Assembly: GCA_016194585.1 (NCBI GenBank)
Contig: JACQBG010000006.1
Coordinates: 62,001 to 126,000 of the forward strand
Reading direction: 5' to 3'
DNA from: Gemmatimonadota bacterium
GTDB lineage: Bacteria > Gemmatimonadota > Gemmatimonadetes > Gemmatimonadales > Gemmatimonadaceae
Length of the DNA stretch: 64,000 nucleotides
Position numbers and translations under genes: made by a program. This document shows, piece by piece, positions 1 through 64,000 of this stretch. The notes beneath the pieces are model-generated. The model searched no databases and had not been told where the DNA came from. It saw only the letters and a program-made list of their open reading frames with translations. Position 1 is the stretch's first letter. Each line of letters begins with the position of its first letter.

Positions 1-936
1 GTGGACCTCCTCCTGCTGTTCCCCGGCCAGGGCTCGCAGAAGCCCGGCATGGCGAAGGATCTCGCCGCCGTGTTCCCCGCGGCGCGCGACGTGTGGGACC
101 GCGCCGACGTGGCGCTCGGCTCGCCGCTGAGCGCGCTCGCGTTCGAGGGCCCCGCGGACGAACTGACCCTGACGCACAACGCGCAGCCGGCGCTGCTCAC
201 GCACGGGGCGGCGGTGTGGGCGGTGGTGCAGGAGAAGGTCGCGCCCTTCGTGCGCGGCGCCGCCGGACACTCGCTGGGCGAGTTCACGGCGTACCATGCG
301 GTGGGCGCGCTCCCCCTCGAAGATGCCGTGCGCCTCGTGCGCCGGCGCGGCGAGCTGATGTACGAGGCGGGCACGGCCCGCCCCGGCGCGATGGCGGCGA
401 TCCTCGGCGAACTGCAACGGCCGATCGACGAGATCTGCGCGGAGGCGAGTGCCGCGGGCGTGGTCGTGCCCGCGAACTACAACGCCCTCGAGCAGACGGT
501 CATCTCGGGCGAGGTGGCCGGCGTGGAGTGGGCGATGGAGCTCGCCAAGGCGGCCGGCGCCAAGCGCGCCGTGCGGCTCAACGTGAGCGGCGCCTTCCAT
601 TCGCCGCTCATGGCGCCGGCCACGGCGGGGCTCGACGCGGCGCTCAGCACGGCGCGATGGAGCGACCCCGCGTTCCCGGTCTACTCGAACGTCACGGCGC
701 ACCGCGTGGCCGATGCGGCGACGGCGCGCCAGCTGCTGGTGCAGCAGCTGACGAGCCCCGTGCGGTGGGTGGAGGTGATCCGCGCCATGGCGTCGGAGCG
801 CCCGGGCGCGACGTTCGTCGAGATGGGACCGGGGAACGTGCTCACGGGGCTCCTCAAGCGCCTCGCGCCGGGGCACCCGGCGATCACGTGCGGCACGGCC
901 GCCGAGGTCGAGGCGCTGTTGGCGACGCTGGGCTGA
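1..936 (+). CDS. fabD: Malonyl-CoA:ACP transacylase
   Basis: Transfers malonyl from CoA to acyl carrier protein to feed fatty-acid elongation in the cytoplasm. The 311-residue protein has the family's N-terminal GQGSQ motif (residues 9-13), the nucleophile motif GHSLGE with Ser91, and the catalytic His200 in the GAFHSPL motif. Its length is normal for FabD. The GTG at base 1 gives a typical FabD N-terminus, but the window starts here, so no ribosome binding site can be seen and an upstream start cannot be excluded. fabG follows 28 bases later and acpP and fabF come next, the classical fab order. Confidence 0.95.
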   Translation: MDLLLLFPGQGSQKPGMAKDLAAVFPAARDVWDRADVALGSPLSALAFEGPADELTLTHNAQPALLTHGAAVWAVVQEKVAPFVRGAAGHSLGEFTAYHAVGALPLEDAVRLVRRRGELMYEAGTARPGAMAAILGELQRPIDEICAEASAAGVVVPANYNALEQTVISGEVAGVEWAMELAKAAGAKRAVRLNVSGAFHSPLMAPATAGLDAALSTARWSDPAFPVYSNVTAHRVADAATARQLLVQQLTSPVRWVEVIRAMASERPGATFVEMGPGNVLTGLLKRLAPGHPAITCGTAAEVEALLATLG

Positions 937-964
937 ACACCGCCCTCACCAGGAGAGGAATCCG

Positions 965-1702
965 ATGCTGAACATCGATCTGACCGGCAAGGTGGCCCTC
1001 GTCACGGGGAGCACGCGTGGCATCGGCCGCGCCATCGCCGGCACGCTGGCCGAGTGCGGGGCGAAGGTGGCGGTGGTGGGGCGCGACCGCGCCAAGGCGG
1101 AGGCGGTGGCCGAGGAGATCGGCGAGGCGCGCGGGTTCGCCTGCGACGTCACGGTGCCGGCCGACGTCACGATGCTGGTGCAGGAGGTCGAGGAGAAGTT
1201 CGGGTCGCTCGACATCCTCGTGAACAACGCCGGCATCACGCGCGACAACCTCATGCTCCGGATGAAGGACGACGACTGGGACGCGGTGATGGACGCGAAC
1301 CTGCGGTCGGCGTTCGTGGCCATCCGGGCGGCGAGCCGTGGCATGATGAAGCGTCGGTGGGGGCGCATCGTGAACATCACGAGCGTCGTCGGGCTGATGT
1401 GGAACAAGGGGCAGGCGAATTACGCCGCGAGCAAGGCCGGTCTCGTGGGGCTCACCAAGTCGGTGGCCAAGGAGCTGGCCTCGCGGAACATCCTCTGCAA
1501 CGCCGTCGCGCCGGGGTTCATCGAGACCGACATGACGGCCGCCATGACCGCCGAGGCGCGCGCCGCGATGAGCGGGGAGATCCCGCTGGAGCGGCTCGGC
1601 GCGCCGGTCGACGTGGCCCACGCCGTGGCCTTCCTGAGCAGCGATCTGGCGGCCTACGTGACCGGCCAGGTTCTGGTGGTCGACGGCGGGCTTGCGATGT
1701 GA
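965..1702 (+). CDS. fabG: 3-oxoacyl-ACP reductase
   Basis: NADPH-dependent reduction of the 3-oxoacyl-ACP intermediate, the first reductive step of each elongation round. This is a short-chain dehydrogenase of 245 residues with cofactor motif TGSTRGIG (14-21), an NNAG motif, and the catalytic triad Ser140, Tyr153, Lys157 at the standard YxxxK spacing. The ATG is preceded by AGGAGAGG, a good ribosome binding site. It sits between fabD and acpP. One small oddity is a Trp where FabG proteins usually have a Gly in the loop after the active-site serine; I attach no functional meaning to it. Confidence 0.95.
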   Translation: MLNIDLTGKVALVTGSTRGIGRAIAGTLAECGAKVAVVGRDRAKAEAVAEEIGEARGFACDVTVPADVTMLVQEVEEKFGSLDILVNNAGITRDNLMLRMKDDDWDAVMDANLRSAFVAIRAASRGMMKRRWGRIVNITSVVGLMWNKGQANYAASKAGLVGLTKSVAKELASRNILCNAVAPGFIETDMTAAMTAEARAAMSGEIPLERLGAPVDVAHAVAFLSSDLAAYVTGQVLVVDGGLAM

Positions 1703-1722
1703 CGATTGCGCGGCCAACCCAC

Positions 1723-1728
1723 TATATT
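1723..1728 (+). promoter_or_regulatory. Possible -10 element of an acpP promoter
   Basis: The 69 bases between fabG and acpP contain TATATT at 1723-1728 in an otherwise GC-rich background, about 45 bases before the acpP start. No well-spaced -35 hexamer is visible: TTGCGC at 1706-1711 is only 11 bases away. acpP often has its own strong promoter in other bacteria, which is the reason for listing it, but the call is weak. Confidence 0.3.
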
Positions 1729-1771
1729 CAGACGAGTTATCCCACCCCAAACCGTACCGAGGATTTCGGCA

Positions 1772-2011
1772 ATGGCTGACCATTCGGAGAAGGTCAAGAA
1801 CATCATCGAGAAGGAGCTCGGCGTCGAGCGCGAGAAGTTGACGAACGAGGCGAGCTTCATCGAGGACCTTGGAGCCGACAGCCTCGACATCGTCGAACTC
1901 GTGATGGAGTTCGAGAAGGAGTTCAACATCGACATCCCGGACGAGGATGCCGAGAAGCTCCGGACGGTGGGCGATGCGATCGGTTACCTGAACGGGAAGA
2001 TCGGCGGCTGA
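1772..2011 (+). CDS. acpP: Acyl carrier protein
   Basis: Small acidic carrier that holds growing acyl chains on a 4'-phosphopantetheine arm; it also donates acyl groups to the lipid A enzymes encoded in the right half of the window. The protein has 79 residues with the attachment motif GADSLD, the modified serine being Ser37. An in-frame extension upstream to 1706 exists, but the ATG at 1772 gives the normal ACP N-terminus and length. The stop overlaps the fabF start by one base (TGATG), so the two are probably translationally coupled. Confidence 0.96.
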
Positions 2012-3255
2012 TGTCGCGCCGGGTCGTCCTGACGGGTCTCGGGTGTCTCACGCCCGTCGGCAACGACGTGGCGTCGACGTGGGCGGCCATCCTCGCCGGC
2101 AAGTCCGGCGGCGCGCCGATCACGCACTTCGACGCCTCCCAGTTCAAGGCGCGGTTCGCCTGCGAGGTGAAGGGGTTCGACGTGAGCCTCTACATGGACC
2201 GCAAGGAGGCGAAGCGCGCCGACCTCTACACGCAGTTCGCGATGGCGTCGGCGGTGCAGGCGATGCGCGACGCCGGGTTCGGCGACGGCACCGGCTACGA
2301 GAAGGAGCGCACGGGCGTCGTCCTCGGCAGCGGCATCGGCGGCATCACGACGTTCGAGGCGCAGCACGACGTGTTCCGCGAGAACGGCCCGAGCCGCATC
2401 TCGCCCTTCTTCATCCCGATGTTCATCGGTGACATCGCCGCGGGCGTCGTGTCGATGAAGTTCCAGGCGAAGGGTCCGAATTTCTCCCTCCAGTCGGCGT
2501 GCGCCACGAGCGGTCACGCGATCGGGGAGTCGTTCCGGCTCATCCAGTACGGCGACGCCGACGTGATGATCGCCGGCGGGTCGGAGGCGTCGATCACCCC
2601 GATGTCGATCGGCGGTTTCATCAACATGCAGGCGCTCTCCGAGCGGAACGAGTCGCCGGAGACGGCGAGCCGGCCGTTCGACGCGACGCGCGACGGGTTC
2701 GTGATGGGGGAAGGCTCGGGGGCGGTGATCCTCGAGGAGCTGGAGCACGCCCGCCGCCGCGGGGCGCGCATCTACGGCGAGATCGTCGGCTACGGCGCGA
2801 CGGGCGACGCCTACCACCTCACGGGGCAGCCGGAGAACCACGAAGGGCTGCAGCGCGCGATGCGCCGGGCCCTCGAGGACGGCAAGCTCCAGCCGAGCGA
2901 CGTGCAGTACATCAACGCGCACGGCACGAGCACGCCGCTCAACGACCCCAACGAGATCCGCGCCATCAAGGCCGTCTTCGGCGCGCACGCCACCGGGCTG
3001 AACGTGAGCTCGACGAAGAGCGCCACGGGGCACATGCTCGGCGCCGCCGGCGCCGTCGAGGCGGTGTTGACGACCCTGGCGATCGTTCACAACATCGTGC
3101 CGCCGACGATCAACCTCGCGACGATCGACCCGGAGTGCGACCTCGACTGCACGCCCAACGTGCCGGTCAAGCGCGAGGTGAATGCCGCCCTGAGCAACTC
3201 GTCGGGCTTCGGCGGACACAACGTGAGCCTGGCGATCCGGCGCTATCGGGAGTAG
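2011..3255 (+). CDS. fabF: 3-oxoacyl-ACP synthase II
   Basis: Condensing enzyme that joins malonyl-ACP to an acyl-ACP in chain elongation. The 414-residue length is typical of FabF. The Cys-His-His triad of elongating KAS enzymes is present: Cys164 in SACATSG, His304 in NAHGTSTP and His341 in GHMLGAAG. It overlaps acpP by one base, and mqnE begins three bases after the stop, so the fab genes and the menaquinone genes are probably co-transcribed. FabF rather than FabB is the likelier name from the acpP-fabF adjacency and overall length. Confidence 0.95.
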   Translation: MSRRVVLTGLGCLTPVGNDVASTWAAILAGKSGGAPITHFDASQFKARFACEVKGFDVSLYMDRKEAKRADLYTQFAMASAVQAMRDAGFGDGTGYEKERTGVVLGSGIGGITTFEAQHDVFRENGPSRISPFFIPMFIGDIAAGVVSMKFQAKGPNFSLQSACATSGHAIGESFRLIQYGDADVMIAGGSEASITPMSIGGFINMQALSERNESPETASRPFDATRDGFVMGEGSGAVILEELEHARRRGARIYGEIVGYGATGDAYHLTGQPENHEGLQRAMRRALEDGKLQPSDVQYINAHGTSTPLNDPNEIRAIKAVFGAHATGLNVSSTKSATGHMLGAAGAVEAVLTTLAIVHNIVPPTINLATIDPECDLDCTPNVPVKREVNAALSNSSGFGGHNVSLAIRRYRE

Positions 3256-3258
3256 GAC

Positions 3259-4446
3259 GTGCCGAGAGCCTCAGGCGACCCGGGACCGATGCTGCAGGAG
3301 GCCATGCGTCGCGTATCGGACCCGGCGGTCCGCGCGATCGGCGAGAAGCTGGCGGCCGGCGCTCGCCTCGACCGCGCCGACGGCCTCACCCTGTTCCGCT
3401 CGGGCGACCTGCTCGGCATCGGCTCGCTGGCCGACGCGATGAACCGGGCGCGCAACGGCGACGTCGTCACCTTCGCGTCGAACCAGCACATCAACCCGAC
3501 GAACGTCTGCGTGCTCCGCACGACGTGCACGTTCTGCGGCTATGCCCGCCTCCCGAAGGAGGAGGGCGCCTACCGCTACACGCTCGACCAGGTGCTCGCC
3601 GAGGCGGCCAATGCCGCCGACGGCATGACGCGCGAGTTCCACATCGTCGGCGGTCTCGACATGAAGGCGGGCCTCGCCTACTACGAGGAGATGTTCCGCG
3701 CGCTGAAGTCGAACTTCCCGCACGTCCACATCAAGGCGCTCACGGCGGTCGAGATCGCGCACGTGGCGCGCATCGAGAAGATGTCGTGGCGCGACGTGCT
3801 CGTCGCGCTCAAGGCCGCGGGGCTCGACACGCTCCCCGGCGGCGGCGCCGAGACGTTCAGCGCGGCCGTGCGCGACCGCATCGCGGGCAAGAAGCTGGCC
3901 GGCGCCGACTACATCGGGGTGCACCGCACGGCGCACGAACTCGGCATCCGCTCGAATTGCACGATGCTCTACGGTCACGTCGAGACGCTCGAGGACCGCA
4001 TGGAGCACCTGCAGATGCTGCGCGACCTGCAGGACGAGACCGACGGGTTCCTCGCCTACATCCCGCTCGCGTACCACCCGGACGACAACGCGCTCGGGCG
4101 CGAGCTCGGCCGGCAGGGCACCGCGACCTCGGGGACCGACGACCTCAAGATGCTGGCCGTGGGGCGGCTCTTCCTCGACAACTTCGCGCACGTGAAGAGT
4201 CACTGGATCATGGTCTCGCAGCCGATCTCGCAGCTCGCGCTACACTTCGGCGTGAACGACCTCGAGGGCACGGTCGTCCGCGAGAAGATCTACCACGCCG
4301 TGGGCGCGCATACGCCGCAGGCGATGACGCTCGACGGCCTCATCGCGCTCATCCGCGGCGCCGGCAAGCAGCCCGCCGAACGCGATTCGTTCTACCGCAT
4401 CCTGCGCACCTTCGAGGCGCCGGCGGGCGAGCCCGTGCCGGCGTGA
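3259..4446 (+). CDS. mqnE: Aminofutalosine synthase (radical SAM)
   Basis: Radical-SAM enzyme that joins the MqnA product 3-[(1-carboxyvinyl)oxy]benzoate to SAM-derived adenosine, giving aminofutalosine on the futalosine route to menaquinone. Family signatures include PGGGAE, a TMLYGH motif and IPLAYHP. The cluster cysteines are Cys84, Cys90 and Cys93, that is CX5CX2C, not the canonical CX3CX2C seen in the neighbouring MqnC. The GTG at 3259 has GGAGTAGG just upstream, in the end of fabF; an ATG at 3289 is an alternative. The 395-residue length suits the family. mqnA follows within two bases. The name rests on motifs plus the mqnE-mqnA-mqnC context. Confidence 0.9.
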   Translation: MPRASGDPGPMLQEAMRRVSDPAVRAIGEKLAAGARLDRADGLTLFRSGDLLGIGSLADAMNRARNGDVVTFASNQHINPTNVCVLRTTCTFCGYARLPKEEGAYRYTLDQVLAEAANAADGMTREFHIVGGLDMKAGLAYYEEMFRALKSNFPHVHIKALTAVEIAHVARIEKMSWRDVLVALKAAGLDTLPGGGAETFSAAVRDRIAGKKLAGADYIGVHRTAHELGIRSNCTMLYGHVETLEDRMEHLQMLRDLQDETDGFLAYIPLAYHPDDNALGRELGRQGTATSGTDDLKMLAVGRLFLDNFAHVKSHWIMVSQPISQLALHFGVNDLEGTVVREKIYHAVGAHTPQAMTLDGLIALIRGAGKQPAERDSFYRILRTFEAPAGEPVPA

Positions 4447-4448
4447 CG

Positions 4449-5291
4449 ATGCGCGTCGGCCGGATCCCGTACATCAACTGCTATCCCGTCTACGGCGGCG
4501 TGGACCGCGGCGTCGTGCCGCTGGCCGGCCGGCTCGTCGACGGCGTGCCGACGGCGCTCAACGGGATGATGGCGCGCGGCGAGATCGACGTGAGCGTCGT
4601 CTCCGCGGTGGAATACGCGCGCGACTGGGAGCGCTACCTGCTGCTCCCCGACCTCGCGATCTCGTGCGACGGCCCCGTGCAGAGCGTGATGCTCTTCGCC
4701 CATCGCCCGGCGCACGAGCTGGGCGGGCGGCGCGTGCTCGTGAGCCGCAGCTCGATGACGAGCGTCCACCTGCTCGAACTGCTCTTCGAGCACGTCTGGC
4801 GCTGCACCCCCGAGTTCGTCCTCGGCGACGCCGAGGCGTCGGACCTCCACGACATCGGCGCCGCCGACGCGCGCGACGGGATCGCGGCGCGGCTCGTCAT
4901 CGGCGACGCCGCCCTCATGCTCCGGGCGGGGGCGATCGAGAGCCCGTACGCCCACGTCTACGACCTGGGCGAGGAGTGGAAGGGATGGACCGGGCTTCCC
5001 TTCGTGTTCGCCGTGTGGGTGGCGCAGCGCACGGTCGACGCGCCGCGCGCGCTCGGCGTGCACGGCGCGCTCATCGAGAGCCGCAACTGGGGACTCCAGC
5101 ATCTCGACCTGCTCGCCGGCCAGGCCGCGGAGCGGACCGGCGTGCCGTTCATGGCGTGCCTCGACTACTTCGCGGGGCTGGATTACGGGTTGAGCTATCC
5201 GCATCTGGGGGGCTTGACCGAGTTCTACCGCCGGCTGACCGTCGCGGGGAAGGTGCCGCCGGGGCGGCTGGCCTTCTTGTCTGCGGTGTAG
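4449..5291 (+). CDS. mqnA: Chorismate dehydratase
   Basis: First enzyme of the futalosine pathway; it dehydrates chorismate to 3-[(1-carboxyvinyl)oxy]benzoate, the co-substrate of MqnE. The 280-residue protein begins with the family signature RVGRIPYINCYPVY and has the periplasmic-binding-protein-like fold features of MqnA (SRSSMTSVHL, VIGDAALM, FVFAVW). The ATG at 4449 lies two bases after the mqnE stop; a GTG overlapping that stop at 4443 is possible but less likely. With mqnE and mqnC it gives three of the pathway's genes; mqnB and mqnD are not in this window. Confidence 0.93.
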   Translation: MRVGRIPYINCYPVYGGVDRGVVPLAGRLVDGVPTALNGMMARGEIDVSVVSAVEYARDWERYLLLPDLAISCDGPVQSVMLFAHRPAHELGGRRVLVSRSSMTSVHLLELLFEHVWRCTPEFVLGDAEASDLHDIGAADARDGIAARLVIGDAALMLRAGAIESPYAHVYDLGEEWKGWTGLPFVFAVWVAQRTVDAPRALGVHGALIESRNWGLQHLDLLAGQAAERTGVPFMACLDYFAGLDYGLSYPHLGGLTEFYRRLTVAGKVPPGRLAFLSAV

Positions 5292-5297
5292 CGCGTC

Positions 5298-5338
5298 GTG
5301 AACGGTTCACCGTGAACCGTTCACCGGACACCGTTCAC
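5298..5338. repeat. Palindromic GTGAACGGTTCAC repeat
   Basis: The 64-base gap between mqnA and mqnC is largely a repeat. GTGAACGGTTCAC (5298-5310) and its reverse complement GTGAACCGTTCAC (5312-5324) are separated by one base, followed by a third partial copy, CACCGTTCAC (5329-5338). It can fold as a 10-bp hairpin with a 7-base loop. No T-run follows on either strand, so it is not a standard terminator. It could be an operator, an mRNA stability element or a dispersed intergenic repeat. Confidence 0.6.
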
Positions 5339-5355
5339 TCGCTGTTGGGGTTGTC

Positions 5356-6390
5356 ATGAAGGACTTGATCGACTTCTACAAGAATGCCCCCCTGCTGGAG
5401 TTGGCCTACGAGGCCGACCAGGTGCGCCGCCGGCTGCACCCCGAGGGAGTGGTGACGTACATCGTCGACCGCAACATCAACTACACGAACGTCTGCGTCG
5501 CCGACTGCGGGTTCTGCGCCTTCTACCGCCGCCCGAAGCACGATGAGGGATGGACGCTCAGCTACGAGCAGATCGGCGCGAAGATCGACGAAGTGAAGGC
5601 GCTCGGCGGCGTGCAGATCCTCATCCAGGGCGGGCACAATCCGTACATCCCGTTCGAGTGGTATCTCGACCTGCTGCGCTACATCAAGGAGCACCACCCG
5701 ATCCACATCCACGGGTTCAGCCCGAGCGAGGTGGATTTCTGGAGCACGCTCTACCGGATGGACGCGCGTGACGTGATCCGCGAGCTGGTGAAGGCTGGGC
5801 TCGACTCGATCCCGGGCGGCGGCGGGGAGATCCTCGTGCAGCGCGTGCGCGACCAGGTGGCGAAGAAGAAGGCCGGCGCCGACCGCTGGCTCGAGGTGAT
5901 GGAACTCGCGCACCACGAGGGGATCAAGACGTCGTGCACGATGATGTACGGCATCGGCGAGACGCTCGAGGAGCGCGTGGAGCATCTGCTCCGCCTCAAG
6001 GAGCTGCAATCGCGCACCGGCGGGTTCACCGCGTTCATCTGCTGGCCGCTCCAGCCGGAGAACACCCCCGAGCTGAGCCACATGCCGAAGACCGACGCCG
6101 TCGAGTATCTTCGGACGACGGCCTTCGCGCGCACCGTGCTCGACAACATCCCCAACATCCAGGCGAGCTGGGTGACGATGGGGCTCAAGATCGGTCAGGC
6201 CGCCCTGCATCATGGCTGCAACGACTTCGGCTCGTTGATGCTCGAGGAGAACGTGGTGTCGGCGGCCAACACGACGTTCCGCACGAGCATCGGCGAGATG
6301 GAGCGTCTCATCCGGGAAGCCGGTTTCGAACCGCGCCGGCGACGGCAGAACTACGAACTCATCGATACCGCGGCGTACGCCGCGGCGTGA
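5356..6390 (+). CDS. mqnC: Dehypoxanthine futalosine cyclase (radical SAM)
   Basis: Radical-SAM enzyme that cyclises dehypoxanthinyl futalosine to cyclic DHFL, the third step of the futalosine menaquinone pathway. The 344-residue protein carries the canonical cluster motif Cys47-X3-Cys51-X2-Cys54 (TNVCVADCGFC), the GQILIQGG-like strand, the SPSEV motif and PGGGGEI. It starts 64 bases after mqnA, behind the palindromic repeat, and its stop is followed closely by ispF. The clean CX3CX2C motif here makes the different spacing in the neighbouring mqnE stand out. Confidence 0.95.
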   Translation: MKDLIDFYKNAPLLELAYEADQVRRRLHPEGVVTYIVDRNINYTNVCVADCGFCAFYRRPKHDEGWTLSYEQIGAKIDEVKALGGVQILIQGGHNPYIPFEWYLDLLRYIKEHHPIHIHGFSPSEVDFWSTLYRMDARDVIRELVKAGLDSIPGGGGEILVQRVRDQVAKKKAGADRWLEVMELAHHEGIKTSCTMMYGIGETLEERVEHLLRLKELQSRTGGFTAFICWPLQPENTPELSHMPKTDAVEYLRTTAFARTVLDNIPNIQASWVTMGLKIGQAALHHGCNDFGSLMLEENVVSAANTTFRTSIGEMERLIREAGFEPRRRRQNYELIDTAAYAAA

Positions 6391-6401
6391 ACGGAGAACG
6401 C

Positions 6402-6890
6402 GTGGCGACGAAGACGCGCGTCGGGATAGGGTACGACTCCCATCGGTTCGCCGCGGGCAGCGCGGTGCTGCTCGGCGGCGTGCTGATCCCGGCGCAGGTA
6501 CGCCTCGTGGGCCACAGCGACGCGGACGCCGTGGCCCATGCCGTGACCGACGCGATCCTGGGCGGCGCCGGCGTGGGTGACATCGGCGCGCTCTACCCCG
6601 ACACGGACGCGGCGAACCGGGGACGCGATTCCATCGAGATGCTCCGCCGCGCCGTCGGCTTCGTGTACGAGCACGGGTACCGTCCGGTGCAAGTCGACGT
6701 CACGGTCATCGCCGAGCAGCCCAAGATCGGCCCCCACCGCGACGGGATGCGCCAGGCGCTCGCGCAGGCCCTCGGCGTCGAGCCGGGCGACGTGATGGTG
6801 AAGGGAAAGACCAACGAGGGGATGGGGTGGATCGGCCGCGGCGAAGGGCTCGCCGTCATCGCGGTCGCGACCCTCGAGGAGATCGCCTGA
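6402..6890 (+). CDS. ispF: 2-C-methyl-D-erythritol 2,4-cyclodiphosphate synthase
   Basis: Non-mevalonate isoprenoid enzyme that cyclises CDP-methylerythritol 2-phosphate with loss of CMP. It supplies isoprenoid for the menaquinone tail and for polyprenyl carriers. The protein has 162 residues with zinc ligands Asp12 and His14 in GYDSHRF and His46 in the GHSDADAVAHA helix, plus the late KGKTNEGMG motif. The start is the GTG at 6402 with GGAG six bases upstream; this matches the usual N-terminus and length. No ispD is next to it. The DedA gene starts two bases after its stop. Confidence 0.95.
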   Translation: MATKTRVGIGYDSHRFAAGSAVLLGGVLIPAQVRLVGHSDADAVAHAVTDAILGGAGVGDIGALYPDTDAANRGRDSIEMLRRAVGFVYEHGYRPVQVDVTVIAEQPKIGPHRDGMRQALAQALGVEPGDVMVKGKTNEGMGWIGRGEGLAVIAVATLEEIA

Positions 6891-6891
6891 G

Positions 6892-7569
6892 GTGGCTGAT
6901 TTCCTCAACGCCGTGTCGGCGACGCTGGTCTCGATCCCGCTCTGGCAACTGTACCTGCTGCTCGGCGCGATGGCGTTCATCGAGGGGATCTTCCCGCCCG
7001 TGCCGGCCGACGTGGTCGTCGCGCTCGGCAGTTTCCTCGCGGCGCGGCGTGGCGCGAACTATTACGTGACGGCGTCGTCCATCGTCATCGGCAGCGTCGC
7101 CGGGGCGATGGTGGTGTACGCCATCGCGCGCCGGTACGGCGCCGAGTGGCTCCACGCCAAGTTGAAGAAGGCCGGCGTCGACAACCTCGAGCAGCGTCTC
7201 GAGGTGATGTATTCGCGCTATGGACTCACCGCGCTCTTCGTGAGCCGCTTCCTCCCCGGGCTGCGCGCCGTCACGCCGCCGATGTCCGGCGCCACGCGCG
7301 TGCCGCCCGTGCGGACGGCGCTCGTCTTCCTCGCCGCGTCGGCGATCTGGTACGGCGCCATCGCCTGGATCGCGTTCCGGGTGGGCGACGACTGGGAAGG
7401 GATGCAGCGCGCCGTGCGCCACTTCGCCCGCCAGGTCGGCATCGTCGCGTTCTTCGCCGCGGGGTTGCTGGCCGCCTTCGTCATCGTGATCGTGCGGCGG
7501 CGCGCGGCGGCGCGCCTCGCGAAGGTCATCGACGAGGCGACGAGCGGAGAAGGCACGCCGGAGGACTGA
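6892..7569 (+). CDS. DedA-family membrane protein
   Basis: Inner-membrane protein of the DedA/SNARE-associated family (225 residues), a family implicated in lipid-carrier recycling and membrane homeostasis. Visible features: an early amphipathic/hydrophobic hairpin with E...FPPVPAD near residues 30-45, the family motif [16 protein letters not shown], and a final transmembrane segment before an arginine-rich cytoplasmic tail. The start is GTG. The stop shares one base with the ATG of the recombinase gene. The exact substrate cannot be read from the sequence; a role in undecaprenyl-phosphate or phospholipid translocation is only an inference from the family. Confidence 0.88.
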
Positions 7570-8477
7570 TGCTCGCGGACGGCGTCGCGCGCGCCTTCCT
7601 GCTCGAGCGGTTCGAGGAGCATCTCGCGCTGGAGGACGGCGCGTCGCCGCGCACGCTCGAAGCGTACGCGCGCGACCTCACCCGCTTCGCCGAATGGGCC
7701 ACCGCGCGCGGCGTCGCCTCGCCCGGCGCGCTCGACGCCGCGCAGCTCCGCGACTTCGTGTACCACCTCAAGGACCTCGGCCTCGCGCCCGCCAGCATCC
7801 GCCGCTCGGTGTCGGCGATCCGCACGTATTTCCGGTTCCTCATCGCCGAAGGGCAGCTGGCGCGCGATCCGAGCGAACGGCTCGAGACGCCCAGGAAGTG
7901 GCGCACGCTCCCCGAGGTGCTCACCGCCGACGAGGTCGGGCGTCTCATCGGCGCGATATCGCTCGACGAGCCCCTCGCCTTCCGCGACCGCGCGCTGCTC
8001 GAGCTCGCCTACGGCGCGGGGCTGCGGGTGAGCGAGTGGATCGGGCTGGAGGTGAAGGACCTCATGCTCGAGGACGCGCTCGTGCGCGTGTTCGGCAAGG
8101 GGTCGAAGGAGCGGCTCGTGCCGATCGGGCGCGCGGCGATCGGCGCGGTGGGGATGTACCTGCGCGAACTGCGCCCGCGGATCGAGAAGGGGGAGGGGAA
8201 GGGACGGCTCTTCCTCAACGCGCGCGGCCGGCCGCTCTCGCGCATGGGCGCGTGGCAGATCCTCCGGAAGTACGTCGAGCTCGCCGGGATCACCAAGCAC
8301 GTGAGTCCGCATACGCTGCGGCACTCGTTCGCGACGCATCTGCTCGAGGGGGGCGCCGACCTGCGCGCCGTGCAGGAGATGCTGGGCCACGCCGACATCT
8401 CGACGACGCAGATCTACACGCACGTCGATCGGGAGTACCTGCGGTCGGTGCACAAGCAATACCATCCCCGAGGGTGA
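7569..8477 (+). CDS. xerD: Tyrosine recombinase, XerC/XerD type
   Basis: Site-specific recombinase that resolves chromosome dimers at dif. The 302-residue protein has an N-terminal SAM-like DNA-binding domain (about 1-105) and a C-terminal catalytic domain with all tyrosine-recombinase residues: Arg153 (GLRVSEW), a lysine in GKGSKER (177 or 180), His248-x-x-Arg251, His274 and nucleophile Tyr283. Lack of a phage-type arm-binding domain and the length fit XerC/XerD rather than an integrase. It overlaps the DedA gene by one base. The matching dif site lies at 28,146-28,173. XerC versus XerD cannot be settled from motifs alone; XerD is slightly favoured by length. Confidence 0.85.
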
Positions 8478-8584
8478 CGTCCGGGCGCGTCTCGCGCACG
8501 GACGCCCCTGCGGCAGCGCCTGTGCACGCCTTGCCTATGGGCGACGGAGCCGCGACGTTTCGGTGAACGCCTCTCACGCCACCG

Positions 8585-9192
<608 letters not shown>

Positions 9193-9196
<4 letters not shown>

Positions 9197-10362
9197 TCCG
9201 CAAGGTCGCGACGTGGCTGCTGGCGGTGGTGCTGCTCGCCGTGCTCGCGTTCCTCACGCTGGGGGCATCGTTCGTGGACCGCCGGATGAACACGGTGATC
9301 CTCAAGCCGCCCTATCGGGTGAGTCCCGCCGCGCAGGCGCTGCACGCCAAGCTGCGCGTCGCCGACATGCACGACGACCTCCTCCTCTGGCCGCGCGACC
9401 CGGTCGCGCGCGGCACGGTCGGGAGCACCGACATCCCGCGCCTCCTCGACGGCAACATCGCCGTCGAGATCTTCTCGACGGTCTCGAAGACCCCGCGCGG
9501 ACAGAACTACGAGTCGAATGCCGGCAACAGCGACAACATCACGGCGCTCGCCATCGCGGAACACCGGCCCATCAAGACGTGGACGAGCCTCCTCGAACGC
9601 GCCCGCTGGACGAGTCTCAAGGCCCACGACGCCGCCGAGCGCGCCAACGGCTCGTTGATCCTCGTGACGACCGCGAGCGAACTGGCGCGCGAGCTCGCGG
9701 GACGCGAGGTCAAGAAGAACGTCGTCATCGGCCTCCTCTCCGTCGAAGGGCTGCAGGTGCTCGAGGGGAAGCTGGAGAACCTGAAGACGCTCTATTCGCT
9801 CGGATTCCGCATGGCCGGCCTCGCGCACTTCTTCGACAACGACGTCGCGGGCTCCGCCCACGGCATCGCCAAGGGCGGGCTCACCCCGTTCGGGCGCGAG
9901 GTCGTGAAGAAGATGGAGGAGAAGGGGATCATCGTCGACCTCGCGCACGTGTCGTCGAAGACGGTCGACGACGTGCTGGCGATGGCGACGCGTCCGGTGG
10001 TCGTCTCGCACGGGGGCGTCGCGGCCGTCTGCCCGGGACCGCGCAACTGGACCGACGACCAGCTCCGCCGCCTCGCGTCCAACGGCGGCGTGATCGGCAT
10101 CGGCTTCTGGGACGCCGCCATCTGCGACGCCACGCCGGCGGGCGTGGCGAAGGCCATCCGGCACGCCGTCGACGTCGCCGGCGTCGACCACGTGGGGCTC
10201 GGCTCCGACTGGGACGGCGCGATCAACGCGGCCTTCGACGCCACCGGCATGCCGCTCGTGACGGAGGCGCTCCTCGCCCAGGGCTTCAGCGAGGACGACA
10301 TCGCGAAGATCATGGGCGAGAACGTCATCAGGATCCTGCTGCAGGGCCTGCCGAAGGGTTGA
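9193..10362 (+). CDS. Membrane-anchored dipeptidase, peptidase family M19
   Basis: Zinc dipeptidase of the renal-dipeptidase family (389 residues), probably cleaving dipeptides on the outer face of the inner membrane. An N-terminal hydrophobic segment (about 4-27) acts as signal anchor. Metal-site motifs are visible in order: His60-Asp-Asp62 (the HxD pair), a glutamate in SVEG, histidines in LAHVS and VSHGG, and the late GLGSDWDG motif. The start is a GTG overlapping the pabA stop by three bases. The physiological substrate is not evident; some M19 enzymes are amidohydrolases acting on D-amino-acid derivatives. Confidence 0.88.
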
Positions 10363-10400
10363 GACGGCGGGCCATCCCACACGTTCATGAGGATCGTTCA

Positions 10401-11033
10401 ATGGCAGTCCGTCTAGGAGACGAAGCGCCGGATTTCACGGCCGAGACCACGCAGGGCACCGTCGAATTCCACAAGTGGAAGGGAAGCGACTGGGCCATCC
10501 TGTTCTCGCACCCGAAGGACTTCACCCCGGTCTGCACGACCGAACTCGGCATGGTGGCGAAACTCATGCCCGAGTTCCGGAAGCGGCATACGAAGGTGAT
10601 CGGCCTCTCGGTCGATCCGGTCGCGTCGCACCATACGTGGGAGAAGGACATCGAGGAGGTGACCGGCACGGCCGTGAATTTCCCGATGATCGCCGACCCC
10701 GACCGCAAGGTGTCGCACCTGTACGACATGATCCACCCGAACGCCAACGACACGCTGACGGTGCGCTCGGTGTTCATCGTCGGGCCGGACAACAAGGTGA
10801 AGCTCACGCTGACCTACCCGGCGAGCACCGGGCGCAATTTCGACGAGATCCTCCGCGTGCTCGACGGCCTGCAACTGTCGGCGAAGTTCCCCGTCTCGAC
10901 GCCCGCGAACTGGCACAAGGGCGACGACGTCATCGTCGCCACGACGCTCTCGACGGAGGATGCCCGGTCGAAGTTCCCGAAAGGGGTGACGGAGAAGAAG
11001 CCGTACCTTCGGACGACGCCCAGTCCTGAGTGA
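10401..11033 (+). CDS. 1-Cys peroxiredoxin (Prx6 type)
   Basis: Thiol peroxidase that reduces hydrogen peroxide and organic hydroperoxides. The 210-residue protein has the peroxidatic Cys45 in the PxxFTPVCTTE motif. It has the extended C-terminal dimerisation domain of the Prx6 subfamily (PASTGRNFDEILRV), and I find no second cysteine, which fits a 1-Cys mechanism. The ATG at 10,401 follows a 38-base gap after the dipeptidase gene. It is the last gene before the long inverted repeat and so probably ends the transcription unit. The reductant cannot be inferred; bacillithiol is possible, given bshC elsewhere in the window. Confidence 0.93.
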   Translation: MAVRLGDEAPDFTAETTQGTVEFHKWKGSDWAILFSHPKDFTPVCTTELGMVAKLMPEFRKRHTKVIGLSVDPVASHHTWEKDIEEVTGTAVNFPMIADPDRKVSHLYDMIHPNANDTLTVRSVFIVGPDNKVKLTLTYPASTGRNFDEILRVLDGLQLSAKFPVSTPANWHKGDDVIVATTLSTEDARSKFPKGVTEKKPYLRTTPSPE

Positions 11034-11037
11034 GTGG

Positions 11038-11316
11038 GAGTGAGTGGGAGGGCAAGGCGATGGGGGGGCGAGATCGAGTGAGAGTGGGAGCCGAGTGCGA
11101 GTGGGCCCCAGTGCGAGTGGGCGGGCAAGTGTAGTGGGAGGGGGAGTCGCCGCGGCGGCTCCCCCTCCGTCGTACTGATCTCCCACTCCCACTCCCACTC
11201 CACTCCCACTCCGCTCCCACCAAACTCCCACTCCCACCCCCACTCACGGCCCACTCCCACTGGGCGCCCACTCGCACTCGACCTCGCCCCCTGGCGCCTT
11301 GCCCTCCCACTCACTC
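11038..11316. repeat. Long imperfect inverted repeat of GTGGGA units with central palindrome
   Basis: The 348-base gap between the peroxiredoxin and kdsB genes is almost filled by low-complexity sequence. The left arm is made of GAGTGGGAG-like units and the right arm of their reverse complement. The outer 22 bases are a perfect match: 11,038-11,059 is the exact reverse complement of 11,295-11,316. Inner parts pair imperfectly. At the centre (about 11,138-11,169) is a near-perfect 32-bp palindrome, GGAGGGGGAG, then CGCCGCGGCG, then CTCCCCCTCC, with one mismatched pair. In RNA it would be a very stable stem and could end transcription of the upstream gene. No open reading frame here looks real. 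Confidence 0.85.
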
Positions 11317-11381
11317 GTTCCTGCGGTTATCTTGCTTGGCGTGGATTTTGCATCGTCACCCCTTCGACTCACGGTGCCAGG

Positions 11382-12148
11382 ATGAGCACCCTGATCGTGA
11401 TCCCCGCCAGGCTCGGGGCGACGAGGCTCCCCGGAAAGCCCCTCCGGCTGCTCGGCGGCGCTCCCCTGATCGTCCGGGTCTGGCAGCGCGCGCAGGCGAT
11501 GCACGTCGGCGACCGCGTCGTGGTCGCCACCGACCACCCCGATGTGGCGGCCGCCGCCCGATCGGCCGGCGCAGAGGTCGCGATGACCCGCGATGACCAT
11601 GCGTCGGGTACCGACCGGGTCGCCGAAGTCGCCAACCGCCCGGCCTACGCCGCCTACGACGTCATCGTGAACGTCCAGGGGGACGAGCCCTATATCGGCG
11701 CGGACGCGGTGCGTGGGGCCGCCGAGATGGTGGAGAGCGGCCGTTTCCCGCTCGGGACCGCCGCGGCGACCGCTGGTCCGGAGATCCTCGCCGATCCTGC
11801 CATCGTGAAGGTCGTGACCGACGACGCGGGGCGCGCGCTCTATTTCTCGCGCGCCCCGATCCCCTTCCTGCGCGACAGCGCCGACCGCGCGCAACGCGAC
11901 GCGCGGCTCCGGCAGCACCTCGGCGTGTACGCGTACCGTCGCGACGCCCTGAACCGCTGGGTGTCGCTGCCGCCGCATCCGCTCGAGTCGATCGAGCGGC
12001 TGGAGCAGCTGCGCGCCATCGCCGATGGGTTGGCGATGGGCGTGGCGACCGTCGCCCCCGTGCTCGGGGGCGGCATCGATACCGAGCAGGACCTTGCCGA
12101 TGCGAACGCCCGCTGGTCCGACGCCACCCTCACCGCCGGAACCTCCTG

Positions 12149-12149
<1 letters not shown>
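11382..12149 (+). CDS. kdsB: 3-deoxy-manno-octulosonate cytidylyltransferase
   Basis: Activates Kdo with CTP to CMP-Kdo, the donor for the inner core of LPS. The 255-residue protein carries the family signature [15 protein letters not shown] at the N-terminus, an [15 protein letters not shown] motif and VNVQGDEP for metal and nucleotide binding. It is the first gene after the inverted repeat and probably opens the Kdo/Lpt operon. Its stop shares one base with the pyrG start, so the CTP consumer and the CTP producer are coupled. Confidence 0.95.
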
Positions 12150-13815
<1,666 letters not shown>

Positions 13816-13816
<1 letters not shown>

Positions 13817-14637
13817 TGGCGAAGGCCACGCCGATGCGCTTCCCGACCGACCGCTTCTTCCTCATCGCGGGGCCGTGCGTCGTCGAGGGAAACGACCTCA
13901 TGTTCCGCGTCGGCGACCATCTCGCCCGGCTCGCCGAGCGCGTGCCCGGCGGCATCGTCTTCAAGGCCAGCTTCGACAAGGCCAACCGCTCGAACGCCGG
14001 CGCGTTCCGCGGCCCCGGGCTCGACGAAGGACTCGCCGCGCTCGACCGCGTGCGCGCGCGCACCGGGCTGCCGATCGTCACCGACGTGCATCTCCCCGAG
14101 CAGTGCGCGGCGGCGGCACAGGTCGCCGACGTGCTGCAGATCCCCGCGTTCCTCTGCCGGCAGACCGACCTGCTCGTCGCCGCCGGCGCGACGGGAAAGC
14201 CGGTGAACGTGAAGAAGGGGCAGTGGATGCACCCCGAGGGGATGACGGGCGCCGTCGCCAAGGTGCGCCAGGCCGCGCCGGTGGCGTCGGAGGTCGCGGT
14301 CACCGAGCGCGGCACGTTCTTCGGGTACGGCGACCTCGTCGTCGACATGCGCGGCTTCACGCGGCTCCGCGCGGCGTGCGACGCCCCGGTGATCTTCGAC
14401 GCGACCCACTCCGTGCAGCAGCCGGGCAAGGGGCAGGGGGGCGCGAGCGGAGGGCTCCGCGAGTTCATCCGCCCGCTTACGATGGCGGCGATGTCGGCCG
14501 GCGCGGACGGCCTGTTCATGGAGACGCATCCCGACCCCGACCACGCGCCGAGCGACGGGCCGAACATGATGCCGCTGGCCGAGCTCGACGCGCTGATCCT
14601 CAAGGCGATCGACCTGTGGGCGAGGGCGCGCGCATGA
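13816..14637 (+). CDS. kdsA: 3-deoxy-8-phosphooctulonate synthase
   Basis: Condenses phosphoenolpyruvate with arabinose 5-phosphate to Kdo 8-phosphate. The 273-residue protein has FLIAGPCVVEG at the N-terminus with Cys21. In this family a cysteine at that site marks the metal-dependent class (Aquifex type), whereas Escherichia coli KdsA has asparagine. Other expected ligands are in the late ETHPDPDHAPSDGPN region. The start is taken at the ATG at 13,816; a TTG codon just before it is unlikely. It overlaps pyrG by one base and kdsC by four. Confidence 0.95.
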
Positions 14638-15194
14638 TCGCGCCCGCCGCGGCCGCGAAGGTGAAGCTCGTCGTCCTCGACGTCGACGGCGTGCTCACCG
14701 ACGCCGGGTACTACCTCGGGGACGTCGACGGCAAGCCCTCGGAGCTCCTCCGCTACGACATCCAGGACGGCATCGGGATCTACCTCATGCGGATGGCGGG
14801 GCTGAAGATCGCGATCATCACCGGCCGCGAGTCGGAGAGCGTGCGTCTGCGCGCCGCGCAGTTGAAGGTCGATGCCCTCGCCCAGGACAAGCGGGCGCGC
14901 AAGATCGCGGCGCTGCGGCGGATCGCCACCGACCTCGGCGTCACGCTCGACGAGGTCGCTTTCCTCGGCGACGATCTTCCCGACCTCGGCCCTCTGCGCG
15001 AAGTGGGGATGCCGGTCGCGGTCGCGAACGCGGTGACGGAGGTCCGTGATGTGGCGAGCGTCCACCTCACGCGCACCGGAGGTCATGGCGCCATCCGTGA
15101 GTTCGCCGAGGCGCTCCTGACGGCGCGTGGCGAATGGGCCGCGCTCGTCGAGCGCTACGTCGCCGATCGGGCCGCGGAGCCCCTCCCCGCATGA
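14634..15194 (+). CDS. kdsC: Kdo 8-phosphate phosphatase
   Basis: HAD-family phosphatase that removes the phosphate from Kdo 8-phosphate. The 186-residue length fits KdsC. The nucleophile motif DVDGVLTDAGYY sits at about 18-29, a threonine motif in IITGRES, and the metal motif GDDLPDL towards the C-terminus. The ATG overlaps the kdsA stop by four bases and the stop overlaps the kdsD start by up to four, typical of tight coupling. Position between kdsA and kdsD removes the usual ambiguity of small HAD proteins. Confidence 0.94.
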   Translation: MIAPAAAAKVKLVVLDVDGVLTDAGYYLGDVDGKPSELLRYDIQDGIGIYLMRMAGLKIAIITGRESESVRLRAAQLKVDALAQDKRARKIAALRRIATDLGVTLDEVAFLGDDLPDLGPLREVGMPVAVANAVTEVRDVASVHLTRTGGHGAIREFAEALLTARGEWAALVERYVADRAAEPLPA

Positions 15195-16159
15195 TGACGC
15201 CCGACGAGATCACCGCGCGCGGGGCACGCGTGCTGCGCATGGAGCGCGAGGCGCTCGCCGAGACCGAGACGCGCCTCGGCGCGCAGTTCGCCGCGGCGGT
15301 GCAGCTCATCGCCGCGTCGAGCGGCCGGGTGATCGTCGCCGGCGTGGGCAAGTCCGGGCTCATCGGCCGCAAGATCGCCGCGACGATGACGTCCACGGGA
15401 ACGCCGGCCATGTTCCTGCATCCCGTGGAGAGCGTGCACGGCGACCTCGGCATCGTCTCCGCGAACGACGTCGGCATCCTCATCTCGAAGAGCGGCGAGA
15501 CCGACGAACTGCTCCCGCTGCTGGAACAGCTGCAGCGGCTGGGGGTACGGACCATCGCGATCAGTGGCGACGGCGGATCGACCCTCGCCCGCCACGCCGA
15601 CGTGTGGCTCGATGCCTCGGTGCGCGAGGAAGCGTGTCCGCACGACCTCGCGCCGACGACGAGCACGACCGTGACGCTCGCCCTCGGCGACGCGCTCGCC
15701 GTCGCGCTCCTCGAGGTGAAGGGGTTCCGCCGGGAGGATTTCGCCCGGCTGCATCCCGGCGGCGCGCTCGGCAAGAAGCTGCTCCTGAAGGTGTCCGACG
15801 TGATGCTCACGACCGAGCTCCCGTTCCTCGGCGCGGGCGCCACGATGCTCGATGCCGTGGTGCAGCTCGCCGACCGGCGTGGCATCTCGGTGGTGGTGGA
15901 CGACGCGCGCCGCCTGCTCGGCGTCATCACGACGGGCGACTTCATGCGCGTCCTCGAGAAGGGAACCGATGCCTTCGCCGTGAGAGTGGACACCGTGATG
16001 ACCCGGTCGCCGAAGACCACCGTGCCCGACGAACTCGCCAGCGCCGCCGTATACCGCATGGAGCAGGCCGGCATCATGTCCATGCCGGTGCTCGACGCGT
16101 CACGGCAGGTCGTGGGCGTCGTGCACCTGCACGACCTCATGCGCGCGGGGGCCTCGTGA
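15191..16159 (+). CDS. kdsD: Arabinose-5-phosphate isomerase
   Basis: Converts ribulose 5-phosphate to arabinose 5-phosphate, the sugar substrate of KdsA. The protein has about 322 residues with a sugar-isomerase (SIS) domain (about 35-170; GVGKSGLIGRKIA, SKSGET) followed by two CBS domains (about 210-320). Two consecutive ATG codons at 15,191 and 15,194 both overlap the kdsC stop. With kdsA, kdsC and kdsB this completes Kdo synthesis from ribulose 5-phosphate to CMP-Kdo. The CBS pair may sense a nucleotide, but no ligand can be read from sequence. Confidence 0.94.
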   Translation: MMTPDEITARGARVLRMEREALAETETRLGAQFAAAVQLIAASSGRVIVAGVGKSGLIGRKIAATMTSTGTPAMFLHPVESVHGDLGIVSANDVGILISKSGETDELLPLLEQLQRLGVRTIAISGDGGSTLARHADVWLDASVREEACPHDLAPTTSTTVTLALGDALAVALLEVKGFRREDFARLHPGGALGKKLLLKVSDVMLTTELPFLGAGATMLDAVVQLADRRGISVVVDDARRLLGVITTGDFMRVLEKGTDAFAVRVDTVMTRSPKTTVPDELASAAVYRMEQAGIMSMPVLDASRQVVGVVHLHDLMRAGAS

Positions 16160-16704
16160 GGTCCGCGCCCGTCCTCCTCGCCGCCATCGTGCTGGCCGCC
16201 GCCTGCGCCGACACGAAAGGCGCGGCCGTCACCTCGCGCCGCCAGACGCTCGCCGACTCCGCCGACCAGATCGCGTTCCACGGCCGGTGGCTCATCACCG
16301 ACCAGGGGATGCAGCGCGCGCAGATGACCACCGACACGGCCTTCTTCTTCGACGACAACACCCGCGTCGAGAGCCGTGGCAACGTGCGCGGGCTGTTCTA
16401 CAGCTCGACGGGCGTACTCGACGCGGTGATGACGGCCCGCGCGTCGACCTACAACATGCGCACCGGCATCCTCATCGCGACCGGCGACGTGATGATCAAC
16501 TCGGTGGACGGACGGAAGCTCTCGACGCCGTACCTGAAGTACGACCAGCGCGTCAACCAGATCAGCAGCGACAGCGCGTTCGTGCTCACGGAGCCCGGCA
16601 AGGAGATGCAGGGCATCGGCTTCGTGTCGGACCCGGACATGAACAACGTCACGGTCTTCAAGCAGAAGAAGTCGAAGCTCGGCCCGGTCGAGCTCCCGAA
16701 GTGA
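16156..16704 (+). CDS. lptC: LPS export protein LptC-like lipoprotein
   Basis: Probable periplasmic bridge component of the LPS transport machine. The 182-residue protein starts at a GTG overlapping the kdsD stop. It has a short hydrophobic leader ending in LAAACAD, a lipobox with a cysteine near residue 17, so it may be a lipoprotein rather than the single-span anchor of E. coli LptC. The remainder is rich in alternating beta-strand segments, as expected for the LptC/OstA beta-jellyroll. The call rests on this pattern and on position just before lptA-like and lptB genes. Confidence 0.8.
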   Translation: MRSAPVLLAAIVLAAACADTKGAAVTSRRQTLADSADQIAFHGRWLITDQGMQRAQMTTDTAFFFDDNTRVESRGNVRGLFYSSTGVLDAVMTARASTYNMRTGILIATGDVMINSVDGRKLSTPYLKYDQRVNQISSDSAFVLTEPGKEMQGIGFVSDPDMNNVTVFKQKKSKLGPVELPK

Positions 16705-18176
16705 TGCGGCGTGGCGCGCGCCACCTGCTCGCGCTCGCGAGCCTCGTGCCTGCCGCCGTCGCGGCGCAGGACGGTACTCGCAAGCCGTGCGACCTCGTCA
16801 TCAACGGCGTGTACAAGGGCGGCGAGCTGCTGTCGCACATGCAGCTCTTCAAGCAGCCGTCCGGTCAGTACAACACCATCGCCGGTGGCGGCGTCGACGC
16901 GACGTGCAACGGCACCGACCAACGGCTCCTCTCCGACAGCGCGGAGAGCTACGGCGACCAGAAGCTCGTGTACCTCTTCGGCCACGTGCGATACAGCGAG
17001 GCGCGGGTCACCCTCACGGCCGACAAGATGACGTACTGGATGGGAGAGGAACGCCTCCTCGCTGAAGGGAACGTCGTCGGGGCGACGAACAACGGCACGC
17101 ATTTCCGTGGGCCAGTCGCGACGTATCTGCGCGTCGCCCCCGGCATCCGCTCACAGTCGCGGCTCGACGCCACGGGCCGCCCCGACGTGTGGGTCAGCGC
17201 CAGGGACGCGGGAGGCAAGGATACGAAGGACAGCGTGAACATCCTCGCCGACCACGTGATCAGCCAGAACGATTCGCTCGTCTGGGCGACGCGCAACGTG
17301 GTCATCAAGCGGCCCGACATCGTCGCCACGGGCGATTCGGCGTACATGGACAACGGCGCCGAACTGCTCTTCCTCGCCATCAGGCCGCGCGTCGAAGGGA
17401 AAGGGGAGCACACCTTCACGCTGGTCGGCGATCTCATCACGGTGAAGTCGCACCAGCGCCAGGTGGAGCGGGTGAAGAGCCTGGGGCACGCCACGGCGAC
17501 GAGCGACGAGGTGAAGCTCGTCTCGGACACGATCGACTTGCGGGTCGCCGACCAGAAGCTCGAGCGTGCGTTCGCGTGGGGCCCCGGACGGGCGAGGGCC
17601 GACGCGCAGGATCGCAAGATCACCGCCGACTCGATCGACATCGTCATGCCGCATCAGACGATCCGCGAGATGCGGGCGGTGCGCCGGGCACGCGCCGAGA
17701 GCTTCCCCGACTCCACGAAGATCATCTCGAAGGACATGGACTGGCTCGCCGGCGACACGATCGTCGCCAAGTTCGACACCGTCTCCGCGGCCGATACCGT
17801 CACCAAGCCGTCCGTCCGCCAGATCGTGGCCCGGGGTTCCGCCAAGTCGTACTACCAGCTGGCCCCCGGGGGGACGACGGAGCGGACGTCGACCCCCAAC
17901 ATCAACTACGTGACGGGCCACAACATCACCGTCGACATGAAGGACAAGGAGATCGAGACGGTGACGGTCGTACAGGGCGCGGCGGGGTTCTACCTCGAGG
18001 TCACGCCCGACTCGACCAAGGCGAAGGCGGCCAGCGACTCCACCGCGAAGGCGGCGGGGAAGGGCCGGCCCTCGGCCACTCCGGCCAAGGGGAAGCCCGC
18101 CGCCGACTCTTCACGAATCAAGAAGCCCGACGCGCGGACGCCCGACGCGGACACGCCACCGAGGATGACGCCGTGA
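16704..18176 (+). CDS. LptA/OstA-like periplasmic LPS transport protein
   Basis: A 490-residue exported protein with a signal peptide (about 1-22, cleavage near AVAA-QD). The repeated beta pattern seen in OstA/LptA and in the N-terminal domain of LptD runs from about 60 to 430 ([21 protein letters not shown] and similar repeats). It is much longer than the usual LptA (about 180 residues) and lacks the large barrel of LptD, so it may be an extended periplasmic bridge. The last 55 residues are low-complexity, rich in Lys, Ala, Ser and Pro. It overlaps lptC by one base and lptB by four, which supports a role in LPS export. Confidence 0.75.
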
Positions 18177-19417
18177 GCGCGAACGGAAGCTCGAGTCCCC
18201 AGGACCAGATGCGCCTGATCGTCGAGCGCTTCAGCGCCGGCGACCGCTCGGCGTTGCTCACCCTCCTCGCGCTGATCAGCATCGCGGACGAGGAGGGCGC
18301 CGCTCCGTTCCATGACGTGGCGGTACAGATGCGCGCCGACTACCTGGCGGCGGTCCGCGCCGAAGGGCGCGATGCGGACGCCGAGGCGGGGCGGCTGAGC
18401 CTCGACGAGGTGCGCTCGCATCTCACGAACGTCGTCGTGCCGCGACTGCAGGGAGTCGGCGCCCTCGAAGCCGTCACGGGCGACGGCGACATCGCCGGCG
18501 CGCGGCTGCGCCTCGCTCCCTCGCTCTGGTCGAGCGTCCGCGGCCTGCGCGCGGAGATCCCCGACGTCGTCCGGCTCACCGGCGAGCATCCGGCGGCGCC
18601 GCATCGCATCTCCACCGGCGCCCGGGTCGAAGGGGCGAGCACCCTGCGCGCCGAAGGTCTGGTGAAGACGTACCGCCGCCGGAACGTCGTGAACGACGTG
18701 GCGCTGCAGTTGCAGCAAGGCGAGATCGTCGGCCTCCTCGGGCCCAACGGTGCCGGCAAGACGACGACGTTCTACATGATCGTCGGGCTCATCCCGCCCG
18801 CCCAGGGGCGGATCCTCTTCGACGGCGAGGACATCACGTCCATGCCGATGTACCAGCGCGCCCGGCGCGGCATCGGCTACCTGTCGCAGGAGCCGTCGAT
18901 CTTCCGCAAGCTCACGGTCGAGGAGAACATCCTCGCCATCCTCGAGACGCTCCCCATCAGCCGCGCCGAGCGGGAGGCGCGCCTCGAGGGACTGCTCGAC
19001 GAACTCAGCATCAAGCACCTCCGGCTCAGCAAGGCGTACGCGCTCAGCGGCGGGGAGCGCCGCCGCCTCGAGATCACGCGCGCCCTCGTCACGCAGCCGA
19101 AGTTCATGATGCTCGACGAGCCATTCGCCGGCGTCGACCCGATCGCGGTGCACGACATCCAGCAGATCGTGGCGAGCCTGAAGCATCGCGGCATCGGCGT
19201 GCTCATCTCCGACCACAACGTCGAGCAGACGCTCGACATCGTCGACCGCGCGTACATCATGTTCGACGGCCAGGTGAAGGTCTCCGGCACGGTGCAGGAG
19301 CTGGTGTTCGACGATACCGTCGCCGACATCTATCTGGGCCCGACGCTCACCGCCCGCCTCCGTTCCCGCTTCCGGGAGGCGCCGGCCACCGAGTCACCCC
19401 CCGAGCCCGCCGGATGA
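18173..19417 (+). CDS. lptB: LPS export ABC transporter ATPase with extra N-terminal domain
   Basis: Cytoplasmic ATPase of the LptB2FG exporter. The ABC domain (about residues 160-400) has Walker [10 protein letters not shown] (190-198), an LSGGE signature (291-295), Walker B FMMLDEP, and SDHN as switch; these and the [15 protein letters not shown] segment fit LptB. The protein has 414 residues, whereas LptB is usually about 240. The first 155 residues are an additional helical domain that looks like a winged helix. No stop or frame change separates the two parts. The GTG start overlaps the upstream stop and rpoN overlaps the end, the well-known lptB-rpoN order. Confidence 0.9.
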
Positions 19418-20940
19418 GGACGGGGCTCAACCAGTCCGTCCGCCTTGGGCAGGAGCTCAAGATCAATCCTCGCCTGTATCAGGCGATGGACATGCTCTAC
19501 ATGCCCCTGCTCGACCTGCAGCAGCACCTGAAGCAGGAGCTGCTCGTCAATCCGTTCCTCGAACTGTCCGAAGAGGACGAAGAGGAACTCAGCGAGTCGC
19601 AGGAGGACGGCGAGGAACAGGAGACGGAGGCCGAGGCGGGCGAGATCGACATCGAGTCCGTGGGCGAGGAACCGATCGCCGACGACGTGCCGGAGAAGAC
19701 GTCGGAGGACGAGACCGACTGGGAGGAGATCCTCCTCGACGGTTTCGACACGCCCGGCGGCATGCGTGAAGAGACCGACCATGGCGAGCACTTCGAGGCC
19801 GTCCCCGTCGCCGCCACCCACCTCGACGACCACCTGCGCGAGCAGGTGCAGATGCTCGACCTCGGCCCGCGACAGCTGGCGCTCGCCGAAGAGTTCATCG
19901 GCAACATCGGCGACGACGGCTATCTCGCCACCACACTCGACGACATCCTGCTCGGCATCAACGCGTCCATCGAGAAGGCGGCGGAAGCCGCGGGGCGCGA
20001 CACCGACGACCTCCCGTACTACACGATGCCGGAGGCGGAGGCGATGCTCGTCATCATCCAGCGGCTCGACCCGCCCGGCGTCGGTGCGCGGGACCTGCGG
20101 GAGTGCCTCCTCCTGCAGCTGCGCGACAAGGAGATGACCGGGAGCCTCGCCGAGCGGCTGGTGCGAGATTTCTTCGAGGAACTCGTCGCGCACCGCTGGG
20201 GTGACGTCGCGAGGCGCACCGGGGTTACCCCTCTCGAGGTGCAGCATGCGGCGGACGTCATCTCGCACCTGAGTCCGAAGCCCGGCACCGCCGTCTCGAG
20301 CGGGAGCGACAATTACGTCATGCCGGACCTCATCGTGGAGAAGGTCGCCGGCGAGTATCTCGTCTTCACCAACGACGGCAACCTCCCGCGCCTCAAGCTG
20401 AGCAAGGTCTACCAGGAGATCGCCCGCGACAAGAAGAAGTTCGACGCCGAGAACAAGGAGTTCATCTCGAACAAGCTCAACGCGGCCCAGTGGCTCATCC
20501 AGGCCATCGAGCAGCGGCGGCAGACGATGCTCAAGGTGATGCACTTCATCGTCGACCGGCAGCGCGAGTTCTTCGAGAAGGGAGTCCAGTATCTCAAGCC
20601 GCTCACCCTGCGCGAGGTCGCCGACGTCATCGGGATGCACGAGTCCACCGTCAGCCGCGTCACCAACGAGAAGTACGCGCAGACGCCCCGCGGCGTGCTG
20701 CCGCTCAAGTTCTTCTTCTCGAGCGGACTGGCGACCGTCGACGGCGACGACGTCTCGGCGCGCGGCATCAAGGCGACCATCGAGAAGCTGGTGTCCGACG
20801 AGGATACGCGAGATCCGCTCACCGACCAGGCGATCGTCGAGATCCTCGAGCGGGACGGCATCAAGATCGCCCGCCGCACCGTGGCCAAGTACCGAGACCA
20901 GCTCGGCGTGCTCTCGGCCCGGATGCGCAAACGCGTGTGA
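19414..20940 (+). CDS. rpoN: RNA polymerase sigma-54 factor
   Basis: Alternative sigma factor that recognises -24/-12 promoters and needs AAA+ activators. The 508-residue protein shows all three regions: a glutamine/leucine-rich N-terminus (about 1-50, with [14 protein letters not shown]), an acidic linker rich in Glu and Asp (about 52-110), the core-binding region, a helix-turn-helix ([18 protein letters not shown]) and the RpoN box ARRTVAKYR at 486-494. It overlaps lptB by four bases. No sigma-54 activator is in the window, and I did not identify a -24/-12 promoter. Confidence 0.96.
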
Positions 20941-20962
20941 CCCCAACCTCCGAGCCCACGCC

Positions 20963-21919
20963 GTGAGCGACGACCGCGACCCCACAACCATCGACGTCTC
21001 CGTCCTCGTCCCCGCGAAGGACGAGGCGGAGAACCTCCCGCTCTTCGTGCAGCTCTGCGACGCCGCCTTCCGCGGCCGTCCCGAGCGCTACGAGGTGATC
21101 GTGATCGACGACGGCTCCACCGACGCGACCGCCGGCGTCCTCGCCGAGCTGCGGAGCCGGTATCCGTTCCTGCGGTCCGTCAGGCACCGCTCGCAGCGCG
21201 GTATCGCCGACGCGCTCCGCAGCGGCTACCTCGCCGCGCGCGCCGACGTCCTCGTGTTCTACCCGGCCGACCTCCAGTTCAAGCCGGAGGACATCCCGCG
21301 CCTCGTCGCGCCGATCCTCGCCGGCGACAGCGACATGGTGACCGGGTTCAAGCAGGGCGACTACGAGAAGGCGTTCGTCTCGAAGGTCTACAATGGCCTC
21401 TCGCGGCTGCTGTTCGACATCCCCGTGCGCGACCTCAACAACGTGAAGGCATACCGGCGCGAGGTGATGGACGACCAACCCGTGCGCCCCGACTGGCACC
21501 GGTACATGATCGTTCTGGCGGCGGCCCGCGGGTACACCGTCACCGAGATCCCCGTGCCGCTCTATCCGCGGCATGCCGGCAAGTCGAAGTTCGGCCTCTC
21601 GCGCATCCCGGTCGGCGTGCTCGACATGCTCGCCGTCTGGTTCGAATTGCGGTTCGGACAGAAGCCGCTCCTCGCCTTCGGCATGCTGGGCGCCGGACTC
21701 TTCGCCCTCGGCACGCTCGCCGGGCTGTTCGCCCTCGGCGTGCTGTTCGTGAAGGGGGAAGGGGTCCGCGCCGTGTGGACCATCATCCAGACCTGCCTCC
21801 TCCTCGGCTCCGTCTTCTTCGCCACCGGGCTGCTTGGCGAACAGATCGCCGTGATGCGCGCCGAACAGCGCGAACTGCGGCGCCGGTTCGACGAGCGGCG
21901 CGACGACCGCGACGGCTGA
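20963..21919 (+). CDS. Family 2 glycosyltransferase with C-terminal membrane segments
   Basis: Inverting GT-A glycosyltransferase (318 residues) of the polyprenyl-phosphate sugar transferase type. The catalytic domain (about 8-230) begins VSVLVPAKDEAENLP and contains a VIDDGSTDAT motif and a YPADLQF acceptor segment. Two hydrophobic helices (about 235-265 and 275-300) would anchor it. This layout resembles enzymes that load a sugar onto polyprenyl phosphate. The GTG start lies 22 bases after rpoN. It opens a surface-glycan group. Sugar and acceptor are unknown. Confidence 0.85.
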   Translation: MSDDRDPTTIDVSVLVPAKDEAENLPLFVQLCDAAFRGRPERYEVIVIDDGSTDATAGVLAELRSRYPFLRSVRHRSQRGIADALRSGYLAARADVLVFYPADLQFKPEDIPRLVAPILAGDSDMVTGFKQGDYEKAFVSKVYNGLSRLLFDIPVRDLNNVKAYRREVMDDQPVRPDWHRYMIVLAAARGYTVTEIPVPLYPRHAGKSKFGLSRIPVGVLDMLAVWFELRFGQKPLLAFGMLGAGLFALGTLAGLFALGVLFVKGEGVRAVWTIIQTCLLLGSVFFATGLLGEQIAVMRAEQRELRRRFDERRDDRDG

Positions 21920-21937
21920 GCGGGAAGCACCGCCCAC

Positions 21938-23095
21938 GTGCGCATCCTGTTCGTCTCCCATTCGTTCCCGCGCGCGCGGGGCGACGTCGCCGGTGCGTTC
22001 GTGCACCGGCTCGCGCGCGCCCTCGCGGACGGAGGTGACGAGGTGCGCGTGCTCGCGCCATCGGCGCTCGGTCTTCCGTCCGCCGAGGACGTCGACGGCA
22101 TCCCGACCACGCGCTACCGTTACGCGCCGCGCGCCTGGGAGACGCTCGCGTATGGCGGCGACATGGCGTCGCAGGTGGGCGGGTCGTGGCGCGGGAAGCT
22201 CGCCTTCGCCGGCATGATCGCGCGCGGCGCGCTGGCCGTGCGCCGCGAGGTGCGCGCGTGGCGTCCCGACGTCGTCCACGCGCATTGGTGGTTCCCTGGC
22301 GGGTTGCAGTCCGCGTTCACCCGCGGACGCGCACCACTGGTGACGACCCTCCATGGTTCCGACGTGCGTCTCGCGCTCGCCTCGCCGATCGCACATCGCC
22401 CGCTCCGTGCCGTCGTCGCGCGTTCGTCGCGCGTGACGGCCGTCTCGTCGTGGCTCGCCTCGCAGGCCGCGACCATGGCACCCGGCCTGCGCGCCCTCGT
22501 CGCGCCGATGCCGGTCGACGCCTCGCTCTTCGTGCCCGGTGCCGGTCGGCACGCCACGCGACTGCTGTTCGTGGGGCGGTTGAACGCGCAGAAGGGGATC
22601 GCCCAGTTGCTCGAGGCGCTCGCGGCCAGCACGGCCGGTGCCTCGCTCGACGTCGTTGGCGACGGCGAGGACCGCGCGTCACTCGCCGCGCGCGCGGAAC
22701 AGCTCGGCATCGCGCACCGCGTCACGTGGCAAGGCGCGCTCCCGCAGGAGCGGCTCGTGCCGTTCTATCAGGGAGCGGCTGCGCTCGTCATCCCGAGCGA
22801 AGGGGAGGGACTCGGGCTGGTGGCCGTCGAAGCACAGCTCTGCGAGACCCCCGTGATCGCCTTCCGCTCGGGGGGACTCACCGACGTGGTCACCGACGGC
22901 GAGACCGGGCTGCTCGTGCCGCCACGCGATCGCGCGGCGCTCGCCGCCGCCATCGATGCGCTCGTGTCGAGTCCGGACCGCGGCGCGGCCCTCGGGCGCG
23001 CCGGCCGGCAGCTGGCGCTCGCGCGGTTCACGCCGGCCGCCGCGGCCGCCACTTATCGCGCCGTGTACGACGAGGCGATCGCCGATGGCCGCTAA
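21938..23095 (+). CDS. Family 4 glycosyltransferase
   Basis: Retaining GT-B glycosyltransferase of 385 residues. The N-terminal Rossmann half starts RILFVSHSFPRARGD with DVVHAHWWFP and TTLHGSDVR. The C-terminal half has LLFVGRLNAQKG and the donor-binding EGEGLGLVAVEAQ (the family EX7E pattern). The GTG start follows the previous gene by 18 bases, and the stop overlaps the next gene. It presumably adds a hexose to a lipid-linked or surface glycan; the substrate cannot be told. Confidence 0.9.
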   Translation: MRILFVSHSFPRARGDVAGAFVHRLARALADGGDEVRVLAPSALGLPSAEDVDGIPTTRYRYAPRAWETLAYGGDMASQVGGSWRGKLAFAGMIARGALAVRREVRAWRPDVVHAHWWFPGGLQSAFTRGRAPLVTTLHGSDVRLALASPIAHRPLRAVVARSSRVTAVSSWLASQAATMAPGLRALVAPMPVDASLFVPGAGRHATRLLFVGRLNAQKGIAQLLEALAASTAGASLDVVGDGEDRASLAARAEQLGIAHRVTWQGALPQERLVPFYQGAAALVIPSEGEGLGLVAVEAQLCETPVIAFRSGGLTDVVTDGETGLLVPPRDRAALAAAIDALVSSPDRGAALGRAGRQLALARFTPAAAAATYRAVYDEAIADGR

Positions 23096-24032
23096 GCGCT
23101 GGCTGCACGCCGTCTCGATCGGGCTCGCCGTCGTCGTCATCGCGTTCTACGCCCGCGACGTCGCCCGGCAGTGGGACGGCGTGCGTGCGCTCGGCGCGAC
23201 GATCACCGTCGATTGGGCGACGCTCGCCCTCTCGGGCATCGTCGTGTTCGCGAGCTACGCGGTGCTCATCGAGACGTGGCGCCGCACCGTCGTCGCCTGG
23301 GGGGAGCGGCTCAGCTGGCGCGAGGCCGCGCGCATCTGGTTCGTCTCGAACCTCGGCAAGTACGTGCCCGGCAAGGTCTGGCAGATCGGCGCGATGGGGC
23401 TGCTGGCGCAGCAGGCGGGCGTGTCACCGGTCGCGGCGGTCGGATCGTCGCTCGTCGTGAACCTCGTGAACATCGTCGCGGCGTGCCTGGTGGTGGCCGT
23501 CGCGAGCACGCAGGTCGTCGCGCTCGCCGGCCAGTGGTTCGCGCCCCTCGTCGTCGCCAGCGCGGTCGCCGCACTCGCCACGCCCTGGATCCTGCCGTGG
23601 ATGCTCCGCGTGGCACGCAAGCTCACGGGGAAGGCGCTCCCCGATCCCAAGGTGCCGCCATCGGCGATCCTCGTCGCGCTCGCCGGATGCACGCTCGGCT
23701 GGGTGCTGTACGGCGTCGCCTTCCGCCTCCTCGCCATCTCGCTCTTCGGGCGTGCCGCTGGAAATAGCTCGTCCTACGTCGCAGTTTTCACTTTTTCGTA
23801 TCTCATCGGCTATCTCTGGCTCCCGGCGCCCGGCGGACTGGGGGCACGGGAAAGCGTCCTGCAGCGTGCGCTCGGCGTGCTCGGCCTCGAAGCCGGGGCG
23901 GCTGCGGTGCTGCTGGTGCTCGCTTCACGACTCTGGCTCACCGTGCTCGAAGCCCTGCCGGGCCTCCTGCTGATCGCGCTGGGCCGCGCCCGACCGACTC
24001 CGACCAATCGCCGCAATGGCCCGAACCCCTGA
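23085..24032 (+). CDS. Flippase-like integral membrane protein (LPG synthase TM / UPF0104 family)
   Basis: Polytopic protein (315 residues) with about seven or eight hydrophobic segments, an early FASYAVLIETWRR and the family-like SNLGKYVPGKVWQ and LPAPGGLGARE motifs. This is the fold of the lysylphosphatidylglycerol synthase membrane domain, also used in proteins proposed to move polyprenyl-linked sugars. It overlaps the GT4 gene by 11 bases and the YfhO-type gene by 17, placing it firmly in the glycan group. Bases 23,753-23,790 inside it are noticeably AT-richer than the surroundings. Function is inferred from family and context. Confidence 0.8.
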   Translation: MAAKRWLHAVSIGLAVVVIAFYARDVARQWDGVRALGATITVDWATLALSGIVVFASYAVLIETWRRTVVAWGERLSWREAARIWFVSNLGKYVPGKVWQIGAMGLLAQQAGVSPVAAVGSSLVVNLVNIVAACLVVAVASTQVVALAGQWFAPLVVASAVAALATPWILPWMLRVARKLTGKALPDPKVPPSAILVALAGCTLGWVLYGVAFRLLAISLFGRAAGNSSSYVAVFTFSYLIGYLWLPAPGGLGARESVLQRALGVLGLEAGAAAVLLVLASRLWLTVLEALPGLLLIALGRARPTPTNRRNGPNP

Positions 24033-26451
24033 AGCATCGACCACCGCCGCTCCCGACGCACCGCGTTTCGCGTCGGCGTGGGCATCGCTCGTGTACGCCC
24101 TCTGCGCGATGTCCCTGGCGTATCCGGCGCTCGCGGGGAAGTTCCTCGTCACGCCGCTCAGCGACCAGTACAAGGCCGGCTTCGCTTTCCGCGAGTTCGC
24201 CGCGTCCTATATGAAGGCGCATGGAGCCTTCCCGCAGTGGAACCCGTACCTCTTCGGCGGCATGCCCTACGTCGCCGCGATGCACGGCGACATCTTCTAC
24301 CCGACGTTCCTCCTCCGGCTCGTCATGCCGGTCGACGTCGCGATGACGTGGGGGATGATCCTCCACTTCTTCCTCTGCGGTCTCGCGACCTACTGGTTCC
24401 TGCGCCAGGCGCCGCGACTCTCGTTCCACGCCTCCCTCGTCGGCGGCGTCGCGTACATGATGACGGGCTTCGTCTCCTCGCTCCCGTCGGCGGGGCACGA
24501 CGGCAAGCTCTTCGTCTCGGCGCTCTTCCCGCTCACCTTGCTCGTCATCACCTGGGCGGTGCGCGACGGCCGGCGGTTCGCGTGGGGGCTCGTCTCGATC
24601 ATCGTCGGGCTCGCCGTCCTCTCGCCGCACCCGCAGTTGCTCCAGTACCTCCTCCTCGTCGCGGGCGCCTGGTCGCTCATGCTCGCGTTCGGCGGCATCG
24701 GCGAGGAGAAGCTCGAGCGCCGCGTCGCCCTCCGCCGGCTCGCGCTCGCGCTCGGCGCCGTGCTCCTCGGCGCGGCCATCGGCGCGATCCAGTACCTCCC
24801 CGTGCGCGAGTACGTCGCCTGGTCGCCGCGTTCCGCCGGGCGCGATTACGACTTCGCCACGAGCTACTCGTTCCCCATCGAAGAGCTCGTCAACACGTGG
24901 CTCCCGCAGTTCTCCGGCATCCTCACGAACTACTGGGGACGCAACGGCATCCACTTCCACAGCGAGTACCTCGGCGCCGCGGTCATCCTGCTGGCGAGCG
25001 CCGCGTTCGGCACCGGCTGGCCGCCACCGCGCCGCCGGTTCCTCGCGTTCTGGTCCGCCACCGCGGTCGTCTCCCTCCTCTGGGCGCTCGGCGGCTACAC
25101 GCCGTTCTTCAGGATCATCTACGCCGTCGTGCCGGGCACGCCGTTCTTCCGCGCGCCGAGCACCATCTTCTACGTGACCGCGTTCTCGGTGAGTGTGCTC
25201 GCGGCGCTGGGAACGGAACGACTGCTCACCGGACGCGTCGGCACGCGCTTCGCGTGGGGCTGGCTCATCGGCGCCGGCGCGGTCACGCTGTTCGCCCTCG
25301 CCGGCGGGTTCACGGTCATCGGAACGAATCTCGTCAGCGCCGCCGACTTCCCGCAGTTCGGTCCGGCCGCGCAGATGGCCGACCGCGTGCAGGCCAACGC
25401 GGGGGATGTCCGCCTCGGCGCCCTGCGCTCGTTCCTGTTCGCCGCACTCGCGTGCGGCACGATCCTCCTGCTCGTGCGTCGTGCAATGGCGCCACGCCTG
25501 GCCGGGTGGGCGCTCGTCGCCCTCTGCGCCATCGACCTCTGGAGCGTGGAGCGGCTCTACTGGGGATTCTCGGCGCCCGCGTCGCAACTGTACGGCAGCG
25601 ACGCCACCACCGAGTACCTGAAGAAGCTGCCGCAACCGGCGCGCGTGCTCGCCGTCGGACTGCCCGACGCCCCGATGTCACCCTCCGACCCGTTCCTCAA
25701 GTACGACGCGCTGATGACCCACCGCGTGCGGCTCTCGCTCATGGGCTACCACGGCAACGAACTGGGACGCTACCAGCAGCTCGACGACGAGGCCGGCGGC
25801 TACACCCAGATCGCGAACCCATCGTTCTGGGCGCTCACGAACACCGACTACCTGCTCACGAACGCCGACACGCTCCCCATCGCCGGCGTGCAGCGCGTGG
25901 CAGGCCCCGTCCTCGACGTGGCGGGCACGAAAGTGTCGCTGTACAAACTGCCGGGCGAGCATCCGTTCGCCTGGGTCGCGCCGGTGATCACGAAGTTCCC
26001 AGACGCCTCGGTGGTCGAGGCGACGCGCGCGCCGAACTTCCCGGTGCGGAGCGTGGCGATCTTCGACACCTCATCGAAGGTCCAGGGAGAGCAGGTGACC
26101 AAGCTCCCCGAACCGCTCACGCTGACGTCGAACGTCACCACCTATGAGCCCGGGCACATCGCGCTCACGCTCAGCGGGCCCGCGCCCAAGGGGTCGGCGC
26201 TCGTGGTGTCGGAGAACTACTATCCGGGCTGGCACGCCACGGTCGACGGCAAGCCCGCCACCGTCGATCGCGCCGACCTCGTTCTGATGGGGATCCCGCT
26301 TCCGGAGGGCGCCACGAAGGTGGAGTTGACCTTCGCCAGCGACACATACGCCCGGGGCAAGGCCGTGACCCTCGCGGCGATCGCTCTCGCGCTGCTCGCG
26401 ATGGCTGCCGGCGCCGTCCTCGATCGCCGCCAGCCGGCGGTGGAGGGGTGA
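24016..26451 (+). CDS. YfhO-family polytopic membrane protein
   Basis: An 811-residue protein with around a dozen transmembrane helices up to about residue 540, a large extracytoplasmic domain, and a last helix near the C-terminus. Features of the YfhO/GT-C-like family include LSDQYKAGFAFREF, a WNPYLFGGMPYVA loop and the late SENYYPGWHATVDGK motif. Members are linked to glycosylation of surface polymers such as lipoteichoic acid using polyprenyl-phosphate sugars. Here the adjacent genes could supply such a donor. No teichoic acid is expected in an LPS-bearing cell, so the acceptor is unknown. Confidence 0.85.
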   Translation: MARTPEASTTAAPDAPRFASAWASLVYALCAMSLAYPALAGKFLVTPLSDQYKAGFAFREFAASYMKAHGAFPQWNPYLFGGMPYVAAMHGDIFYPTFLLRLVMPVDVAMTWGMILHFFLCGLATYWFLRQAPRLSFHASLVGGVAYMMTGFVSSLPSAGHDGKLFVSALFPLTLLVITWAVRDGRRFAWGLVSIIVGLAVLSPHPQLLQYLLLVAGAWSLMLAFGGIGEEKLERRVALRRLALALGAVLLGAAIGAIQYLPVREYVAWSPRSAGRDYDFATSYSFPIEELVNTWLPQFSGILTNYWGRNGIHFHSEYLGAAVILLASAAFGTGWPPPRRRFLAFWSATAVVSLLWALGGYTPFFRIIYAVVPGTPFFRAPSTIFYVTAFSVSVLAALGTERLLTGRVGTRFAWGWLIGAGAVTLFALAGGFTVIGTNLVSAADFPQFGPAAQMADRVQANAGDVRLGALRSFLFAALACGTILLLVRRAMAPRLAGWALVALCAIDLWSVERLYWGFSAPASQLYGSDATTEYLKKLPQPARVLAVGLPDAPMSPSDPFLKYDALMTHRVRLSLMGYHGNELGRYQQLDDEAGGYTQIANPSFWALTNTDYLLTNADTLPIAGVQRVAGPVLDVAGTKVSLYKLPGEHPFAWVAPVITKFPDASVVEATRAPNFPVRSVAIFDTSSKVQGEQVTKLPEPLTLTSNVTTYEPGHIALTLSGPAPKGSALVVSENYYPGWHATVDGKPATVDRADLVLMGIPLPEGATKVELTFASDTYARGKAVTLAAIALALLAMAAGAVLDRRQPAVEG

Positions 26452-27176
26452 TGGCCGAGAAGGCGCTCGTCATCGTCCCGACGTACAACGAGAAGGAGAA
26501 CATCCGCAAGCTCATCGACGCGGTGCTCCCTCAGGATCCGCGCATCGAGATGCTCATCGTCGACGACAACTCGCCCGACGGCACCGGCGACATCGTCGCC
26601 GGCATCGCCGCGGCCGACCCCCGCGTGCACCTGCTTCGCCGGGCGGGGAAGCTCGGACTCGGCACCGCCTACCGAGACGGCTTCGGCTGGGCACTCGAGA
26701 ACCCGGACTACGAGTACATCTTCGAGATGGACGCCGACTTCTCGCACGATCCCGCCCACCTGCCGAAGTTCCTCGACGCGGCGCAACGGGCCGATTTCGT
26801 GCTCGGGTCGCGCTACCTCGACGGCAACGTGACGGTGGTGGACTGGCCCATGCGCCGGCTCCTGCTCAGCTACTTCGCCAACGTCTACGCCCGGTGGGTG
26901 ACGGGGCTGGAACTCTGGGACGCGACGGGCGGCTTCAAGTGCTTCCACCGTCGGGTGCTGGCGGCGATCGACCTCAAGCATGTCCGCTCGAACGGTTACG
27001 CCTTTCAGATCGAGATGAGCTTCCGGGCCATCCGGAAGGGGTTCAAGCCGGTCGAGATCGCCATCACGTTCACCGACCGGACCCACGGCACCAGCAAGAT
27101 GAACCAGGGGATCGTCCGCGAGGCCATCTGGATGGTGTGGCGGCTCCGCTGGTGGGCGCTCGTCGGCCGGGTATGA
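26451..27176 (+). CDS. Polyprenyl-phosphate mannosyl/glucosyl transferase (DPM1-like GT2)
   Basis: Soluble-type family 2 glycosyltransferase (241 residues) most like dolichol-phosphate mannose synthases. Motifs: VIVPTYNEKENI at the N-terminus, IVDDNSPDGT, FEMDADFSHDP (metal-binding DxD region), and the late TFTDRTHGTSKM segment typical of Dpm1-type enzymes. It has no obvious C-terminal membrane helices, unlike the GT2 at 20,963. The ATG shares one base with the YfhO-type stop. It likely makes the lipid-linked sugar used by the YfhO-type protein. The exact sugar is not determinable. Confidence 0.88.
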   Translation: MAEKALVIVPTYNEKENIRKLIDAVLPQDPRIEMLIVDDNSPDGTGDIVAGIAAADPRVHLLRRAGKLGLGTAYRDGFGWALENPDYEYIFEMDADFSHDPAHLPKFLDAAQRADFVLGSRYLDGNVTVVDWPMRRLLLSYFANVYARWVTGLELWDATGGFKCFHRRVLAAIDLKHVRSNGYAFQIEMSFRAIRKGFKPVEIAITFTDRTHGTSKMNQGIVREAIWMVWRLRWWALVGRV

Positions 27177-27994
27177 GCATCCCCGGGGGACGTCGCTTCT
27201 GGAAGATGAGCGGGTCGGGGAACGACTTCCTCTTCTTCGATGCCCGCACGGAGGCGCCAGGGGCGCTCTCCGACCCGGCGACGATCGACCGGATCTGCGC
27301 CCGCGCGACGGGGGTCGGCGCCGACGGGGTGGTGTTCATCCAAGATGATGCAAATGAATCATTTAGGATACGCTACTTCAACCGGGATGGCAGCCTCGGC
27401 GAGCTCTGCGGCAATGCATCGCTCTGTACGACGCGGCTCGCCAGGGAGCTCGGGGTCGCCAAGGGCGAGAGCTTCCAGTTCGCCACCGACGTCGGGCCGA
27501 TCGCGGCGCGGTTCGTGGACGGGCTGCCGGAGATCGACCTGCAGCCGGTCGAGGGGCTGCGTCCGGACGCAGGCATCCCGGTGGAACCCGGCGAGATCCG
27601 CATCGGATTCGCCAACACAGGGGTTCCGCATCTCGTTGTACTGGTTGAAGATACGGAGTCCGTCGACGTGATGGGCCGGGGGCGGGTCCTGCGGCACCAC
27701 CCGAGCCTCGACGCGGGCGCGAACGTCAACTTCGTCGCCAAGTCCGGCAGCGGTCCGTGGAGCATGCGGACGTTCGAGCGCGGCGTCGAGGGAGAGACGC
27801 TGGCGTGCGGCACCGGCGCCGTGGCGACCGCCGTGATGCTCGAAGCCTGGGGGTTGAGCGGCCCTGAGACGGCCTTGGAGACCCGGTCCGGACGTGTGCT
27901 GACCGTATCGATCAAGCACGCCGGCGGCGCCATCAAGCCGTCACTGCGTGGAGAGGGGCGGATCGTGTTCGTCGGGGAGCTCGCCGAGGTTTAG
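27173..27994 (+). CDS. dapF: Diaminopimelate epimerase
   Basis: PLP-independent racemase that turns LL- into meso-diaminopimelate for lysine and peptidoglycan. The 273-residue protein has two catalytic cysteines at the expected places: Cys79 in the first half and Cys212 in LACGTGA. The KMSGSGNDF opening and RYFNRDGS are typical. An oddity: the first motif reads LCGNASLC where most family members have a CGNGxRC pattern, so the usual Gly and Arg are missing. Part of the coding sequence near 27,340-27,375 is AT-rich for this window. It overlaps the GT2 gene by four bases and is the last + strand gene before the strand switch. Confidence 0.88.
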   Translation: MSIPGGRRFWKMSGSGNDFLFFDARTEAPGALSDPATIDRICARATGVGADGVVFIQDDANESFRIRYFNRDGSLGELCGNASLCTTRLARELGVAKGESFQFATDVGPIAARFVDGLPEIDLQPVEGLRPDAGIPVEPGEIRIGFANTGVPHLVVLVEDTESVDVMGRGRVLRHHPSLDAGANVNFVAKSGSGPWSMRTFERGVEGETLACGTGAVATAVMLEAWGLSGPETALETRSGRVLTVSIKHAGGAIKPSLRGEGRIVFVGELAEV

Positions 27995-28145
27995 CTCCGG
28001 CCGTTCGAGTCGAACGACGCCTCGGTTTCACGCGGATCGGTCGGTGCAGGGCTCTTCTCAGGTCGCGCCCGGCCTTCCAGCAACCACTTACAGCACAATG
28101 CCTTACAGAGTCAGAATGGACTTTCCCACAGGATTCTGGATTTCA

Positions 28146-28173
28146 TATTTACATAATACATATTATACGTAGT
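28146..28173 (-). other. dif: Putative dif site (XerC/XerD recombination site)
   Basis: On the - strand the 28 bases read as an 11-bp left arm ACTACGTATAA, a 6-bp spacer TATGTA and an 11-bp right arm TTATGTAAATA. Against the proteobacterial consensus the left arm (ACTTCGCATAA) matches at 9 of 11 and the right arm (TTATGTTAAAT) at 8 of 11. Against the Bacillus right arm (TTATGTAAACT) it matches at 9 of 11. Arm length, spacer length and the inverted ATAA/TTAT core all agree. Its location exactly where two long blocks of co-oriented genes converge is what a chromosome dimer-resolution site in the terminus should show. A tyrosine recombinase is encoded at 7,569-8,477. Confidence 0.8.
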
Positions 28174-28177
28174 TGAC

Positions 28178-28285
28178 CGGACTGAATGAACGGCACCCCG
28201 CCTCGCCGGACTCGTCGGTCGGGACCAACCACTCCCCACCCGGCGCCACCACGGGGCCAGTCTGAACCGCGAGCGGACTGAATGA
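28178..28285. repeat. 12-bp direct repeat flanking, beside dif
   Basis: CGGACTGAATGA occurs at 28,178-28,189 and again at 28,274-28,285, 96 bases apart in the same orientation. The first copy starts five bases from the edge of the dif-like site. The stretch between the copies has no gene and no other structure I recognise. It may be a target-site duplication, a protein-binding pair or chance. Confidence 0.6.
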
Positions 28286-28322
28286 CACGCTGTCGGCACC
28301 AGCCCCATAGGCCAAAAGAAGA

Positions 28323-28355
28323 CCGGCCGGTTCACGTATCACGTGAACCGGCCGG
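28323..28355 (-). terminator. Intrinsic terminator of the TPR gene
   Basis: A perfect 14-bp stem (CCGGCCGGTTCACG and its complement) closes a 5-base loop TATCA. On the - strand it is followed by TCTTCTTTTGG, a fair T-rich tail. It begins 18 bases beyond the stop of the TPR gene (28,373), so it should end that transcript before the dif region. Confidence 0.85.
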
Positions 28356-28372
28356 CGGGCCTTCGAGAGCGC

Positions 28373-29038
28373 TTACTTGGTCGCGGGTACCGCGGTCAGC
28401 TCGCCTACGCGAAGCTTGGCTTCGGCCAGCACCGGCGAGTCGATCTTCACGGACAGCTCCTGCCAGATCTTGAGGGCCTCGTCCTTCTTCCCCGCCAGCG
28501 CCAGGGTGCGGGCGGCGTCGGCCAGGTGCATGTCCTTCTCGGTCGCGAACTCAGCCTTGTCGGCCGCCGCGCGGAAGTGCTTCACCGCCTCGTCGTACTT
28601 CTTGGCGTCGGCGTACCCGGCCGCGATCAGGCTCTCGAGGGAGGCCGCGAAGCTCTTCGAGGCCGACTGGTTCTGGGCCTCCGTGAGCACCTTGATCCCG
28701 TCGTCGTACTTGCCGGCCTTGTAGCTCAACTGCGCGAGCAGGATCGATCCCTGCACCCCGGCCGGGGTGTTCGCATAGCCCTTGATGAGCTTCTGCAGGT
28801 CGGACTGCGCCAGGGCGTCGTTGCCACCGTAGAACGAGTTCTCGGCCCCGTTCAGCACCGTCTCGGCGCGCGCCGCCGTCTTCTCCGCGGTCGACTTCCA
28901 CCACCAGAACAGCACGGCGGCGGCGGCCAGGACGATCAGCGCGATCGTGATCTCGCGGCTCTTCATCCGGATGGTGTCGATCACCGATTCGGTGTCGAGA
29001 TCCATTGGCGGCTGCGCCGCGGCTCCAGTCTTCGTCAT
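28373..29038 (-). CDS. TPR-repeat single-span membrane protein (YfgM-like)
   Basis: A 221-residue protein with a short cytoplasmic N-terminus, one transmembrane helix (about 30-48) and a periplasmic domain of tetratricopeptide-type helices rich in Ala and Lys (about 55-215; examples QLSYKAGKYDDGIKVL and DAAR...GKKDEALKIW). The layout is that of YfgM/ancillary SecYEG-associated chaperone-like proteins; the name is by architecture only. It is the last - strand gene before the terminus and is followed by a strong terminator. The 165 bases upstream separate it from csoR and hold only a 7-bp GCCGGGC/GCCCGGC hairpin near 29,070. Confidence 0.75.
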   Translation of the reverse strand: MTKTGAAAQPPMDLDTESVIDTIRMKSREITIALIVLAAAAVLFWWWKSTAEKTAARAETVLNGAENSFYGGNDALAQSDLQKLIKGYANTPAGVQGSILLAQLSYKAGKYDDGIKVLTEAQNQSASKSFAASLESLIAAGYADAKKYDEAVKHFRAAADKAEFATEKDMHLADAARTLALAGKKDEALKIWQELSVKIDSPVLAEAKLRVGELTAVPATK

Positions 29039-29203
29039 TTCGATGGCAAGGAGAACGTGTGAATCCGCCGGGCAGACGCCCGGCCCACGGTGCGGCCAGA
29101 GTTCGGCCCTTACCGCTGGAACCTGAGAAAGCTAATGACGAGACACGCGGCGCGGGAGCGGGTCGGCTGCGGTGCCCCGGCGGGCTGGGGAGGTCGCGCC
29201 CCC

Positions 29204-29524
29204 CTACCGCGCGTGCTTGTACATCAGCTCCAGCAACTCCTCGTGCATCGCCTCGGCCTGCGCTTCCGTGCCCTTCAGCGCGGCGGTAGCGCAGTGCTTG
29301 AGGTGGTTCTTCATCAGTTCCCGCCCGACGCTCCGGAGCGCTTCGTGGGCGGCCGAGATCTGGGTGAGGATGTCGGTGCAGTACCGGTCCTCCTCCACCA
29401 TCTTCTGGATGCCGCGCAGCTGCCCCTCGATGCGCTTGAGGCGCGCGAGATTGCGGCTCTTGCCGGTCGCGTCCACGCCATGGGCTTTCCGCGCCGCGCC
29501 GGCGCCCTTCACCGCGGTTCTCAT
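29204..29524 (-). CDS. csoR: Copper-sensing repressor, CsoR family
   Basis: DNA-binding Cu(I) sensor of 106 residues, all-helical. The ligands Cys49, His74 and Cys78 have exactly the CsoR spacing (25 and 4 residues apart). The [16 protein letters not shown] helix carries the conserved basic and glycine residues that contact DNA. The ATG overlaps the copA stop by four bases, so it is the last gene of the copper operon and should regulate it through the operators at 31,949-31,993. Copper binding would release the repressor. A nickel-sensing RcnR role is less likely because the RcnR N-terminal His is not at the usual place. Confidence 0.92.
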
Positions 29525-31842
29525 GAGGGACGGTAGCGGCGGAGCCGCAGGCTGTTGGTGACGACGCTGACGCTGCTCATCGCCATCGCCGCGCTGGCGA
29601 TGATCGGGTTGAGCAGCAGTCCGAACGCCGGGTAGAGGACGCCGGCCGCGAGCGGGATGCCCACCACGTTGTAGGCGAACGCCCAGAAGAGGTTCTGCCG
29701 CATCGTGCGCATCGTCGCGCGGGCGATGGCGATCGCGTCGGCGGCGGCGCGCAGGTCGCCGCGCATGAGAGTGATGTCGCTCGCCTCGATCGCCACGTCG
29801 GTGCCCGTGCCGACGGCGATCCCGACGTCGGCCTGGGCGAGCGCCGGCGCGTCGTTGATGCCGTCGCCGATCATCGCGACGACCTTCCCTTCCTGCTGCA
29901 GCCGCTGGATCGCGTCGCGCTTGCCGTCGGGGAGCACCCCCGCGATGACGCGCGTGATGCCCGCCGCGCGGGCGATGGCGTCGGCCGCGCGCTGCTGGTC
30001 GCCCGTGAGCAGCACGACGTCGAGGCCGAGTGCTCTGAAGCGTCGCACGGCTTCGCGCGACGTCGCCTTGATCGGGTCGGCGACGGCGAGCAGCCCGGCG
30101 GCCTTCGCGTCGATCGCGACGAAGACGACGGTCTTGGCGTCGGCCGCGAGCGCGTCGGCCGCATCCGCGAGCGTCGAGACGTCGACCGCCCAGTCGCGCA
30201 TGAGGGCGGCGTTGCCGACGCTCACCGAGCGGCCATCGACGACGCCGATGGCCCCCTGCCCCGCGATCGCCTCGAACGCGCTCACCGTCGCGCGCTCGGC
30301 GCTCGCGCCGGCCCGCGCCACGATGGCGCCGGCGAGCGGATGCTCGGAACGGCGTTCGAGCGCGCCCGCCAAGGCGAGCATCGTCGCTTCGTCCACGAGC
30401 GCGTCCGGCGCGAGCCGCACGTCGGTGACGACGGGCTTGCCCTCGGTGACGGTGCCGGTCTTGTCGAGCACGATCGTCGTGAGCGCGCCGGCCCGCTCGA
30501 GCGCCGCGCCCCCCTTGATGAGCACGCCGAGTTCGGCACCGCGTCCCGTCGCCACCATCACGGCGGTCGGCACGGCGAGTCCCATCGCGCACGGACAGGC
30601 GATGATCAACACCGTGACGGCGGAGGCGATCGAGCGCACGAGCCCTTCGCTTCCCGAGAAGAGGTACCACGTCACGAACGTGGCGATGGCGATGGAGAGC
30701 ACCACGGGAACGAACACGCTGCTGATGCGATCGGCGATGCGCTGGATGGGGGCGCGCGTCCCCTGCGCGTCCTTCATCATCTTCACGATGCGGGCGAGCG
30801 TGCTGTCGGCGCCGAGCGTGGTGGCGCGGAAGTGGAAACTGCCGCGGCCGTTGATGGTGCCGCCGACGACGCGGTCGCCGGCGCCCTTGGCGACGGGCAT
30901 CGGCTCGCCGGTGAGCATCGACTCGTCGACGGCGCTCGTACCGCTCGCGACCACGCCGTCGACGGGGATCCGTTCGCCCGGGCGGACGACGATCTCGTCG
31001 CCCTCGGCGACCTGCTCCACCGGCACGTCGCGTTCGCCGCCGTCGCGCAGGACGCGCGCCGACTTGGGCTGCAGGTCGATGAGGCGGCGCACGGCACCCG
31101 CGGTGGCGCCCTTGGCGCGCGCCTCGAGGGCGTTGCCCACGAGGATGAGCGCGATGATGACGACGACCGCCTCGTAATAGAGATCGGGCGCGACGCCGTG
31201 TCGCGTGAACAGCTGCGGCGCGACGGTGGCGACGAGCGAGTAGCCGTACGCGGCCCCGGTGCCGACGCTGATGAGCGTGTTCATGTCGGCGGAGTGGTGG
31301 CGGAAGGCCATCCAGGCGCGCGTGTAGAAGTGACGTCCCGCCCACGCCATCACGGCGGTCGTGATGGCGAGCATGAGCCAGGGGAGCCACGCCCACGACA
31401 TGGTGCGGTGCATGGGTAGCGCCATGACCGACATCATGGCCACGCCGACGAAGAGGCTCGCGACGCCCTTGCGGACGTAGTCGCGGTACTCGGCCTCGCG
31501 GGCGGCGTCCTGGCGATCCTGTTCCTCGGCCGCCGACTGGTGCTCCTGCGGCAGCTCGGCGCCGTAGCCCGTGGAGACGACCGCCTCGACGATCGCTTCG
31601 GGGCTCACGGCGGCCGGGTCGAAGGAGACGGTGGCCGTATTGGTCATGAGGTTCACGACCGCCGATCGCACCCCGGGGGCATGTTCGATGGCGACCTGCA
31701 CGCGTCCGACGCAGGCGGCGCAGTGCATGCCGGTGACCGGGAAGTTGAGCGTGCGGTCGCCGGGGGCCGGAGGTGCGACGGGACGCGGCGGCACGGACGG
31801 CTGAGGCGCCGCCCCCATCACGGGAAGCATCGCGCGAGCCAT
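29521..31842 (-). CDS. copA: Copper-exporting P1B-type ATPase
   Basis: Pumps Cu(I) out of the cytoplasm. The 773-residue protein has one N-terminal metal-binding domain (GMHCAAC, Cys41 and Cys44), eight predicted transmembrane helices, the membrane metal site Cys416-Pro-Cys418 of the CopA class, the phosphorylated Asp460 in DKTGT, an SEHPLAGA nucleotide-binding motif and [10 protein letters not shown]. The N-terminus also carries a Pro-rich 30-residue lead. AAGGAG precedes the ATG. It sits between the small membrane ORF and csoR, overlapping csoR by four bases. Confidence 0.96.
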
Positions 31843-31843
31843 C

Positions 31844-31948
31844 CTACTTCTCCTTGTCCTTTCGGCCGACCGACTTGAAGAAGTGCCAGTTCAGCCACGC
31901 GATGGCCGCGACGCCGGCCACGAGGACGATCCACTTGTCGAGCGTCAT
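31844..31948 (-). CDS. 34-residue membrane peptide of the copper operon
   Basis: A very small gene, one base upstream of copA. Its product has one hydrophobic helix (about 6-24: [19 protein letters not shown]) followed by a basic tail with many lysines, starting MTLDK. GGAGGGG sits seven bases before the ATG, inside the first CsoR operator, which supports translation. The sequence resembles the N-terminal membrane helix of some cupredoxin-type proteins in copper operons, without the cupredoxin domain. A helper of CopA or a copper-chaperone anchor is possible; function is unknown. Confidence 0.75.
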
Positions 31949-31967
31949 GTACCCCTCCAGGGTATAC
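31949..31967 (-). promoter_or_regulatory. CsoR operator, proximal
   Basis: Inverted repeat GTACCCCTCCAGGGTATAC on the + strand (GTA-CCCY-core-GGG-TAC), the usual shape of CsoR boxes. It lies directly upstream of the small membrane ORF and overlaps its ribosome binding site. The csoR gene is in the same operon, so the logic is autoregulation. Confidence 0.75.
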
Positions 31968-31970
31968 CGG

Positions 31971-31998
31971 AGGGTAATACCCCGGGAGGGTATGTCAA
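31971..31998 (-). promoter_or_regulatory. Promoter of the copper operon with distal CsoR operator
   Basis: On the - strand TTGACA (31,993-31,998) is a perfect -35 hexamer. TACCCT (31,971-31,976), 16 bases further on, is a plausible -10. Between and overlapping them is a second inverted repeat, ATACCCCGGGAGGGTAT read on the + strand (31,977-31,993), matching a CsoR box. Repressor bound here would cover the promoter. The next - strand gene upstream (32,024-32,416) ends 26 bases before. Confidence 0.75.
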
Positions 31999-32023
31999 GT
32001 CGGGGGAATCCCCGCCGGCCGTC

Positions 32024-32416
32024 CTACTTCTTCGGGCAGAGATAGTCGAGCGCGACGCCGCTGAAGGTGCTCGAGAACGAGGGGCCGAAGCCGGGGATCT
32101 TCGGCACGCTCTTCTCGGCGATGCGGCCGGCCTTCTCGTCGAGGTACATCGTCGACTCCTTCACGGCGACGGTGCGCGCGCCGCAGTTGAACATGGCGAC
32201 GGCGCGCGTGACGGTCACCTTCCCCTTCGGGTGGTCGAACGGCTTCGCGTAGGGCACGCGGAAGGAGGCCGTGATGATGCCGTCCTTCGCGGTCTTCACG
32301 CTCTTCGGGTCGATCTGCACCGGGTTGCCGGTGGAGGTCGTGCCGATGTCCTTCCAGCGCGAGCCCTGCGGCGCGACGACGGCGAGGGCGAGGACGAGGA
32401 GGCGCAGCACGGGCAT
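32024..32416 (-). CDS. Secreted small protein, surface-adhesin E-like
   Basis: A 130-residue exported protein with a signal peptide (about 1-18). The mature part begins with a Trp and contains GTTSTGNPVQIDPKSV, a pattern like the surface-adhesin E domain found in many periplasmic or surface lipoproteins of unknown role. Two cysteines, Cys78 and Cys127, could form a disulphide. No lipobox is visible. It lies between tRNA-Arg and the copper operon, without clear coupling to either. Function is not known. Confidence 0.7.
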   Translation of the reverse strand: MPVLRLLVLALAVVAPQGSRWKDIGTTSTGNPVQIDPKSVKTAKDGIITASFRVPYAKPFDHPKGKVTVTRAVAMFNCGARTVAVKESTMYLDEKAGRIAEKSVPKIPGFGPSFSSTFSGVALDYLCPKK

Positions 32417-32441
32417 GGACGAGGCTCCGCGAAGAGTGGAA

Positions 32442-32515
32442 TGCCCCCGGGCGGACTCGAACCGCCGGCCTGCGGTTTAGGAAACCGTCGCTCTATCCAC
32501 CTGAGCTACGGGGGC
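32442..32515 (-). tRNA. tRNA-Arg (anticodon CCU)
   Basis: The 74 bases fold as a standard cloverleaf on the - strand: acceptor stem GCCCCCG/CGGGGGC, D arm AGCTC/GAGC, T arm CCGGCGGTTCGAGTCCGCCGG-like, and anticodon loop TTCCTAA with anticodon CCT at 32,479-32,481. The anticodon stem has four good pairs plus an A-C mismatch at its outer end. The 3' CCA is not encoded. It decodes the AGG arginine codon, which is rare in this GC-rich window. TATCTT lies about 8 bases upstream of the 5' end as a possible -10. Confidence 0.93.
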
Positions 32516-32909
32516 GCTGCGCCGAAAGATAGCGCCCTTAACGCCAAACGCCGGGGCCCACACCCTGGCCCCGGCGTCCTGCGCCATCCCCGGAGGATCA
32601 TGGCGGCTGTGCCGCTGGAGCGCTTCGGCTCCAGATTTCCGGGTCGGCGCCCGATCGAGTTGGTGCCATGCCGGCCACGCTCGACGGTGCTTGCCCGCGT
32701 TCTAGGCGGGCGGAGTGCAGTGGGTCAGTGTGGCCACGGGCTTTCGCGCTTCGTCCCCAGCTGCTTCAGGGAGGTCGGGATCTTCGCCCGATCCGCTTCG
32801 GGCACCGTGATGGCACTGCCCTCAGGCTGCACTGTCACGATAGGAAAAGCCGGCGCCTGTCGCAATAGGGTTTTCCCCGTCCACAGTGCGCCCGGTTGCC
32901 GGTTTGCTT
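32516..32909. other. 394-base gene-free region between apt and tRNA-Arg
   Basis: No convincing protein gene lies here; the longest - strand frame (from 33,033 to 32,725) starts inside apt and has no recognisable motif. The region is AT-richer than the flanks and rich in small hairpins: TGGAGC/GCTCCA near 32,615, GCCCGC/GCGGGC near 32,692, GGATC/GATCC near 32,777 and GTGA.GCA.GCC/GGC.TGC.TCAC near 32,808. A strong stem closes it towards the tRNA. It may be a long 3' untranslated region or an RNA gene. I could not match it to RNase P RNA, tmRNA, SRP RNA or 6S RNA. Confidence 0.5.
32549..32577 (-). terminator. Likely terminator downstream of apt
   Basis: CGCCGGGGCC and GGCCCCGGCG form a 10-bp perfect stem around a loop of about 8 bases. 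On the - strand it is followed by TTTGGCGTT, only weakly T-rich. It lies beyond the structured gene-free region and before the tRNA gene. Confidence 0.6.
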
Positions 32910-33455
32910 TCAGTATTGGAGCAGTGCGTCGACGGCGTATCCGGCGAGCGCCGCGCGACCGCCGAGGGCGGTGAGTTCGAGCAGGAAGGCGCACGCGGCG
33001 ACCCGTCCGCCCGCGCGCTCGACGAGGCGGCACGTCGCGGCCGACGTGCCGCCGGTCGCGAGCACATCGTCGACGATCAGCACGCCGCGCGCATTCGCGA
33101 GCGCGTCGACGTGCATCTCGAGCGCGTCGCTGCCGTACTCCAGCGCGTAGTCCTCGCGCACGGTGCGGCTCGGGAGCTTGCCCGGCTTGCGCACGGGCAC
33201 GAACGCCGCGCCGAGCGATTGCGCCACCGGCGCGCCGAGGATGAAGCCGCGACTCTCGATGGCGACGACGTGCGTGATCCCCGAGCCACGGTAGGGCGCC
33301 GCCATCGCGTCGGTGGCGCGCACGAAGAGCGTTGCGTCGACGAGCACCGGGGTGATGTCCTTGAAGACGATCCCGGGCTTGGGGAAATCGGGCACGTCGC
33401 GGATGGCGCGGCGCACGGCGGCGGCGACGGTGGCTCGTTCGGCGTCGTCGGTCAT
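32910..33455 (-). CDS. apt: Adenine phosphoribosyltransferase
   Basis: Purine salvage enzyme: adenine plus PRPP to AMP. The 181-residue protein has the typical opening (VPDFPKPGIVFKDITPVL), an ESRGFILGAPVA motif for the purine, and the PRPP-binding signature VLIVDDVLATGGT. The start is the ATG at 33,455, which overlaps the pcm stop; longer frames upstream are out-of-family. In the futalosine pathway purine bases are released, which would give this enzyme extra substrate; that link is inference. Confidence 0.95.
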   Translation of the reverse strand: MTDDAERATVAAAVRRAIRDVPDFPKPGIVFKDITPVLVDATLFVRATDAMAAPYRGSGITHVVAIESRGFILGAPVAQSLGAAFVPVRKPGKLPSRTVREDYALEYGSDALEMHVDALANARGVLIVDDVLATGGTSAATCRLVERAGGRVAACAFLLELTALGGRAALAGYAVDALLQY

Positions 33456-34120
33456 CGCGCGTCGTCCGTCCAGCCGTGATCGCCCACGAGCGGGACGAAG
33501 CGCACGGCGTTGAGGTCCTGCCGGTCGTACCGGTCGCCGTGGCGCGTCACGAGCACGAGCCGCTGCTCGTCGCGTCCGCCGACGGGCACGAGCAGCTTGC
33601 CGCCGTCGGCGAGCTGCTCGAGCAGCGGCTTCGGCACGTCGGGGCTCGCCGCGCTCACGAGGATCGCGTCGTACGGCGCGTACGCCTTCCACCCGTGCGT
33701 GCCGTCGCCGAGGAGGAGCGAGACGTTCGTCACGCCGCACTGCGCGATGACGGCGCGCGAGCGCTCGAGGAGGGGCGCGATGCGTTCGACGCTGAACACC
33801 TGCGCGGCGAGATGCGCGAGCAGCACCGTCTGGTAGCCCGAGCCGGTGCCGATCTCGAGCACACGCTCCGTGCCGGCGAGCGCGAGCGTGGCGAGGTAGG
33901 TGGCGTGCACCGACGGCTGGCTGATCGTCTGGCCGTTGCCGATGGGGAGCGACGCGTCCTCGTACGCCCGGTGCTGCACGCCGGTCGGCACGAAGAGATG
34001 GCGCGGCGTCAGGTCGAAGGCGCGGATGACCGCGACGTCGTGCACGCCCTTTGCCTGCAACTCTTCGATGAGGCGGCGCCGGGCGCCGCCGAACTGCCGC
34101 GCTACGGGGCCTGCCACCAC
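33452..34120 (-). CDS. pcm: Protein-L-isoaspartate O-methyltransferase
   Basis: SAM-dependent repair enzyme that methylates isoaspartyl residues in damaged proteins. The product has about 222 residues, with an N-terminal RHLFVP motif, substrate loop GNGQTISQP and SAM-binding motif I VLEIGTGSGYQT. The start is one of two GTG codons (34,120 or 34,117) that lie inside the end of surE; either gives a normal length. It overlaps apt by four bases. The surE-pcm pair is a common stress/stationary-phase arrangement. Confidence 0.92.
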   Translation of the reverse strand: MVAGPVARQFGGARRRLIEELQAKGVHDVAVIRAFDLTPRHLFVPTGVQHRAYEDASLPIGNGQTISQPSVHATYLATLALAGTERVLEIGTGSGYQTVLLAHLAAQVFSVERIAPLLERSRAVIAQCGVTNVSLLLGDGTHGWKAYAPYDAILVSAASPDVPKPLLEQLADGGKLLVPVGGRDEQRLVLVTRHGDRYDRQDLNAVRFVPLVGDHGWTDDAR

Positions 34121-34863
34121 GACTCCGCGTCGTCGAGACGCGCCTGATGCGTGACGTCGAGGTGCAGCGGGGTCACCGAGATGAAGCCTTCGCGCACGGC
34201 GTTGATGTCGGTGCCGGCGTCGGGCGCCCACGTCACCGAGCCGCCGCCGATCCAGTAGATGGGGCGCCCCCACGGATCCTTCATGCGGGCGATCGAATCG
34301 CTGAACACGCGACGGCCGAGCTTCGTGAGCCGCACGCCCTTGATGTCGGCGGCGGGCACCGGCGGGATGTTCACGTTGAGCAGCGTCGACGCCGGGAACG
34401 CGGGGAGCGACACCAGGTGGTGCAGCAGCCGCGTCATCGGCTCGACGAGTTCCTCGAGCGGCGAGTGGTCGGCGCGCATGTTGCGCCCCGCGTAACTCAT
34501 GGCGATGCTCGGGATCCCGAGCGCGAGTCCTTCCATCGCCGCGGCGACGGTGCCCGAATAGAGCACGTCCTCGCCCATGTTCGGCCCGTGGTTGATGCCG
34601 CTCAGCACGAAGTCGGGCTTCGCGGGCATGAGCGCCTCGATGGCGAGCATCACGCAGTCGGTCGGCGTGCCGTCGACCTGCCACCGGCGCTCGTCGAGTT
34701 GCACCGGTCGCAGCGGATGATGCAAGGTCAGCGAATGGCTCGTCGCGCTCTGTTCACGGTCGGGAGCGACGACCCACACCTCGCCGAGCGGGAGCGCGGC
34801 GCGCTCGAGGCACGAGAGCCCCTTGGCGAGGATGCCGTCGTCGTTGCTGCAGAGCAGCCGCAT
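34102..34863 (-). CDS. surE: 5'/3'-nucleotidase SurE
   Basis: Metal-dependent survival-protein phosphatase acting on nucleoside monophosphates. The 253-residue protein opens with the signature LLCSNDDGILAKGL (metal-binding Asp pair) and has SGINHGPNMGEDVLYSGTVAAA, the hallmark SurE segment. Length is typical. Its stop lies within pcm by about 19 bases, and its start overlaps the merR-like stop by one base, so these genes form one unit. Confidence 0.95.
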   Translation of the reverse strand: MRLLCSNDDGILAKGLSCLERAALPLGEVWVVAPDREQSATSHSLTLHHPLRPVQLDERRWQVDGTPTDCVMLAIEALMPAKPDFVLSGINHGPNMGEDVLYSGTVAAAMEGLALGIPSIAMSYAGRNMRADHSPLEELVEPMTRLLHHLVSLPAFPASTLLNVNIPPVPAADIKGVRLTKLGRRVFSDSIARMKDPWGRPIYWIGGGSVTWAPDAGTDINAVREGFISVTPLHLDVTHQARLDDAESWWQAP

Positions 34864-35237
34864 CAGGTCGCGTCTCCGTCGAGGATGGCGAGGATCTCCT
34901 TGAGGTCCTGCTCGACCTGTTGCACGGTCTCGAGGTCGAGCCCGGCGCGCGCGGCCGGCCGGATGCCGCCGTTCTTGCGGAACTCGTCGAGTTTCTGCCG
35001 CGCGCCGTCGATCGTGTACTTCTCGGTGTAGAGCAGGTGCTTCACGAGCTGCACCATCTCGATCTCGCGCCGCTGATACACGCGGTTCCCCGACCGGTTC
35101 TTGGCGGGGCTGAGGAAGCGGAACTGGCTCTCCCAGTAGCGGAGCACGTGCGGCTTGAGCTCGGTGAGCTCGCAGACGTCCCCGATCGAGAAGAACTCCC
35201 GCACGGCTTCGGCCTTGTCGTTCGGACGAGCGGTCAT
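34863..35237 (-). CDS. MerR-family transcriptional regulator
   Basis: A 124-residue DNA-binding protein. The MerR winged helix is at about 15-85: FFSIGDVCELTELKPHVLRYWESQF, then NRVYQRREIEMVQLVKHLLY, followed by a short coiled-coil tail. No metal-binding cysteines are visible near the C-terminus, so it is not a classical metal sensor. It resembles the small MerR proteins found next to housekeeping genes in many phyla. GGAGGAGG precedes the ATG. Target promoters cannot be told; its own operon is a candidate. Confidence 0.88.
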   Translation of the reverse strand: MTARPNDKAEAVREFFSIGDVCELTELKPHVLRYWESQFRFLSPAKNRSGNRVYQRREIEMVQLVKHLLYTEKYTIDGARQKLDEFRKNGGIRPAARAGLDLETVQQVEQDLKEILAILDGDAT

Positions 35238-36229
35238 CGGTCCTCCTCCGTGCGCAGGCCGCGCGCCATGAGTTCGACGAGCGCCCATCGCGCCGGCTGC
35301 CGCTCGAACAGCACGCGGTGCACCGCGTTCACGATGGGCATCTCCACCCCTTCGCGCTCCGAGAGCGCCTTCGCGCTCTCCGTGGTCACGACCCCCTCGG
35401 CCACCGTCTCGCGTCCCGAGAGCACCTCGGCCAGCGACGCGCCTCGCCCGATCTCGAGGCCCACCGAGCGGTTGCGGCTGAGCGCGCCCGTGCACGTGAG
35501 CACGAGGTCGCCGATGCCGGCGAGGCCGGCGAACGTCTGCGGCCGGGCGCCCAGCGTGAGGCCAAGCCGCATGATCTCGGCGAGTCCGCGCGTGATGAGC
35601 GCGGCACGCGCGTTGAGCCCGAGCTCGAGGCCGTCACAGATGCCGGTGGCCACCGCCATCACGTTCTTGAGCGCGCCGCCGAGCTCCACGCCGATCACGT
35701 CGTCGTGCGTGTACACCCGGAAGCTCGGCGAACTGCACGCCTCCTGCACGCGCAGGGCCGCCTCGTGATCGTCGCTCGCGGCGACGATCGCGGTGGGAAG
35801 ACGGCGCGCTACCTCCGAGGCGAAGCTCGGTCCCGAGAGCGCGACGACGGGGCGCCCGGGGAGCTGTTCCGCGATGACGTCGGTCATCAGCGCGAGGCGG
35901 CCACGCTCGATCCCCTTCGTGGCGACGACGAGCGTCGCGTCGCTTCGCGTCCACGGCTCCATCGAAGAAGCCACGTCGCGCAGCACATGGCTCGGCGTCG
36001 CGTAGATGACGCATTGCGCGCCATCCACCGCCTCGCCGCGGTCCGTCGTCGCCCGCAATTCGGGATGGAGGAGGATGCCGGCGAGGAACCGCGGGTTCTC
36101 CTGCGCGACGTTCACCGCCTCGGCGACGTCGGGCTCGAACGCCCAGAGCGTCGTCTCGTGTCCGTTCTCGCTCAGCAGGCTGGCGAGCGCGGTCCCCCAC
36201 GCGCCCGCGCCGACGACGGCGCACTTCAC
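35234..36229 (-). CDS. gpsA: Glycerol-3-phosphate dehydrogenase [NAD(P)+]
   Basis: Reduces dihydroxyacetone phosphate to sn-glycerol 3-phosphate, the backbone of phospholipids. The 331-residue protein starts with the NAD-binding CAVVGAGAWGTALA, and has a catalytic-lysine region (GVELGGALKNVMAVATGI) and a LAGIGDLVLTC motif. The start is the GTG at 36,229, overlapping the plsY stop (GTGA). gpsA and plsY act consecutively: GpsA makes glycerol 3-phosphate and PlsY acylates it. Confidence 0.95.
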   Translation of the reverse strand: MKCAVVGAGAWGTALASLLSENGHETTLWAFEPDVAEAVNVAQENPRFLAGILLHPELRATTDRGEAVDGAQCVIYATPSHVLRDVASSMEPWTRSDATLVVATKGIERGRLALMTDVIAEQLPGRPVVALSGPSFASEVARRLPTAIVAASDDHEAALRVQEACSSPSFRVYTHDDVIGVELGGALKNVMAVATGICDGLELGLNARAALITRGLAEIMRLGLTLGARPQTFAGLAGIGDLVLTCTGALSRNRSVGLEIGRGASLAEVLSGRETVAEGVVTTESAKALSEREGVEMPIVNAVHRVLFERQPARWALVELMARGLRTEEDR

Positions 36230-36864
36230 GAGGACGTTCCTCCGTCGCGCTTCCGCCGGATGCTGTTCTCCGTGCCGGCGAGGAGGCGCTTGATGTTCGC
36301 CCGATGCGACCACCAGATGAAGGCGGCCACGGCCACGCTCACCCAGAACACCGGCGTCGCGCCATCGTGCCAGAGCACGAGCGGCGGGAGCACGAGCGAT
36401 CCCACGAGCGACCCCAGCGAGACGAATCCGCTCGAGACCGTGACCGTGGCGAACAGGGCGAGCGCGATCACGAGCGGGACCGGCGCGAGCGCGGCGAAGA
36501 CGCCGGAGGCGGTGGCGACTCCCTTCCCTCCCCCCTTCCACAGCAGGAAGATGGGCTTCGAGTGCCCCGCCAGGGTGGCGATGCCGTAGGCGAGCGCCCA
36601 CCAGACCGCGCTCGACGACCCCGGCACGCCGACGTCGAGCACGCGCGGGAGCAGCGCGACCGGAAGCGCCCCTTTCCCCGCGTCGAGGAGGTAGACGGCG
36701 AGCGCGGCGCCCGCACCCAGCTCGCGGTAGACGTTCGTCGCGCCGAGGTTCCCCGAACCGACCGTGCGCAGGTCCACCCCCTTGAGCAGCCGGCCCGCGA
36801 GATACGCCGACGGGAAGGACCCCGCGACATACGCGATCGGCAGCCCGAGGGCGGCGTGCGGCAT
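36226..36864 (-). CDS. plsY: Acyl-phosphate:glycerol-3-phosphate acyltransferase
   Basis: Membrane acyltransferase for the first acylation of glycerol 3-phosphate, using acyl-phosphate made by PlsX (not in this window). The 212-residue protein has five hydrophobic helices and the three PlsY motifs: GSFPSAYLAGR with GSGNLGATNVYR, GKGALPV, and WKGGGKGVATASG. The ATG at 36,864 shares a base with the der stop. It is a typical length, and lies next to gpsA. Confidence 0.95.
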   Translation of the reverse strand: MPHAALGLPIAYVAGSFPSAYLAGRLLKGVDLRTVGSGNLGATNVYRELGAGAALAVYLLDAGKGALPVALLPRVLDVGVPGSSSAVWWALAYGIATLAGHSKPIFLLWKGGGKGVATASGVFAALAPVPLVIALALFATVTVSSGFVSLGSLVGSLVLPPLVLWHDGATPVFWVSVAVAAFIWWSHRANIKRLLAGTENSIRRKRDGGTSS

Positions 36865-38177
36865 CAGGCCGACTTCCTCTTCAGGATGATGCGGAGCGGG
36901 TTTCCCGTGAACCCCCAGAATTCGCGGAAGCCGTTGTGCAGGTAGCGGACGTAATGCTCCTGCAGCAACTCGGGGTGGTTGCCGAAGACGGCGATCGCCG
37001 GCGGATCGGTCTCGACCTGCGTCGCATAGTTGAGCTTGATCTCGTGCCCGGCCGCCTGCGGCGGCTGACGGCGCGCGACCAGCTGCTGCAGCGCGTCGTT
37101 CACCTCCGACGTCGTGATCCGCTTGTGCCGTTCGCCCTCGACCTGCTGGATGATGTCGAGGACCTTCGTCACGCGCTGCCCGGTGAGCGCCGAGGTGAAG
37201 AGGAACGGGACGTAGCGGAAGAACGGGGCCTTCTCCGCGCACTCCTTCTGGAACTTCGCCGCGGACTTGTCGTCCTTCTCCTCGCGGATGTCCCACTTGT
37301 TCACGACGACGATGATCCCGCGCCCCGTCTCCCACGCGAGCGCCGCGATCTTCATGTCCTGGTTGTGCAGCCCCTCGGTCGCGTCGATCATCAGGATGCA
37401 GATGTCCGAGCGGTCGATGGCGCGGCGCGTGCGGAGCGCCGAGTAGAACTCCACGCCGTCGTCGACCTTCGACTGCCGGCGCAGCCCGGCCGTGTCGACG
37501 AAGATCATCCGCTCGCCGTGATACGTGAACGGCGTGTCGATCGCGTCGCGCGTCGTGCCGGCTTCGTCGGAGACGACGAGGCGGTGCTCGCCGAGCAGCT
37601 TGTTGATGAACGACGACTTGCCGACGTTCGGGCGGCCGACGACCGCCACCCGAAGGTCCTTCGCGAGCTCGTCGGGGTCGGGCGCCGGCAGCGCCTTCAC
37701 GATCTCGTCGAGCAGCTCGCCGGAGTTCTTGCCGTTGGTCGCCGACACCGGATGCGGGTCGCCCGCGCCAAGCGTGTAGAACTCGTAGAAGTCGGTGCTC
37801 TGCGGGTCGTCGACCTTGTTGGCGACGACGAGCCAGGGCTTGCCGCTCTCGCGCAGCAGGTCGGCGACCCGGGCGTCGCTCGGATGCACCCCCACCTTGG
37901 AGTCGAGCACGAGCAGGAGCAGGTCGGCCTCGCCGATCGCCTGCAGCACCTGCTTGCGGATCTCGAGGTCCATCGGGAGGTCGGAGTCCTCGCGCAGCCC
38001 CCCGGTGTCGACGAGCCAGAAGGCGCGCCCGTTCCACTCGGCGCGCGTGAAGTGGCGGTCGCGCGTCGTCCCCGGCTCATCGCTCACGATGGCGTGGTCG
38101 TGGCCGACGATGCGGTTGAAGAGCGAGGACTTGCCGACGTTGGGGCGGCCGATCAGTGCGACGACGGGGAGACTCAC
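36864..38177 (-). CDS. der: Ribosome-assembly GTPase Der (EngA)
   Basis: Essential GTPase with two tandem G domains that assists 50S ribosome assembly. The 437-residue protein shows G1 motifs GRPNVGKSS twice (about 9-17 and 185-193), DTAG/DTGG G3 motifs, NKVD and NKWD G4 motifs, and a C-terminal KH-like domain. It starts with GTG and overlaps the DUF512 gene by four bases and plsY by one. Length and layout are standard. Confidence 0.96.
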   Translation of the reverse strand: MSLPVVALIGRPNVGKSSLFNRIVGHDHAIVSDEPGTTRDRHFTRAEWNGRAFWLVDTGGLREDSDLPMDLEIRKQVLQAIGEADLLLLVLDSKVGVHPSDARVADLLRESGKPWLVVANKVDDPQSTDFYEFYTLGAGDPHPVSATNGKNSGELLDEIVKALPAPDPDELAKDLRVAVVGRPNVGKSSFINKLLGEHRLVVSDEAGTTRDAIDTPFTYHGERMIFVDTAGLRRQSKVDDGVEFYSALRTRRAIDRSDICILMIDATEGLHNQDMKIAALAWETGRGIIVVVNKWDIREEKDDKSAAKFQKECAEKAPFFRYVPFLFTSALTGQRVTKVLDIIQQVEGERHKRITTSEVNDALQQLVARRQPPQAAGHEIKLNYATQVETDPPAIAVFGNHPELLQEHYVRYLHNGFREFWGFTGNPLRIILKRKSA

Positions 38178-39469
38178 AGGGCCTCCGCGCCCGTGGGCGC
38201 GGCTTCGTGCTCGAGCACGTCGATGAAATCGTACGAGGGGTACACCGGCATCGCGAACGATTCGCGGACCGCGACAAACGTCTCGTCATCGAGGAAGACG
38301 CCATTCTCGTTGATGCACTCGGCCGGGATCAGCGCCAGGTCGAGGTCGGCGCGCCCGTCGAGCGCGCGCCGGATGTCGGCGCCCACGAGGAGCCCCGCCG
38401 TGGTGGTGGTGGGACCGAAGAGCGAGTTGGTGGTGGGGATCAGCTCGAACGTCGCGCCGGTCGCCGCGCCCAGCTGGTCGAGCAGCGCGGGCATCAGGGG
38501 TGCCATCGACGTTCCGGTGACGACGCCGATGCGCTTGCCGTCGAGGCGCGGCAGACGGCCGAGCCCCTCACCGACGAGTTGGCGCAACCGCGTCACCGAG
38601 CCGACGCCGTTCTCGATCTGCGAGTAGTCGCCGTAGAACTCCGGCCCCGGCAGCTCGGCGCCGGCGAGCAGGTAGAGCTCGTCGGAACCGGTGACCCACG
38701 TCTCGCCGCGCTCGCGGCGCGCCTTCGCCCCCCATCGCTCGGTGACCTCGAGCAGCCGTCGCGCGTTCTCGAGGTTCATCGACTCGCCAGTGTAGAGGTG
38801 CGAGAACTGCGTGAGGCCGACGGGGACGAGCGCCACCGAGAGGCAGGCGTCGCCGAAGTCGTAGAGATCCTGCAGCGACTGTTCGAGTACGGCCCCGTCG
38901 TTCAGCCCCGGCACGATGACCATCTGGCCGTGGAACTGGATCCCGCCCTCGACGAGCCGGGTGAGCTGCTCGAGGATGTTGGGCACGCGCGGGTTGTTGA
39001 GCAGCTTCTTGCGCGCCTCCCACGGGGTGGCGTGCACCGACACATAGAGCGGCGACAGGCGGTACTCGAGGATGCGTTCGAAATCACGCTCCTTGAGGTT
39101 GCTCAGCGTGGCGAAATTCCCGTAGGCGAACGAGAGCCGATAGTCGTCGTCGCGGATGTACAGGGGCCGGCGCAGCCCCTTCGGGAGTCCCTCGACGAAG
39201 CAGAACTCGCACCGGTTCGCGCAGCGCCGCACCGTGGGGGGTTCGAGTTCGACCCCAAGGCCTTCGTGCTCAGGGCGCTCGATGTCGAAGATCACGCGCT
39301 CCCCCGAAGGGAGCACCGCCTCGATCTCCAGTTCCGACTCGGCGGTCAGGAACTCCCAATCCAGGAAGTCGTCGAGCGCACGGCCGTTCACGGAAACCAG
39401 TTCGGTTCCCGCTTCGATGCCGAGCTCGGCGGCTATGCTCTCAGCCTGGACGCGGGAGACTTTGACCAT
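38174..39469 (-). CDS. Radical-SAM-like DUF512 protein with N-terminal PDZ-like domain
   Basis: A conserved protein of 431 residues. Residues 1-70 look like a PDZ-type domain (GIEAGTELVSVNGR). A radical-SAM-type cysteine motif follows, Cys83-X3-Cys87-X2-Cys90, then a TIM-barrel-like part and the C-terminal DUF512 region (GVVTGTSMAPLM, TTTTAGLLVGADI). The family is often next to der, as here. Function is not established; an iron-sulphur-dependent maturation role is only suggested by the cysteines. The 104 bases upstream are AT-richer and likely carry the promoter for this gene and for der, plsY and gpsA. Confidence 0.9.
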   Translation of the reverse strand: MVKVSRVQAESIAAELGIEAGTELVSVNGRALDDFLDWEFLTAESELEIEAVLPSGERVIFDIERPEHEGLGVELEPPTVRRCANRCEFCFVEGLPKGLRRPLYIRDDDYRLSFAYGNFATLSNLKERDFERILEYRLSPLYVSVHATPWEARKKLLNNPRVPNILEQLTRLVEGGIQFHGQMVIVPGLNDGAVLEQSLQDLYDFGDACLSVALVPVGLTQFSHLYTGESMNLENARRLLEVTERWGAKARRERGETWVTGSDELYLLAGAELPGPEFYGDYSQIENGVGSVTRLRQLVGEGLGRLPRLDGKRIGVVTGTSMAPLMPALLDQLGAATGATFELIPTTNSLFGPTTTTAGLLVGADIRRALDGRADLDLALIPAECINENGVFLDDETFVAVRESFAMPVYPSYDFIDVLEHEAAPTGAEAL

Positions 39470-39573
39470 TCATGCAATTTGTCACATTGCAGCGTTGAAC
39501 ACAATGATTTGTCTCGACTTCCGCGTTGCAACCATCGGTCCATTGCCCTTGACTTCCAGTCCCGGAGTCCGAC

Positions 39574-40737
39574 TCATCCGGCCTTGGTGACGGCCTCGAG
39601 GATCTCCGCGGTGGAGTGCCCCGTCGCCGCCGCCACGCGCCGGATATCCTCGAACTCGGCCTTCTCCCGCTCACCGCCCCCGGGAAGCTGCACCGTCTTC
39701 AGGGTGACGTCGTGGCCGAACACTTCGACCGTGCGCGCCGAGCGCGGCAGGGCGCGGCGCTGGACGAAGCCGCGACGCACACCGATGGAACTGCTCTCGC
39801 GCAGCAACAGGTCCTCGAGCCGCCCGGCGTCGCCGGGGCGGCACAGCACCTCGATGCGGACACCGGGGCGCCCCTTCTTCATCAGGGTCTGCAGGAGCGT
39901 CACGTCGAGCGCTCCCGCGTCACGCAGGGCGTCGGCGGCCGCGGCGACGTACTCCCCTGTCATGTCGTCGAGGTCGGCGGCGAGCATCGCCAGGGTCTCG
40001 TGCGCCGCTTCGCCTTCATCCGCCTCGGCGAGGATGATGCGCAGCACGTTCGCTCGTCCGTTCGGATCCTTGGTGCCGGCGCCGTACCCGCTGCGGATCG
40101 GGCGGTACTCGGCCGGCGCGGCGCCCAACGAGAGTACGCGGAGAAGCGCGGCGCCCGTGGGCGTGGTCAGTTCTCCGCTCTCCGGGGGACCAGGACGCAC
40201 GTCGATCCCCTCGAGCAGACGAAGCGTCGCCGGCGCCGGCACCGCGAGCCGGCCGTGGGCCGCGTCGACGAATCCGTCGCCCAACGCGACGGTCGTGTGG
40301 TACACGCGCTCGATGCCGAGCAGGTGCATCCCCCACACGGAGCCGACGATGTCGAGGATCGCGTCGACCGCGCCGACCTCGTGCAGGTGCACGCGCTCGA
40401 CGGTCGTGCCGTGGATCTCGGCCTCGATCGTCGCGACGGCCTCGAAGGCGGCGTTCGCCCGCGCCTTCACCGCGTCCGGGGCGGTCGACGCGTCGACGAT
40501 CGCCTTCAGGTGCTTGAGATGCCGCCCGTGCGGCTGCGGCGGGATGTCGAAATCCACCTTCCAGCTCGCGATCTCGCCGCGTTTCACGCGTTCGATGCGC
40601 ACGCCGATCCCCTCGAGGCCGAGCACGCCGGGGAGGGCGCGCAACCAGTCCGGGTCGAGGCCGAGGTCGAGCAGCGCGCCGAGCGTCATGTCGCCGGCGA
40701 TGCCGGAGAACGGATCGAGGATCGCGATCGTCGTCAT
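39574..40737 (-). CDS. larC: Nickel-pincer cofactor biosynthesis protein LarC
   Basis: Inserts nickel into the pyridinium-dithiocarboxylate pincer cofactor used by lactate racemase and related enzymes. The 387-residue protein has the DPFSGIAGDMTLGALLDLG signature, HLHEVGAVDAI and the C-terminal MKKGRPG segment. In some species larC is read as two frames with a programmed frameshift; here it is one open frame. The ATG at 40,737 is chosen over a TTG nine bases earlier. No larA, larB or larE is in the window. Confidence 0.92.
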   Translation of the reverse strand: MTTIAILDPFSGIAGDMTLGALLDLGLDPDWLRALPGVLGLEGIGVRIERVKRGEIASWKVDFDIPPQPHGRHLKHLKAIVDASTAPDAVKARANAAFEAVATIEAEIHGTTVERVHLHEVGAVDAILDIVGSVWGMHLLGIERVYHTTVALGDGFVDAAHGRLAVPAPATLRLLEGIDVRPGPPESGELTTPTGAALLRVLSLGAAPAEYRPIRSGYGAGTKDPNGRANVLRIILAEADEGEAAHETLAMLAADLDDMTGEYVAAAADALRDAGALDVTLLQTLMKKGRPGVRIEVLCRPGDAGRLEDLLLRESSSIGVRRGFVQRRALPRSARTVEVFGHDVTLKTVQLPGGGEREKAEFEDIRRVAAATGHSTAEILEAVTKAG

Positions 40738-40755
40738 GCGAACCAATCTAGCGGT

Positions 40756-40799
40756 GCCGGGGCGCCACTCCTACCTGCGAGGGCGGAGTGGCGCCCGGC
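40756..40799 (-). terminator. Hairpin after the threonine synthase gene
   Basis: GCCGGGCGCCACTCC and GGAGTGGCGCCCCGGC pair over about 15 bp with one bulged G and a 13-base loop. It fills most of the 67 bases between the threonine synthase stop and the larC start on the - strand. The following T-run is poor (CTAGATTGGTT), so it may attenuate rather than fully terminate. Confidence 0.6.
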
Positions 40800-40804
40800 C
40801 TCGC

Positions 40805-41950
40805 TCACCAGCGGTAGGACGCGCCCGAGCCCGTATTGAAGACGACGATCTCCGCCTCCTTCGAGACCAGTCCTGCGGCGACCATCTTCCGCGCCACGAC
40901 GAGGCCGCACCCCCCTTCTGGCGCGGCGTCGATGCCGCTCGTCGACGCGAGCGTGAACGTCGCGGCACGGATCTCCTCCTCATCGGCCGAGAACGCGCCG
41001 CCCTGACTCTCGCGAAGCGTGCGCAAGGTCCAGCGGTCCCCGAAGGGACCGGGCACGCGGAGTCCACTGGCGTGCGTCGCGGGATTCTCCCACGGCGTCA
41101 CCCGGTCGGCGCCCTCGCCGAACGCCTTGACGATCGGGGCGCAGCCGGAGGCTTGCGCCACGACCATCTTCGGGCGCGCGACGTCCTTCGGGAGCCATCC
41201 CCACTCGATCATCTCGGCGATGGCCTTCCAGATGCCGATCGTTCCCTCGCCGCCTCCCGTGGGATAGACGATCGCATCGGGGAGGCGCCATCCCAGTTGT
41301 TCGGCGACCTCGTACCCCATCGTCTTCATCCCTTCGACGCGGTACGGTTCGCGCACGGTCGCGACGTTGAAGTAGCCGCTCTCCTTGGCGAACTGCATCG
41401 TCGCCTTGCCCGCGTCGCCGATGTGGCCGTCGACCAGTTCGAGCTGCGCGCCGAACGCGCGGATGCTGCCAAGGATCGGCGGGGGCGTCGTGGCCGGCGC
41501 GTAGATGCGCGCCGGCAGGCCGGCGGCGGCGGCGTACGCCGACAGCGCGATGCCCGCGTTGCCCGCGGTGGGAACACAGACGCCCGGCAGCTTGAGCGCC
41601 TTGGCGCGCGTCACGGCCATGCACAGACCGCGCGCCTTGAAGCTCGCGGTGGGGTTCAACCCTTCGTCCTTCACCCAGAGCCGGCGCACCCCGACGTCCT
41701 TCGCGAGGTGCGGCAACTCGATGAGCGGCGTCACCCCTTCGCCGAGCGTGGCCCGATGTTCGTTTGCCAGGATCGGCATCGCGGCGTGATACCGCCACAT
41801 CGAGGCATCGGCGGTGACCGAGTCGCGCGAGACGGGAGCCATGCGCACGGAGAGCGGCTGGCCGCAATCGGGGCAGACGGATGCGAGGCGATCGCCCGGC
41901 GCGGTATAGGCGCAGGCCGAGCAATGGAGGGTCCAGGCGGTGTGCGTCAT
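40805..41950 (-). CDS. thrC: Threonine synthase with zinc-ribbon N-terminus
   Basis: PLP enzyme that converts O-phosphohomoserine to threonine. The 381-residue protein starts with a four-cysteine zinc ribbon (Cys10, Cys13, Cys26, Cys29). The PLP lysine is Lys105 in SFKARG, TAGNAG forms the cofactor phosphate loop region, and PTGGGEG follows later. The zinc ribbon and length resemble archaeal/actinobacterial-type threonine synthases; a cysteate synthase-like role cannot be excluded from sequence. It overlaps uvrC by four bases. No other threonine genes are nearby. Confidence 0.88.
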   Translation of the reverse strand: MTHTAWTLHCSACAYTAPGDRLASVCPDCGQPLSVRMAPVSRDSVTADASMWRYHAAMPILANEHRATLGEGVTPLIELPHLAKDVGVRRLWVKDEGLNPTASFKARGLCMAVTRAKALKLPGVCVPTAGNAGIALSAYAAAAGLPARIYAPATTPPPILGSIRAFGAQLELVDGHIGDAGKATMQFAKESGYFNVATVREPYRVEGMKTMGYEVAEQLGWRLPDAIVYPTGGGEGTIGIWKAIAEMIEWGWLPKDVARPKMVVAQASGCAPIVKAFGEGADRVTPWENPATHASGLRVPGPFGDRWTLRTLRESQGGAFSADEEEIRAATFTLASTSGIDAAPEGGCGLVVARKMVAAGLVSKEAEIVVFNTGSGASYRW

Positions 41951-43878
41951 TCGTCGGGTTGGTCCGTGGAGGGAGGACCCGCGCGCGATTCGTCGTCGCG
42001 TGGCGGGGCCGGAATGGAAACTTCGGGTGAGGGTGCTGCCGGCGACGTCGCCGTGGGGTCGTTCTCTCTCAACGCGGCCATGAGCCGTTCCGCTGCGCCT
42101 GTCGACCATCCGGGAAGCGCGGCGATCTGTTCGACCGTCGCCTGGCGCACCCCCTGGATGCTGCCGAACGCGATCAACAGCGCGCGCCGCTTCACGGGGC
42201 CGACGCCGGGAATACGGAGCAACTCCGAGGTGACGGTGCGCATCGTGCGCCGCTTGCGGTTGTACGTCACGGCCGTGCGATGCGCTTCGTCGAGCGCCTG
42301 CTGCAGCAAGCGCAGCGCCGGCGAGCGCCGCGTCAGATGCAACGGCTCGGCGCGGCCGCGCACGAAGACTTCCTCCTCGCGCTTCGCGAGCGAGATGAGC
42401 GGCAGCTTGTCGAGCCCGAGCGCATCGAGCGACTCGGCCGCGGCGCTCAGCTGTCCCTTCCCGCCGTCGACGACGACGAGGTCGGGCAACGGCTTCCCTT
42501 CCTCGACGCGGCGCTTGAAGTAGCGCCCGACGACTTCCCGCATCGAGGCGAAGTCGTCGGGGCCGAGCGTCTCGTCGACGCTCTTCACCTTCATCGTGCG
42601 GTACTCGGCGCGCCGCGGCCGGCCGTTCTCGAACCAGACGATGGAGCCGACGCTGTCCTTGCCCTGTGCGGTGGAATTGTCGAAACAGACGAGCGATCGC
42701 GGGATCTTCTGCAGGCCGAGTTCCCGGCCCAGATCGTATACCGGGTCGGCCGCGCGTTCGTCCGCCTCGAGCCCGGCGAGCTTGAATTCCTCGAGCAGGT
42801 GCCGGGCGTTCTGTTCGGCGAGGTCGAGCAGCTCGCGCCGCGGCCCCCGTTGCGGGAGGACGACCTGGGTCCCGGAGACCGATTCCTCGAAGAGCGGACG
42901 GTCGGCGAAGTCGAATGGCAGGAGCAGTTCCGCGGCGCGGTCGGTGACCGCCAGGTAGCTCGTCACAAGGTACGCCGCCAGCACGTCGGCGTCGGGCTCG
43001 TCCTCGATGTGCTCGAGGAACCGGTGCTCGCGGGCGAGGAGGCGGCCGCCGCGGATCCTGAGCAGGGCCACGCACGCGTCCTCGCCGTCCCGCGCGTAGC
43101 CGACGACGTCGCGATCCCCGCCTTCGACCTCGAGCACGACCGTCGGCTCCTCCATCCGCTGCAGGTGCGACAGCGCGTCGCGCATCTCGGCGGCGCGCTC
43201 GTACTCCATCGCCTCCGACGCCGCGGACATTCGCGCCTTCACGCGACGCACGACCTCGTCGGTGCGACCATCGAGGAACCAGACCACCTCGTCGATCATC
43301 GCGCGGTAGTCCGCCTGCGACTGGGCGCCGATGCACGGCCCCTTGCACCGCTTGATGTAGTAGTCGAGGCAGGCACGCTCGGGCATCTCGCGCGGCATGT
43401 CGTAGCGGCACGAGCGCACGGTGAAGATGCGCTTCACGACGTTCAACGCGCGGCGCATCGCGCCGACGTCGGTGTAGGGACCGAAGTACCGGGCACCATC
43501 GTCGGTCACCTGCCGCGTGACGAACACGCGCGGGAACGGTTCCTGTACGGTGACCTTCACGTACGGATACGACTTGTCGTCGCGGAGGACGATGTTGAAC
43601 CGCGGCCGGTGCTCCTTGATGAGGTTGTACTCGAGGATGAGCGCGTGCGCCTCGGAGGGCACGACGATCGTCTCGAGGTCGGCGACCTGCTGCATCAGCA
43701 TGTGCGTCTTCGGACTGATGCCGGCGTCCGCGGCGTAGTACGAGCGCACGCGCGGCTTCAGCCGCTTCGCCTTGCCGACGTAGAGCACGGTGCCGTCGGC
43801 CGCCTTCCACAGGTAGACCCCTGGGGTGTCGGGCAGGTGCGCCAGCTTCGCCTGGATGGACTCGGGGATCGGCAGCAT
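41947..43878 (-). CDS. uvrC: Excinuclease ABC subunit C
   Basis: Makes both incisions in nucleotide-excision repair with UvrA and UvrB. The 643-residue protein has a GIY-YIG nuclease domain (about 12-95; PGVYLWKAADGTVLYVGKAK), the UVR motif that binds UvrB (about 205-240), a C-terminal RNase H-like nuclease with VVDGGKGQL, and helix-hairpin-helix DNA-binding repeats near 575-610. Length is normal. The last 30 residues are low-complexity, rich in Pro, Ala and Ser. Upstream, 39 bases separate it from murJ. Confidence 0.96.
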   Translation of the reverse strand: MLPIPESIQAKLAHLPDTPGVYLWKAADGTVLYVGKAKRLKPRVRSYYAADAGISPKTHMLMQQVADLETIVVPSEAHALILEYNLIKEHRPRFNIVLRDDKSYPYVKVTVQEPFPRVFVTRQVTDDGARYFGPYTDVGAMRRALNVVKRIFTVRSCRYDMPREMPERACLDYYIKRCKGPCIGAQSQADYRAMIDEVVWFLDGRTDEVVRRVKARMSAASEAMEYERAAEMRDALSHLQRMEEPTVVLEVEGGDRDVVGYARDGEDACVALLRIRGGRLLAREHRFLEHIEDEPDADVLAAYLVTSYLAVTDRAAELLLPFDFADRPLFEESVSGTQVVLPQRGPRRELLDLAEQNARHLLEEFKLAGLEADERAADPVYDLGRELGLQKIPRSLVCFDNSTAQGKDSVGSIVWFENGRPRRAEYRTMKVKSVDETLGPDDFASMREVVGRYFKRRVEEGKPLPDLVVVDGGKGQLSAAAESLDALGLDKLPLISLAKREEEVFVRGRAEPLHLTRRSPALRLLQQALDEAHRTAVTYNRKRRTMRTVTSELLRIPGVGPVKRRALLIAFGSIQGVRQATVEQIAALPGWSTGAAERLMAALRENDPTATSPAAPSPEVSIPAPPRDDESRAGPPSTDQPDE

Positions 43879-43917
43879 GGGGGCTCGGCGGAATGTAACC
43901 GCGCGGGCGCTGCGCCC

Positions 43918-45519
43918 TCAGGCGCGTCCGGTGAGCCGGCGCAGCCGTCCCGTCAGCGCCGTCGCTTCGGGCACTCCGACGAGCGAGGTCACGCCGAAGT
44001 ACGCGGCGCCGAACAGCGGGAGCGCGACGGCGCCCAGCAGCAACGGTCGCGCGGTGCCGAGCGCGAACTTGGCCGCGAGTGCCGGCAAGGTCGCCAACAC
44101 GGCGCTCAGCCAGAGCCGCGCGACGTATCGGGCGTCGACTCCCGCGTCGCCGATCCGGCGCGCGAGCGCCCGGCGCAGCAGGTAGAACTCGAGCCACGCC
44201 GCGACGCCAGCCGACGCCGTGAGCCCCGCCACGCCCCACTGCCGGCTCACGCCGAGCCACTCCGGGACGTAGAGCGACGCGATCACGCCGAGCACGATCG
44301 TCACCGTCACGCGCAACGTCGCGAAGAGCAGCGGCGTGCGCGTGTCGCGCAATGCATAGAACGTGGAGGCATACAGGCGTCCGAGCGTGCCGGCCAGCAG
44401 GCCGACCGCGGAACCGGCGAGGACGCTCCACAGCCACACCGTCTCCGGCCGGCCGATCCGCCCCGTCTGATAGAGTGCGCCGCCGACGATGTCTCCGAGC
44501 GCGAGGAACGCCACCGCGCTCGGCACCACGTAGAAGGCGATGCGATGCAGTCCGTCGTTCAACCGCGCGCGCAGCGCGGCCGCGACCGCCTCCTCGCTCC
44601 CGAGTTCGCTCGACATCGCGGGCAGCTCGGCCGCCGATACAGACATGCCGAACAGCGAGACCGGGAGCACCGAGATCACCTGGGCATAGCCGAGGATCGC
44701 GACCGCCCCCGTGGACACGAACGAGGCGATCACGCCGTCGGCGTACGCCGAGATCTGCACCACGCCGCGACCGATGAACACCGGGAAGAAGTTGCGCAGC
44801 ACGGTCTGCACGTTGCGGTCGCGCAAAGCGAGCCGGACGCGCATCCGCTTCTCGACGCGGAGCACGGTGGGCATCTGCACCAGCACCTGGGCGACGCTCC
44901 CGATCACCGACGCCCACGCGACCATCGCGGCGAGCGCGGCCTCGTCGTGCATCGAGTCGGGTCCCATCCGCCGCCCCTGCCAGACCAGCACGCCGATGAT
45001 GACGAGGTTCATCGCGACCGGCGACGCGTACGAGAGGAAGAAGCGCCGGTGGGAATTGAGGATGCCGAGCGTCCACGCCGAGAGCACGAGCAGGCCGACG
45101 CCTGGGAAGGTGATCTGCACGAGCAGGACCGTCAGTTCCCGCTTCTCGCCGAGGAACCCCGGCGCGATGAGTGGGATCGCGTACGGCGCGAGCACGATGC
45201 CGAGGAGCACGAGCACCGTGCTCGTCAGGGCGAGCAACGCGCCGACCGCGCCGGCGACGCGACCGGCCTCCTCCTCGTCCCCTTCGGCGAGGAGGCGCGC
45301 GTACACCGGGATGAACGACGCCGACAGCACCCCTTCGCCGAAGAGGTTCTGCAGGATGTTCGGGAACTTGAACGCCGCGGTGAGCGCGTCCATCCCATCA
45401 CCCGCGCCGAGGTAGTGCCCCAGCAACCGGTTCCGGACCAGTCCGAAGATCCTACTCAGCAGGATCCCGGCGGCGACGAGCGCCGCGCCACCGCGTTGCC
45501 GTGCCTTGGGCGCGGTCAC
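43918..45519 (-). CDS. murJ: Lipid II flippase MurJ
   Basis: Flips the peptidoglycan precursor lipid II across the inner membrane. The 533-residue protein has 14 predicted transmembrane segments and the MOP-superfamily MurJ features: RIFGLVRNRLLGHYLGAGDGMDAL at the start of the first helices and FPNILQNLFGEGVLSASFIPVYA. The start is a GTG that overlaps the bshC stop. It is the wall-synthesis gene of the block; no mur genes are adjacent. Confidence 0.95.
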   Translation of the reverse strand: MTAPKARQRGGAALVAAGILLSRIFGLVRNRLLGHYLGAGDGMDALTAAFKFPNILQNLFGEGVLSASFIPVYARLLAEGDEEEAGRVAGAVGALLALTSTVLVLLGIVLAPYAIPLIAPGFLGEKRELTVLLVQITFPGVGLLVLSAWTLGILNSHRRFFLSYASPVAMNLVIIGVLVWQGRRMGPDSMHDEAALAAMVAWASVIGSVAQVLVQMPTVLRVEKRMRVRLALRDRNVQTVLRNFFPVFIGRGVVQISAYADGVIASFVSTGAVAILGYAQVISVLPVSLFGMSVSAAELPAMSSELGSEEAVAAALRARLNDGLHRIAFYVVPSAVAFLALGDIVGGALYQTGRIGRPETVWLWSVLAGSAVGLLAGTLGRLYASTFYALRDTRTPLLFATLRVTVTIVLGVIASLYVPEWLGVSRQWGVAGLTASAGVAAWLEFYLLRRALARRIGDAGVDARYVARLWLSAVLATLPALAAKFALGTARPLLLGAVALPLFGAAYFGVTSLVGVPEATALTGRLRRLTGRA

Positions 45520-47063
45520 CGCGTGCCGATCACCATGCCCGCGTGCATCGCGGCACCCGCCTTGAGCTGCGCCAGTAACGGGTCGCCATGCCGCGCCAGC
45601 AACGGCACGAAGTTGAGCCGCCGCTCCTGCCGCTCTCCCTGTGGCACGAGGGCGGCGCGCACCGACCCGAGGTCGCGCACGGCATCTTCCTCGGCGCGCG
45701 TCGCGGCGGCGCGCAACCGCCGTTCGAGCCGCTCGATGCGGTGACGCATCTGCGCGCGCGCGCCGTCGATCACCTCCTGCGAGACGAGGCGCCGCGCCTG
45801 CTGGGCGTTCGCGACGGCATCCATCCGCTCCTCCACGCTGCGACGCAGTTCCTCCACCGACTCGCGCACGATCGCCGGCATCGCCCGCTCACCGATGCGC
45901 CGCTCGGCGGCGTGGGGGACACGCACGTCGTCGTAGACCATGCCGAGTCGTCCGAGCATGCGGTCGACCGCGGGCTCGATGATCGTCGCCGACCACCGTG
46001 GCACGACGAGGGGCACGGCCGCGCCCATCGCTTCCGCCACGGCGCCCACCTGCGCGAAGTACGCGATCTCCCCCGGGCCGCCGACGTACGCGACGGTCGG
46101 CAACAGCCGTCGCTCGACGACCGGCCGCAGGAGCACGGTGGGCGAGAGCACCAGGTCGTCGCGCTGCGCGGCGTCGGCGGCATGGGCGAGCGGCACCCGC
46201 TCCTTGATGCCCACCGTGCTGCGGAACACGATCGAGAGCTTGGGGACGCGCGCCACCTGGGCGCGATAGCCGGCGCGCTCGATCGAGACGATCCGCAGCG
46301 CGAGCGCCTCGTCGATCACCGACGCACGCTCGAGCGCCTCGTTGAGCGTCGTGCGGGCCGCCGAGCGCACCGTCGGATGCCACGCGTCGAGCACGCCGAT
46401 GCCCAGCGGCTCGAGCACCGACCGGAGGAAGCCGACGTACGCACCGCCGACGGTCGCCTCCTGGTGGTACGATCGCCGCAACGCGGCGAGGACGTCGCCC
46501 TGCGCCGACGAGCCCGTCGCGTCGAGGAGCGACGCAAGCTGCTCGTGCACGCTTCCGAGCGGCATCTGCGACATCACGAGTCCTTCGGGGCCTAGCCGAG
46601 GCATCGCGATGCGCCGGCACTCGGCGCCGATGTTGACGTACGTGAAGCTCGCCTCTTCGAAATCGGCGTCGTCGGTGGCGGCCCAGAAGAGCGGCGCGCA
46701 GGGGATGCCGATCTCGCGCTCGAGCCGGTCGGCCAGGGCGAGCGCGGAGATCGCTTTGAGCCAGGTGTACCCCGGTCCCCCGAACAGTCCCGGCTGCTGT
46801 CCCGTGGTGACGAGGATCCCGTGCCCCGACGCGACGCGCTCCAGTCGCTCCGCCGCGGCGCCGGAGGGCGCGATCGCCGGCCGCAGCGTCTCCAGCCACC
46901 GCGCCCCCGGGAACGCGCTCCGCACCGCCTCGGCGTGGCTGCGCCAGGCGTCGGCGCCGCGCGGCTGCGGCAGGAACCAGCCGGGGGGCGTCGTGCCGGC
47001 GACGGCCGCGCGCGCGAGCGCCCCGCCGCCCATCGGTTCGGTCACTATCCGCGGCGCACTCAC
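45516..47063 (-). CDS. bshC: Bacillithiol biosynthesis cysteine-adding enzyme
   Basis: Proposed last enzyme of bacillithiol synthesis, joining cysteine to glucosaminyl malate. The 515-residue protein has the BshC signature TTGQQPGLFGGPGYTWLKA, PLFWAATDDADFEEA and a C-terminal coiled coil (about 430-480). The GTG at 47,063 is taken as start because SAPRIVTEPMGG is the usual N-terminus; an in-frame ATG at 47,033 is the alternative, while a longer upstream frame runs into rlmH and is unlikely. bshA and bshB are not in this window. Confidence 0.92.
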   Translation of the reverse strand: MSAPRIVTEPMGGGALARAAVAGTTPPGWFLPQPRGADAWRSHAEAVRSAFPGARWLETLRPAIAPSGAAAERLERVASGHGILVTTGQQPGLFGGPGYTWLKAISALALADRLEREIGIPCAPLFWAATDDADFEEASFTYVNIGAECRRIAMPRLGPEGLVMSQMPLGSVHEQLASLLDATGSSAQGDVLAALRRSYHQEATVGGAYVGFLRSVLEPLGIGVLDAWHPTVRSAARTTLNEALERASVIDEALALRIVSIERAGYRAQVARVPKLSIVFRSTVGIKERVPLAHAADAAQRDDLVLSPTVLLRPVVERRLLPTVAYVGGPGEIAYFAQVGAVAEAMGAAVPLVVPRWSATIIEPAVDRMLGRLGMVYDDVRVPHAAERRIGERAMPAIVRESVEELRRSVEERMDAVANAQQARRLVSQEVIDGARAQMRHRIERLERRLRAAATRAEEDAVRDLGSVRAALVPQGERQERRLNFVPLLARHGDPLLAQLKAGAAMHAGMVIGTR

Positions 47064-47100
47064 GTCGATCGTCCCAGGGGCAATGTCCGAGCCTCTTCCG

Positions 47101-47565
47101 TCACTTGTGATAGGGCTCGCGACGCACGATCGTCCCGGCCCGATAGAGCTGTTCCGCGAGCACGAGCCTCGCGAGTTCGTGCGGCAGCGTCCACGGCGCG
47201 AGCGAGAGCCGCGAGGCCGCCCGCGCCCGCACCCCCTCGGACAATCCGTAGGCACCACCGATCACGAATGCGACGTCCCGCCCGCGCTCGCGTTCCTGCT
47301 GCAACCACGCACTGAATGCCTCCGACGTGCGCGCCGTTCCTCCCACGTCACAGGCGACGACGTGCGCGCCCGCCGGCAACGCCTTCGCCAGCCGTTCCCC
47401 TTCCTTCTCGCGCACGAGGTCCGCGGAAACCGACCTCGCCGGCTCCTCGCGGACCTCGCACACCTCGAGCGGCCAATAGCGGGCCGCCCGCGTCTCGTAC
47501 TCGTCGATCGCCGCGGCCAGGGCCGGGTTGCGCGGCTTGCCCACCGCGGCGATCACCAGCTTCAT
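47101..47565 (-). CDS. rlmH: 23S rRNA pseudouridine-1915 N3-methyltransferase
   Basis: SPOUT-class methyltransferase that modifies helix 69 of 23S rRNA in the assembled ribosome. The 154-residue length is standard. Motifs: KLVIAAVGKPRNP at the start, the knot segment FVIGGAYGLSEGV, and the C-terminal LVLAEQLYRAGTIVRREPYHK tail with the conserved closing YHK. It stands 15 bases after gdhA and 37 bases before bshC. Confidence 0.95.
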   Translation of the reverse strand: MKLVIAAVGKPRNPALAAAIDEYETRAARYWPLEVCEVREEPARSVSADLVREKEGERLAKALPAGAHVVACDVGGTARTSEAFSAWLQQERERGRDVAFVIGGAYGLSEGVRARAASRLSLAPWTLPHELARLVLAEQLYRAGTIVRREPYHK

Positions 47566-47580
47566 CGACAGCGGCGCATG

Positions 47581-48891
47581 TTACGCGTAGATGCCGCGCA
47601 GGCGATGCACCGTCGCGACGCGGCTGATCGACAGCATGTACGCGGCCGTGCGCATGTTCACCTTGTGCTGCTTGGCGAGCTGCAGCACGGCGGCGAACGA
47701 GTGCTTCATGATCTCCTCGAGCCGGTCGTTGACGGTCTTCTCCGTCCAGAAGTAGCCGCCGCGGTCCTGCACCCACTCGAAGTACGAGACCGTCACGCCC
47801 CCCGCGTTGGCGAGGATGTCGGGGATCACGAAGATCCCCTTCTCGTCGAGGATCGCGTCGGCGGCGGCCGTCGTCGGTCCGTTGGCGCCTTCGCAGATGA
47901 TCTTCGCGCGGATCTTCGCCGCGTTCTTGGTCGTGATCACGTTCTCCAGCGCCGCCGGGAGCAGCACGTCCACCTCGAGCTCGAGCAGTTCCTCGTTCGA
48001 GATCGCCGTGCCCTTGCCGTAGCCCTCGAGCGTCTTGTGCTGCTTGACGTACTCGACGGCGTCGTTGACGTCGATCCCCTTCGGATTGTGCCACCCACCG
48101 GTGCGGTCGCTGATGGCGACGATCTTGCACCCCTCGCCCTGGAGCAGCTGCGCGCCGATCGAGCCGACGTTGCCGAAGCCCTGCACCGCCACCGTCGCGC
48201 CCTTCACTTCCATGCCGAGGTGCCGCAGCGCGTCGCGCGTCACGATCATGCACCCGCGCCCGGTCGCCTCGCGACGGCCGAGCGAGCCGCCCATCTCGAC
48301 GGGCTTGCCCGTGACGACCGCCGTCACCGTGTGTCCGACGCGCATCGAGTACGTGTCCATGATCCACGCCATCACGCGCTCGTTCGTGTTCACGTCCGGC
48401 GCGGGAACGTCGGAGTCCGGACCGAGCGTCGCGATGATGCCCGCCGTGTAACGCCGCGTCAGCCGCTCGAGCTCGCCGACGCTCATCTTGAGCGGGTCGC
48501 ACACGACGCCGCCCTTCGCGCCGCCGAACGGGATGTTGACCACGGCGCACTTCCATGTCATCCACGCCGCGAGCGCCGTGACTTCGTCCATCGTGACGTT
48601 CAGGTCGAACCGGATGCCGCCCTTCGCCGGCCCGCGCGAGGTGTTGTACAGCACGCGGATCCCCTGGAACACCTCCACTTCGCCGTTGTCCATCATCACC
48701 GGGATCGACACGGTGATCTGCTTCTCCGGATGGCGGAGCACCTTGTACAGCCCCGGCTCGAGATCGAGCAGCTCGGCGGCACGGTCGAATCGAGACATCA
48801 TCGCCTCGAAGGGATTCTCCTCGGACAGGAACCGGTCCTTGTCCGGGCGCATGATCTGGTGGTTCGTCGGCAGTAGAAGGTCGGGTGCCAT
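47581..48891 (-). CDS. gdhA: Glutamate dehydrogenase
   Basis: Interconverts glutamate and 2-oxoglutarate plus ammonia. The 436-residue protein has the [19 protein letters not shown] substrate region, the catalytic lysine in PFGGAKGG, and a Rossmann domain with VQGFGNVGS (about 230-240). Size and motif spacing fit hexameric bacterial NAD- or NADP-type enzymes; cofactor preference is not clear from sequence. It follows lpxK after 54 bases. Confidence 0.95.
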
Positions 48892-48945
48892 TGTCGTCAG
48901 TCGTTGGGCCGGCGCCTGGCCGGCGTGGGTCGTGCCGTTGCGCGT

Positions 48946-49959
48946 CTACCGCGGAGCCAGCCGGGTCAGCAACGTCTCGAACGCGTCGCTCCCTTCCTCC
49001 ACGACGACACGCTGGGAAAGATACCACAACGGCGGCGCTTCGCGAGGCCACAATGGCCCCAGCTTCACCGCGTCCTTCAGCGTGCAGACGACCCGCGTTC
49101 CTCCGTCTATACGCGCGACCAGCCGCGCGATGTCGGAGGAAGTGTAGCGGTGATGGTCGGGGAAACCCGCACCCTCGACGAGCGCGCCCCCGGCGCGCAG
49201 CTGCGACTCGAACGCGCGCGGATCGCCGATCGCCGACACCGCGAGCACCGCCCGGTCGCGGAGCGTCGAGATCGTCACGGTCTGTCCCGACGCGACGTTC
49301 ACGATCGAGTCCACCGACAGGTGGACGATCGAACCCGCGGCCTCCGGCGCGAACCGCACCGCATGATGCAGCAGCTCCTTCGCCCGCAGGCGCGACGCGC
49401 TCTTTCGCGTCACGACGATCATCGCGGCACGCCGCAGCGAGGACAGCGGCTCACGCCACGGCCCCGCCGGCAACATCCGCACCGGGCCGAACCGGTCGGC
49501 GGAGAGCAGCACGATGTCGACGTCGCGATGCGCGCGCCGGTGCTGGAATCCGTCGTCGAGCACGGCGACCGTCGCGCCGTTCTCCTTCGCCCGCGAGATC
49601 CCGTCGACCCGGTCGGCGCCGACGATCACGGGGACGCCTGGATTCAACCGCGCGTGCACGAGCGGCTCGTCGCGGCCATACCCTCGCAGGACGATGGCCG
49701 GGCGGGCGCCACGCTCACGCAGCTGCCCGACGATCCATGCGGCGACGGGCGTCTTGCCGGTCCCTCCGACCGTCAGGTTGCCCACCGAGACCGTCGGCAG
49801 CGCCACCGGGTGCACCGCGAGGATGCCACGGTCGTACGCGAGATTCCGCAGCGACGTCACGCCCGCGTACGCCCAGCCGAATGGCGTGAGCACCGCGCGC
49901 GCCACGCGCGCGGCGAGGTGCCCCGACTCCCACACCTGGTCGATCAGCCGGTCAGCCAC
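48946..49959 (-). CDS. lpxK: Tetraacyldisaccharide 4'-kinase
   Basis: Phosphorylates the lipid A disaccharide precursor at the 4' position. The 337-residue protein has the Walker A-like GNLTVGGTGKTP near residue 60, an RGYGRDEP segment, and DDGFQHRR, all standard for LpxK. It begins with GTG and overlaps the DUF374 acyltransferase gene by eight bases. Last gene of the lipid A operon. Confidence 0.95.
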   Translation of the reverse strand: MADRLIDQVWESGHLAARVARAVLTPFGWAYAGVTSLRNLAYDRGILAVHPVALPTVSVGNLTVGGTGKTPVAAWIVGQLRERGARPAIVLRGYGRDEPLVHARLNPGVPVIVGADRVDGISRAKENGATVAVLDDGFQHRRAHRDVDIVLLSADRFGPVRMLPAGPWREPLSSLRRAAMIVVTRKSASRLRAKELLHHAVRFAPEAAGSIVHLSVDSIVNVASGQTVTISTLRDRAVLAVSAIGDPRAFESQLRAGGALVEGAGFPDHHRYTSSDIARLVARIDGGTRVVCTLKDAVKLGPLWPREAPPLWYLSQRVVVEEGSDAFETLLTRLAPR

Positions 49960-50605
49960 GCGCCAGCTCCTGCGTCTCGCGCATCAGCGCCTCGAACCGC
50001 GGCGCCTCCGCGGCGGCATCGCGCGCTCCGCCATCGCCCACGAACGTGGGCGCCGAGTAGGCGACGGTGAGGCGCGCGAACGGCTTCGGGATCATGAACG
50101 AGTCCCAGCTGTTCAGCCGCCACGCCCGGTCCGCATGCAACGCCAGCGCGATGACCGGGGCCCCGGCGCGTTGCGCCGCGACGATGGCGCCCGGCTGGAA
50201 GTGCATCGCGGGGCCCTGCGGACCGTCCGGCGTCACGGCGATCGCATGTCCCGCCGAGAGTTCCCGGATGAGGCCGATGAGGGCGCGCCCGCCGCCGCGC
50301 GTCGTCGAGCCGCGCACCGTGCCGCACCCGAGGCGCTCGAGCACGCGGGTGATGATCTCGCCGTCGCGATGCTCGCTCACGAGCACGACGATGCCGCGGT
50401 CCCGGTGCGACCACGCGACGGGGAGCAGCTGGCCGTGCCAGAGCGTGAACACCCACGGCTTCCCTTCCGCGACGAGCCGCCGCAGCCCCTCGTCATTGCG
50501 GAAGCGGATGCGCCACGTCATCCCGAGCAGGCGGAGGATGAAGTACCCCAGCGGCACCCCCAGCCGCACCTTCCAGTGCGAACCTGCCGCCGGCGCGCCG
50601 CTCAC
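49952..50605 (-). CDS. DUF374 lysophospholipid/lipid A acyltransferase (LpxJ-like)
   Basis: A 217-residue membrane-associated acyltransferase of the DUF374 family. It has one hydrophobic N-terminal segment, the WHGQLLPVAW block in place of the HX4D motif, HRDGEIITRVLERLG, and a TPDGPQGP segment typical of this family. DUF374 includes LpxJ, which adds secondary acyl chains to lipid A precursors in Campylobacterota. Its place between lpxB and lpxK supports a late acyltransferase role. No LpxL/LpxM-type gene is in the window. The GTG start overlaps the lpxB stop. Confidence 0.82.
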   Translation of the reverse strand: MSGAPAAGSHWKVRLGVPLGYFILRLLGMTWRIRFRNDEGLRRLVAEGKPWVFTLWHGQLLPVAWSHRDRGIVVLVSEHRDGEIITRVLERLGCGTVRGSTTRGGGRALIGLIRELSAGHAIAVTPDGPQGPAMHFQPGAIVAAQRAGAPVIALALHADRAWRLNSWDSFMIPKPFARLTVAYSAPTFVGDGGARDAAAEAPRFEALMRETQELARG

Positions 50606-51708
50606 CGCGCCATCTCCGCGGCGATCGCCGCCACCCGCGCCGATGCGCCGGGCGTGCCGAGACGGGCGCGGACGTCGGCGAGCCCGTCGAGCATCGCGCG
50701 GCGTGGCGCCGACCCCTCCACGAAGAGCGGCTCGAGGGCGTCGGCGACCCGCGCGGGTTCGAACGCATCCTGCACGAACTCCGGCGCCACCTCGCGCCCC
50801 GCGACGATGTTCAGCAGACCGATGTGCTCGATCTTCACGAGGCGCCTGGCGATCGCATAACTGAGTGCGCTCGTCCGGTAGACGATCGCGCACGGACACC
50901 CCGCGACGGCCGCCTCGAGCGTCGTCGTGCCACTCTTGCACAGCGCCACGTCGGCCGCGCGCAGCACGTCGAACGACGCCGACGCCACGAGTGGATACGG
51001 CACGCGCGACCGGTCGAGCTGGATCGTCGGCGCGACGCTCACCACGACGCGCAGGCCGGGCCGGCGCCGCTCGAGCTCCCGCGCCACGGCGAGGAAATCG
51101 TCCAGATGGCGCGCGATCTCCTGCGGGCGGCTCCCAGGGAACAGCGCCAGCACCTCCCCGTCCTCGGGGATGCCGATCCGCCGGCGCGCCTCGGCGCGGT
51201 CGGGCATGTCGGTCGCCCGGTCGAGCAGTGGATGGCCGACGAACGTGGCGTTCACGCCGTGCCGCCGCAGCAATTCCTCCTCGAACGGGAGGATCACCGC
51301 CGCCGTGCTGATGACGCGCGCCATCGTCTTCAGCCGGCCAGCGCGCCACGCCCACACCTGCGGCGTGATGTAGTAGAGCACCGGCACCCCCGCCTCGTGC
51401 GCGGCGGCGGCCACCCGCATGTTGAACCCGGGATAGTCGATCAGGATCACGAGCGCGACGTCGCCGGCGCGGATGCGGGCCGTCACGCGCCGCAGCAACC
51501 GCCAGTGCGCGGGGATATGCCGCAGCACCTCGACGAACCCCACCACCCCTTCGGCGCGCTCGAGCAGCGTGACGCCGGCCGCCGCCATCCGCTCGCCCCC
51601 GGTGCCCGTGAGCGTCAGGTCCGGCCGCGTCGCACGCAGCCGCTCCGCGAGCTTGGCGCCGTGCAGGTCGCCCGACGCCTCGCCCGCGAGGATGAGGACT
51701 TCACGCAC
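50602..51708 (-). CDS. lpxB: Lipid A disaccharide synthase
   Basis: GT19 glycosyltransferase joining lipid X to UDP-diacyl-glucosamine to form the lipid A disaccharide. The 368-residue protein opens LILAGEASGDLHGAKL, has DYPGFNMR and the YYITPQVWAWR motif, and the donor-site LFPGSRPQEI. It starts with GTG and overlaps the upstream oxidoreductase gene by eight bases. LpxH or LpxI, needed to make lipid X, is not in the window. Confidence 0.95.
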   Translation of the reverse strand: MREVLILAGEASGDLHGAKLAERLRATRPDLTLTGTGGERMAAAGVTLLERAEGVVGFVEVLRHIPAHWRLLRRVTARIRAGDVALVILIDYPGFNMRVAAAAHEAGVPVLYYITPQVWAWRAGRLKTMARVISTAAVILPFEEELLRRHGVNATFVGHPLLDRATDMPDRAEARRRIGIPEDGEVLALFPGSRPQEIARHLDDFLAVARELERRRPGLRVVVSVAPTIQLDRSRVPYPLVASASFDVLRAADVALCKSGTTTLEAAVAGCPCAIVYRTSALSYAIARRLVKIEHIGLLNIVAGREVAPEFVQDAFEPARVADALEPLFVEGSAPRRAMLDGLADVRARLGTPGASARVAAIAAEMAR

Positions 51709-52711
51709 CGGCGGGGGCGCCGCCGCGCAGCGCCGCCGCGGCCGGCATGCCGCGCTCGATGTCGCGCACGATGCGCAGCGCCACCGCGAGCGCGTCGCGC
51801 CCCGCTTCGCCCGTCACCGTCACCGGCGCCTCGCCGCGGAGCGCCGCCGAGAAGCTCTCGAGCTCCAGCCGCAGCGGCTCGCCCTCGGGGGCCTCGAGCG
51901 CGATGCGCTCGACGAACGCTTCGAGCGGCTGCGCCGACTGGGCCAGCTGGGCGAGGTTCACGTCCGACCGCATGCGGTACAGCTCGCCACTCCCGCTCGC
52001 GAGGTCGAGCGACAGGTAGCCGTTCCGCTGGAAGATCCGCAGCTTCCGCATGCGGTCCTTCGACACGCGGCTCGCCGTGATCGTGGCGACGGCGCCGTTC
52101 TCGAACGTGAGCCGCGCATTCGCGATGTCGACCGACGGCGTCAGCACCGGGATCCCGGCGGCCGACGTCTCCCGCACCTTCGCCCCCGTGAGCGTGAGCA
52201 GCAGGTCGATGTCGTGGATCATCAGGTCGAGCACCACGGCGACGTCCGACCCGCGCGGGTTGAACGGCGCCAGCCGGTCGCTGTCGATGAACAGCGGATG
52301 GTCCACGTGCGGCAGCGCGCCGCGGATCGCCCGGTTGAACCGTTCGATGTGGCCGATCTGCACGAGGCAGCCGTTCCGCCGCGCGATCTCGAGCAGCGCG
52401 TCGGCCTCCTCGAGCGTGCGCGTGATCGGCTTCTCGATGAGCACGTGCTTCCCCGCCTCGAGCGCCGCCTTCGCGACGGCGAAGTGCGCCGGTGTCGGCA
52501 CCACGATCGACACCGCCTGCACGTCGGCCAGCAGCGCTCCGTACGACGGATACGCCGTGATCCCGAGCTCGCCGGACACCTTCGCCGCCCGCTCGGGGTC
52601 CGCCTCGTAGAACCCCTTCATCACGACGCCCGGCACGTCGCGCAGGATGCGGGCGTGGTGGAACCCCAGGCTCCCCGTGCCCGCCACGCCGATCGCGATG
52701 GGGCCCGTCAT
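51701..52711 (-). CDS. Gfo/Idh/MocA oxidoreductase, GnnA-like
   Basis: NAD(P)-dependent sugar dehydrogenase of 336 residues with Rossmann motif GVAGTGSLGFHHAR and EKPITRT (the catalytic-lysine EKP motif). It lies between lpxA and lpxB, the position of gnnA in Acidithiobacillus, where GnnA oxidises UDP-GlcNAc at C3 before the aminotransferase GnnB acts. No gnnB is present here, so either it is elsewhere or this enzyme does something else in LPS synthesis. The start is the ATG overlapping the lpxA stop by four bases. Confidence 0.8.
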   Translation of the reverse strand: MTGPIAIGVAGTGSLGFHHARILRDVPGVVMKGFYEADPERAAKVSGELGITAYPSYGALLADVQAVSIVVPTPAHFAVAKAALEAGKHVLIEKPITRTLEEADALLEIARRNGCLVQIGHIERFNRAIRGALPHVDHPLFIDSDRLAPFNPRGSDVAVVLDLMIHDIDLLLTLTGAKVRETSAAGIPVLTPSVDIANARLTFENGAVATITASRVSKDRMRKLRIFQRNGYLSLDLASGSGELYRMRSDVNLAQLAQSAQPLEAFVERIALEAPEGEPLRLELESFSAALRGEAPVTVTGEAGRDALAVALRIVRDIERGMPAAAALRGGAPAGA

Positions 52712-53484
52712 ATCGTGGTGCCTCGTCCGCTCGTCTCGATGAAGTCGATCAGCGCCTGCACCTCGGCCGAGGGCTGGAGTTCCTGCCGCGCCTGGTCGAG
52801 GGCCTGCCGCACGTTCAACTCCGAACGGAAGAAGAGCCGGTACGCCTTCTTGAGCTCGGAGACGACCTCCTCGCTGAAGCCGCGTCGCTGCAACCCGACG
52901 CTGTTGAGCCCGTAGAGCTTGATCGGATTGCCGACGGCCTTCACGAACGGCGGCACGTCCTTCGCGACGCGGGACATGCCGCCGATGAACGAGTGCCGCC
53001 CCACCTTCGCGAACTGGTGCACCGCGCACAGGCCGGAGATGATCGCCCACTCCTCGATCGTGACGTGGCCGGCGAGCTGCGTGCCGTTCGACATGATCAC
53101 GTGGTCTCCCACGTGGCAGTCGTGCGCGAGGTGCACGTACGACATGATGAAACAGTGCTGGCCGACGGTCGTCTTCCACGACTGCGACGTGGCGCGGTTG
53201 ATCGTCGCGTACTCGCGGATCGTCGTGTGGTCGCCGATCTCGACGAACGTCTGCTCGCCCTTCCACTTGAGATCCTGCGGCTTGCCGCCGAGGACGCTCC
53301 CGATGCCGATCGTGACGTGCGCCCCCACCGTCACGTTCTCCTCGAGCACCGCCCGCGCCTGCAACACGCTGCCCGCGCCGAGGTGGCAGTTCGGCCCGAC
53401 GATCGCCCACGGCCCGACTTCCGCGTCGGGAGCGATCGTCGCCGTGGGGTCGACGATGGCCGTGGGATGGATGCGCGCGCTCAT
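52708..53484 (-). CDS. lpxA: UDP-N-acetylglucosamine acyltransferase
   Basis: First enzyme of lipid A synthesis, moving a 3-hydroxyacyl chain from ACP to UDP-GlcNAc. The 258-residue protein is a left-handed beta helix of hexapeptide repeats (about 1-185) with the catalytic His121 in HLAHDCHVG and a C-terminal helical part (GLQRRGFS). The ATG overlaps the lpxC-fabZ stop by four bases. The chain-length and sugar-site segment reads GNPIKLYG, unlike the E. coli GNHATPFG. Confidence 0.95.
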   Translation of the reverse strand: MSARIHPTAIVDPTATIAPDAEVGPWAIVGPNCHLGAGSVLQARAVLEENVTVGAHVTIGIGSVLGGKPQDLKWKGEQTFVEIGDHTTIREYATINRATSQSWKTTVGQHCFIMSYVHLAHDCHVGDHVIMSNGTQLAGHVTIEEWAIISGLCAVHQFAKVGRHSFIGGMSRVAKDVPPFVKAVGNPIKLYGLNSVGLQRRGFSEEVVSELKKAYRLFFRSELNVRQALDQARQELQPSAEVQALIDFIETSGRGTTI

Positions 53485-54749
53485 CGATCGCGCACCATGG
53501 CGGCCATCTCGCCCTCGCAGACGACCACGCCGTCGACCTTCGCGACCCCCGAGATGCGGCACACCATGCCGCGCACCTGCAGCATCTCCACCTCGAACCG
53601 GATCTGGTCGCCCGGACGCACCGGCTTGCGGAACTTCACGTTGTCGAGCGACATGAAGTAGACGACCTTCTTCTCCGGGTCGTCCACGCTCCCCATCAGC
53701 AGCATGCCGCCCACCTGGGCCATCGCCTCGACGATCAGCACGCCCGGCATCACCGGGTGCCCGGGAAAGTGCCCCTGGAAGAACGGCTCGTTGACCGTGA
53801 CGTTCTTGATCCCGACGATCCGCTTGTTCTCCTCGATCTCGAGGATCCGGTCCACGAGCAGGAACGGATAGCGGTGCGGGAGCACCTTCATGATGTCTTC
53901 GATGCCGAGCACTTGCTCCTCCCGATGTGCGTGCGCGAGCAATTCGCGCACGAGCGTGACGGTGCCGCGATGACTGGGTCTCGTGGCGACGATCCGCGCG
54001 CGCACCCGCCGTCCGGCGAGCGCGAGGTCTCCCACGCAATCGAGCGCCTTGTGCCGCACGAACTCGTCGTTCCAGCGCAGCGTGTTGTCGACGATGCCCT
54101 CGTCGTCGAGCACCACCGCGTTCGCCGTCGAGGCGCCCTGGATGAGCCCCCGGCCGCGCAGCATCTCCACTTCGCGCATGAACCCGAACGTGCGCGCGCC
54201 GGCCAGCTCCGCCGCGAACGTGGCCGGCGTGACCGTCCACCGCCCGCGCTGCTCCCCGATCACGGGATGCGCGAAGCTGATCGCGACGTCGAGGTCGAGC
54301 GTGTCGGACGGGTACGCCACGTACGTCGACTCGCCGTCGACGACGCGCACGCACTCCTTGATCCGCAGCTCGCGCACGCGCCCGCCGTGCTCGACCGTGC
54401 CGGCGCGCTGGAGCGCCTCGAGGAACGGCCGCGCGCTCCCGTCGAGGATCGGCGGCTCCGCGGCGTCCATCTCCACGAGCACGTCGTCGAGCTCGAGCCC
54501 CGCGATCGCGGCCAGCACGTGCTCGATCGTGTGCAGCCCGCCCTCCCCGTCGCCGAGCTGCGTGCGCCGCTCGCTCAGGATCGCGCGCTCCACGAGCGCC
54601 GGCGTCTCCGGCTGCCCCGCGAGGTCGGTGCGGCGGAACCGCACCCCCGCGTTCACCGGGGCGGGCGCGAACGTCAGGCGGCACTCCCGCCCGAGGTGCA
54701 GCCCGACGCCCGAGAGCGAGACCCGCTCGCGGATCGTCCGCCGGCTCAC
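53481..54749 (-). CDS. lpxC: LpxC-FabZ fusion: lipid A deacetylase and hydroxyacyl-ACP dehydratase
   Basis: A two-enzyme protein of 422 residues. The N-terminal half (about 1-275) is LpxC, the committed deacetylase of lipid A synthesis, with zinc-site residues His77 (HTIEH), His233 and Asp237 ([11 protein letters not shown]). The C-terminal part (about 283-422) is FabZ, the fatty-acid dehydratase, with His327 in [10 protein letters not shown] and Glu341 in VEAMAQ. Such fusions are known in several phyla, Bacteroidota among them. The GTG start overlaps the lpxD stop. Both activities compete for 3-hydroxyacyl-ACP. Confidence 0.94.
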
Positions 54750-55783
54750 ACGCCTTCCTTCGAGAGGAGCCGCTCGATGCGCTTGAGGAGGGCCGGCAGC
54801 TTCATCACCGCCGCCGACGAGCGGAGCGACTCCCGGTGCGGGCGGGCCGGATAGCCGCCCCACGTCTCCCCCGCCGGGATGTCGCTGATCACGCCGCCCT
54901 GCGCGGCGACGCGCGCCATCGCGCCGATCGTCACGTGCCCCGCGACGCCGACCTGCCCGGCGAGGATCACCCCATCCTCGACGCGGACGCTGCCAGCGAT
55001 GCCCACCTGCGACATGATGATGCACAGCCGGCCGATGCGCACGTTGTGGCCGATCTGCGTCAGATTGTCGATCTTCGTGCCGTCGCCGACGACCGTGTCG
55101 TCGATGCTGCCGCGGTCGATCGTCACGTTCGCGCCGATCTCGACGTCGTGCCCGATGACGACCGTGCCGACCTGCGGCACCTTCTGGTGCGCACCGTCGC
55201 GGAAGACGAACCCGAACCCGTCGCCCCCGATCCGCGCGCCGCTGTGCACGATCACGCGGTCGCCGACGGTGACGCCGTCGTGGATCGTCACCTGAGCGAA
55301 CAGCCGCACGTCGTCACCGAGCGTCGCGCCCGCCCCGACGACGCAGTGCGGTCCGATCCACGCGCGTGCGCCCAGCCTCGCCCCGTCCTCGATCACGGCG
55401 TACGGCTCGATGCGCGCGTCGGCCGGCACGTGCGCCGTCGGCGCGACGACGGCGGTCGGGTGCACGCCCGGCACGCGCGATGGCGCGACGTACAACATCT
55501 GGAGGATCGCCGCCAAGGCATCGCCCGGCTTCGGTACGATGACGCGCGCCGCGCACCGCCCGGGCAACTCGGCGAGCTCCGGCGCCACGAGTACGACGCC
55601 CGCCGTCGACTGCGCGAAGACGTCGGAGTACTTCGACGTGCCGAAGAAGCTCACGTCACGCGGGCCGGCTCGGTCGAGGGCCCCCGCCCGGTTCACCACC
55701 ACGCTCCCGTCGCCGACGAGCGTGCCATGCACCGCCGCGGCGATCGCCGCGGCGGTCATCCCCTGGGTCGATCCGGTGGTCAT
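54746..55783 (-). CDS. lpxD: UDP-3-O-acylglucosamine N-acyltransferase
   Basis: Third step of lipid A synthesis: adds the N-linked 3-hydroxyacyl chain. The 345-residue protein has an N-terminal uridine-binding domain (about 1-100, with [11 protein letters not shown]) and a hexapeptide left-handed helix (about 105-310) with catalytic His246 in QIGHNVRIG. The ATG at 55,783 starts MTTGSTQG; a second in-frame ATG is eight codons later, and a longer upstream frame is improbable. It follows ompH after 43 bases. Confidence 0.93.
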
Positions 55784-55826
55784 GCGGTGGTGGACCGCGA
55801 TCGCAGCCGGCGCGAACCGGGCGGCC

Positions 55827-56477
55827 TTACTCGCCGCTCGGCTTCTTGGTGGGCGCGGCCGGCGGCTTGATCCCGGCCGGCGCCGCGATCGGCGCACCCG
55901 CGGGCTTCGCCGGCACCGCCGACTTCGCGGCGATCTTCGGGTTCGGCATCGTCCGCAGCTTCGCGATCACGCGATCGGAGATGTCGAGGTTCTTGTCGGC
56001 CGCCACGATCCCGGCGCCGCCGGCCACGTCGAAGATGAACGTGTAGCCGCCTTCGACGCGGATGTCCTCGAGCACCATCTTGATCTGGTCGAGCAAGGGC
56101 TGCATCAACTCCTGCTCGCGGCGCTGGGCCTGCTGCTCCATCTCGTTCGATCGCGTCTGCGCCTCGGCCTGCCGCTCCTGCAGCGTCTTCGTGCGCGCGT
56201 CCTTCTGCGCCTGCGTGAGCGTCGCCTGCACCTTCTGGAACTCGGCGAACGAGGCGAGCAGCGCGTCGTTCATCTTCTTCGCCGAGTCCTGCAGCACGGC
56301 GAGCTCCTTCTGGAACTGCGAGTCGATCGGCGCGCGGCCGGGCGCGGCGTTCATGATCGCCGAGCTGTTGACGTACGCGAACTTCGGCATCGCGGCCGAG
56401 GTCCCCTGCGCGACGGCGGGCGCCGCGGCGAGAGCGAGGAACGAGACGGCGCCGAGCGCCCGGACGAACGAGGACAT
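55827..56477 (-). CDS. skp: OmpH/Skp-family periplasmic chaperone
   Basis: Periplasmic holdase that keeps outer-membrane proteins soluble on the way to BamA. The 216-residue protein has a signal peptide (about 1-23, AVA-QG), the [10 protein letters not shown] beta segment, a long charged coiled coil (about 50-135) and a [12 protein letters not shown] segment. The C-terminus adds about 40 residues rich in Pro, Ala and Lys, unusual for Skp. It lies between bamA and lpxD, the usual place. Confidence 0.88.
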
Positions 56478-56492
56478 TGGAACTCCGGAGGA

Positions 56493-58725
56493 TTAGTAGA
56501 AGAACTGGCCAAGACGGAAATGCAGCTGCCACTTCGGGTCGGGCTTGCCGAACTGGTCGGTGCGGTCGAACCCGTACGCCCAGTCGATGCCCAGCGGACC
56601 GAGCGGAGAGATCACCGAGGCGCCGATGCCGGCGCCGCGGAAGAGTCGCGTGGGGTTGAAGTCACGCGGCCGCAACCAGAGGTTGCCGGCGTCGTAGAAC
56701 ATGTCGGCGTAGAACTGCTCGCTGAACCGCACGCCGACCTCGGCGGTCGTCGTGAAGAACGTGTTGCCGAACGACGCCCGCGTCGCGTTCGTCTGGCTCG
56801 TCCCGGCGTTGAAGCCGAACGGCGTGATCGAGAACTCGGGGTAGCCGCGCAACGGCTCGCCGTACTGCACGCCGCCGAGCGAGAACGACTGCGAGGCGAA
56901 GAACGGGCCCGGATCGCCGAAGAGGAACCCGGCGCGCTGCGAGATCCCGGCCACGATCTTGATGGGCGAACTGCCGGGCTTGTCGCCGCCGAACTTGCCG
57001 AGCGTCGTGAACGACTTGAACTCCGTCTTGTACCGCTGGAACGAGGCGGTGCCGCCGAGCGGGCCGCCGTTGAATTCCGCGGTGATGCTCTGCAGCGTGC
57101 CGTCGGTCGGGAACGGCAGCTCGATGCGCGTGTCGCGCGTGAGGTCGACGCCGAAGGTCGACCGCAGACATCCGGAGCAGTTGTTCACCGTCACCGTCCC
57201 CAGGAGCCCGCCGTTTCCGTAGCGTCTGGAAGTCGTTGATGTACTGCCCGTACTGCCAGTTGATCTGGCCGCGCTTGCACAACCCGAACAGGTTCGGCTG
57301 GTCGAGTCCGATGAACCCGCCGAGTCCGGTGCCCTGCCCCATCGAGGCGCCGAAGTTCACGTTGCCCGTGCGCTTCTCCTTCACCTTGAAGATCACGTCG
57401 ACGTCGCCCTGGTCGTTCGCCTGGCGCGTCTCCGGCGGGTTCATCTGCTCGAAGAAGCCGAGGTTCTGCACGCTGCGCCAACTGCGGATGAGCGCGTCCT
57501 GGTTGAACACGCCGCCCGGGATGATCACGAGCTGGTCGCGGATGCAGTTCTCGTGCGTGTAGTCGTTGCCGATGATCTCGATGCGGTTCACGATCGCCGG
57601 CGACCCCTCCTGCACGTCCCACCGCAGGTTCACCTTGTCGCCGTCGGGACCGTGCTGCCGGTCGAGGATCGGCCGCACCTGCGCGTAGATGTACCCCTCG
57701 GTGGCGTACGCCTGCCGCACCTTCGACGTCGCGTCGTCCCACTCCGACTGGTCGAACACGTTCTTCACGACCGGCTTGCGCTTGAGCAGCGACTTCAGCC
57801 GCTCCTGCAGCGTCGGCGACGTGTTGTTGAACGGATAGAACCGCGCGATGTCGGCGCTCGAGAACCGCCGGCTCCCCGTCACCTCGAAGGCGCCGACCTT
57901 GTACTGCTTCCCCTCGCTCACCGAGAGGTCGATCAGCCCCTTCCCGCGGTCGCGATCGACGATGATCGTGTCCTTGAGCAGCTGGAAATCGATGTAGCCG
58001 CGATCGAGGAACATCGCCGGCACGCTGTCGCCCACGTCACGGGCGTACTTGTCCTGGTCGAACTCCCCCTTCTGCCAGAACCAGAACCCCTCCGGCTTGG
58101 TCTGCATGGCCTTCGCGATCGACTTCGCGTCGACGGCGGTGTTGCCCCGCACCCGGATGCCCGAGATCGCGAGCCGGCGCCCCTCGTCGATGCGGAACAC
58201 GAGCGACGCGTGGTTGTCGGCGACGAACGTCGTCTCCGGCGTGATCCGCGCGAGCGTGAAGCCGTTCCCCTGGTAGATCGAGTCGATGCGCTGCACCGCT
58301 CGCGCCACCTGCGACGGATCGATCGGGCGCCCGATCAGCAGGTCCACCACGCCGCGCACGTCGCTCGTCGCCACGTTCTTCGTCCCCGCCACGTCGACGA
58401 AGTCCAGCACCGGCCGCTCGCGCACCTTGATGGTGAAGATCGCCACCGGTGGCGTCCCTTCCTTCACCGTGCAGGTGATCGCGATGTCACCCTCGAACTG
58501 CCCCGCGGCGAAGACATTGCGGATCGCCCGCTGCACCGCCGGCGCGTTCAACGGCGTGTGCGGCGCGAGCCCCGCATCGAGGAGGATCGTCGTCGACGGG
58601 ATGCGCTTGTTCCCCGTCACGGCGATCGAGTCGGGAGACACGCAACGCCCGATGGCGTCTTCCTGCGCGGCAAGCGGTGTCACCGCCATCGCCAGGGCGA
58701 AGGCGGCCAACAAGGGTTTCTGCAT
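56493..58725 (-). pseudogene. bamA: BamA outer-membrane assembly factor, interrupted by a frame change
   Basis: Core barrel of the BAM complex. From the ATG at 58,725 (signal peptide about 1-22) the frame encodes the five POTRA domains and the first barrel strands to about residue 501. At 57,222 the family sequence continues one base out of register: NDFQT in the first frame is followed by YGNGGLLGTV in the other, running to the stop at 56,493 and ending in an aromatic FFY, as a barrel should. The joined protein would have about 744 residues. By comparison with E. coli BamA, several strands after NDYQ seem absent, so a stretch of bases may be missing as well as the frame being lost. An ATG at 58,743 is also possible. 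Confidence 0.85.
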
Positions 58726-58746
58726 AGCTTGGAAATATAACATGAG

Positions 58747-58782
58747 AAAGGGCCAAAAGGGTGTAACCCCTTCCGGCCCCTT
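58747..58782 (-). terminator. Terminator between clpC and bamA
   Basis: On the - strand AAGGGGCCGGAAGGGG and ACCCTTTTGGCCCTT pair as a long, slightly interrupted stem with a small loop (TTAC) followed by a T-containing tail (TTTCTCATGTTATATTT). It lies 22 bases beyond the clpC stop and just before bamA, so it probably separates the two operons. The tail also holds TATATT, a possible -10 for bamA. Confidence 0.7.
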
Positions 58783-58803
58783 CAGTTCCGGCCCGCCGAC
58801 GGC

Positions 58804-61305
<2,502 letters not shown>

Positions 61306-61336
61306 CGGTCTCCCCGCTCGGTGGGACTCCCGGCCG

Positions 61337-62422
61337 TCAGCCGGCGAGCCCTGCTTCGTTCGCGAGCGCCTCGCGCACATACCGCGCGCGCGCCAGGTTC
61401 GTCTCGCTCTCCGTCAGCGCCCGCCCGGCCTCGAAGGCCAGATGCGCCGACTGGGTGAAAATCAGGAGCTTGTTGAGAGTGTATACACTGAGGCCCGACA
61501 GCAGTTGCAGTCCCGCGGCCAGCCGTACGCCACTCAACAGGTTCATGGCCTCGTCCGCCGGCAGGCTGCGCGCGTGTCGCAGCGTGCCGTAGGCGCGCCA
61601 GAGCTTGTCTTCGATAATATAACCCGCGTCCCGCAGGAGGACACGCCGCGCCTCCATCTCCTGCTCCACCACGCGCTTGACCACGCGCGCCAGATGCTCG
61701 GCGAGCTCCTCCTCGGTGCGCCCCAGCGTCGTCTGGTTCGAGATCTGGAAGTAGTTCCCGATGACCTCGCTCCCCTCGCCGTACAGCCCGCGGTACGTCA
61801 GCCCCATCTGCTGGAGACCCTGGAGCACCTTCGCGATCTCCTGGGTCAGCACGAGCCCCGGCAGGTGGATCAGCACCGAGGCCCGCATCCCGGTGCCGGT
61901 GTTCGTCGGGCACGACGTCAGGAACCCGAACTCGGTGTGGAACGCGTACGGCACCTCCTCCCCCAGCTCGCGGTCGAGCCGCTGGGCGGCGGCGAACGCG
62001 CCGGCGACGTCGAACCCCGAGCGGAACAGCTGCAACCGCAGGTGGTCCTCCTCGTTCACCATCACCCCGGCCTCGTGCGAGACGAGCACGGCCGAGCCGC
62101 TCCGCGCCTCCCCCGGCGTCTCGAGCCCAGCGAGTTCCTTGCTCACCAGGTGCCGCTCGTGCAACACCTGGCGCTCCACCTGCGACAGTTCGTCCAGCCG
62201 CACCACCACGCTGTGGGCGAGGCTGCGCACCCGCGGCAGCGCGGCGCGCACCTGCGCCAGCACGCGCAACCGCTCGCCGTCGCGCGACCGCGTCGAGAAC
62301 GCATACCCCGCGATGTTGCGCGCCAGCCGGATGCGCGACGAGAGCACGATGTCGGCGTGTTCGCCGCTCGCCGCCAGCCACGGCACGCCGCCTTCGGGGA
62401 GGAGCGAGAGGTCGAGCGTCAT
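61337..62422 (-). CDS. mcsB: Protein arginine kinase McsB
   Basis: Phosphorylates arginine residues on proteins, tagging them for ClpC-ClpP in Bacillota. The 361-residue protein is of the ATP:guanido phosphotransferase fold: catalytic segments SSRIRLARN, the VNEEDHLR motif (NEED-type glutamates), the conserved cysteine in TSCPTNTGTGMRAS, and a C-terminal part that in McsB forms the phosphoarginine-binding site. The ATG overlaps the mcsA stop by four bases, and clpC is 31 bases downstream. Confidence 0.93.
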   Translation of the reverse strand: MTLDLSLLPEGGVPWLAASGEHADIVLSSRIRLARNIAGYAFSTRSRDGERLRVLAQVRAALPRVRSLAHSVVVRLDELSQVERQVLHERHLVSKELAGLETPGEARSGSAVLVSHEAGVMVNEEDHLRLQLFRSGFDVAGAFAAAQRLDRELGEEVPYAFHTEFGFLTSCPTNTGTGMRASVLIHLPGLVLTQEIAKVLQGLQQMGLTYRGLYGEGSEVIGNYFQISNQTTLGRTEEELAEHLARVVKRVVEQEMEARRVLLRDAGYIIEDKLWRAYGTLRHARSLPADEAMNLLSGVRLAAGLQLLSGLSVYTLNKLLIFTQSAHLAFEAGRALTESETNLARARYVREALANEAGLAG

Positions 62423-62904
62423 TCGAGCGTCCGGATCTGGTCGCGCAGCGACGCCGCCGTCTCGAATTCCTCGTCCCGGATGGCCGACTGCAGCCGGGCG
62501 CGCAGGTCGTCGAGCGCCGTGTGGCGGTCCGGCGCGGCCGCCGCCGGCGCCCGGTACTGGCGTCCCACATGCTTCGAACTCCCGTGCACCCGGCGCAGCA
62601 GGTCGCGCAGGCTGTGCTCGAAGGCGCCGTAGCACTGCGCGCACCCCAGCCGTCCGCTCGCCCGGAAGTCGCGCAGGGAGGTGCCGCAGGACCCGCAACG
62701 CGCCGCGTCGCCGGCGATCTGCGCCGCCTGCTGCTGCGCCGCCTGCAGGAACTCGCCCAACGCCGTCTTGGGCATCGAGACGGTCGTCTCGATCCCCCGT
62801 TCCGCCGCGCACTTCTCGCACAGGTGGAGTTGCGTCACCGCGTTCTCCACGATCTGCGTGAGGTTCAGCACGGCGTCCCGTTCACGACATTGGTCGCAGA
62901 GCAT
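62419..62904 (-). CDS. mcsA: McsA-like zinc-binding activator of McsB
   Basis: Activator and partner of McsB. The 161-residue protein has four CxxC pairs (Cys3/6, Cys29/32, Cys70/73, Cys88/91), which should bind two zinc ions, and a C-terminal UVR motif (about 125-160; DLRARLQSAIRDEEFETAASLRDQI). The first 95 residues match McsA layout. It lies directly upstream of mcsB and one base after the end of the ABC transporter gene, so the chain lolC/E-lolD-mcsA-mcsB-clpC seems co-transcribed. No ctsR repressor gene is present. Confidence 0.92.
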   Translation of the reverse strand: MLCDQCRERDAVLNLTQIVENAVTQLHLCEKCAAERGIETTVSMPKTALGEFLQAAQQQAAQIAGDAARCGSCGTSLRDFRASGRLGCAQCYGAFEHSLRDLLRRVHGSSKHVGRQYRAPAAAAPDRHTALDDLRARLQSAIRDEEFETAASLRDQIRTLE

Positions 62905-63618
62905 TCAGACCATTCCCTCGCTGCTCGAATTATCGTCCAGCCGCCCGTTCTCCAACACCAGCACGCGGTCGGCCCGCGCCGCCAGCGCCCGGTTGTGCGT
63001 GACGACCACGAGCCCCAGTTCCATCTCCCGCGCCAACTCGGCGAACAGCGCGTGGAGCGACTCCGCGTGATGGTGGTCGAGGTTCCCCGAGGGTTCGTCG
63101 GCCAGCAGGAGCAGCGGTCGCATCGCCAGCGCGCGGGCCACCGCCGTGCGCTGCTGCTCGCCTCCCGACAACTCGGCCGGCCGGTGGTGCCGCCGGTGCG
63201 ACAGTCCCACCCGCTCGAGCAGTCCCTCCGCGCGCTCCCTCGCGTCGGCCGTCGACCGCCCGGCGATCCGCAGGGGCATCATGACGTTCTCGAGGGCCGA
63301 GAACTCCTTGAGCAGGTGATGGAACTGGAACACGAAGCCGACCTTCCGGTTCCGCAATGCCGCGAGCGCTTCGTCGGCGAGCGCGCCGACCGCCTCGCCG
63401 GCGAGCAGCACGTCGCCGCTCGTCGGACGCTCGAGCGCGCCGAGCACGTGCAGCAGCGTGCTCTTCCCGGCCCCGCTCGCGCCGACGATCGCGACCATCT
63501 CGCCGCGCGCGACGCGCAGGTCCGCGCCCTCGAGCACGCGCACCTCGCCCCCGTCGCCACCGTGGAAGGTCTTCACCACGGCGCGCGCCTCGAGCACGGG
63601 GAGCATGGCGTCGCTCAT
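62905..63618 (-). CDS. lolD: LolD-type lipoprotein-export ABC ATPase
   Basis: ATPase of an ABC transporter of the MacB/LolD type. The 237-residue protein has Walker A GASGAGKST, a Q-loop FQFHHLL, signature LSGGEQQRTAVARAL, Walker B LLLADEPSGNLD and an H-loop VVTHN. The FHHLLKEFSALENVMMP segment is typical of LolD. It overlaps the permease gene by four bases (ATGA). The likely job is releasing lipoproteins from the inner membrane, fitting the LPS-type envelope. Confidence 0.92.
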   Translation of the reverse strand: MSDAMLPVLEARAVVKTFHGGDGGEVRVLEGADLRVARGEMVAIVGASGAGKSTLLHVLGALERPTSGDVLLAGEAVGALADEALAALRNRKVGFVFQFHHLLKEFSALENVMMPLRIAGRSTADARERAEGLLERVGLSHRRHHRPAELSGGEQQRTAVARALAMRPLLLLADEPSGNLDHHHAESLHALFAELAREMELGLVVVTHNRALAARADRVLVLENGRLDDNSSSEGMV

Positions 63619-64000
63619 TCGCTCCGGATCGCCTCGATCGGGTAGAGCCGCGCCGCCTGCGAGGCGGGATAGAGCGTCGCGAGCGTCGCGATCACCACGC
63701 CCAGCACGGCGATGAGCGCCGTGTCGAGCCACTGGAGGTGCACGGGCAGATGGTCGATGAAGTAGATCGTCGGATCGAGCGAGATCAGCCGGTAGTGGTC
63801 GATGGTGAACCCCGCCCCGACGCCGATGATGAGTCCCAATCCCGTGCCGACGACGCCGATGACCAGCCCCTGCACGAGGAAGACGCGCCGCACCGACGCC
63901 GACGGCAGCCCCATCGCCTTCAGGATGCCGATCTCCCGCGTCTTGTCGCGCACGACCATCGTCAGCGTGCTCACGACGTTGAACGCCGCCACCATGATGA
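63615..64000 (-). CDS. LolC/LolE-type permease, C-terminal part only
   Basis: Only the last 128 or so codons lie in the window; the gene continues beyond base 64,000. Visible are the FtsX-type permease end: NVVSTLTMVVRDKTREIGILKAMG, one or two transmembrane helices (LVIGVVGTGLGLIIGVGAG; ALIAVLGVVIATLATLYP), and the closing PIEAIRSE. The VRDKTREIGILKAMG motif is shared by LolC and LolE. It pairs with LolD next door. The start and full length cannot be stated. Confidence 0.88.
   Translation of the reverse strand, partial: IMVAAFNVVSTLTMVVRDKTREIGILKAMGLPSASVRRVFLVQGLVIGVVGTGLGLIIGVGAGFTIDHYRLISLDPTIYFIDHLPVHLQWLDTALIAVLGVVIATLATLYPASQAARLYPIEAIRSE

Follow-up and report, generated by a model that had tools for sequence, protein, structure and literature searches.

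At dif, the XerC and XerD recombinases separate joined daughter chromosomes. The stretch of Gemmatimonadota DNA analysed here (64 kb in full, hereafter the window) raises the question of whether a short AT-rich sequence, located where the direction of its genes flips, is such a site, and what the conserved nine-letter element beside it could be. The following features of the window are needed for the argument.

7569-8477, plus strand: xerD, encoding a tyrosine recombinase of 302 aa that scores over the cut-off of TIGR02225 and under that of TIGR02224.
27173-27994, plus strand: dapF (Pfam DAP_epimerase), the last plus-strand gene before dif and its conserved neighbour in families f1 to f3.
28122-28130, plus strand: DnaA-box-like 9-mer TTTCCCACA, oriented towards the XerD arm at a distance of 15 bp.
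28146-28173, minus strand: dif site of 11-6-11 structure, ACTACGTATAA TATGTA TTATGTAAATA as read on the minus strand.
28146-28156, minus strand: XerD arm TTATGTAAATA, assigned by similarity (9/11 to the XerD-type arm of B. subtilis) and adjoining the DnaA-type box.
28157-28162, minus strand: central region TATGTA, the most variable part of the site across the phylum.
28163-28173, minus strand: putative XerC arm ACTACGTATAA, 9/11 to RNTKCGCATAA.
28373-29038, minus strand: gene for a TPR-like protein, the first minus-strand gene after dif.

The 28-mer at 28146-28173 (TATTTACATAATACATATTATACGTAGT) contains 5 G+C of 28, versus ~69% GC for the contig. The original prediction had described its 11-6-11 architecture and counted its arm matches, and our recount returned the same values: on the minus strand, the left arm agrees with the degenerate proteobacterial arm at 9/11 positions, and the right arm with that of E. 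coli at 8/11 and with that of B. subtilis at 9/11. The total of 17/22 is the highest arm score of the window, with a runner-up at 14 and ten shuffled windows at 14-15. The 20-bp core has a single match in the window at ≤3 mismatches, with 0.00 expected. With the dif sites of E. coli and B. subtilis, which are served by XerCD or CodV/RipX, it has in common the length of 28 bp, the 11-6-11 structure, the occurrence of one site per chromosome, and the terminus position. The arm sequences of Gemmatimonadota differ, however, matching on the minus strand at 7/11 and 8/11 to E. coli and at 8/11 and 9/11 to B. subtilis. We identify the 28-mer as the dif site of a Gemmatimonadota chromosome.

In the genome from which the window was taken (3.34 Mb, 50 contigs), the dif 28-mer was found once and its reversed control not at all. 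The exact 24-mer is present in 13 other Gemmatimonadota records and, surprisingly, in 8 Bartonella records. At ≤3 mismatches it was found in 114 of 298 Gemmatimonadota genomes, nearly always as a single copy, again with no match for the reversed control; the single copy that had been expected per genome was thus seen in the window's genome and in almost all relatives. A looser 19-bp core with one mismatch allowed was found in 287 of the 298 genomes, but at this setting the reversed control also yielded matches, so only exact 19-bp matches were used.

A few genomes gave more than one match. The double match in G168 was rejected as a pair of sites, the flanks at the two contig ends being identical and the two therefore one site. 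The second match in G023 (contig C9, L136) was judged a coding coincidence; it falls inside a reading frame, its contig is phage-like, and its XerD side is divergent. The single-contig assembly G157 carries two dif-like sites on opposite strands, G157:C1 777059 (L196) and 3732205 (L212), with a common centre and right arm, which could reflect a fused second replicon, an inserted element, or an assembly error. As for the eight Bartonella records (L003, L004, L007, L009, L010, L011, L014, and L021), the exact 24-mer has no DnaA-type box there. In L003 its place (4270-4293) is immediately upstream of a small gene pair resembling a toxin-antitoxin module, with phage tail-sheath and regulatory genes nearby. 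A prophage may use this 24-mer as its Xer site, or it may be the dif of Bartonella itself.

In most f1, f2, and f3 loci, the distance from the end of dapF to dif is 29 to ~460 bp with constant direction, so the expected neighbourhood to dapF held as synteny in these three families, where close relatives have the site at the equivalent place, directly after dapF. We did not find dapF beside dif in families other than f1, f2, and f3. The location of dif at a convergent flip of gene direction was likewise confirmed: by a crude GC3 caller, 91% of the coding sequence is on the plus strand to the left of dif and 6% to the right. GC skew in the window is weak (-0.013 left and -0.036 right of dif) without a clean sign change at dif, and therefore fails as a locator of the switch when used alone.

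In long assemblies with a single dif site, the distance from dif to dnaA was 42-49% of the chromosome in seven of nine (as a percentage of the contig, G128 49, G080 48, G073 48, G039 45, G069 44, G074 44, and G019 42). In G019, where dif is at 1,930,289, and in G128, the sign of the sampled GC skew and the gene strand both switch at dif, with noise. The proposal that the site coincides with the GC-skew switch thus held in complete Gemmatimonadaceae genomes, with dif opposite dnaA and a switch of both skew and strand, but not in the weak skew of the window itself. In the remaining two, the single-contig assemblies G198 and G124, sites plainly of the dif type are only 26% and 15% away from dnaA and the skew is unclear; these chromosomes may be rearranged, their dnaA may lie away from the origin, or the assemblies may contain errors. 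A terminus position was accordingly found in seven assemblies and, as judged by gene strand, in the window, and not in G198 and G124. No dnaA was found over the cut-off in the window's own draft genome. According to the accessible part of a 2024 report (PMC11237797), replication in Gemmatimonadota terminates where the strand switches in a 600-kb region of high strand bias. The dif described here marks such a strand switch, and that part of the report gives no dif sequence for the phylum. With the terminus fixed to the base, the reported region gains an exact reference point.

The recombinases expected to act on dif are encoded as well. The gene at 7569-8477, 20 kb from dif, had been put forward as a complete Xer recombinase of unspecified type; its product is indeed a complete tyrosine recombinase and, with 356.5 bits for TIGR02225 against a cut-off of 329.6 (NCBIfam), can be specified as XerD. 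On contig C30 there is a XerC-like recombinase with XerC as its best profile (332.6 bits, just below the cut-off of 335.15). Both partners were thus found, XerD over its cut-off and the XerC candidate slightly under. In seven of eight genomes examined, 18-25 kb separate dif from the best recombinase match; in the other, G069, the distance is 256 kb. The FtsK gamma domain was found in seven of eight genomes, and the search for it in the window's own draft genome gave no match.

While the original prediction was right about dif, it overlooked the more unusual feature of the locus, a DnaA-box-like element beside it. When the Gemmatimonadota copies were aligned, letters resembling TTNYCCACA adjoined the left arm in every copy of that first alignment. 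The window has a single TTNYCCACA, the TTTCCCACA at 28122-28130, and no second box at its dif. Counted over 106 distinct sites, the density of the exact 9-mer at up to 60 bp from dif exceeds that at 60-800 bp by a factor of ~290, and 57 exact 9-mers lie at offset -29 or -30 from ACATAA, all in one orientation. Corrected for register, the number of distinct sites with a first box (≤1 mismatch, offset -29/-30) is 75 of the 86 that five families contribute. A second box is present in 38 of the 86 and in 34 lies exactly 10 bp from the first, further in towards dif. Exact boxes at offset -29/-30 number 43 in 73 non-redundant sites, with 0.0016 expected by chance.

Resolved by family over 114 non-redundant sites, the box (≤1 mismatch) was found at its fixed place in 31/38 sites of f1, 22/22 of f2, 2/2 of f3, 4/5 of f4, and 4/6 of f6, and in 0/24 of f5 and 0/17 of f7-f11; control positions 20-30 bp off gave at most one. 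The box would therefore be dispensable for dif in general, as it is missing from its fixed place in f5 and f7-f11. Families f4 and f6, for which no dapF turned up next to dif, do have the box, so that it goes with dif and not with dapF; for the same reason, we rejected the idea that it belongs to dapF or to a dapF terminator. Only the two boxes and dif stand out with high information per column; the remaining flanks are near zero, and common descent alone is thus insufficient to explain the box. As a guide motif of the KOPS type, the 9-mer was rejected, since its 15 occurrences in 700 kb of two genomes equal the expected background rate and show no over-representation. No box was found at the equivalent place in 27 pseudomonadotal dif-like sites, nor in the E. 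coli dif flanks examined. From these comparisons, we read TTNYCCACA as a putative accessory element of dif.

In f5, 7 of the 24 sites have an inverted box within 50 bp on the opposite side of dif. Such an inverted box (TGTGGANAA), located beside the XerC arm, was noted among the f5 loci L073, L074, L076, L077, L078, L188, and L190.

Which protein might recognize the box is suggested by its letters. The consensus at dif is TTNTCCACA, which differs at one position at most from TTATCCACA, the DnaA box of E. coli and B. subtilis; in GC-rich actinomycetes the DnaA box is TT(G/C)TCCACA (PMC4285127). The box of the window, TTTCCCACA, has two differences from TTATCCACA and stays within a two-mismatch criterion for DnaA boxes. 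What stays fixed in the boxes beside dif is TT..CCACA, the core of a DnaA box; 32 of the 75 boxes at dif are TTCTCCACA or TTGTCCACA, both published high-affinity boxes of GC-rich bacteria (PMC4285127). Upstream of dnaA, TTATCCACA occurs in five f1 genomes, mostly as TTGACTTATCCACA, and TTTTCCACA occurs in G069; no more than one or two boxes turned up there, so that the complete oriC was not pinned down. Tandem boxes one helical turn apart are compatible with cooperative binding of DnaA. Judging from the motif, we lean towards DnaA as the most likely ligand of the box.

The strongest competitor is a plain dif whose boxes bind another lineage-specific terminus protein (MatP-, Tus- or ArgR-like), the likeness to DnaA boxes being coincidental. 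It draws on the variability of the motif: beside dif, the box is hardly constrained at position 3 and has T or C at position 4, whereas all f1 dnaA promoters seen have TTATCCACA, and this difference makes a protein other than DnaA possible. The proteins at other Xer sites, ArgR, PepA, and ArcA, are moreover ordinary regulators (PMC5357621). Against it stand the fixed core and the share of high-affinity DnaA boxes described above. We know of no other protein with a target of the TT..CCACA type, and we give this explanation roughly one chance in three.

Two further explanations concern the 28-mer itself. DnaA-type boxes pointing at an AT-rich element are laid out as in an origin, and the locus might then be an unwinding element for DnaA instead of a recombination site. 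Yet the AT-rich part keeps the dif-type 11-6-11 structure with fixed arms and a variable centre, and keeps it also in families without the box and in Pseudomonadota, while the location opposite dnaA, the skew, and the gene strand indicate termination; an origin-like function is thus very improbable. That the sequence has arisen by chance, or is a feature of the dapF transcript such as a terminator, would fit a convergent gap downstream of dapF. That 114 of 298 genomes have a near-identical site and the reversed control has none, and that families without an adjoining dapF have the site too, refutes this idea, to which we attach next to no probability. Considered jointly, the locus is very probably a chromosomal dif with an accessory TTNYCCACA element in f1, f2, f3, f4, and f6, whose most likely ligand is DnaA.

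By analogy with the Xer family, XerC and XerD would bind the two 11-bp arms, and XerCD, presumably activated by FtsK, would recombine two copies of dif and so resolve chromosome dimers at the terminus. To this arrangement, f1, f2, f3, f4, and f6 add one or two TTNYCCACA boxes on the XerD side that point at dif and, when in tandem, lie 10 bp or one helical turn apart, as their conserved positions show. A box-bound protein might hinder or assist synapsis or the contact with FtsK. If it is DnaA, it would sit next to XerD and could gate synapsis or the access of FtsK by its nucleotide state; alternatively, DnaA could be titrated at the terminus. We tentatively propose, at somewhat under an even chance, that in several families DnaA, bound beside XerD at dif, governs dimer resolution or is itself governed by the completion of the terminus. 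If true, this would be a direct molecular link between the initiation of replication and the last step of the chromosome cycle. The box keeps a constant distance and helical phase beside XerD in five families with otherwise diverged flanks; a box so placed would count as an accessory element of a chromosomal dif and would open a DnaA link to dimer resolution to direct testing.

That a dif had not been described for this lineage, as the original prediction supposed, did not hold. One was predicted in 2011 for the only Gemmatimonadetes genome then available (Kono et al. 2011, PMC3025954, as given in the accessible part of that paper), so dif was already known in the phylum and the present site is a further one. 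The site predicted there may correspond to the one described here; the accessible part of the paper does not mention a flanking element. What is new here is the TTNYCCACA boxes, which face dif and keep a constant spacing to the XerD arm. DnaA-type boxes near the XerD arm set Gemmatimonadota dif apart from E. coli and the 27 pseudomonadotal dif-like sites, which have none at that place. The plasmid sites cer (ArgR/PepA) and psi (ArcA/PepA) likewise combine a Xer core with adjacent sequences that bind a protein whose principal role lies elsewhere (PMC5357621); their accessory sequences are ~180 bp long and plasmid-borne, whereas the Gemmatimonadota element is 9-20 bp, chromosomal, and of a different motif. 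Our search of open papers found nothing specific on a DnaA-dif link or on fixed DnaA-type boxes at dif, and in the open literature found a link between DnaA and dimer resolution is undescribed.

Elsewhere in the genomes, tandem boxes are few and some lie within coding sequence. Tandem DnaA-box-like doublets at G073:C1:1143892 and G128:C1:1950989 are 1.3-1.9 kb from the coding sequence of the ftsK gamma domain, a proximity that could be chance. Several Gemmatimonadaceae also encode, ~200-300 kb from dif and next to a gene with an apparent DUF4388-type domain, a protein of 626 aa with two DnaA-type ATPase domains and no match to the DnaA DNA-binding domain in Pfam (L248 2085-3965, minus strand; also at about 1.40 Mb of G128:C1 and about 1.69 Mb of G019:C1).

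Follow-up and report, generated by a model that had tools for sequence, protein, structure and literature searches.

The frame change within bamA of a draft Gemmatimonadaceae genome is very probably an assembly error

Results

We analysed a window of 64,000 nucleotides from one contig (C16) of a draft genome of a member of the Gemmatimonadaceae and found that bamA, which lies on the minus strand, is divided between two reading frames. At the point of division a segment that is present in related genes is missing. Sequence comparisons with the relatives make it highly likely that this junction is an error of the assembly.

The first part of bamA (57,226–58,725) begins with a start codon at 58,725 and comprises 500 codons for a signal region, the POTRA domains and the start of the barrel. 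The second part (56,493–57,224) encodes the rest of the barrel in the other frame, with 243 codons followed by a stop codon at 56,495–56,493. Nucleotide alignment with the bamA region of genome G017 (L005) was gapless on both sides of the junction, over 1,535 bases at 88.0% identity upstream (58,760–57,226) and over 821 bases at 85.6% downstream (57,224–56,404). At the junction itself (57,224–57,226) the 192 bases at 3019–3210 of L005 have no counterpart in the window, and base 57,225 of the window has none in L005; the net loss is 191 bases, thus the frame moves by one base. The preliminary description had placed a one-base shift at about 57,222, and while the shift is as described, its position is 2–4 bases off. 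Alignment with a second relative (L006) gave identical breakpoints, and with a third (L007) the upstream breakpoint was again the same and the match resumed 15 bases later. The junction, whose sequence occurs once in the window, cannot be put down to chance, given the length and high identity of the matches of both halves. An exact, frame-shifting deletion between two long colinear flanks argues for an assembly error.

The loss amounts to 64 of 807 residues (501–564 in L005 numbering) in the early barrel. The BamA barrel has sixteen strands, and the lost part would correspond to about three of them, as estimated by length rather than by structure mapping, so the earlier statement that several strands are missing is reasonable. 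Both halves had also been described as BamA, and their long, high-identity matches to L005 bear this out. The N-terminal part matched the POTRA family PF07244 in three stretches with 127.7 bits (cut-off 21.3), and POTRA_1 and POTRA_2 were matched as well. The C-terminal Omp85 barrel is not complete in a single frame in the window. The second half matched Pfam Omp85 (PF01103, 325 positions) from position 99 when the whole frame was used, or from position 113 when read from a GTG at 57,194 that could serve as its own start, whereas the intact L005 protein matched the full 1–325. When L005, which alone was compared and stood in for the window protein, was searched against solved structures the best match was the BamA entry 9n2d (8.3e-42), with many more BamA among the 52 entries.

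Just downstream of bamA on the same strand is an ORF (55,827–56,477) that, from its sequence and the gene order, we take to encode an OmpH/Skp-like periplasmic chaperone; it gave a single unsplit match when compared with genome G006. A further ORF on the minus strand (53,484–54,887) seemingly joins two parts which, from their sequence, are presumably LpxC and FabZ, a joined arrangement that occurs in other phyla. Around bamA promoter-like sites were looked for and none was found; one terminator-like site was found where 1.3 would be expected by chance. We also considered a repeat-mediated deletion and rejected it, since in bases 2700–3600 of L005 no repeat of 10 nucleotides or more connects both breakpoints. 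The repeats in that interval include an inverted pair of 21 nucleotides (71%) that spans the region with its arms off the breakpoints, and a 23-nucleotide inverted repeat (83%) that lies entirely within the missing segment.

The 64-residue missing segment with its edges was used as a query and had no match in any of the 50 contigs of the genome. A positive control came from the other 17 members of the genus, in all of which this query found the segment at least in part; in G012 it is partial and runs into 6 Ns, and in G013 it is split across two contig ends. Alignment to close relatives, which the preliminary description had suggested, showed that L005, L006 and L007 are intact, and the window junction was found in 0 of the 17 genomes. 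That the segment has no match in its own genome yet is present at least in part in every other genus member argues for an assembly error. A different reading of the same data is that a real, recent deletion exists in part of the population, in dying cells or a minority strain, and that the assembler chose it over the intact allele. The clean junction, with no Ns and with colinear flanks, is consistent with this, as is the lack of further frame breaks in the two halves. However, such a deletion would break the frame of a single-copy gene that is essential, no other genus genome shares the junction, and the intact form, although expected to be the majority allele, is unmatched in the assembly. 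We therefore regard a deletion of this kind as very unlikely.

To assess selection on the two halves we compared each with L005. The first half (500 codons) had pS of 0.28, pN of 0.07 and dN/dS of about 0.22, and the second half (243 codons) had pS of 0.39, pN of 0.075 and dN/dS of about 0.14. Both halves are thus under purifying selection, and neither has a further stop or frame break. It follows that bamA either still functions or has only very recently ceased to, and purifying selection on both halves is a further reason to favor an assembly error.

A search of the contigs with the Omp85 profile and with the first 507 residues of bamA did not find the second bamA that had been raised as a possibility. 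The 507-residue query had one match in the genome. The Omp85 profile had three, namely the bamA of the window and one each on contigs C33 and C27. The latter two are full-length ORFs, each followed by a large ORF, and from their sequence and arrangement they look like TamA-TamB pairs, so that we presume them to be TamA-like and TamB-like; these Omp85 genes are distant paralogs of bamA. Among 61 genomes searched with the 507-residue query, 60 had exactly one strong match (E of 1e-52 or better) and G048 had a weak match only. The lack of a second bamA here together with the single strong match in these 60 genomes supports an assembly error. One draft, G118, carries two bamA barrels on two contigs (L070 and L082); it is listed with 6% contamination, and the two barrels represent either contamination or a second copy. 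This counts against an assembly error, as it is one apparent instance of a second bamA among the genomes surveyed.

The two further Omp85 ORFs also bear on whether the loss could be fixed, such that a broken or two-part BamA suffices for the organism, perhaps with aid from these proteins. A second half that could start at the GTG at 57,194 would fit such an arrangement. We consider it extremely improbable. About three barrel strands would be gone, and the other Omp85 proteins are TamA-like, next to TamB-like ORFs, if the names that we gave them are right. In addition, several of the relatives have weak extra matches, with open frames of comparable length, alongside their bamA. Finally, of the 179 genomes from the family 166 had a barrel match, including all 105 with a completeness of 90% or more and a contamination of 5% or less.

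We then compared the ORFs of the contig with genome G006. At about 43,916 and 47,600 of C16, outside the window, ORFs that we take to be nuoG and nuoL both contain a one-base frame change, in each case at a run of G. Of the other 17 genomes in the genus, 16 have nuoL in a single piece and 16 nuoG; the exceptions are G010, with nuoL divided between two contigs, and G011, where only a 65-residue end piece of nuoG was seen. A frame split like those on C16 was not seen for either gene in these 17 genomes. The nuoG and nuoL breaks are likely sequencing or consensus errors, and their presence on the same contig argues for an error in bamA too. Among the 138 ORFs kept on C16 four were split, namely bamA, nuoG, nuoL and one of 154 amino acids on the minus strand (C16:11,804–12,263), probably a shadow ORF. 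Within the window, where 64 ORFs were compared, a division between frames was seen in no gene but bamA. This counts against an assembly error, since it indicates that the window is not generally error-rich. Four of the 64 had multiple matches; one was bamA, and in the other three the additional matches are paralogs. The ORFs at 56,450 and 56,713 are readings over the second half of bamA, and a few others may be shadow ORFs.

To determine how often bamA is broken in the family we surveyed 179 genomes, of which 166 had a match to the barrel and 166 to the POTRA region, with 13 lacking a match in each case. Breaks were counted from the full match counts per genome and by re-examining 15 genomes for the barrel and 13 for the POTRA region with extra, weak or partial matches; the counts are lower bounds, as breaks in genomes with one match may have escaped. 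We found same-contig breaks in the early barrel in at least 4 of 166 genomes (G000, G012, G025 and G186), compared with at least 1 of 166 (G172, 10 Ns) in a POTRA segment of equal length that served as the control. The break in G012 consists of 6 Ns and that in G186 of Ns with a frame change. In G025 (L044, about 881–896) there is a clean join with a frame change and a loss of about 50 barrel residues, at a site that differs from that in the window. The other partial barrel matches were at or near contig ends, apart from a weak match of 84 residues in G073 that was taken as a paralog, and all partial POTRA matches except that of G172 were likewise at or near contig ends. In G013 (L014 and L045) bamA is on two contigs with an overlap of exactly 141 bases, suggestive of the k-mer of an assembler at a branch that it did not resolve. 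G024 (L042, contig C302) has an in-frame TGA close to where the last POTRA domain ends, in a bamA that is otherwise unbroken. The unrelated bamA faults in other drafts (G025, G012, G186 and G013) are again in line with an assembly error.

These counts allow us to ask whether strain variation in the early barrel forms a recurrent hot spot and breaks assemblies across the family. Such a hot spot would be a cause of the error and not an alternative to it. The higher number of breaks in the early barrel than in the POTRA segment points in this direction, but four against one is a small difference. Contig ends within bamA were about as common as expected, with at least 5 seen (G011, G013, G025, G040 and G058) where rounded contig counts for 61 genomes predict about 7.4 for a gene of this length. 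Furthermore, the segment is about as conserved within the genus as the N-terminal part. A hot spot is therefore unlikely, and breaks in bamA are about as frequent as the background would predict, the early barrel having a slight surplus at most.

Discussion

Our data show that the junction in bamA is real as a feature of the assembly, but the organism itself very probably does not have it. The organism would most likely have an ordinary, intact, single-copy bamA of which the draft skips about 191 bases. Possible sources of such an error include chimeric reads, strain bubbles, and faults in gap filling or in a long-read consensus. A mis-joined or collapsed assembly had already been offered as the simplest explanation in the preliminary description, and the lack of a match to the segment and of a second bamA in the genome, the uniqueness of the junction and the breaks in nuoG and nuoL all lend it support. 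Against it stands the consideration that de Bruijn assembly does not normally yield a junction unless some of the input sequence includes it.

That an essential gene present as a single copy has truly suffered a deletion is very unlikely. It is likewise highly improbable that in a natural population some cells harbor a genuine deletion, out of frame and about three barrel strands long, in the one bamA that they have. If they did, an essential machine for outer-membrane assembly would be missing from these cells, or would work while split and shortened. A real deletion would also raise the question of how far the BamA barrel can be shortened. The deletion is very probably not a real feature of this organism, and an estimated completeness of 98% together with long contigs is evidently still compatible with out-of-frame errors in core genes. 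Gene loss should thus not be read from this assembly without the reads.

Like known BamA proteins of the Omp85 superfamily (PF07244, PF01103), the product of the window gene has POTRA domains and a barrel, and no second copy was found in the genome. The gene adjoins genes that we presume to be OmpH/Skp-like, lpxD-like and clpC-like. Unlike BamA, and unlike the intact genes of L005, L006 and L007, the copy in the window as assembled is without 64 barrel residues and changes frame. With regard to the mis-joins and indel errors of draft metagenome assemblies, a loss of 191 bases exceeds what homopolymer errors usually produce and is atypical of them, which counts against an assembly error. In the other respects the window resembles such drafts, with colinear flanks around an out-of-frame join in a core gene and with other one-base frame breaks at runs of G on the same contig.
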